Below, piece after piece: positions 1 through 26,644 of a stretch of 26,644 bases of DNA (the stretch's first letter is position 1; the number at the start of each line of letters is the position of its first letter). Location: positions 1 through 26,644 of IMG/VR virus record IMGVR_UViG_3300030380_003192; one strand, 5' to 3'. This DNA comes from a virus. The notes under the pieces were generated by a model. That model saw only the letters and a list, made by a program, of their open reading frames with translations, was not told the origin of the DNA and ran no database searches. The position numbers were made by a program, and so were the translations under genes.

Positions 1-6
1 GATGAC

Positions 7-1299
7 ATGCGTAAAAAATTAGCTGCGAATGAAGGTATGGGTGTGCCAAATATTATCAACCAAATGGAACAAGGTAGGCCACCCCTACCATCTAAAATGC
101 TGGCTGCTTCTGGTGGTGTGGTTGAAGGGTATAACGAATCAAAAATGGTATCTCCTCTTGAGCAAGCAGCAGCAGAAGCAAAAGCAGAAATAGAAGCTAG
201 AAACAAAAGAAATGAAGAAGTACGGGCTGAAAGAGCTGCTGAACAGGAAGAATTAGAAAAAGCTTTAGGTTTAGGGAAATCTAAATTTTTAGATTCCTTA
301 CCAAAACCGGGGAGTTTAAAGCCATTTTCGCAGCCGGACAGTATGCCCGAGGAAGATCGAGAAGCATTATTAGAAGAATATAAAAAACAACGATTTAAAT
401 TAGCAGATGAAGAATACGAACGAAAACAAAAAGATCCTAGAGCAGCAGAATTTTTTCCAGATCGATCTGATACAGGTGCACTCGATAGAGCTATTCAACT
501 TGGCGAGATAACTGTAGGGCCAGAAGAATCGGCTAAAGAAGGTATAGGTTCTTTAGCTCCCGGTCAAACAAGAGCTGCTCTTCAAAGTATTAAGTTGGAT
601 AGATTACCAGTGCCAGAAGCTGAAGATTACCTTGCTAGAAAACGAGCTTTAGAAGAAAAATTAGGTATCGGTAATCTTAGTGAAGAAGTATTAGCACAAG
701 GTAGAGAAAGATTAGCAAAGGATAAAGACTTAGCTAGATTTGCAGGTCTAAGTGCACTTACAGATTCTGGTGTAGCAAACGAACGTAAATCTCTTCTAGG
801 AACAGGAGCTAGCGTTATTAAGGCAGTTACTAAGAATTTAGCTCTTGAAAAAGGAGCAGAAAGAAAAGCAGAGAGAGCTTTTGAAAATTTGGAGTTAGCA
901 GAGAAGAGAAGAGAAGATGCTGAGAAAAAAGGTAATGTAAAAGAAATTATAGCTGCTGAAGATAATCTTAAAAAACGTCAACTTGAGACTCAAAAAGTAA
1001 ATATAGATATAGCTGCAAAAGAAGAACAGTTAAGAAATGAAGCACGGAAAGCTATGAGCACCGAACTTTATAGGAGAGAACTAGGTAAATACTATCAAGC
1101 CATGGCTAGTAAAAATTCCGGTGCAATGACTCAAAAAGACTTTCTGGACGCTGAAAAAGGTTTCCTTGATGTCTTAGTAGACTTACTGGGAACGGGTGCT
1201 TTAGGTGAAGATGCAGTAAATAAACTGTCTCGTGTAATAGTAGATCAAGCATCACGAGGTGGAGGAACACCACAAATAGGAACCAGAGAAACTAGGTAA
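7..1299 (+). CDS. Putative internal virion protein, charged coiled-coil (430 aa)
   Basis: I do not recognise a named family. The first ATG is at 7, but the frame is open to the window edge (two sense codons before it), so the true start could lie upstream. The protein is rich in Glu, Lys, Ala and Arg. Residues about 45-95 and 260-360 are long charged heptad-like stretches typical of coiled coil. The N-terminus has a Pro/Gly-rich segment followed by a Lys/Glu-rich one, and no signal peptide or membrane segment is visible. It lies 5 bp before the 838-aa gene and two genes before a PLxRFG-like protein, all on the same strand. In marine podovirus-like phages, proteins of this composition in this place are usually structural and ejected with the DNA. 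That role is inferred from context and composition, not from a domain. Confidence 0.78.
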   Translation: MRKKLAANEGMGVPNIINQMEQGRPPLPSKMLAASGGVVEGYNESKMVSPLEQAAAEAKAEIEARNKRNEEVRAERAAEQEELEKALGLGKSKFLDSLPKPGSLKPFSQPDSMPEEDREALLEEYKKQRFKLADEEYERKQKDPRAAEFFPDRSDTGALDRAIQLGEITVGPEESAKEGIGSLAPGQTRAALQSIKLDRLPVPEAEDYLARKRALEEKLGIGNLSEEVLAQGRERLAKDKDLARFAGLSALTDSGVANERKSLLGTGASVIKAVTKNLALEKGAERKAERAFENLELAEKRREDAEKKGNVKEIIAAEDNLKKRQLETQKVNIDIAAKEEQLRNEARKAMSTELYRRELGKYYQAMASKNSGAMTQKDFLDAEKGFLDVLVDLLGTGALGEDAVNKLSRVIVDQASRGGGTPQIGTRETR

Positions 1300-1304
1300 A
1301 TAAC

Positions 1305-3821
1305 ATGGCTACTGAGAGGTTTATAACTTTACCGAGTGGCAGAGAACTCACGTTTCCAGAGGGAGCATCTGACGATGAAATTTATAACGCATACTATGAT
1401 GCGTTATCCGATGACATTTTTGGAGATAGTGGGCCTAAAGAAAAAGAACAAGCTGGATTTGCAGGTGCATTAGGGGAAGGTCTACAAACAATTGGTGGTC
1501 TTCCAGAAGCAGTGCGATATTTAGCCGACCCTTCTGCTGAAACAAGAAAAGCTTTAATAGAAGATACTGACCCTGAGTATAAATATCAAGATTTTTATGA
1601 TATCGGTGAAGGTACAGCTTTAGAAAGAGTAGGTAAAGGCGGTCAGTTTTTTAAAGAATTATTAGGTGGCAGTTTAGGGCAAATGGCTTTACCCACCATA
1701 GGTGGCGGCATAGCTAGTTTTTTAGGTACACCTCTTCTTGGTGCTGGTGTATTTAGTGCTCTTGCAGCCGCACAGTATACCCCTGAGATTGCAGGAAGAC
1801 AGGCTAGATTATCTCAAGAGGGTGTAGATAAAGGCGAAAGTCCGATTGACCCCGATACTGCAAAAATCTTAGGTTCTAGTTTTGCTTCAGGTGCTTTAGA
1901 TAGAGTTACTTTAGCTGCTTTCCCAAGACTACAAAGTTTATTAGGACAAAACGGAAAAGCTGCTCAACAAAAAGTTGGACAAGAAATAGCCGAAACTGCA
2001 CAATCTCAAGGTATGATGCCCGCCCTTGGTAGATTACTTGATAGTGAGTCCTTTACTCTCGGTACATTGAGAGGAGCTACGATTGAAGGAGGACAAGAAG
2101 TTATACAAAACGTGATAAGTCGTTTCGGTGCTGGAGCTGAACTTAGCGGTCCTGAAGCTACCAGAGAGTACATAGCTTCTGGTGTTGGTGGAGCATTACT
2201 TGGTGGTCCAATAGGAGCGTTGGATATTGGGGCTAAAAAAATCACAAGGGTGGCTGCTGAACAACAAGGTCAAGCAGAAAAAGAAAGAGAGCTACGAAAA
2301 GAAAGAGTTGAGAGAAATGAAAAGGCTCAAACAGACATATACGTATCTCCTGTACGCACAGACTTTGACAACAATAAAGTAGACTACACTTTAGAAAATA
2401 TTGTGGATTTAGGTTTTAATGAAAATGTTAAATCATTTAAGGCTGCTGATTATAATCCTACCGTAGCACAATTAATTGATAAGTCTACTGATGATATGCC
2501 AGAGACAAGCACCGTGTTTAATTCTTTATTAGATAGTTTTGAAGATGTTGAACAAAACATTTTATTAAATAAAGGTAAATCACAAGATATAGAAACTGAT
2601 AGGAAAACACAGGAACAGTTAAGAAAAATGATGCCCGGTCTGAAAGGCATGGCTAAGAAAATTTTAGATTATGCAAAATCTCAAAAACTAGAGGTGATAG
2701 GAAAGGAAAAAGATCCTGATACGGGAAAAAAGAAAAAAATAGACTTTCAATATAAAGATGAAAAAGATTTATCTAGTCAAGAACTTTATAACCAAACAAA
2801 AGAAAATTTAAGACTAGCAAGAATAGCAGCAAATAAAATTGCAGAAACGCATACCACAGAAATACAAGCAAGAAAAGCAGCCGAAGACGCTAAGAAAAAA
2901 GCTAATAAGCAAAAACTAGAAGATGAAAATAAGACAACAGGCACTGTTGCTGCTGACGAACAAGCTCAAGAGAAAAAAGAAGTAGAAGAAATTTTTAGTT
3001 TTGAGCAAGATATTGATCCTGATACGGGAAAAAAATCACGTATAGATATAGAGGCGGGATCTCCAGAAGATGCAGCTCGTAATTTTTTAAGAGATTACAT
3101 AAAAGAATACAATAAAAACGAAAAGAAAAGACCACTTGGTGCTCCTCAAGTTGAAAATGTATTCTTAGACCGCATAGACAACAGTAATCTTAATGACTCT
3201 GAAAAAGAACAAGCTAATGAACTAATTAACATAGAAATGCTTGAACGATTTGGGTTTGAGGCTTTTAAAACAAAGCAAGGTGGTAATAGAGGTTTTCGTG
3301 TACCTTACGATAAAACAAAAAAGTATGCTGCAGAGCAAGATAAAAAACTTTATGCTCAACTACAGGCTAAACAGTTAGAAAGTCAAAAATTAGTTAAAAG
3401 TTTTAACACAACCAATAGTAGTTTAAAAGAAGGATTGTTTGGTAGCGACACTGAGTTTTTTGATAATGCGTTTGAAAAATTAAAAGTCTTGGCTGATGAG
3501 ATTTCAGTAGACCCAGAAAAAACACAAAATGTTATAGACGAGATAAAAAGTTATGGTGAGGACTTAAAAAAAGCAAGAAATAATCCTGATGAAGATGGTT
3601 CTGTTGAAAAAGGATTGCAAGAAGAAAGAATGGCTATAGATAATCTTATTAACGAAATAAGACAAGAAGCAGAAAATTCAACTATTGATAATAATGCAGA
3701 TTTAAAAGAAGCCACAGAAGGAAACATAGAGGACGCAGATAATCCTCAAGGTACTAAAAAAGCTACAGATGAAGTTGTAAATGAGTCTATGACAGATGGT
3801 TGCACAGGGAGTAAAAAATGA
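1305..3821 (+). CDS. Putative internal virion / ejection protein (838 aa)
   Basis: The N-terminus (residues 1-35) reads like the short domain often found at the start of large phage internal virion proteins: a strand with LPSG, then FPEG and an acidic helix (DDEIYNAYYDAL). Residues about 100-165 and 285-310 are Gly/Ala-rich and hydrophobic, suggesting membrane-active or membrane-spanning segments (SLGQMALPTIGGGIASFLG; GVGGALLGGPIGALDIG). The rest is highly charged and helical, with a Lys/Glu/Ala-rich coiled coil near 500-560. The peptide DPDTGKK occurs twice (near residues 469 and 570), backed by a 20-nt direct DNA repeat. The stop overlaps the next ATG by 4 bp (ATGA), so the two genes are probably translationally coupled. 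A role in the virion or in DNA ejection is inferred from gene order and architecture; no enzymatic motif is visible. Confidence 0.82.
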   Translation: MATERFITLPSGRELTFPEGASDDEIYNAYYDALSDDIFGDSGPKEKEQAGFAGALGEGLQTIGGLPEAVRYLADPSAETRKALIEDTDPEYKYQDFYDIGEGTALERVGKGGQFFKELLGGSLGQMALPTIGGGIASFLGTPLLGAGVFSALAAAQYTPEIAGRQARLSQEGVDKGESPIDPDTAKILGSSFASGALDRVTLAAFPRLQSLLGQNGKAAQQKVGQEIAETAQSQGMMPALGRLLDSESFTLGTLRGATIEGGQEVIQNVISRFGAGAELSGPEATREYIASGVGGALLGGPIGALDIGAKKITRVAAEQQGQAEKERELRKERVERNEKAQTDIYVSPVRTDFDNNKVDYTLENIVDLGFNENVKSFKAADYNPTVAQLIDKSTDDMPETSTVFNSLLDSFEDVEQNILLNKGKSQDIETDRKTQEQLRKMMPGLKGMAKKILDYAKSQKLEVIGKEKDPDTGKKKKIDFQYKDEKDLSSQELYNQTKENLRLARIAANKIAETHTTEIQARKAAEDAKKKANKQKLEDENKTTGTVAADEQAQEKKEVEEIFSFEQDIDPDTGKKSRIDIEAGSPEDAARNFLRDYIKEYNKNEKKRPLGAPQVENVFLDRIDNSNLNDSEKEQANELINIEMLERFGFEAFKTKQGGNRGFRVPYDKTKKYAAEQDKKLYAQLQAKQLESQKLVKSFNTTNSSLKEGLFGSDTEFFDNAFEKLKVLADEISVDPEKTQNVIDEIKSYGEDLKKARNNPDEDGSVEKGLQEERMAIDNLINEIRQEAENSTIDNNADLKEATEGNIEDADNPQGTKKATDEVVNESMTDGCTGSKK

Positions 3822-6800
3822 AAGTATGTAAAGAGATGACAGCTAACGAGAGTTTAGCAGATAACCCTCGAGCTTTTTTAACTAGCACTTTAACAGTAGC
3901 CACAAACGCAGCTAAAAAAATAGCAGGTAGTGATCTTAATCAGATAAGAGAAAATATTGTAGACTTTACTAACTCTAGTTTATCTTTTACTAAAACAATC
4001 GTAAGAGAGATGAAATATATGGGGTTTTTACAACCTCAAAGAATAAACGAAATATTTAAAAAATCTAGGGCTTTAACAGAAGAACTAAATAGGTACGCAA
4101 AAGTAGAGATAATAGACCCTCTGATTGAATTTAAATTTAACCATAAAGAAGCATACGCTAAATTATCAGAGATTGCATTTTTAGCTTCTAGGACAGAAGT
4201 TAATCCGTTTGAAAGCCGTTCTAAATATGAAGGTAAGACAATAACTTTCTCTGATCCTACTACTTTAAAAGAAGAGAAGAGAGATAAAGCTGCTGTATGG
4301 GATGAATTACAGTCTGATTTACAAGCCTTAGATCGTATGAATAAAAACGGTAGGAAACTACTAAAAGGTGTATTTGATATATTTCCATATTTTAGAAATA
4401 AAATTCTACAAACTCTAATAAAGCAAATAAAGACAAGAGCTGGAGAATCTGGTATACCAGACAGTCAAACTTCTCCAGAAGTACGTGATACGATTGACAC
4501 CCTAAAAGAACAATTTAAACGAGCCGATTCTGATGCTTACATTACTTTTTTAAGAGAGGGAAAACACGTTGTATTTGCAAGACAAACAGAAACAATAAAA
4601 GATGGCGAAGGAAATGATGTAACACAAGTTAAACAAGGCGACCCAATATTTAGTGGTGAGTATGCAACAGAAAGAGAAGCCACGGAAGCTATTGATAAGT
4701 TAAATAAAGAAAATAAGAATATACAAATAGAGTATTTTAGAGACTCTGAAATGACCGGAGATAAAAGTATAAATGGAAGAGTTCTAAATAGACTAAATAA
4801 TTTTAGTGATACGTTAAACGCAGAATTAAATAAAGTATCAGAGGACATAAAAAACAACCCTAATATAGATGAAGCTACTAGATTAAAAAGAATTAATGAT
4901 ATGCAGAATCTTAAACAGGATTTAAAAAAGTTATCTATGCACTTGTTTCCAGATACTTCAGTTAGAAGAAATCTAGTTGAGCGTAGAAAAGGAACTCCGG
5001 GGTATATGACAGACGTTCTACAAGTAATAGGGGAAATGTCAAACCGTTATGCAACGCAGATAGGCGGTATAGAATATGCTGCTGACTTTGAAAAAGAATA
5101 TAGAAGTTTAGATCAACAAATACGAGATACTGCAGGTAATACACCAGACGATGTACGTAAAAAAAGTAAAGCTAGATCGTATGCAGATCGATTAGTTTCT
5201 ATTAGGCAAAACCAACAAAACTTACCAACTGTTTTTGATAGAATCGCTAATTTTGGAAACCGATTAGGTTTTTTATGGTATTTAGGTTATAACCCCGCAT
5301 CTGCATTTATTAATTTCACACAGGTTCCCGGCGTTACAGTGGGTTTATTAACTGGTAAATTTGGTTTTAGTCGAACATCTGAAGTAATTAGTGAAGTTAT
5401 GGGAGCATACAAATCAGTAATAAGAGCAAGTAGTATGCTTACTAAGTATACGTATTCAGAGCGTTTAGAAGAATTAAAACTTTTAGATGATACACAATTA
5501 AAAAAACAATACGGCCTTACTAGAGAAGAATTAGAAATGCTTGAGCATAACGATAACTTAGGTGAAATGCGTTCTGGTATGCACATGTATGATATGAACT
5601 TAGCATTTGAAAATGCTACAGAAGCATCTGTCATATTAGAAAGATTTAATAAGTGGTCAGCTTTTATGTTTCAAAAAGTAGAGCTTTTAAACAGAGAGGT
5701 AACAAGTTTAGCTGCACTTAGACTAGCTAAAAAATATCCTATAGTTGGTAGAGGTAAAATAACTAATAAGAAAGAGTTGTTTGATTTTACAAACGATATG
5801 ATTACAGAATCGCAAGGTTCTTATGCAACCGATCAAGCCCCTGCTCCATTTATGAATCCAGCAATTAGATTTATAGGTATGTTTAAAAAGTTTTCTGCAT
5901 TTATGGCATCTGTGTACATAAATTTATTTAAAGAAGCGATACGAAATGCAAACCCAAAAGCTCGTAGAGTAGCACTGCAACAATTCACAGTCTTAATGGG
6001 TATGTCTGCTGCGATGGCAGGTGCTGCTGGTATGCCATTTTATTACATTATAAGAGATGTTTTAAATTTTGTTTTCGGTTCTCCAATATCTCCGTTCCAC
6101 GATAAAAATGTACCATATGATGCTGACTTAGCACTTATGGAAGGTTTAGAAGGTACTTTAGGAGCAAAAGGTGCAAGAATTGTATACAAAGGGTTATTAA
6201 ATGAAGTAACAGGTATGGATATATCCTCTAGGGTTGGATATCAAGGTAGTTTTTTATTAGGTGGTGGAAATGTAGATCCTTCTTTGCCGTTCGTTGGTGG
6301 AGTGTTAGGACTTAGAGAAATACCAGAACACTCTCCCTCTGAAAAAGCAAGCTATATATTTGATGAGTTATTGGGAGCAGGTTTTTCTTTAGGTAGAGGA
6401 GCTTTAAAAGGCATTGATGATATTGTTCAAGGACACACTATAAGAGGAATCGAAAAGATGACTCCTGTATTTTTACGTAACCCATTAAAGACAGCTCGAT
6501 ACGAATTAGAAGGTGGGGTGTTAACTAAACGAGGAGATCCTGTTGTTGAAGATTTAATGACTAGAGAAATGATCCTTCAGTTTATGGGCTTTTCTCCAGC
6601 TAGAGTTTCTCTACAGTATGAAGTTAATAGAAGATCTAAAAATATAGAGCAAGCTATACTTAAACGTAAAAATAGATTAGCAGATAGATACTTCTTTTTA
6701 GAAAAACTACACGGCGTAAATTCACCACAAGCTAAAGAGTATTATAGAGAAGAGATAGTTCCGTTTAATAAAGCTATACCAGAGTTAAAAATGGATAGAA

Positions 6801-6940
6801 AATTTATAACTAAATCTAGGAAGATAAGAAAAAAATTCACAAAAACTAAAGTATTTGATGGGGTTAGCTTAAATAAAAGTTTGCAGAAACGGTTACAACC
6901 ATACCAATCACTACTTACTGATGACGACTCTGGGATTTAA
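3818..6940 (+). CDS. PLxRFG-like internal virion protein (1040 aa)
   Basis: This is a large helical protein of the type annotated as PLxRFG-domain or internal virion protein in marine phages. The recognisable part is the C-terminal half. Around residues 480-515 there is a nearly non-polar block containing NPASAFINFTQVPG. Near residues 680-700 an FMNPAIRFIGMFKKFSAFM-like segment is followed at about 720-750 by an Ala/Gly/Met-rich hydrophobic stretch (GMSAAMAGAAGMPFYYII) that could insert in a membrane. The first 450 residues are charged helices. The start is supported by a GGGAG ribosome binding site about 8 nt upstream, inside the end of the preceding gene. It is the last gene of the + strand structural block, and the early genes converge on it 90 bp downstream. 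Likely ejected into the host envelope or cytoplasm during infection; this is inference from family resemblance. Confidence 0.82.
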   Translation: MKVCKEMTANESLADNPRAFLTSTLTVATNAAKKIAGSDLNQIRENIVDFTNSSLSFTKTIVREMKYMGFLQPQRINEIFKKSRALTEELNRYAKVEIIDPLIEFKFNHKEAYAKLSEIAFLASRTEVNPFESRSKYEGKTITFSDPTTLKEEKRDKAAVWDELQSDLQALDRMNKNGRKLLKGVFDIFPYFRNKILQTLIKQIKTRAGESGIPDSQTSPEVRDTIDTLKEQFKRADSDAYITFLREGKHVVFARQTETIKDGEGNDVTQVKQGDPIFSGEYATEREATEAIDKLNKENKNIQIEYFRDSEMTGDKSINGRVLNRLNNFSDTLNAELNKVSEDIKNNPNIDEATRLKRINDMQNLKQDLKKLSMHLFPDTSVRRNLVERRKGTPGYMTDVLQVIGEMSNRYATQIGGIEYAADFEKEYRSLDQQIRDTAGNTPDDVRKKSKARSYADRLVSIRQNQQNLPTVFDRIANFGNRLGFLWYLGYNPASAFINFTQVPGVTVGLLTGKFGFSRTSEVISEVMGAYKSVIRASSMLTKYTYSERLEELKLLDDTQLKKQYGLTREELEMLEHNDNLGEMRSGMHMYDMNLAFENATEASVILERFNKWSAFMFQKVELLNREVTSLAALRLAKKYPIVGRGKITNKKELFDFTNDMITESQGSYATDQAPAPFMNPAIRFIGMFKKFSAFMASVYINLFKEAIRNANPKARRVALQQFTVLMGMSAAMAGAAGMPFYYIIRDVLNFVFGSPISPFHDKNVPYDADLALMEGLEGTLGAKGARIVYKGLLNEVTGMDISSRVGYQGSFLLGGGNVDPSLPFVGGVLGLREIPEHSPSEKASYIFDELLGAGFSLGRGALKGIDDIVQGHTIRGIEKMTPVFLRNPLKTARYELEGGVLTKRGDPVVEDLMTREMILQFMGFSPARVSLQYEVNRRSKNIEQAILKRKNRLADRYFFLEKLHGVNSPQAKEYYREEIVPFNKAIPELKMDRKFITKSRKIRKKFTKTKVFDGVSLNKSLQKRLQPYQSLLTDDDSGI

Positions 6941-6990
6941 AAAGACCTCGAGAGCTGGAAAAAAGGAAAACTGCAAAAAGGCCCCCGAGG
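6939..6990 (-). terminator. Candidate intrinsic terminator of the - strand replication operon
   Basis: Read on the - strand, CCTCG (6990-6986) pairs with CGAGG (6950-6946), with further interrupted G:C pairs inward. The second arm is followed by TC and a run of five T (6943-6939). This lies 40-90 bp past the stop of the last - strand gene, where an operon terminator is expected. The loop is long (about 35 nt, shorter if the inner pairs form), so efficiency is uncertain. Confidence 0.5.
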
Positions 6991-7001
6991 ATTTGAAGGA
7001 G

Positions 7002-7022
7002 AAAGTATGAATACTTTTGTTT
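7002..7022 (+). terminator. Weak candidate + strand terminator after the structural genes
   Basis: AAAGTA (7002-7007) and TACTTT (7012-7017) form a 6-bp AU-rich stem with a 4-nt loop, followed by TTGTTT-like sequence. It sits about 60 bp after the last + strand gene. The stem has a single G:C pair, so this would be weak. The same bases also form a ribosome-binding-site-plus-ATG pattern for a 5-codon reading frame, so the assignment is ambiguous. Confidence 0.25.
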
Positions 7023-7030
7023 AGAATATT

Positions 7031-7225
7031 CTAAGTTCTCCAAAAACGCAAGCCTTGTATATTATTCTCTACTACCAAACGGTGAAGAAAGGTTATACCT
7101 CTTATGTTAGCTTCTTTACGGAAAGCGTACAATGTCTGCTTAGGATGTAGCGTAGGAACAAATATAGAAGTACCTACCTCAAATTCCAACCATGGCACTA
7201 TAAAATCTACACCGTCAGATTTCAT
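7031..7225 (-). CDS. Conserved small phage protein (64 aa)
   Basis: Last gene of the replication operon. Its start overlaps the primase-helicase stop by 4 bp (ATGA), which suggests coupled translation. The protein has a Trp-containing acidic N-terminus (FIVPWLEFEVGTSIFVPTL) and a basic C-terminus (VVENNIQGLRFWRT). Short phage proteins with a WxEVGTSFxxP start and an E-x-GI-x-G-x-R-x-W-R end are common, but I know of no assigned function. No membrane segment. The stop codon lies inside a 14-bp perfect palindrome (7021-7034). Confidence 0.75.
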   Translation of the reverse strand: MKSDGVDFIVPWLEFEVGTSIFVPTLHPKQTLYAFRKEANIRGITFLHRLVVENNIQGLRFWRT

Positions 7226-10086
7226 TCCTCTTTATAAGTGATGTCGTCTATCTTCTTAGCATCTAACACTATCGTGTCAATTGCAAGTGAACTAGCCGCT
7301 GTGCCCTTAGCCATAGCTTTCTTTTTAAACCCCACAACAAACTTTTTTGCTCTGAGAGCATCAATCAAATCCTCACAATCTATCTGTTGTTGAGCACAAT
7401 ACTGTGTAAAAAACTTCTTATCTACATAATATTTCTGTAAGTCAGGTTCGTATCTTATCTTAATACTGTCCATAGGCTCGTGTTGTGGGCGTTCTAAATT
7501 ACCACCTTTTCTACCATCTGATGTACTTTGAATAATCAAAGTATACTTTCTGTGATTATCTGTTAGGAATCTACCTAACATTTCTGAGTGGTCTTTAGTG
7601 TCTAGTTTTTCGTTGCGGCGAATTTGCGATACCATATCTTTAAAAAATTCATACAGTTGTTTTAAATCATAATCATGTAGACCTTTTTCTTGAGCAACTT
7701 GCCCACCCACTATATTGACTGCTCCTAAAGAAGAATAGAACCTGTATGCTGATGTTAAATTCAAAGACTTATTTATTTCTGTAGCCATCTTACGAACTCT
7801 TTCAATAATAGCGTCTTTGTTCTGTTGCACTGCACACATATATGGTTGCCATGCTAAACCATAATTATTAAGGAGAACATCATCGAATAACCTTCTACCT
7901 TCTTCAACAGATATAGCATCGTTCAAACTAACAGGGTATTCTACGCATCGCATAAGCTCACCTTTTGGAGAATCTTTTATCAATCGTAGCTTTCCATAAT
8001 ATGAAGCATTACCACTTGTTACTGTAATTGTAGACCACGATGTTTTGTTATAACGGTTGGCGTTACGATTGTTCTCCATTCTATCTTTACCTCTACCTTG
8101 TGTAGCAGCATATAGTAAGTTAGATATTTCTTCTGGTTTTGTATTTGATAATTCATCAATAGTAAAAGGTAAATTGTTTAAGCAACCCATACGTTGTGCC
8201 AACGCATTATTAGTGTCATGCGGTGCACGTAATGGCTTTTCTGGATGCCCCCAAACTGAATTGATAACTCTTAATATAGTGGTCTTTCCAGAACCACTGT
8301 CGTTGTGTTTTACATTTAAAAAGATACCGTTAAATGTCGTACCTACCTTTAGTAATGGAGCACCGAAAGCAGACAAAGCCGCAAACGCACTACCTTCTAA
8401 ACCATCTTTGTTGTAGCTGTTATATACCTCTTTCCATTTCTCTAAATCCCCAGCACTGTGATACCAATCAATCATGTCAGAAGTAACTACAGTAGGTGGA
8501 GCATATCGTTTTCTCCCATCCATAGTAAGTTCTACTGAGCCAACTACAAATGATTTTTTATTTGTCCAACCAAACTGATGATGAGCAGTATCTGATTCTT
8601 TCTTATGCTGCAACTGTAAGATTGCTGCAAACACATACTCACGAATTAACTTGTAACTCGTTGAAAGCACTCCTTTGTTTGCCATCCTTTTCGCAAACAT
8701 ATCTGTCGTAGATATTTCTTCTGCTTTTAAAGTAAAATTACGTGGGGAGTCGTGCGGTAAGATTAGTCTGAAACAAACACTCTCTCCTTCTTGATCGTCA
8801 TAGATTCTTTGAGTTACAAATAAATCATATTTATAAATTAGTTTTTGTTCTTCGTCTTTTGTAGTAAAAAATATCCCGCCTTGTTTCCCTCTAAAATATG
8901 GTTGTGGCATGACATACTGTGTTTTTTCATCAAACTGTTCGTCTTCTACTTCTACTTCTTCTACTATTTCTTCTACTTCTTTTACAGACTCTACGTTTTT
9001 ATATGGGGCTACTAAATCATCTAAACTCTCTGGTATCGCATCTTCTTCTACAACTTTTGCTAACTTATACGGACTGTTAATTTTATCTTTGTGAATACAT
9101 TTATCACATCCGCCGGGATTATATTGTGCAAACGTAGCACATAAAAAAGGTTTTGAGTTTTCACTTCTAGTTCCAGATGTTACTTTCTCTGTTTCGTTTG
9201 GATTATATTTTTCATAATCTTTTGACATGAGGTGCATAGCAACATCTTTATCTTCACAATATTCTGCCACCGAAAGCACTGCTCTCCATAAATCATAATT
9301 TACATCTTTTTGATTTTCATACGCATACTTTATTTGTTCACAGCCCTTACCTCGTTTAGATTTGTTTAATAAAGTAGAGAATAAAAAAGTCATGTTACTA
9401 AGTTCTGGTTTTTCTTTTACATCAAAAACAGGTGCAGGTTTAGCTGACTTAGTAACCTCGACTACTTCCCCAATAGGTAGCAGGTCTTTAATTTCATCTA
9501 CATCATATTCTGTTGGGCAAGTTTGTATCACCTGTACATCTTTTGGTGGGTCAGACTTAAAGTTCTTTGTGTTTGGTACTCTTAATATTCTTGCAGCGTC
9601 TTTGGTTACTCCTACATCTATATTTAACTTGTGTTGTAAACATAAATCTATCAAAGACATAGCTAGAGGCTGCCACTCTTCTACTGTTAATGGTTTATCA
9701 AAAGGCCAATACACGTGATAACCATTTCCAGAATCTATAATCCAAGGTAAGGGTAGTTTAGAATCAGAAAGAAAATTAGATAAAGCTTCTAACGCTTCAT
9801 CTTTTGTTTTATAAGTTTTAGAATCACCAGAGTCTATATCTAACCAGATACATTTTAAAAACTTTACGTTATCTCTACCCCTTGGTTTCTTTGCTTTTTC
9901 ATCCTTAAAAGTTCCTAATGCGAAGTACACATTTCTATCTTCACCTAAAAAACTATTACATATATTTTCAGCGTTATCTAAAGAGTCAAAAAATTTAATC
10001 TTTCTTTTTACAGGTTCATAATCGTTATGCCCTGCAAGATGATATAAACCTTCACTTGCTAGTACGGATCGAAGTAGTTCTATCAT
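7222..10086 (-). CDS. AEP-type primase fused to DUF927-type helicase (954 aa)
   Basis: A single polypeptide carries both primer synthesis and fork unwinding functions. The N-terminal archaeo-eukaryotic primase domain has the metal motif LDIDSG (D83, D85), the SGNGYHVYW motif (residues 119-127, H124) and RILRVPNT (R167 region). A small cysteine cluster follows (C316, C327, C330, H332), possibly zinc-binding. Residues about 343-390 are an acidic linker dominated by Glu, Val and Asp. The C-terminal half is a DUF927/superfamily 3-like ATPase with Walker A HNDSGSGKTT (594-603) and Walker B LPFTIDEL (639-646). It should act at the phage replication fork with the polymerase and SNF2 helicase of the same operon. 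The start is the first ATG after the HTH gene (1-bp gap between them); the ribosome binding site is weak, so coupling to the upstream gene is likely. Domain assignment is confident; helicase polarity and primer type are not visible. Confidence 0.93.
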   Translation of the reverse strand: MIELLRSVLASEGLYHLAGHNDYEPVKRKIKFFDSLDNAENICNSFLGEDRNVYFALGTFKDEKAKKPRGRDNVKFLKCIWLDIDSGDSKTYKTKDEALEALSNFLSDSKLPLPWIIDSGNGYHVYWPFDKPLTVEEWQPLAMSLIDLCLQHKLNIDVGVTKDAARILRVPNTKNFKSDPPKDVQVIQTCPTEYDVDEIKDLLPIGEVVEVTKSAKPAPVFDVKEKPELSNMTFLFSTLLNKSKRGKGCEQIKYAYENQKDVNYDLWRAVLSVAEYCEDKDVAMHLMSKDYEKYNPNETEKVTSGTRSENSKPFLCATFAQYNPGGCDKCIHKDKINSPYKLAKVVEEDAIPESLDDLVAPYKNVESVKEVEEIVEEVEVEDEQFDEKTQYVMPQPYFRGKQGGIFFTTKDEEQKLIYKYDLFVTQRIYDDQEGESVCFRLILPHDSPRNFTLKAEEISTTDMFAKRMANKGVLSTSYKLIREYVFAAILQLQHKKESDTAHHQFGWTNKKSFVVGSVELTMDGRKRYAPPTVVTSDMIDWYHSAGDLEKWKEVYNSYNKDGLEGSAFAALSAFGAPLLKVGTTFNGIFLNVKHNDSGSGKTTILRVINSVWGHPEKPLRAPHDTNNALAQRMGCLNNLPFTIDELSNTKPEEISNLLYAATQGRGKDRMENNRNANRYNKTSWSTITVTSGNASYYGKLRLIKDSPKGELMRCVEYPVSLNDAISVEEGRRLFDDVLLNNYGLAWQPYMCAVQQNKDAIIERVRKMATEINKSLNLTSAYRFYSSLGAVNIVGGQVAQEKGLHDYDLKQLYEFFKDMVSQIRRNEKLDTKDHSEMLGRFLTDNHRKYTLIIQSTSDGRKGGNLERPQHEPMDSIKIRYEPDLQKYYVDKKFFTQYCAQQQIDCEDLIDALRAKKFVVGFKKKAMAKGTAASSLAIDTIVLDAKKIDDITYKEE

Positions 10087-10087
10087 A

Positions 10088-10318
10088 TTACTGTTCTAAA
10101 CTTTTTATAAACTCTTTTATCTCAGGTTCTTTACTTTTTCTAGGTTTAGATTCACCAGAAAACCAAGCGTATACTGCCGCTCGTGATACCCCAAAATAAT
10201 TTGCAACAGTTTGAACTGGTACTTTTTTATGTATGCAAATCTTACCAAGTTGAACACCTAGATTATCTTGATTCGCTTCACTGTTCTTTGTTGCTAATAA
10301 TTGTGTGTAGCCTATCAT
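10088..10318 (-). CDS. Small helix-turn-helix DNA-binding protein (76 aa)
   Basis: Residues about 33-62 form a helix-turn-helix: VPVQTVANYFGVSRAAVYAWFSGESKPR. The pattern is XRE/Cro-like, with SRAAVYAWFSG as recognition helix and turn. The rest is short and charged. A clear AAAGGAG ribosome binding site lies 5 nt before the ATG. It precedes the primase-helicase by 1 bp and follows a structured 95-bp leader, the only large gap in the replication operon. It is the only obvious sequence-specific DNA-binding protein in the window, so it is a candidate ligand of the repeated palindromes further right; nothing in the sequence proves that. Confidence 0.85.
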   Translation of the reverse strand: MIGYTQLLATKNSEANQDNLGVQLGKICIHKKVPVQTVANYFGVSRAAVYAWFSGESKPRKSKEPEIKEFIKSLEQ

Positions 10319-10336
10319 GTCGCTCCTTTAAATAAT

Positions 10337-10399
10337 GCCGGATTTCGCTAACCCCGTCCGGCACGAGTTTTTCACTGTTTTGGAGCCATATCTAGCGAA
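10337..10399 (-). promoter_or_regulatory. Structured leader upstream of the HTH gene: GC-rich hairpin with possible pseudoknot
   Basis: GCCGGA (10337-10342) and TCCGGC (10357-10362) form a perfect 6-bp GC-rich stem with a 14-base loop. The loop holds TTCGCTA (10344-10350), which is complementary to TAGCGAA (10393-10399) outside the hairpin. In the - strand transcript the loop could therefore pair with an upstream strand to form a pseudoknot or an alternative fold. The whole 95-bp gap (10319-10413) has no gene. No T-tract follows the stem on the - strand, so a simple intrinsic terminator is unlikely in that direction. Confidence 0.45.
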
Positions 10400-10413
10400 T
10401 GATACGGGTATAA

Positions 10414-11358
10414 TTAATCGTCAAAAAATTCATCAACTACTGTCTCTAAAGACGGCTTTGATTTTTCTACCACTTTTTTATTGGAGCGAACAGTGGGTTT
10501 AGGTGCAGAGTCTTTAGGAGCTTCTATTACTTCTGGAGAATTTCCATCTGCTTCTTTACGATTGTCATTATGAGTCTTTGAAACCCAAGAGTTGTAATCA
10601 ATTATCCAATCATTGAAATTATTGAATACATCTTGGTCGGCTTTAGTTAAATCTAAAACTTTTTCATTGAACTGATAAGTTGGTACAAAATACCTAATGG
10701 TATTAGATATAACTTTCTCTTCACTACCAAGACTTAAATTGTGTTGCGGAAGAATATGACCCATAGTAGCCATGGTTTTAATAGGTAAGCCCATATGCTT
10801 GAAAGCCTCTCTATTATCAATCTCCCAAATAAAAGGAACTTCTACCTTGTCTACATCTTCTCCTTTAGCATTGACAGGGTTGTTAAAAGTAACTACACCA
10901 AAAAACACACGAACTCTTTTAATTGATTTCATCAAATCTTTTGTTGCTTGATCTAATGAATCATAGTCTTCGACCCAACCCGCAGGTTTACCACAGTTAT
11001 AACCACCATCTGTATCAGGTAAATCTTTTTTAAGATTAAGCTCCATGATTGTTTTTACATAAGTATTATCTGCTTGAACATATTTCTTGTAGCAAAATCT
11101 TTGGTTGTAAAGACGAATGGTAGGGCTTTCATCATAAACTTTAGAGCCGTCTGCTAAATCAAGGCAGTACATCCCGGGGTCTACAACTAATACAGTTTTA
11201 CTTTTACCCTTAATTTCAGTTGTACCCTCGACACCTTTATGGTCAAGTTTTAATCTAGCTAGATTGCTCTTCTTTCCTGTAGAAACATCAGCTAACATCC
11301 CCATATCTTTTGCGATTGACGCAAAATTTTCTTTATTTAAAATTGCAAGTTCTGACAT
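10414..11358 (-). CDS. Candidate phage single-stranded DNA-binding protein (314 aa)
   Basis: I do not recognise a named domain. Three points suggest an SSB. It is encoded within the replication operon. It is medium-sized and beta-rich with many aromatic residues (for example IRLYNQRFCYKKYVQ and YFVPTYQFNEK). It ends in a disordered Pro/Ser/Lys stretch and then an acidic-hydrophobic tip, VVDEFFDD, like the tails that phage and bacterial SSBs use to recruit replication partners. It has an AGGAG ribosome binding site 7 nt before the ATG and lies 9 bp after the four-cysteine protein gene, so the two are probably co-expressed. The SSB role is inference. Confidence 0.8.
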   Translation of the reverse strand: MSELAILNKENFASIAKDMGMLADVSTGKKSNLARLKLDHKGVEGTTEIKGKSKTVLVVDPGMYCLDLADGSKVYDESPTIRLYNQRFCYKKYVQADNTYVKTIMELNLKKDLPDTDGGYNCGKPAGWVEDYDSLDQATKDLMKSIKRVRVFFGVVTFNNPVNAKGEDVDKVEVPFIWEIDNREAFKHMGLPIKTMATMGHILPQHNLSLGSEEKVISNTIRYFVPTYQFNEKVLDLTKADQDVFNNFNDWIIDYNSWVSKTHNDNRKEADGNSPEVIEAPKDSAPKPTVRSNKKVVEKSKPSLETVVDEFFDD

Positions 11359-11367
11359 ACACTTCTC

Positions 11368-12048
11368 CTATTTAATATCGGCAGCCATTCCCATGGCTTC
11401 TGTTAAAGTTAAAACATTATCTTTATCACTAAGAACTAAATCTTTTTTTGTGATGTTTTTCTTATGACTAACAAAATGCAATTTAGTTGCATCTAAAGCC
11501 TTTTTAGTTTTACTTTTTTCTACACATAAATCATATTCATACTCCTCTAAAGGTCTTTTAGGAAAAAACAACAACTTATTAAATTCTGATTCTTCATCAA
11601 CTCTTATTTGGGTAACAACATTTTCTGGTATTACGCTGTGATTTTTTAAATATTTTGTATAAGCATCTAACGAAAACTTATTACCTTTCGCTGCCCCAAA
11701 AATAGAACTAGCAGATAAACTAATCTTATATACATCGCCTTTCATATCATGGCTTAGTAAAACAGCTAGTTGTTTTTGGTATTTACAAGCTTTTGTTAGA
11801 TTTGCATCTGAACCAGAAATGTTCTTCTTACAACCTATACAGGTAACATTCTGTCTTTCATTAACTTCTTTATCTGGTTTCATACCATCGTAAGACCAAC
11901 AGACATAATGCTCTCCATCATGGTACATCCTACTAACATGTGGAGATTGTTTAAGTATGATTATATCTAATGTTTTTTTAGTAGATGTAGTAACCTCTCC
12001 GTTTTGATCGAGGCAAAAAGACTTATCTTTTAAGACAATCTTATTCAT
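11368..12048 (-). CDS. Four-cysteine putative zinc-binding phage protein (226 aa)
   Basis: Function unknown. The visible core is CWSYDG (C50), then CIGCKKN (C70, C73), an NISGSDANLTKAC stretch (C88) and the helix KYQKQLAVLL. The C-x19-C-x2-C-x14-C spacing suggests a structural zinc site. The C-terminal third is Lys-rich. It lies between the coiled-coil protein and the candidate SSB in the replication operon, with an 8-bp gap before it and a short AAAGG ribosome binding site. A role with nucleic acid or with the SSB is plausible from position only. Confidence 0.8.
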   Translation of the reverse strand: MNKIVLKDKSFCLDQNGEVTTSTKKTLDIIILKQSPHVSRMYHDGEHYVCWSYDGMKPDKEVNERQNVTCIGCKKNISGSDANLTKACKYQKQLAVLLSHDMKGDVYKISLSASSIFGAAKGNKFSLDAYTKYLKNHSVIPENVVTQIRVDEESEFNKLLFFPKRPLEEYEYDLCVEKSKTKKALDATKLHFVSHKKNITKKDLVLSDKDNVLTLTEAMGMAADIK

Positions 12049-12056
12049 TTAAACCT

Positions 12057-12449
12057 TTATTTTTTCTTACGTACAGTTACGGTATATCTAGTTTCCTCAT
12101 TCATACCTTTCGGTAAATCATCAGGATTCTCTTCTACCCATCTCTTAAAATTACTTTGATGAACTCTACGTTCTAACAAATCAAAACAATCTCTTTGTTG
12201 TATGAAATTATATAAAGATTCAAAATCAGAAGTCCAGAACCTAGTTCTGGTTGTACGCATAATCGTACCGTTTGGAGTCTTAATACTATCAGCTCCAGTT
12301 TTCTCACAAAGTGTTAGCATTTCAGCTTCTACGATTTTCATTTTTTCTTTTAATGTATTTTGTTCTTCTTCGTGAGCTTGTTGCATTTCGTACAGTTTCT
12401 CCCGCATTTTCACATAAAGCTGTGAAAGTTTATCTGCATTTATATTCAT
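12057..12449 (-). CDS. Coiled-coil replication-operon protein (130 aa)
   Basis: Residues 1-50 form a charged alpha-helical coiled coil. They are followed by a compact segment with SIKTPNGTIMRTTRTRFWTSDFESLYNFI and a C-terminal RYTVTVRKK strand. Short proteins with this GT-x-R…W-x-SDFES…F layout recur in phage replication regions, but I know no assigned activity. The ribosome binding site is a strong AGGAG with 6-7 nt spacing. It lies 19 bp after the SNF2 helicase gene in transcription order. Confidence 0.78.
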   Translation of the reverse strand: MNINADKLSQLYVKMREKLYEMQQAHEEEQNTLKEKMKIVEAEMLTLCEKTGADSIKTPNGTIMRTTRTRFWTSDFESLYNFIQQRDCFDLLERRVHQSNFKRWVEENPDDLPKGMNEETRYTVTVRKKK

Positions 12450-12468
12450 ACTTTCTCCTATATTATTA

Positions 12469-14016
12469 TCAATTATTTACTTTGTCTACTTTCTCCTTAA
12501 AAAGTTCCACAATTTGTTCATGTATATTTTGTTTTTTCATAAGTGCCGCATAAACTTTGTTTTCTTCGTAGCTACCTTCTAAGTTTATGATTGTTAAAGG
12601 ATTTTTTTGCCCCTTTCTGTGAGCACGTGCATTTGCCTGTAAATAAGTTTCTAAACTAAGAGGTGGCCCATACCAAACAATTGTATCTGCGGCAGTTAAA
12701 GTAACCCCGTGAGCCGCCGCCTGTGGCTGTATTATTAAAACTTTAGGGTCAGGTTTATTTTGAAACGCTGAAAATATTCCCGTTCTTTTTTTAGGGGTAA
12801 CTTCTCCTGATATTATGTCGTTTGTTATTTTTTCTTTTGTAAGTGCTTCAGATATTATTTCTATGGCGTGTTTAAAAGGTACAAATATTAAGACTTTATT
12901 AGATGACTCTTTAACTGCTGCAAGTAGCTCTTGCAGTCGATTACCACCATCAAATGATATGATCTCACCAGTATCTGAGTAAACTGCTCCGCACGAGAGC
13001 TGTAGTAGTTTGTTTAATAAAGTTGCAGCATTTACTGCTGATATACACTCGTCTGCCGCTAGAATTAAATTATCTTTTCTAATTTTATTTCTGTATATAT
13101 CTTGTTGTTTTGTTAATGGTATACGTCTAGTTAAATAAGTTATTTCTGGTAAGTCTAAACACTCTTTTTTCGTAAATCGGATAGAGGGTTGCAGTACGTT
13201 ATGCACTATACCTACAGCTTCTGGTCTAGGAATCCACTTAAATTGCGATATCCTTTGCATGACTTTATCTTTGAAAGAACCCATAAATCTAGGTACTCTA
13301 TCAGGGACAATCATTCTAGCTAAACCAAACGCATCCACTGGGGAATGTGCGGCGGGTGTGCCTGTTAACATCCATACCCACGTATCATCGTTTAATATTT
13401 TATATAAGCACTTCCATCTTTTAGTAGAGTAGTTTTTGTAAGCGTTAGCTTCATCTACAATAATTAAATCAAATTGATTTTTAATCTCATCACTTAATAT
13501 TTCTACCCCATCGTAATTTATAATTACAAATTCTGACCCTTCCTCTAAGATTGCTTTTCTTTTTTTAGGAGTTCCGTAAGCAACACTACAAGTGCGGTGC
13601 ATAGCAAATTTAAATAAATCTTCTTGCCATGCAGACTGCATAATAGAAAGTGGGCATATTACTAGTACACGATTTATCAACCCTTCGTTCATAAGATAAT
13701 CAGCCGCCCATATACAAGAAGCAGTTTTACCTGTACCTTGTTCGTTAAAACAAAAAGCTCTTTTATTTATAGATAGAAACGAGGCTGTGTCTATCTGATG
13801 CTTCATGGGTTTGTGAAACCCTGTCCATTTATAATCTCTTTGTATTGGAGAAGGTGTGTTTATAAAATTTAGTTCTCTAAGTTTTAATGATTCTTCTAAG
13901 CCCCAGCGAACTAGGACTTGCTCATCTTCTACTAACTTACTTCTATTTATATTGTCTAATACTATGTCTGGGTTTTTTAATTTAAGTAGTAATCCTTTTT
14001 CGTTTATTATCCTCAT
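12469..14016 (-). CDS. SNF2-family DNA helicase/translocase (515 aa)
   Basis: A superfamily 2 ATPase of the SNF2 class. Motif I is NEQGTGKT (91-98), motif II is VDEAN (187-191; DEAN instead of the usual DEAH), motif III is LTGTP (217-221), and the second RecA lobe has KVLIFVPFKH (about 374-383), the AAHGVTLTAAD stretch (about 434-444) and motif VI QANARAHRKGQ (460-470). Length and motif order are complete. Phage SNF2 proteins of this size accompany family A polymerases and are thought to drive branch migration or remodel replication intermediates. The start has an AAAGGA ribosome binding site and overlaps the preceding stop by 4 bp. Family assignment is secure; the specific role is not. Confidence 0.94.
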   Translation of the reverse strand: MRIINEKGLLLKLKNPDIVLDNINRSKLVEDEQVLVRWGLEESLKLRELNFINTPSPIQRDYKWTGFHKPMKHQIDTASFLSINKRAFCFNEQGTGKTASCIWAADYLMNEGLINRVLVICPLSIMQSAWQEDLFKFAMHRTCSVAYGTPKKRKAILEEGSEFVIINYDGVEILSDEIKNQFDLIIVDEANAYKNYSTKRWKCLYKILNDDTWVWMLTGTPAAHSPVDAFGLARMIVPDRVPRFMGSFKDKVMQRISQFKWIPRPEAVGIVHNVLQPSIRFTKKECLDLPEITYLTRRIPLTKQQDIYRNKIRKDNLILAADECISAVNAATLLNKLLQLSCGAVYSDTGEIISFDGGNRLQELLAAVKESSNKVLIFVPFKHAIEIISEALTKEKITNDIISGEVTPKKRTGIFSAFQNKPDPKVLIIQPQAAAHGVTLTAADTIVWYGPPLSLETYLQANARAHRKGQKNPLTIINLEGSYEENKVYAALMKKQNIHEQIVELFKEKVDKVNN

Positions 14017-14330
14017 GCTTTTCCTTTTGATTCACGCTTACTCCTTTCTGACACTAATTGACGTTTGGAGTTCCTTCTAAAAGAACGATTTTTTGATTTT
14101 GATACTACCTTTATACCGTCCTTATTTTTCCCGCCTTTAGATAAAGCTTTTTTATGAGCTACATCTTTACCCTCACGCATATCTGCTTTACCGTTTTTGT
14201 TTTTATCTGGCTTTTCTTTATCTAGTTTTCTTCTAGCTCGTTGACGTTCCATACGATTATTATGTTCGTCACGTTCTTTTTGTTGTTTGTATTCTTTTTT
14301 GTATGGTCGTTTTTTAGTTACATATGGCAT
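14013..14330 (-). CDS. Small basic HNH-like protein (105 aa)
   Basis: Highly basic and Lys/Arg-rich. I start at the ATG giving MPYVTKKRPYK, with a GGGAG motif 11 nt upstream; an in-frame GTG at 14357 is less likely. Residues about 54-85 (GKDVAHKKALSKGG…VVSKSKNRSFRR) follow the D-x-x-H-x-x-x-L-S-x-GG…N-R-S layout of small phage HNH-fold proteins, with H57 in the place of the metal-site histidine. The usual cysteine pairs are absent, so activity is uncertain. It overlaps the nuclease gene upstream by 17 bp and the SNF2 gene downstream by 4 bp. It could be a nuclease or a structural DNA-binding relative. Confidence 0.72.
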   Translation of the reverse strand: MPYVTKKRPYKKEYKQQKERDEHNNRMERQRARRKLDKEKPDKNKNGKADMREGKDVAHKKALSKGGKNKDGIKVVSKSKNRSFRRNSKRQLVSERSKRESKGKA

Positions 14331-15012
14331 GATATAAATGTCTCCCGTTATGAACACACTCTAAAACTGGGCAGTATCTCTCACAAGTAAAATTTTCTTT
14401 GGCGTTCCAAACATCTTCTTTATATGCAAGTTTTAAATGAGAAAATTTTTCTGTCCATTCTCCCATTATTCCAATGATATCTGAGCGAGTATAATCTCTT
14501 TTAATTATATCGTTGCAAACTAAAAATAGCAGCCCCGCTTTAATGTTTTCTATCTCAGGGAAATGTGCAAATACACAAAGAGCCTGTAAGTCTAGCTGCT
14601 TAGTGTCTGCAAACCGTGTTGATTTCCCTGTCTTGTAATCTATTAGTACAGCATCTTTATTATTGACTATGAGTAAATCTGCAATACATCTGTACCAAGC
14701 ATCTTTGCTTGAAAACCCAGTAGGTTCACCAGATTCGGTCAAACCCATTTTAATTTCACAATGCTTGTCGCCTTCTCTATTACGCAGCCTTTCCATTACT
14801 TTCTCTATATATTCGTATCTTTTAGGGATAGGAGTACCGTCTGCTACAAAATGCTCTGCTGCACTGTGGACACTTTTACCGTACAACATAGCTTTAGAAG
14901 ACTCTTGTTTTACATTTTTTATAACTTTTAAATGGTAGTATTTTTTAGGGCATTGTTGAAAAACCCCATAGCTACTGTAAGACCACGGTAAATTAATTTT
15001 ACTTTCCGTCAT
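14314..15012 (-). CDS. Cas4/RecB-like PD-(D/E)XK nuclease with Fe-S cysteine set (232 aa)
   Basis: Family PDDEXK_1. The N-terminal SYSSYGVFQQCPKKYY motif is followed by GKSVHSAAEHF (H49), then the catalytic block RCIADLL (D112), LIDYKTGK (D125, K127) and QLDLQ (Q139/Q143). Four cysteines are placed as in Cas4/AddB-type nucleases: C21 at the N-terminus and C210, C214 and C219 at the C-terminus, which in that family hold a 4Fe-4S cluster. Likely a 5'-3' exonuclease used in recombination, replication or host DNA breakdown. I start at 15012 because GAGGAA lies 5 nt upstream; a longer frame begins with TTG. It overlaps the preceding small gene by 14 bp. Family assignment is strong; the cluster and polarity are inferred. 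Confidence 0.9.
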   Translation of the reverse strand: MTESKINLPWSYSSYGVFQQCPKKYYHLKVIKNVKQESSKAMLYGKSVHSAAEHFVADGTPIPKRYEYIEKVMERLRNREGDKHCEIKMGLTESGEPTGFSSKDAWYRCIADLLIVNNKDAVLIDYKTGKSTRFADTKQLDLQALCVFAHFPEIENIKAGLLFLVCNDIIKRDYTRSDIIGIMGEWTEKFSHLKLAYKEDVWNAKENFTCERYCPVLECVHNGRHLYHAICN

Positions 15013-15199
15013 TAGATTCCTCATCAAGAAGTATGAATGTATTTCGCAACATCCTAGCTTCTATTATAAGCTGTTCTGCTACCTTTTGTGCATCTGCATA
15101 CTGTTTAAATGACGTAAAATGTGTAAGTTTATCAACAAGTTGCACGACTGTAACCATTTGTTTACTATTCTCCAGTGCCACTTTGTTAGCACTCTGCAT
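14999..15199 (-). CDS. Small helical protein between polymerase and nuclease (66 aa)
   Basis: Function unknown. The frame is open from an ATG at 15280, but that start would lie 95 bp inside the polymerase gene. I prefer the ATG at 15199, which overlaps the polymerase stop by 14 bp and has a GGAAAG motif 4 nt upstream. The resulting protein is one long amphipathic helical run (VVQLVDKLTHF…VAEQLIIEARMLRNTFILL) with an acidic tail. No cysteine or membrane segment. It is probably co-translated with its neighbours. Confidence 0.65.
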   Translation of the reverse strand: MQSANKVALENSKQMVTVVQLVDKLTHFTSFKQYADAQKVAEQLIIEARMLRNTFILLDEESNDGK

Positions 15200-17030
15200 A
15201 AGACTTTCCGACTCCAAGTTCACAGTCAATTGGGAGTCCTGTTGCCCACTCTGGGACGTATCGCATACATTCTTCGACATACTTTTTTGCCTCCTCTATC
15301 TCTCTATCTCTAACTAAACAAGTAACAGCATCATGCACTGTTAAAACTACTTTATATTTCTTACTAACTTTTAGTATCTGTTCCGCCACAATACAACGAG
15401 CTAACGCTTGAACAATATTCTCGACTACTTTACCACCGTATATATAAACATCTTTTTCTCTCTTTGTTCTATCGTAAGTAAAAACAGATCGAACTCCAAA
15501 AGAGTAATCGCTTTCTTGCTTTACAGTTAAGTTGTTATATATTAGTTTTAAATTATTAGGTAGAACAAACCCATTTTTACAAAGTTCTATAATACCTTTT
15601 TTACCTAACACGCATTTCGTACCTCTAACCATATCATCCAATGAACTATTTGCGGCATACCATAAGCTCTTTATTCTTGGGTAAGTAGTTCGATATATGG
15701 TGATGATTCGTTTTGATTCGTCTAAGTCAATATTTATATCTTGAAGTTTTAACATAGCTTGAAACTTAACGTGCCCCATACCATAACCACAACCTAAAAT
15801 TACTGTCTTACCAAAAAATCGTTCTTCCTTTGTTATATCCTCTACTTCTTTACCGTAAATCTTGGAAGCCATAATCTTATATACATCTTGACCATCAGCA
15901 AAAGCATCTATTAAATCTTGTTGCATCGCAAACCAAGCTAAAGTTCTAGCTTCTATCTGAGAAGAATCACAGTTTATAAGAGAGTAATTTTTTGGCGGTA
16001 TAATAGATTTTTTTATACCTGATGTGTTATCTCTTGACGGTAAGTTCTGTAAGTTAATTTTGTCTGTACCACCCCACCTACCCGTATGTGCCGCATAGTA
16101 TTTTAATGGAACTGGAAGGGGACCCCTTTTACCGATACCTATAAATCTCTCAGTACGTGTTTCTTCAATTGTAGTCTTCACCCCTAACCTAGCTGATACT
16201 AAACTTTGCACACGTAAATCTTCGTGTTCTAATAAATTTAAAAACTCTTTATCACTCTTAGCAAACGCCCAAGCTTCTTTACCTGTACGTTGAGATATTT
16301 TTCTAGGAGGAGTTACGTTCAAAGCCAACAGAGCTTCAGCAAACTTATCGTTAGACATAATAACTTCTTTAGACGCTTCTGCATTATTTAAGAGTTCCTG
16401 CTTTTTTAATTTTACGGTTTCTAAATGTTTTTCTAAAGCTGGAACATCTACGTGTAGAACTGGGTCTGAAAACATTTTTATTGTTATATCAATCAAGTCA
16501 AGTTCTATTTGGATAAAATGTTTTTTTAATTCTTGGTATAACTTATAAGTGAGAGCTACATCATTTGAACAGTAGCCTCCGTATTTAATCATCTCTTCTT
16601 CTGTAAACATAATTCTACGTTTACCATTTGCATCATGTACCTCGGTGCCTTTGCAACCTAATTCATAAAACTCAGAAAGTTTAGCCAAACTACCACCCAC
16701 TTCAAATCCATGAATAGCTCTTGCCATAGACAATGTGTCTGCCCAAACCAAAGGAGATATATCATACACCCAAGATAAAATAGCAGAATCAAACATTGCA
16801 TTATGTGCAATAGCTACACTATCTTCCCAAGCAAACTGCTCTAAAAAATCTTTAGTTTCTTCAAATGTGCCTGTAAAAAACTCAGGCTCTTCATCATTAA
16901 ACTGTACCGAAACCCCAATAACTTCAAACTCAGGACTTCTAATATACTCTTCGGTAGTTAGCTTACTTAAACTAAATGTCTTTTTGTCGTAGTAAGTTTC
17001 AAAATCAATTGTCAGATAGTTTTGCGTCAT
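15186..17030 (-). CDS. DNA polymerase, family A, with 3'-5' exonuclease (614 aa)
   Basis: The replicative polymerase. The DEDDy exonuclease is complete: IDFET (D9, E11), AHNAMFD (N77, D81) and YCSND (Y153, D157). The polymerase part has RWGG…NLQNLP (318-331), motif A NCDSSQIEAR (D355, E360), motif B RFFGKTVILGCGYG (R404, K408, Y416) and motif C TVHDAV (H566, D567). Motif C has Ala568 where most family A enzymes have Glu (HDE); the catalytic Asp is kept. It lacks a 5'-3' exonuclease domain, as is usual for phage enzymes. Its start overlaps the DUF3310 gene by 26 bp, so it is expressed with it. Together with the primase-helicase, SNF2 protein and candidate SSB it makes a near-complete phage replisome. 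Confidence 0.96.
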   Translation of the reverse strand: MTQNYLTIDFETYYDKKTFSLSKLTTEEYIRSPEFEVIGVSVQFNDEEPEFFTGTFEETKDFLEQFAWEDSVAIAHNAMFDSAILSWVYDISPLVWADTLSMARAIHGFEVGGSLAKLSEFYELGCKGTEVHDANGKRRIMFTEEEMIKYGGYCSNDVALTYKLYQELKKHFIQIELDLIDITIKMFSDPVLHVDVPALEKHLETVKLKKQELLNNAEASKEVIMSNDKFAEALLALNVTPPRKISQRTGKEAWAFAKSDKEFLNLLEHEDLRVQSLVSARLGVKTTIEETRTERFIGIGKRGPLPVPLKYYAAHTGRWGGTDKINLQNLPSRDNTSGIKKSIIPPKNYSLINCDSSQIEARTLAWFAMQQDLIDAFADGQDVYKIMASKIYGKEVEDITKEERFFGKTVILGCGYGMGHVKFQAMLKLQDINIDLDESKRIITIYRTTYPRIKSLWYAANSSLDDMVRGTKCVLGKKGIIELCKNGFVLPNNLKLIYNNLTVKQESDYSFGVRSVFTYDRTKREKDVYIYGGKVVENIVQALARCIVAEQILKVSKKYKVVLTVHDAVTCLVRDREIEEAKKYVEECMRYVPEWATGLPIDCELGVGKSYAEC

Positions 17031-17271
17031 CTTCTAAAACTTTCACTAATTTTCTTAAATAATGAATTGCTTTTTTAATCTCTAATATAGAATCATCTTT
17101 CGACCCCATTCTCAATAAATACTTAACAGCGTTGGCTCTATACGCCCCGATTTTTTGTTCTATGGGGAACGAATCTATTACATCCCACGGTGAGACTGTC
17201 ATTTTCTTGTAATGTTCCCCACCATATTGAATTTGGTCGGGGTCTTGTATAATTGACTTATTAGAACTCAT
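17005..17271 (-). CDS. DUF3310 family protein (88 aa)
   Basis: Matches the DUF3310 layout: HYKKMTVSPWDVIDSF near residues 19-34, then AYRANAVKYLLRMGSKD and a C-terminal helix ILEIKKAIHYLRKLVKVL. DUF3310 proteins are common beside phage nucleotide-metabolism and replication genes, and their biochemical role is not settled. This is the first gene of the replication operon, with a GGAG ribosome binding site 6 nt before the ATG. The divergent GNAT gene starts 37 bp away, so the operon promoter should lie in that short gap or in the GNAT gene. Confidence 0.88.
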   Translation of the reverse strand: MSSNKSIIQDPDQIQYGGEHYKKMTVSPWDVIDSFPIEQKIGAYRANAVKYLLRMGSKDDSILEIKKAIHYLRKLVKVLEDDAKLSDN

Positions 17272-17308
17272 AATTTCTCCTGTGGTTAAATTTAAATTTA
17301 TCTATACA
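17272..17308. promoter_or_regulatory. Divergent intergenic region, replication operon / GNAT gene
   Basis: This 37-bp gap separates two divergently read genes, so it or the adjoining bases must hold their start signals. It contains a 14-bp perfect AT palindrome, TAAATTTAAATTTA (17287-17300), and TATACAAT, which looks like a -10 box but runs into the GNAT ATG. No convincing -35/-10 pair can be fixed by eye. Confidence 0.35.
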
Positions 17309-17722
17309 ATGACAACTAAAGTAAGGCATATATTAACAAGCCTACAATTAACATGTCTACCAGAAGACGAACCAATCGCAACCAATGAAGGTTATTGGTG
17401 GTTGGGTTTCGATGGTAAACAGTCAGCAGCATTTTGTTCATCACGACCATCATCTCAATGGGAAGATGCCATGTACATGTCCCGAAGCGGAGTTCTACCT
17501 GCTTGGAGAGGAAAAGGTTTACAGAGAAAGATGTTATCAATAAGAGAGCGACACGCTCGTAAACTAGGGTACACTTGGTCTATAACAGATACGACAGAAA
17601 ATCCAGCTAGTGCAAACAATTTAATACGTAGTAAGTACAAAATAATTGAACCCTCTTCTCCGTGGGGCTTAAACAAGCAAACGATATACTGGACAAAATG
17701 CCTTACAAAGACCCAGAAATAA
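17309..17722 (+). CDS. GNAT-family N-acetyltransferase (137 aa)
   Basis: The acetyl-CoA-binding motif A is clear: SGVLPAWRGKGLQRKML (residues about 60-76, R67-G-K-G70-L-Q), followed by the helix RERHARKLGY, the ITDTTENPASANNLIRSKY segment (motif B, about 92-110) and a C-terminal strand. An in-frame GTG at 17282 would add nine residues, but the ATG giving MTTKVRH is the better start; no ribosome binding site is evident, so expression may be leaderless or weak. Substrate unknown. It is on the opposite strand to both flanking - strand blocks and overlaps the HNH gene by 25 bp, so the two look like one acquired unit. Confidence 0.88.
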   Translation: MTTKVRHILTSLQLTCLPEDEPIATNEGYWWLGFDGKQSAAFCSSRPSSQWEDAMYMSRSGVLPAWRGKGLQRKMLSIRERHARKLGYTWSITDTTENPASANNLIRSKYKIIEPSSPWGLNKQTIYWTKCLTKTQK

Positions 17723-18111
17723 GAAAAATAAAAGCCAAAGAGTATAATAAAAGATGGTATGAAAAAAATAAAACTGCTCATAGGTTAAATGCGAGCAAAA
17801 ACAGAAGAAAGTACAAAAAGCAATGGGATCAATTTAAAGCATCCCATAAATGTTCTCACTGTGGTGCAAACCATCCTGCTGTTATAGATTTTCATCATGT
17901 AGAAAGAAATAAAAATAATCCAAAAGTTAATGAGCTTGTTAAAAATAAAAGATATCGAGCCGCCATGGAAGAAGTTAATAAATGCGTTCCTCTCTGTGCA
18001 AACTGTCATAGAATACTTCATTGGAATGAAGAAGTAATTAAAAAACAAAAAAGAACACGAAAGAGAAAATTAAAAAAATCAAAATTACTCTCCAAGTCCT
18101 TTAAGTCCTAA
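17698..18111 (+). CDS. HNH endonuclease (137 aa)
   Basis: A typical free-standing phage HNH enzyme. The start MPYKDPEIRK is characteristic of this group and is preferred over a longer frame beginning at 17662. The basic N-terminal helix (residues 9-50) is followed by the zinc ribbon and HNH core: CSHC (C52, C55), DFHHV (H66, H67), then CVPLCANCHRILHW (C100, C103, H104, H108). The C-terminus is a poly-basic tail. Such proteins cut DNA and often behave as homing-type mobile genes, which fits its reversed strand, its 25-bp overlap with the GNAT gene and its tail-to-tail overlap (27 bp) with the next - strand gene. No intron is visible. Confidence 0.92.
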   Translation: MPYKDPEIRKIKAKEYNKRWYEKNKTAHRLNASKNRRKYKKQWDQFKASHKCSHCGANHPAVIDFHHVERNKNNPKVNELVKNKRYRAAMEEVNKCVPLCANCHRILHWNEEVIKKQKRTRKRKLKKSKLLSKSFKS

Positions 18112-18330
18112 CCTATTTCTACGTTCATCATCTTCTTCAAAATGTAGTAGCATACACTCTTGTCTGATTCTTTCATCAGTCCATTCATATTGTGCTTTCG
18201 CAACTTTTTTTCCATCTCCATAACCCATTTTGTATGCAGTTTCCCACATAGATTTCATATGTTCTATGTTTTCAACCGTTGCAAAATAAGTTAAAGCTGC
18301 ACCTAACAAAACACATGCTAATTTATCCAT
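18085..18330 (-). CDS. Small membrane-anchored protein (81 aa)
   Basis: I start at the ATG giving MDKLACVLLGAALTYFATV; AAAGGAGAGG lies upstream with about 9 nt spacing. Residues 4-20 form a single hydrophobic helix, probably a membrane anchor or uncleaved signal. The remainder is charged, with a Gly-rich patch (YKMGYGDGKK) and an acidic tail (HFEEDDERRNR). Function unknown. Both the ribosome binding site and the start codon fall inside a 5-bp-periodic non-coding array, which is unusual. The 3' end overlaps the HNH gene tail-to-tail. Confidence 0.62.
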   Translation of the reverse strand: MDKLACVLLGAALTYFATVENIEHMKSMWETAYKMGYGDGKKVAKAQYEWTDERIRQECMLLHFEEDDERRNRLGLKGLGE

Positions 18331-18386
18331 ACCATACCTCTCCTTTCCATAGCAAACCTTGGCATACCGCACCTCGCCAAGCCAAG
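18327..18386 (-). repeat. 5-bp-periodic degenerate array A (12 units)
   Basis: On the + strand a CC or GC dinucleotide occurs at every fifth base from 18327 to 18383: twelve consecutive positions, ten CC and two GC. Units read CCATA, CCATA, CCTCT, CCTTT, CCATA, GCAAA, CCTTG, GCATA, CCGCA, CCTCG, CCAAG, CCAAG. The rest of the gap to 18426 holds GTGAT-TCGTT-ATCAC (18389-18403) and the word CGAAACCAGTTC (18412-18423), which array B nearly repeats. Confidence 0.75.
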
Positions 18387-18426
18387 AGGTGATTCGTTAT
18401 CACATAGGGTACGAAACCAGTTCCCA

Positions 18427-18690
18427 TCACGGCTTGCGTTTCCCATCGCCTTTTATCGTATAACTTAACATATCAAGTTTTAAATCTTTCCTAAACTTCT
18501 TGTAGTGTTTTTGTTTCCATCGTTTCAATCCCCAAGATACAAACATTTTTTCAACTTTAGTTAAAGCCATCCTATCTAAATCTCCTTTTAAAGTACCGTC
18601 CTCATTACCGAAGTAGTCTACGAGATACCCACACTCGTAAAGAAGGAAAAGTTCCTTACATATAACTAATTTAAAAATTGGCTCCAACAT
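18427..18690 (-). CDS. Hypothetical basic protein (87 aa)
   Basis: I do not recognise it. The N-terminal half is moderately hydrophobic with two cysteines (FKLVICKELFLLYECGYLVDYF). The C-terminal half is basic and aromatic (MFVSWGLKRWKQKHYKKFRKDL), suggesting nucleic-acid or membrane-surface contact. The ATG at 18690 has no good ribosome binding site. A TAACASTGTTA palindrome lies 38 bp upstream, farther than the 20-22 bp seen at four other genes. Confidence 0.65.
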   Translation of the reverse strand: MLEPIFKLVICKELFLLYECGYLVDYFGNEDGTLKGDLDRMALTKVEKMFVSWGLKRWKQKHYKKFRKDLKLDMLSYTIKGDGKRKP

Positions 18691-18727
18691 ACTATATTGA
18701 CCTTACCGAACGACAAAAGTTCAAAAA

Positions 18728-18740
18728 ATAACAGTGTTAT
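18728..18740. promoter_or_regulatory. Palindrome copy 1, ATAACAGTGTTAT
   Basis: A 13-bp perfect dyad with a single central base, followed on the - strand by a run of six T. It lies between divergent genes: 38 bp before the 87-aa - strand gene and 9 bp before the 68-aa + strand gene, so it could control both. Confidence 0.65.
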
Positions 18741-18749
18741 AATTGTTAA

Positions 18750-18956
18750 ATGGTAGCCAGTATAATATTAGCTGTTATGTTAATTCCTAAGCAAGACTTG
18801 TATGTATGCAACTTAAACTGGGTGCATAAAAACCCTACTGATAAAATAGTTATTTGTGAATATATATGTAAAGCGTATAAAGAAGCTTTCGTATGGCACG
18901 AGGAAGCACCAACTCAGGAGGGTTGTAAACTAACGAAGAGGATGTATAAAGTTTAA
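18750..18956 (+). CDS. Small possibly exported cysteine protein (68 aa)
   Basis: The N-terminus MVASIILAVMLIPKQ is short and hydrophobic, like a signal peptide or membrane anchor. Four cysteines follow (C20, C36, C40, C59), enough for two disulfides if the protein leaves the cytoplasm. The sequence VNW-like YVCNLNWVHKNP and VICEYICKAYKEAFVW gives no family I can name. There is no clear ribosome binding site. The gene is flanked by palindromes on both sides; its TAA stop forms the first bases of the extended palindrome copy 2. Could be a lysis, exclusion or envelope protein; this is only inference. Confidence 0.55.
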   Translation: MVASIILAVMLIPKQDLYVCNLNWVHKNPTDKIVICEYICKAYKEAFVWHEEAPTQEGCKLTKRMYKV

Positions 18957-18976
18957 AAAGTAACAGTGTTACTTTT
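18956..18976. promoter_or_regulatory. Palindrome copy 2, extended 21-bp dyad between convergent genes
   Basis: The core TAACAGTGTTA (18961-18971) is extended by AAAAG and CTTTT to a 21-bp perfect dyad. It touches the last base of the + strand stop and contains the - strand gene's stop. With A and T runs on the two sides it could also work as a small bidirectional terminator (9-bp stem, 3-nt loop). It is the only copy not upstream of a - strand start codon. Confidence 0.6.
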
Positions 18977-19262
18977 CTAAATTATCTAGGATTTTTTCTA
19001 GTTCAGATAAATCGCCGCTGACTACAATCCCGTAGCCGCCACAGTTCTGTATATCTGTAAGGTTCTTTTGCTGTAAGGCTGTAACTCTATGGGCTGCAGC
19101 GGGAGCCTTGCACTCCACACCTATAAACTTACCCTTGTAACAACAAACAATATCGGGGACACCAGCGGAACCGAACCCAGAAGCAACTGGGTAGAACCAA
19201 TAGCATCCCCGACTCTTAAGTAATTTAACTACTTTCTGTTTTACCTTCTTTTCTGGGGTCAT
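18969..19262 (-). CDS. VRR-NUC domain nuclease (97 aa)
   Basis: A stand-alone phage VRR-NUC protein, a small PD-(D/E)XK-fold nuclease. I start at MTPEKKVKQKVV, the usual beginning of this group, not at an in-frame codon five residues earlier. Catalytic residues are visible: GVPDIV (D37), GVECKAP (E50, K52) and the TALQQKN helix (Q64). Single-domain phage VRR-NUC proteins have been reported to act on Holliday junctions or other structured DNA; that is family knowledge. The start lies inside the preceding 468-aa gene (38-bp overlap) with no clear ribosome binding site, so translation is probably coupled. The stop lies in palindrome copy 2. Confidence 0.92.
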   Translation of the reverse strand: MTPEKKVKQKVVKLLKSRGCYWFYPVASGFGSAGVPDIVCCYKGKFIGVECKAPAAAHRVTALQQKNLTDIQNCGGYGIVVSGDLSELEKILDNLEK

Positions 19263-20631
19263 CAAAATCAGAGCCAATCAGCACGTAAGTCTCGGCACGA
19301 TCATCATCGCCATTTTGCAATTGTCCTAGACCATCTACTGTACTGTAGTCTCCACTTTCTCCATCTCGAGTAATGTCAAGTACACTCATCTTACCAGAAA
19401 TACTTTCTGGTAGGCTCTCACGATTAGGATATTCCTGCCATAAATAAGAATATACTCGCCCATCTTGTGTGTCTGCCTTATCAGCAAACCTACGAATCAC
19501 TCGATATTTACCTTGATGGTTTTTAGCCACATACACCTGTTGTCCGAGATAAGACTGCACTTTAAGCACAGCATTTTTTTGATCTGTAAGTACGTTTCGA
19601 CAAGCCGTCCTCAACTTCTCAAGGTCTGTGCTGACGTGTAAACCCATGATAAGTTTAACCAGATGTTCACAAGGATGTTTACGTGTTTGCCCCGCCAAAG
19701 CAGTATATGTAGAAATAGAATTTCTATCTTCTTCATCACGATTAGCACCCCTAGCTAGACCCTTGATAATTTTTTCAGTTTTACTGATAACATCTGCACA
19801 GCTAGTTTTTTCACTCCAAAGATCATACGCACTTTCTTCTTTGGTAAATGGTACTTCTCTAAGCATGTTATCAATATGTCTCAACTGATTTAGACCTTCT
19901 ACTTTCCACACAGAAGATGGAGGGTTCGATAGTTCTGCAACAAACCTAGAGTCAGTCCAATGATTACCAATTTGATTTTGTATAAGACGTACTTCGTTAA
20001 ACTTCTTAGGGGTCATCGGAAACGTAGTATATCGTTCACTATTATTAAGACACCAAGCAATCATAGCGGGCAACATACTGGAACTGTACAAGTAACGACC
20101 GAACTGAACAGCCTTCTTGTATAAAGATGTTCTGACAGCATGTTCAGGTGATTTGTACGCAAGTTTATACTGAGTTTTAACTTCTATTTGATAAATCGTC
20201 CTTCCTATCTGACTCTCCTTTTCTTTACCTTTCTCTGGGTCAGTTTTCATGTGCATCTTGAACGAATCACACGTAGCAATCTCAGTATTGAAGTCAATTA
20301 CTTTAAACAGGCAAGGACTCCAATGCCTAGCAGAGTCAGGTGTAGGTACCCAATCAGCAACATCTTTTACTTTAACAGCATGACTACCTCTTCCCACTTT
20401 GAACATAATTTCAAAATGTTTACTAGGGTTGTATAACAAACCTTCCAGAAAAGCCAATGCAAGTCTTGTTTTTATCTTAAGTTCTTTGTAATAAGTTCCA
20501 TGTGTAACAACGTGGTCAGTGAGTTTAACATTGTCATCAAAAGCATTTAAACACGAATCCGCATGAACTTGGATTCGCCGCAACCAATCTATGTGTTGCT
20601 TTACTGTGTGGTAATTATTTGTAATACTCAT
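19225..20631 (-). CDS. Unknown protein linked to the MoxR/VWA operon (468 aa)
   Basis: I do not recognise any domain. I start at MSITNNYHTVKQ, with AGGAG 5 nt upstream, rather than at an upstream in-frame TTG. The N-terminal half is mixed alpha/beta with many aromatic and His/Cys residues; the middle is helical with Trp (LPAMIAWCLNN). Near residues 360-385 a short beta domain (LGQQVYVAKNHQGKYRVIRRF) looks like a small barrel. The C-terminus is acidic and low in complexity. It follows the 296-aa gene by 35 bp, and palindrome copy 3 lies in that gap, 20 bp before the start. No catalytic motif is evident. Confidence 0.82.
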   Translation of the reverse strand: MSITNNYHTVKQHIDWLRRIQVHADSCLNAFDDNVKLTDHVVTHGTYYKELKIKTRLALAFLEGLLYNPSKHFEIMFKVGRGSHAVKVKDVADWVPTPDSARHWSPCLFKVIDFNTEIATCDSFKMHMKTDPEKGKEKESQIGRTIYQIEVKTQYKLAYKSPEHAVRTSLYKKAVQFGRYLYSSSMLPAMIAWCLNNSERYTTFPMTPKKFNEVRLIQNQIGNHWTDSRFVAELSNPPSSVWKVEGLNQLRHIDNMLREVPFTKEESAYDLWSEKTSCADVISKTEKIIKGLARGANRDEEDRNSISTYTALAGQTRKHPCEHLVKLIMGLHVSTDLEKLRTACRNVLTDQKNAVLKVQSYLGQQVYVAKNHQGKYRVIRRFADKADTQDGRVYSYLWQEYPNRESLPESISGKMSVLDITRDGESGDYSTVDGLGQLQNGDDDRAETYVLIGSDFDDPRKEGKTESS

Positions 20632-20651
20632 ATCTTCTCCTATCAAAAAAG

Positions 20652-20662
20652 TAACAGTGTTA
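20652..20662. promoter_or_regulatory. Palindrome copy 3, TAACAGTGTTA
   Basis: An 11-bp dyad in the 35-bp gap between the 296-aa and 468-aa genes, exactly 20 bp from the latter's start codon. On the - strand it is followed by C, six T, G and then the AGGAG ribosome binding site. Confidence 0.65.
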
Positions 20663-20666
20663 TTAT

Positions 20667-21557
20667 TTAAAACTTCATTTTGTTGAGGATGTCATCTACC
20701 TTCGCAGTTACATCTTCACGCACTAAGACACTATCACGCAACTCTTCTGCTGTTAGACCAGAGATAGCGGACTCAAGTTCCTTACGTCTTAGTTCTAGTT
20801 CGGGGTCATTTGTTACATTCATGTTAGTGAGGAGTTCACACAACTCTCTCGCATTTAGTAACATAGTATCTCGAAAGATTTTCTTCTTACCATCACCCGC
20901 TACGATAAGACTCTCCTTAATGTGTAACAACTTATCATGTAAGCGTTTCCATAAATCAGCCATAGCTCCTTCAAGAGTCTTCTTGAACATAGTGTCGTAA
21001 TTAGACTGTAGCTGTTCTCTGATTTCATTCGGTACATCTACACGAAAGTCGCCTGACTGTGGTAGTGGAAAGTAATTTACACCAAAGTGAAACTTATCTT
21101 CCAATTGTTCTACTGTTGCATAATCATCACGATTGAATAAATCGCCACTGGCAAACGACTGCTTGTTAATCAAGTCTGGGTACAAGTTGAGTAGTTCACG
21201 CTTGAGTCTGTAAAACTCATCTTTGAAACCATTCAACTGTTCTACATAAGGTAGATACTGTTGGATAGTAACCAAACGCAACCCACTATCTGACCAAGGT
21301 ATCGTATGTTTGTAGTGCCAATTGCGAGCCTGACCCTCTAGCTTTTTGATTTTCTCTAACGGTTCACACTTAGTAAGCAAGTTTTTCTTAGCTTCAACAA
21401 CTCCATCTGCTGCTTTCTTGTTAGATGCAACCTCTTCTGATAATGTCTTATCAGTCTTTTTGAATTTGTATACGCCAATACTAAGTTCAACAAGCATCGC
21501 TCTCTCAGTGATTTGAGGTATATCTACGTTTACTTCTGAATGATTTAATGTTTCCAT
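20667..21557 (-). CDS. DUF3150-like partner of MoxR/VWA (296 aa)
   Basis: Mostly alpha-helical and charged. An N-terminal segment (LVELSIGVYKFKKTDKTLSEEV) precedes a KNLL-containing helix, the RNWHYKHTIPW stretch, a LPYVEQLNGFKDEFYRLKREL helix and the FGVNYFPLPQSGDFRV segment near residues 157-172. This order resembles DUF3150-type proteins, which are found beside AAA+ and VWA genes on phages and plasmids. I assign it by layout and neighbours, with moderate confidence. Its ATG shares a base with the stop of the VWA gene (TAATG) and has an AAGGAG site, so the two are tightly coupled. Likely a third subunit or substrate adaptor of the MoxR-VWA machine. Confidence 0.8.
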   Translation of the reverse strand: METLNHSEVNVDIPQITERAMLVELSIGVYKFKKTDKTLSEEVASNKKAADGVVEAKKNLLTKCEPLEKIKKLEGQARNWHYKHTIPWSDSGLRLVTIQQYLPYVEQLNGFKDEFYRLKRELLNLYPDLINKQSFASGDLFNRDDYATVEQLEDKFHFGVNYFPLPQSGDFRVDVPNEIREQLQSNYDTMFKKTLEGAMADLWKRLHDKLLHIKESLIVAGDGKKKIFRDTMLLNARELCELLTNMNVTNDPELELRRKELESAISGLTAEELRDSVLVREDVTAKVDDILNKMKF

Positions 21558-22843
21558 TACCTTCTCCTTTTAGGTTTATTAAGTTTAATTACACTGCCAA
21601 AGTTATTCATAGATGGTTCAATCGTTCCATTTGACACCACGATAAATATCGTAGGTATCGAACACCACTTGTTAATGGCTCCGACTTCGCCATCAGTTAT
21701 TACAATAAGCACATTGGGTTGCAACCCTTTCGCTTTGATAAATCGAGGCACTGTTTCGATGTCAGTGCCGCCTCCGCCGAGAGGTTTAGTAGTATGTTTA
21801 AAGTCCTTTACATGTTCGCCCTCATATACTTCGTGATACACATCACAATCCCAGTACATTATGTCCACTCGATTGATGTTCAAAGACTCTGCAATCTTCG
21901 ATGTCTCTGTCAACGCTTCGGTTGTTTCGACCCAACCCATTGAACCTGACAAGTCAATTGCAATACCGAGTGAAGGTAAAGCTTCGCCAACGTAACTAGG
22001 CATAATAATTTCTTGTGATAAGAACCTACGGTTTGGTTTACGAAATGAACTATCATTTCTGTCTGGACACAAAGCTGTCATGTAATCTTGCAACAAGGCA
22101 TAAGGGTCTAGCTTAGGTTCAAATAGTTCATTAAATATTTGCTCCTCGCCAGATGATTGGTCACCTATACCTTTGCCAGATTGAGATGCAACAAGCACAT
22201 CCCCTTGTCGATTACGTTGGTCTACTTGCTTTAAGACTTCAACAGTTTCTTCTGCGTCAAGTTGCTCCACACTATCCCAACCATGAACATCCCAACCTTC
22301 TCCATGTTCCTGACCTTGCTCTCGCTCTTCATAGATTATGTCAAAGACTTCTCTTGTGTTCATACCTCTGAATCGCTCATCAATTACACCTTGAACAATG
22401 CCTGTAGGAAACTTACAAACAATTTGTTGAGGGTCGTAGTCTTGAATTTGAAGATTGATTACATAGTCCATAGCAATGTTTGTAGTTGTTCGGCATATCT
22501 CATCAAGTTCTTTCCAGATGAAGAAATGTTTAAATGCACAATGCCACGCTTCATGTATCAAAACAAATGCAAGTTCTTTATCTTCTAGTAAGTTAACAAA
22601 CCCTGTAGAGATAGTGATGTTCAATCCATCAGCAAAAGCAATTGGGTTATCATCTTCAGTAACATTGACGTTACACAGATAGCCGCCCATACGCATAAAC
22701 TTAATGTTAGTAACTATTCCAACCACAATACGCTCGACTCGTTGCTGTGGAGTCAAACCTACTGGTATGTTCTTTTGCTCCTGTGCCGCAATCAAATCTT
22801 GCATTGATTGTTTTATCGGAGTAACGCTTGGTATTACACTCAT
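21557..22843 (-). CDS. Putative metallopeptidase with C-terminal VWA-like domain (428 aa)
   Basis: Two domains. The N-terminal DUF2201-type domain has the zincin motif LIHEAWHCAFKHF (H97, E98, H101) and the accompanying NIAMDYVIN helix (N122, D126). After an acidic, Gln/Gly-rich linker (about 170-235) comes a VWA-like domain with a complete MIDAS: DLSGS (297-301), GGGGTDIE and VITDGEVG. This family normally works with a MoxR AAA+ ATPase, which is the gene immediately upstream. Function in phages is unknown; maturation or dismantling of a protein complex is the usual guess for MoxR-VWA pairs. The AAAGGA ribosome binding site is 7 nt from ATG, and palindrome copy 4 is 20 bp upstream. Confidence 0.93.
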   Translation of the reverse strand: MSVIPSVTPIKQSMQDLIAAQEQKNIPVGLTPQQRVERIVVGIVTNIKFMRMGGYLCNVNVTEDDNPIAFADGLNITISTGFVNLLEDKELAFVLIHEAWHCAFKHFFIWKELDEICRTTTNIAMDYVINLQIQDYDPQQIVCKFPTGIVQGVIDERFRGMNTREVFDIIYEEREQGQEHGEGWDVHGWDSVEQLDAEETVEVLKQVDQRNRQGDVLVASQSGKGIGDQSSGEEQIFNELFEPKLDPYALLQDYMTALCPDRNDSSFRKPNRRFLSQEIIMPSYVGEALPSLGIAIDLSGSMGWVETTEALTETSKIAESLNINRVDIMYWDCDVYHEVYEGEHVKDFKHTTKPLGGGGTDIETVPRFIKAKGLQPNVLIVITDGEVGAINKWCSIPTIFIVVSNGTIEPSMNNFGSVIKLNKPKRRR

Positions 22844-22863
22844 ACTTATATCCTTTCAAAAAG

Positions 22864-22874
22864 TAACACTGTTA
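22864..22874. promoter_or_regulatory. Palindrome copy 4, TAACACTGTTA
   Basis: An 11-bp dyad ending one base before the stop codon of the MoxR gene and lying exactly 20 bp from the VWA gene's ATG. On the - strand it is followed by C, five T and GAAAGGA. Confidence 0.65.
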
Positions 22875-23963
22875 TTATTTAACTGTTTTACAGAAGAGAT
22901 AGTTGTTCTCTTGTGCCCAATCGATGAAAGCTTTGCAAGCCATAGAGTTCTTGTTGTTAGACTTCTGCAAAACTTTCGCAAACATACCTTGCTTCTCTTT
23001 TGCCATACGGGTGAGATACTCCAACCACTTAGGCATAGTAGAAGATGTTACTGCGTGAATAGCTTTGTGGACGGTGATAATATCCGCAACAGGGTCTTCG
23101 TGCATTTCGATTGTAGATGGGTTAGCAATAATAGCTTCCCATGTAGGTAACTTATCATCTAATTCGATAAACGCATTAAGTTCCATAGCCGCAGATTGAC
23201 CAATCAAACCGCAAAGTCCCGCAAGGGTTTTAGTAGCACCAATATCTTTTCTGTAGTCGAGTAGTTCACAAGCCATCATCATTGAACGTGGACTTAGAAA
23301 GTGTTTAACAATACCTTCTGGTGGGTTAAAAATATTTGTGTTCTTAGATTGACCCGAATCGGTATACTCTGTCATGTTGTTTGGGTGTTGCATAATGTAT
23401 GCGATACCAACAGGGTTAGCATTATTTCGCACAGCATATTCACACCACTTCTGTACAGTCGGACATCTGAAATACAAAGTAGAAAAACGATTAAACACGT
23501 GAGACTTAATAGAGTCGCCTAAGTTTAGATTTGGGTTGTTACCAGTACAAAGCACCATTGACCCTTTCTCCAAATGCAAATCACCGATTCGCTTTTCTAA
23601 GACAAGTGGTAACAACATATTCTGTACTGCCTGAGTGGCTTTTGTAATCTCGTCAAGAGCAACAATCAGTGGCTTCTTTAGATGAAACTTGAACTGAGCG
23701 TTTGGCATATACCGAGTACACTTGTTCTCTTTATCAATCCAAGGCATAAGTAAATCGCCAAGGTCAATATTCGCACAATCAATCATAGCGACTTCATGTG
23801 TTGGGTTCTTTTCTTTTAACCCATGAACCACTGAGGTCTTACCAACCCCAGGTTTTCCAAACAGCATATATGTAATGCCGTTACTTTTATCAGTCTTTTT
23901 ACCGCTGTGGTGGATAAGGTCAACTGCTCCGTCATAGTCAACTACTTGAAATGTGTCAGACAT
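22875..23963 (-). CDS. MoxR-type AAA+ ATPase (362 aa)
   Basis: Walker A is GKPGVGKT (36-43), Walker B is LIVALDEI (99-106, D104/E105), sensor 1 is CTGNNPN (about 139-145) and the VFNRF segment (R159) is a candidate arginine finger. These features and the insert LVLEKRIGDLHLEKG are typical of MoxR/CobS-like AAA+ proteins, which remodel protein complexes together with a VWA partner. The partner is the next gene. I start at MSDTFQVVD, with GGAG 7 nt upstream; the frame extends two codons further to a TTG. A 178-bp gap with palindrome copy 5 and a large hairpin precedes it, so it is probably the head of its own transcript. Confidence 0.95.
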   Translation of the reverse strand: MSDTFQVVDYDGAVDLIHHSGKKTDKSNGITYMLFGKPGVGKTSVVHGLKEKNPTHEVAMIDCANIDLGDLLMPWIDKENKCTRYMPNAQFKFHLKKPLIVALDEITKATQAVQNMLLPLVLEKRIGDLHLEKGSMVLCTGNNPNLNLGDSIKSHVFNRFSTLYFRCPTVQKWCEYAVRNNANPVGIAYIMQHPNNMTEYTDSGQSKNTNIFNPPEGIVKHFLSPRSMMMACELLDYRKDIGATKTLAGLCGLIGQSAAMELNAFIELDDKLPTWEAIIANPSTIEMHEDPVADIITVHKAIHAVTSSTMPKWLEYLTRMAKEKQGMFAKVLQKSNNKNSMACKAFIDWAQENNYLFCKTVK

Positions 23964-24007
23964 AATCAATCTCCTGTAAAGATGTTAGTGGTTAAGATAA
24001 AAATAAA

Positions 24008-24028
24008 AAAAGTAACACTGTTACTTTT
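24008..24028. promoter_or_regulatory. Palindrome copy 5, extended 21-bp dyad
   Basis: The core TAACACTGTTA (24013-24023) is extended by AAAAG and CTTTT to a perfect 21-bp dyad, followed on the - strand by more T. It lies 49 bp before the MoxR start and 6 bp from the 74-nt hairpin. The T-tract means it could also serve as a terminator for the genes upstream. Confidence 0.62.
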
Positions 24029-24034
24029 ATGGGT

Positions 24035-24108
24035 GTGAGGGATAAGCAAACATAGGAGTTCGTTGCACACCATGAAGCACAACGAATTTAAACACACTTA
24101 TCCCTCAC
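24035..24108. other. 74-nt hairpin with a 12-bp perfect stem before the MoxR gene
   Basis: GTGAGGGATAAG (24035-24046) is the exact reverse complement of CTTATCCCTCAC (24097-24108). Inside, TTCGTTG (24059-24065) pairs with CAACGAA (24080-24086), extendable outward with A:T and G:U pairs, leaving a 14-nt apical loop. This is a two-tiered stem in RNA from either strand. No T-tract directly follows it. It fills most of the gap 23964-24141; the remaining bases 24109-24141 hold nothing I can name. Confidence 0.7.
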
Positions 24109-24141
24109 TATAGTTAGACGTGTTTTTGCCTATAAAGTTCC

Positions 24142-24762
24142 CTAGCCTTGTTTCACGTCAAAATTCACGGTAGAAAATCTACCAAAGGTAGGACGAAAAT
24201 CTCCCACACCTACAAGCCTACCCGCTGTGTCCAAAACCTTCTTGAACAAAACGATATCTATATATTCGGGAGTTAATATTTGTAGTATGAGTGATGCTTT
24301 CCACCCAGAGCGAATAGCGGGTCTAACTCTACTGATACTATTTCTCTGAATAGTAACCCTACGCTTATCCAAATAATCTGGCTCTTTTACACCGAGTGAT
24401 GCCAAATCAGTAATCGACACAACGCCTGCTTTGAATAAATCCATAGCAGACTTACGAGGAGAGCGTGGGTCTTTCTCAAACTTAGCCGCATGAATGATAG
24501 CTTGTCTAAGGTACTCACAAGGTAACGAGATATTACCCTTCTCATCTTTCCAGAGATACGCATCTATATTGTCAGTCTTTTTTGCCGCTGAGTTTTTAGA
24601 AGCGTTTGCTTTCTCTTCAACATCTTCACACGACCATCTGTGAAACAACAAATCAGAAGTGCCTTGAATAGTCAAATGCACCGCATATGGAACACTCATA
24701 TCTATTGAGTGCCTACCATCATTAGATGGTTTAGATACTTCTACAAGTTTAGCCTTCGCCAT
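24142..24762 (-). CDS. Conserved phage protein of unknown function (206 aa)
   Basis: I start at MAKAKLVEVS with AAGGAG 6 nt upstream. The protein has a distinctive layout: VHLTIQGTSDLLFHRW near residues 27-42, a Ser/Lys-rich loop, CEYLRQAIIHAAKFEKDPRSPRKSAMDLF near 80-110, a basic RRVTIQRNSISRVRP stretch and a glycine-rich end, GRLVGVGDFRPTFGRF. The N-terminal strand-LLxHR pattern and the C-terminal G-x-G…GRF loop recall RAMP/Cas7-type RNA-binding proteins, but this is only visual resemblance. It overlaps the upstream 86-aa gene by 14 bp and precedes the structured MoxR leader. No known enzymatic motif. Confidence 0.8.
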   Translation of the reverse strand: MAKAKLVEVSKPSNDGRHSIDMSVPYAVHLTIQGTSDLLFHRWSCEDVEEKANASKNSAAKKTDNIDAYLWKDEKGNISLPCEYLRQAIIHAAKFEKDPRSPRKSAMDLFKAGVVSITDLASLGVKEPDYLDKRRVTIQRNSISRVRPAIRSGWKASLILQILTPEYIDIVLFKKVLDTAGRLVGVGDFRPTFGRFSTVNFDVKQG

Positions 24763-25009
24763 GTTTTTCTCCTTCAAGAATGATTAACTTATTATTTATA
24801 GTTACTGATACAACATAATCGCCATGTAATTCATACTTCTCGGCAATTGCTTTTGCATATTGGACATCATCAATAAAGAATCGTTCCTCAGCATCTAAGA
24901 AAGAGATTGTTCGTCTACCATCTTCTCTTGACCAACAATCCACTTCTATCTTTTTTAACCTATCACGTTTATCTCTAAGTATTTCAGGCGACAAATGATT
25001 CGCTACCAT
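24749..25009 (-). CDS. Hypothetical protein (86 aa)
   Basis: Not recognised. The first 30 residues are charged (SPEILRDKRDRLKKIEVDCW), followed by FLDAEERFFIDDVQYAKAIAEKY and a beta-rich end (DYVVSVTINNKLIILEG). A strong AAGGAG ribosome binding site lies 6-7 nt before the ATG, and palindrome copy 6 lies 20 bp upstream. The stop overlaps the 206-aa gene by 14 bp, so the two are coupled. Confidence 0.75.
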   Translation of the reverse strand: MVANHLSPEILRDKRDRLKKIEVDCWSREDGRRTISFLDAEERFFIDDVQYAKAIAEKYELHGDYVVSVTINNKLIILEGEKHGEG

Positions 25010-25029
25010 ACCCTTCTCCTTTTAAAAAA

Positions 25030-25040
25030 TAACAGTGTTA
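25030..25040. promoter_or_regulatory. Palindrome copy 6, TAACAGTGTTA
   Basis: An 11-bp dyad exactly 20 bp from the ATG of the 86-aa gene. On the - strand it is followed by six T and then AAAAGGAG. Array B lies directly on its other side. Confidence 0.65.
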
Positions 25041-25054
25041 CTTTTTGAAACAAA

Positions 25055-25139
25055 GCTTACCGCACCAAACCAAAACACAACAAACCTAACCGAGCCTATG
25101 CTCACCCAAGCTCACCTCACCACACCGAACCGAACCTAT
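25055..25139 (-). repeat. 5-bp-periodic degenerate array B (17 units)
   Basis: From 25055 to 25139 every 5-bp unit has C as its second base (17 of 17), and the first base is C in 12, G in 3 and A in 2. Examples are CCGCA, CCAAA, CCTAA, CCGAG, GCTCA, CCACA, CCGAA. The fifth base is A or G in 15 of 17. On the - strand this reads as repeated TNNGG. It fills most of the gap 25041-25152. The adjoining word CGATACCAGTTC (25142-25153) nearly repeats one beside array A. Confidence 0.8.
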
Positions 25140-25152
25140 ATCGATACCAGTT

Positions 25153-25536
25153 CTACCAATCTCCGATAATTTGTTCTCCTAACTTTTCAGAAACTAAGTT
25201 GTGATAACCTACCACAAAAGTAATTAACTTACCTTTGTGCTGGAAACCTTTACCATCACTTTTCTCTAAACCTTCTAGTAATTTATGTTCAGACATAAAA
25301 AATAAGATGGACTTCATACTGACTCCACAGTTATCAATTTGTTCACAAAGATTGTGAGGGGCACCAAAAGAAATATATCCTCTACGTGGGGCTTTATTTT
25401 TAAGAATAGAAAGGTGCTTTGGATAATACTCCACCAAAGCACCCACCTTTTGAGTTGGAATAGGTCTAGTGTGTTGCATACGATTTACCGTAACAATAGA
25501 CATATCCTTAAAGTTTACTAATTGAAACGTATTCAC
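25153..25536 (-). CDS. Hypothetical protein, GTG start (127 aa)
   Basis: Not recognised. The start is GTG, sharing a base with the preceding stop (TAGTG), with GGAAG 6-7 nt upstream. The protein is beta-rich at the N-terminus (FQLVNFKDMSIVTVNRM), then has PTQKVGALVEYYPKH, RRGYISFGAPHNLCEQIDNCGVSMKS (two cysteines) and a FVVGYHNLVSEKLG end. No membrane segment and no catalytic motif I can name. It is coupled to the 97-aa gene. Confidence 0.75.
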   Translation of the reverse strand: MNTFQLVNFKDMSIVTVNRMQHTRPIPTQKVGALVEYYPKHLSILKNKAPRRGYISFGAPHNLCEQIDNCGVSMKSILFFMSEHKLLEGLEKSDGKGFQHKGKLITFVVGYHNLVSEKLGEQIIGDW

Positions 25537-25829
25537 TAATACTTCCTTTCAGGTAATTCATCTTCATCAACGACAGGTACATCTTCATCTCCGTCAACCA
25601 TTAAAATTACAGAATCGCTATCTTCTTCCTTTCGTTGTATTGCTTGCCTTAAATTGTCATAATTACTCATCCAATCTTTTAGCAATGCTCTAGCAGTTGG
25701 TCTATCAAACCCAAACTCTTCCTGTAAGTCCAATGTAGCACCAAACATATTGACAGTGCCCATATCCCTAAGTTGATTTAAAAATTCATACACTAACTCT
25801 CTTACAGTTGAATCAACAGCTTGTACCAT
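25536..25829 (-). CDS. Conserved small phage protein (97 aa)
   Basis: The N-terminal 55 residues match a layout common in phages: VRELVYEFLNQLRDMGTVNMFGATLDLQEEFGFDRPTARALL-like helices, with the MFGA and GFDRPTAR turns suggesting a compact helical, HTH-like fold. The C-terminus is strongly acidic (DGDEDVPVVDEDELPE) and could mimic nucleic acid or bind a basic partner. AAGGAG lies 6 nt before the ATG and palindrome copy 7 is 22 bp upstream. Function unknown. Confidence 0.78.
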   Translation of the reverse strand: MVQAVDSTVRELVYEFLNQLRDMGTVNMFGATLDLQEEFGFDRPTARALLKDWMSNYDNLRQAIQRKEEDSDSVILMVDGDEDVPVVDEDELPERKY

Positions 25830-25850
25830 ATCGTTCTCCTTTTTTAAAAA

Positions 25851-25863
25851 ATAACAGTGTTAT
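25851..25863. promoter_or_regulatory. Palindrome copy 7, ATAACAGTGTTAT
   Basis: A 13-bp dyad (core 25852-25862), 22 bp from the ATG of the 97-aa gene. On the - strand it is followed by a T-run, A-run and AAGGAG. Array C starts 12 bp beyond it. Confidence 0.65.
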
Positions 25864-25875
25864 AAATCGTAAAAC

Positions 25876-25945
25876 CCATACCATGCAATATCTTGACCTA
25901 CCTAACCTTGGCATACCTTAACATGACATACCGCACTCAACCTCA
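25876..25945 (-). repeat. 5-bp-periodic degenerate array C (14 units)
   Basis: Units from 25876: CCATA, CCATG, CAATA, TCTTG, ACCTA, CCTAA, CCTTG, GCATA, CCTTA, ACATG, ACATA, CCGCA, CTCAA, CCTCA. The second base is C in 12 of 14 and the fifth base is a purine in all 14. AACCTTGGCATACC (25904-25917) is identical to 14 bases of array A (18355-18368). The last unit runs into the stop codon of the 67-aa gene. Confidence 0.7.
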
Positions 25946-26146
25946 TGTGTTAGAAATAAACTCAGACTCAGCTTCTTTGCCTTGCTTTGCTCTTATGTAC
26001 TCTTGTGCCAAAACATCTGTACAGATTTTGTACACAACATCTAATACTTCTCCATCAGAAAGATAGTTAGCTTCACCATCTTGAATGGGGGCTTTGTGTA
26101 TCAACGAAACTATCTGTCTCGCTAACGCTTCTTTAGAACTGTTCAT
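25943..26146 (-). CDS. Hypothetical protein (67 aa)
   Basis: Not recognised. Acidic and helical: SKEALARQIVSLIHKAP, then YLSDGEVLDVVYKICTDVLAQEYIRAKQ. AAAGGAG lies 6 nt before the ATG. The start shares one base with the stop of the 57-aa gene (TAATG), indicating coupled translation. Its stop abuts array C. Confidence 0.7.
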   Translation of the reverse strand: MNSSKEALARQIVSLIHKAPIQDGEANYLSDGEVLDVVYKICTDVLAQEYIRAKQGKEAESEFISNT

Positions 26147-26319
26147 TACTTTCTCCTTTCTATAAGTTCTGCTCTTTCGTAATCATCTTCCGATAAAAGT
26201 AATTCTCCACTTATTTCTAAACCACCTTTATCTTGTAATATCTTACGAGCGGTTTTTTCATCACGTGCTGATATCTCATAGATATACTCACACTTAACCG
26301 AAAAACAATATGTACTCAT
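26146..26319 (-). CDS. Hypothetical small protein (57 aa)
   Basis: A short gene with an excellent AAGGAG ribosome binding site 6 nt before the ATG and perfect packing: the stop shares a base with the next ATG, and the ribosome binding site overlaps the upstream stop. The protein begins MSTYCFSVKCEYIYEISARD, then has a helix (EKTARKILQDKG), GLEISGELLLSEDDYERAELIERRK. Two cysteines near the N-terminus. The Y/F-S-V-K-x-E-Y start and alternating charged end suggest a small alpha/beta fold. No function can be assigned. Confidence 0.72.
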   Translation of the reverse strand: MSTYCFSVKCEYIYEISARDEKTARKILQDKGGLEISGELLLSEDDYERAELIERRK

Positions 26320-26328
26320 TTTTTCTCC

Positions 26329-26541
26329 TTAAAACCTTCCTTTGTACTCACAATAAACAGCACACCCAATTTCATAAATTTCATCAAGGGTTTTACCTCG
26401 GCAAATTAAATGAGCTATCTTCTTACGAGATAGCGGTGAAGCTATAAAACCATAGAACCCAAATATTTGTTGTACGGCATTAATTTTTTCTCTCATTTCA
26501 CTTCCCCTAAAAGGTTTGGTTATATCTGCTAAGTTCCTCAT
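26329..26541 (-). CDS. Hypothetical small protein (70 aa)
   Basis: Not recognised. I start at the ATG at 26541, which has GAGGAG 5 nt upstream. A second in-frame ATG 15 codons later also has a strong AGGGGA site, so a shorter 55-aa form is possible. The protein is mixed, with FGFYGFIASPLSRKKIAHLICRGKTLDEIYEIGCAVYCEYKG and three cysteines near the C-terminus. The stop lies next to the ribosome binding site of the 57-aa gene. Confidence 0.7.
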   Translation of the reverse strand: MRNLADITKPFRGSEMREKINAVQQIFGFYGFIASPLSRKKIAHLICRGKTLDEIYEIGCAVYCEYKGRF

Positions 26542-26550
26542 CACTTCTCC

Positions 26551-26644
26551 TCATTGAACTGTATCGTGTTCATCATGTGTAGGTTTTACACCCGTAGATT
26601 TCAAACTCATTAAACCAACAGCTTGTTCTGGTAAATCTTTGTAA
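26551..26644 (-). CDS. C-terminal end of an unknown gene (partial, 30 codons)
   Basis: An open frame enters from the right window edge and stops with TGA at 26551, 10 bp before the next start. The visible residues (YKDLPEQAVGLMSLKSTG, then VKPTHDEHDTVQ) are acidic at the end. Position and spacing fit a real gene of this - strand series, but only the tail is present, so no function can be given. Confidence 0.5.
   Translation of the reverse strand, partial: YKDLPEQAVGLMSLKSTGVKPTHDEHDTVQ

Follow-up and report, generated by a model that had tools for sequence, protein, structure and literature searches.

Between positions 25055 and 25139 of the 26,644-nt stretch of viral DNA analyzed here (IMG/VR record IMGVR_UViG_3300030380_003192, hereafter the window), every fifth base is a C, and the question is what such a periodic intergenic sequence is for. 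The window is a phage fragment that encodes a family A DNA polymerase and a primase/helicase-like protein. We consider, with a probability of about 0.93, that the periodic stretch (array B) is a vrRNA gene, encoding the guide RNA used by a phage VIPR system, with its Vipr protein encoded 0.3 kb downstream. Our confidence is high for the VIPR identity of the array, moderate for its activity, and low for its target. VIPR (Viral Interference Programmable Repeat) was described in April 2026 (PMC13142463; bioRxiv 2026.04.26.720920), and the array B locus is a new member of this already reported system. A search of one literature library found no VIPR paper besides PMC13142463.

VIPR comprises a phage RAMP protein and vrRNAs of 9–16 YNNGG repeats, in which the NN pairs define a dsDNA site with one base skipped between pairs, and it represses competing phages and satellites (PMC13142463). 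It has been proposed to be older than CRISPR and ancestral to it (PMC13142463). The system of Escherichia phage SUSP1, for which free vrRNAs have been shown, is type II of seven types, and a ribozyme-interspersed type is also mentioned (PMC13142463). Hallmarks include an RRM core, G-loop, and thumb in Vipr, an invariable 3′ tail, a vap accessory gene, and a Vipr-bound RNA of ~100 nt (PMC13142463). The unit SCNNR, as the original prediction had written it, is the VIPR unit, since it is the reverse complement of YNNGS.

The periodicity itself is well supported. Position 2 of the unit is C in 17/17 units of 25055-25139 on the plus strand, and 15 of the 17 have C or G at position 1, as a recount confirmed; the run of C every 5 bp in fact extends to 18 consecutive units (25051-25136). 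Lag-5 identity of array B (0.64–0.65) is the maximum of the window, with further elevation at lags 10, 15, and 20 (0.59, 0.54, and 0.52, respectively) and no elevation at the remaining lags. Shuffles of the same 85 bp, and thus of equal composition, never reached the run of 17 (0/200,000) or the lag-5 identity (0/20,000), and the longest C or G runs in order-2 Markov copies of the whole window were 5–9. The adjoining genes are encoded on the minus strand, where the unit reads GGYNN. A local GGYNN scorer picked out three clear arrays, each on the minus strand of the window: 25051-25136 (61 bits), 18327-18386 (48 bits), and 25876-25945 (38 bits). Background maxima were 15.6 over six Markov copies of the window and 26.5 in one Markov-shuffled copy of ~1.3 Mb of loci. 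The stretch originally delimited is therefore real, and the feature is wider than had been proposed, with two more same-strand arrays. The following features are used below:

25057-25136, minus strand: array B, predicted vrRNA tandem repeat tract of 16 GGYNN units (repeat scoring, 61 bits)
25023-25091, minus strand: probable vrRNA 3′ part or tail (alignment to the close relative L009; presumed boundary)
25025-25045, no strand assigned: palindrome AGTAACA(C/G)TGTTACT after array B (pattern search)
24749-25009, minus strand: 86-aa gene between array B and vipr (family scan)
24142-24762, minus strand: vipr gene, 206 aa, predicted RAMP, phrog_4652 (profile search and structure model)
18327-18386, minus strand: array A, 12 GGYNN units, leader of an 81-aa ORF
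25876-25945, minus strand: array C, ~14 weaker units, leader of a 97-aa ORF

No protein had been identified for the array; the gene at 24142-24762 encodes it. When a profile of the Vipr family was searched against all PDB sequences with hmmsearch, the sole match was SUSP1 Vipr (PDB 36pp), with E-values of 1.5e-7 for an 11-sequence profile and 9.5e-11 for a 53-sequence profile. An AlphaFold model built from 53 sequences (pLDDT 86), which replaced one from 11 close relatives only (pLDDT 58), best matched Cas7 of type VII and Csm3 of type III-A CRISPR (best E 7e-8, TM ~0.5). The protein also carries a glycine-rich loop, GVGDFRPTFGRF, that is conserved in the family as G-x-G-D-F-R-P-x-x-G-R. Profile match, model, and glycine-rich motif together identify the 206-aa protein as a predicted RAMP, the small homologue that a VIPR locus requires; its family, phrog_4652, is listed as function unknown.

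Array B lies in intergenic DNA flanking this gene, its end 289 bp upstream of vipr. Downstream of it on the same strand follow the 86-aa gene, vipr, and AAA+ and VWA/metallopeptidase genes. The 86-aa gene separates array and vipr, whereas the array abuts vipr in most relatives. This gene had no family match and a homologue in L009 only, and is possibly a putative accessory gene; no vap gene was recognised at this locus. A search for relatives of a 127-aa neighbour found none. The AAA+ ATPase and VWA/metallopeptidase pair (21557-23963) shares its position beside vipr with L009 and L023 only.

The association between repeat and protein extends to relatives of the 206-aa protein, which we collected from IMG/VR (81 loci) together with the named phage DSL-LC04. 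A same-strand GGYNN array lay within 500 bp of the vipr homologue in 79/81 IMG/VR loci, being upstream only in 21, downstream only in 20, and on both sides in 38; one Markov-shuffled copy of the relatives' sequence gave a single segment at the array threshold. The consensus, with position frequencies of G.92, G.87, Y.92, N, and N across 222 runs, bears out the GG(U/C)NN series expected of a minus-strand transcript. Over the 81 loci the 5-bp phase was kept while the NN positions drifted, so that the array passes the check by which the original prediction would have been refuted, a lost phase in relatives. The relatives' arrays are often much longer and cleaner than array B, in which 4/16 units have GC or GT instead of GG. 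With 16 units, array B falls in the range of 9–16 tandem units, and the 222-run consensus gives a conserved GGY and a hypervariable NN.

Comparison with L009 suggests how the RNA is divided. About 67 nt at the 3′ end of array B are near-identical in this relative, and the upstream repeats differ in the alignment; the block ends with the palindromic hairpin AAAAGTAACACTGTTATTTTTT and a T run. Such a pattern fits a variable guide joined to a constant tail, with a boundary that we infer from this alignment; the conserved block was seen in this one close relative only. The tail is predicted to fold into a 13-pair G-U-rich hairpin followed by the palindrome hairpin, with a weak z-score of −2.06. 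Rfam gave no match at the gathering threshold, and none for the array region even at E ≤ 1.

A mechanism for this phage can be proposed by analogy with the published system. The minus strand of array B would be transcribed into a vrRNA. Vipr protomers, Cas7-like RAMPs, would then assemble along it, the protein holding each GGY and the two variable bases of each unit being presented for pairing. Target DNA would be read as NNxNNx..., with one base skipped between pairs, and binding would repress the gene it targets in a competitor, presumably a phage, prophage, or satellite. The original prediction holds in kind, in that the array most likely acts as a minus-strand RNA, read as triplet plus two by a repeating protein assembly; the positions said there to drift would be a guide code of two bases rather than noise. 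Our computations cover the repeat, its phase conservation, the adjoining RAMP gene here and in relatives, and a modest 1-nt-skip excess in relatives. RNA expression, RNP formation, dsDNA binding, and repression are taken from the paper rather than computed (PMC13142463). Expression and activity of this phage's copy are inferred.

The skip excess came from a search of the decoded NN series of every array against the fetched loci, with 0–3 skipped bases and arrays masked. There were 6, 20, 6, and 6 matches of at least 20/24 at skips of 0, 1, 2, and 3, respectively, and 10, 32, 9, and 14 in a less strictly masked run. Guides with shuffled NN order gave 13, 5, and 5 matches at skip 1, compared to 20 for the real guides; the skip signal therefore rests on few guide families. 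In the best cases, one L034 guide matches the Vipr phage L031 at 25/28 positions within a 129-aa ORF, in frame and with skips at wobble positions, and another matches L031 at 27/30 where a long ORF begins. For an L082 guide, the match lies in a gene carried by L084, L087, and L092, at its Walker A-like region, and the skips again fall on wobble bases. These matches, on few independent pairs, support the published 1-nt-skip rule in this clade, and provide sequence-only support for it, drawn from pairs of guide and target within this set of phages.

We also searched for targets of this phage's own guides. Array B has the NN series TC TC GT GA GA TG GA TA TC TA TT GT TT TT GC AA, which decodes to the gapped site TCNTCNGTNGANGANTGNGANTANTCNTA. 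When seeds of 8 or 9 units were taken from each array and scanned against IMG/VR, they yielded 32 contigs for array A, 13+23 for array B, and 4 for array C, with matches outside the seed near chance. The best matches of array B were L098 (19/20) and L122 (20/20), each lying antisense to an ORF and with wobble skips; their extensions are at about chance beyond the 16-base seed, and extensions of this kind should turn up in about one such search out of ten, as estimated from the number of seed hits. No proteins common to this phage and the target-candidate contigs were detected, a GTDB scan with 10 units of array B returned zero matches, and a search of the phage's own genome fragment gave no convincing target. 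The IMG/VR matches of array A were rejected as targets, as they mostly reflect a common helix motif (EAIKLIKEI).

The alternative that survives best, though we regard it as unlikely, is that the arrays are mainly cis-regulatory leaders, in which Vipr or another protein binds GGYNN and controls its own operon or small genes. All three arrays are located in 5′ leaders, array A overlaps the Shine-Dalgarno sequence and start codon of the 81-aa ORF, and arrays of relatives often close with a terminator-like hairpin directly before the vipr start. However, the 20 relatives with an array downstream of vipr only are ill-suited to leader control of vipr, the NN series vary between phages and in some cases match other phages in gapped form, and the related SUSP1 system produces free vrRNAs (PMC13142463). 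Both roles might be combined: tentatively, and with similarly low confidence, vrRNAs may be dispersed, each built into the 5′ leader of a small, unrelated gene, and Vipr could act on competitor DNA as well as on its own mRNAs. If so, guide production would be linked to translation control. A direct effect of Vipr on the leaders of arrays A and C is possible and putative. Both arrays lie away from vipr, the arrays being spread over 7.6 kb of the window, and array A keeps its phase and nearly all of its NN pairs in L009 (6769-6828).

A hairpin with the palindrome found after array B also follows array C (25847-25864). This palindrome has 12 matches in the window, counting both strands, versus 0.21 expected. 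Seven intergenic copies carry T runs (18724, 18956, 20647, 22859, 24008, 25025, and 25847), mostly just before gene starts, and a similar palindrome is present in L023 near 10830. The copies may serve as terminators, operators, or processing hairpins.

TRAP (trp RNA-binding attenuation protein) reads RNA as triplets with a pitch of ~5 nt. A TRAP-like ring protein that mediates attenuation by reading a triplet at 5-nt intervals would agree with the triplet-plus-two spacing and with a leader position beside hairpins. We nevertheless judge this very improbable, and the comparison with TRAP made originally fails: the motif is GGY and not NAG or (G/U)AG, no TRAP homologue or TRAP-like family was found among the proteins scanned, and the arrays track a RAMP protein. 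TRAP thus differs from the array B system in protein, motif, and purpose. A degenerate simple repeat or compositional accident is more improbable still: the C-rich, G-poor plus strand of the stretch would favor one, but it is refuted by the shuffles and by a phase kept with varying NN over 81 loci. The proposed DNA array contacted every half turn was dropped for want of such a protein and for its wrong motif, and a G-quadruplex or R-loop was considered and set aside for leaving the fixed 5-nt phase and the Y at position 3 unexplained.

The guide RNA reading thus stands closest to SUSP1 VIPR among known systems. Both are phage-encoded minimal loci with a RAMP gene and a GGY/NN repeat RNA in adjacent intergenic DNA, their Vipr proteins are homologous in sequence, and the 1-nt skip code is supported in relatives of this phage. 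In contrast to SUSP1, the Vipr described here is only distantly similar, and the arrays are scattered, two of them in leaders of other genes. Class 1 CRISPR Cas7/Csm3 proteins (types III and VII) share the fold and the principle of an oligomer on RNA, and the thumbs of CRISPR RAMPs interrupt guide pairing at every sixth position; the guide here differs in being noncontiguous, with 2 of every 5 bases. A tandem-repeat scan of the window found no CRISPR repeat-spacer array, and only one RAMP gene is present at the locus.

A reading of raw sequence had thus found a VIPR guide repeat without naming the system. The present analysis adds a set of loci, phrog_4652 with 81 loci and DSL-LC04, which may overlap the paper's own set (PMC13142463), and GGYNN phase scoring provides a simple detector of these loci with almost no false matches.

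Several relatives have features of their own. At L083:2780-4180, several GGYNN arrays are separated by a recurrent element of ~100 nt (TGTCCGCTGATCGGC...ACACGAGAGACAAGCGAGG) that has no Rfam match at E ≤ 1 and may be the paper's ribozyme-interspersed VIPR type or another element. The Vipr homologue of DSL-LC04 (L021:22429-23046; OR003939.1, WJZ48083.1) is annotated as a helix-turn-helix transcriptional regulator; we place it in the RAMP family because it shares 64% identity with the window protein. L091:6301-7022 contains 143 unbroken GGYNN units, far more than the 9–16 per vrRNA reported (PMC13142463).
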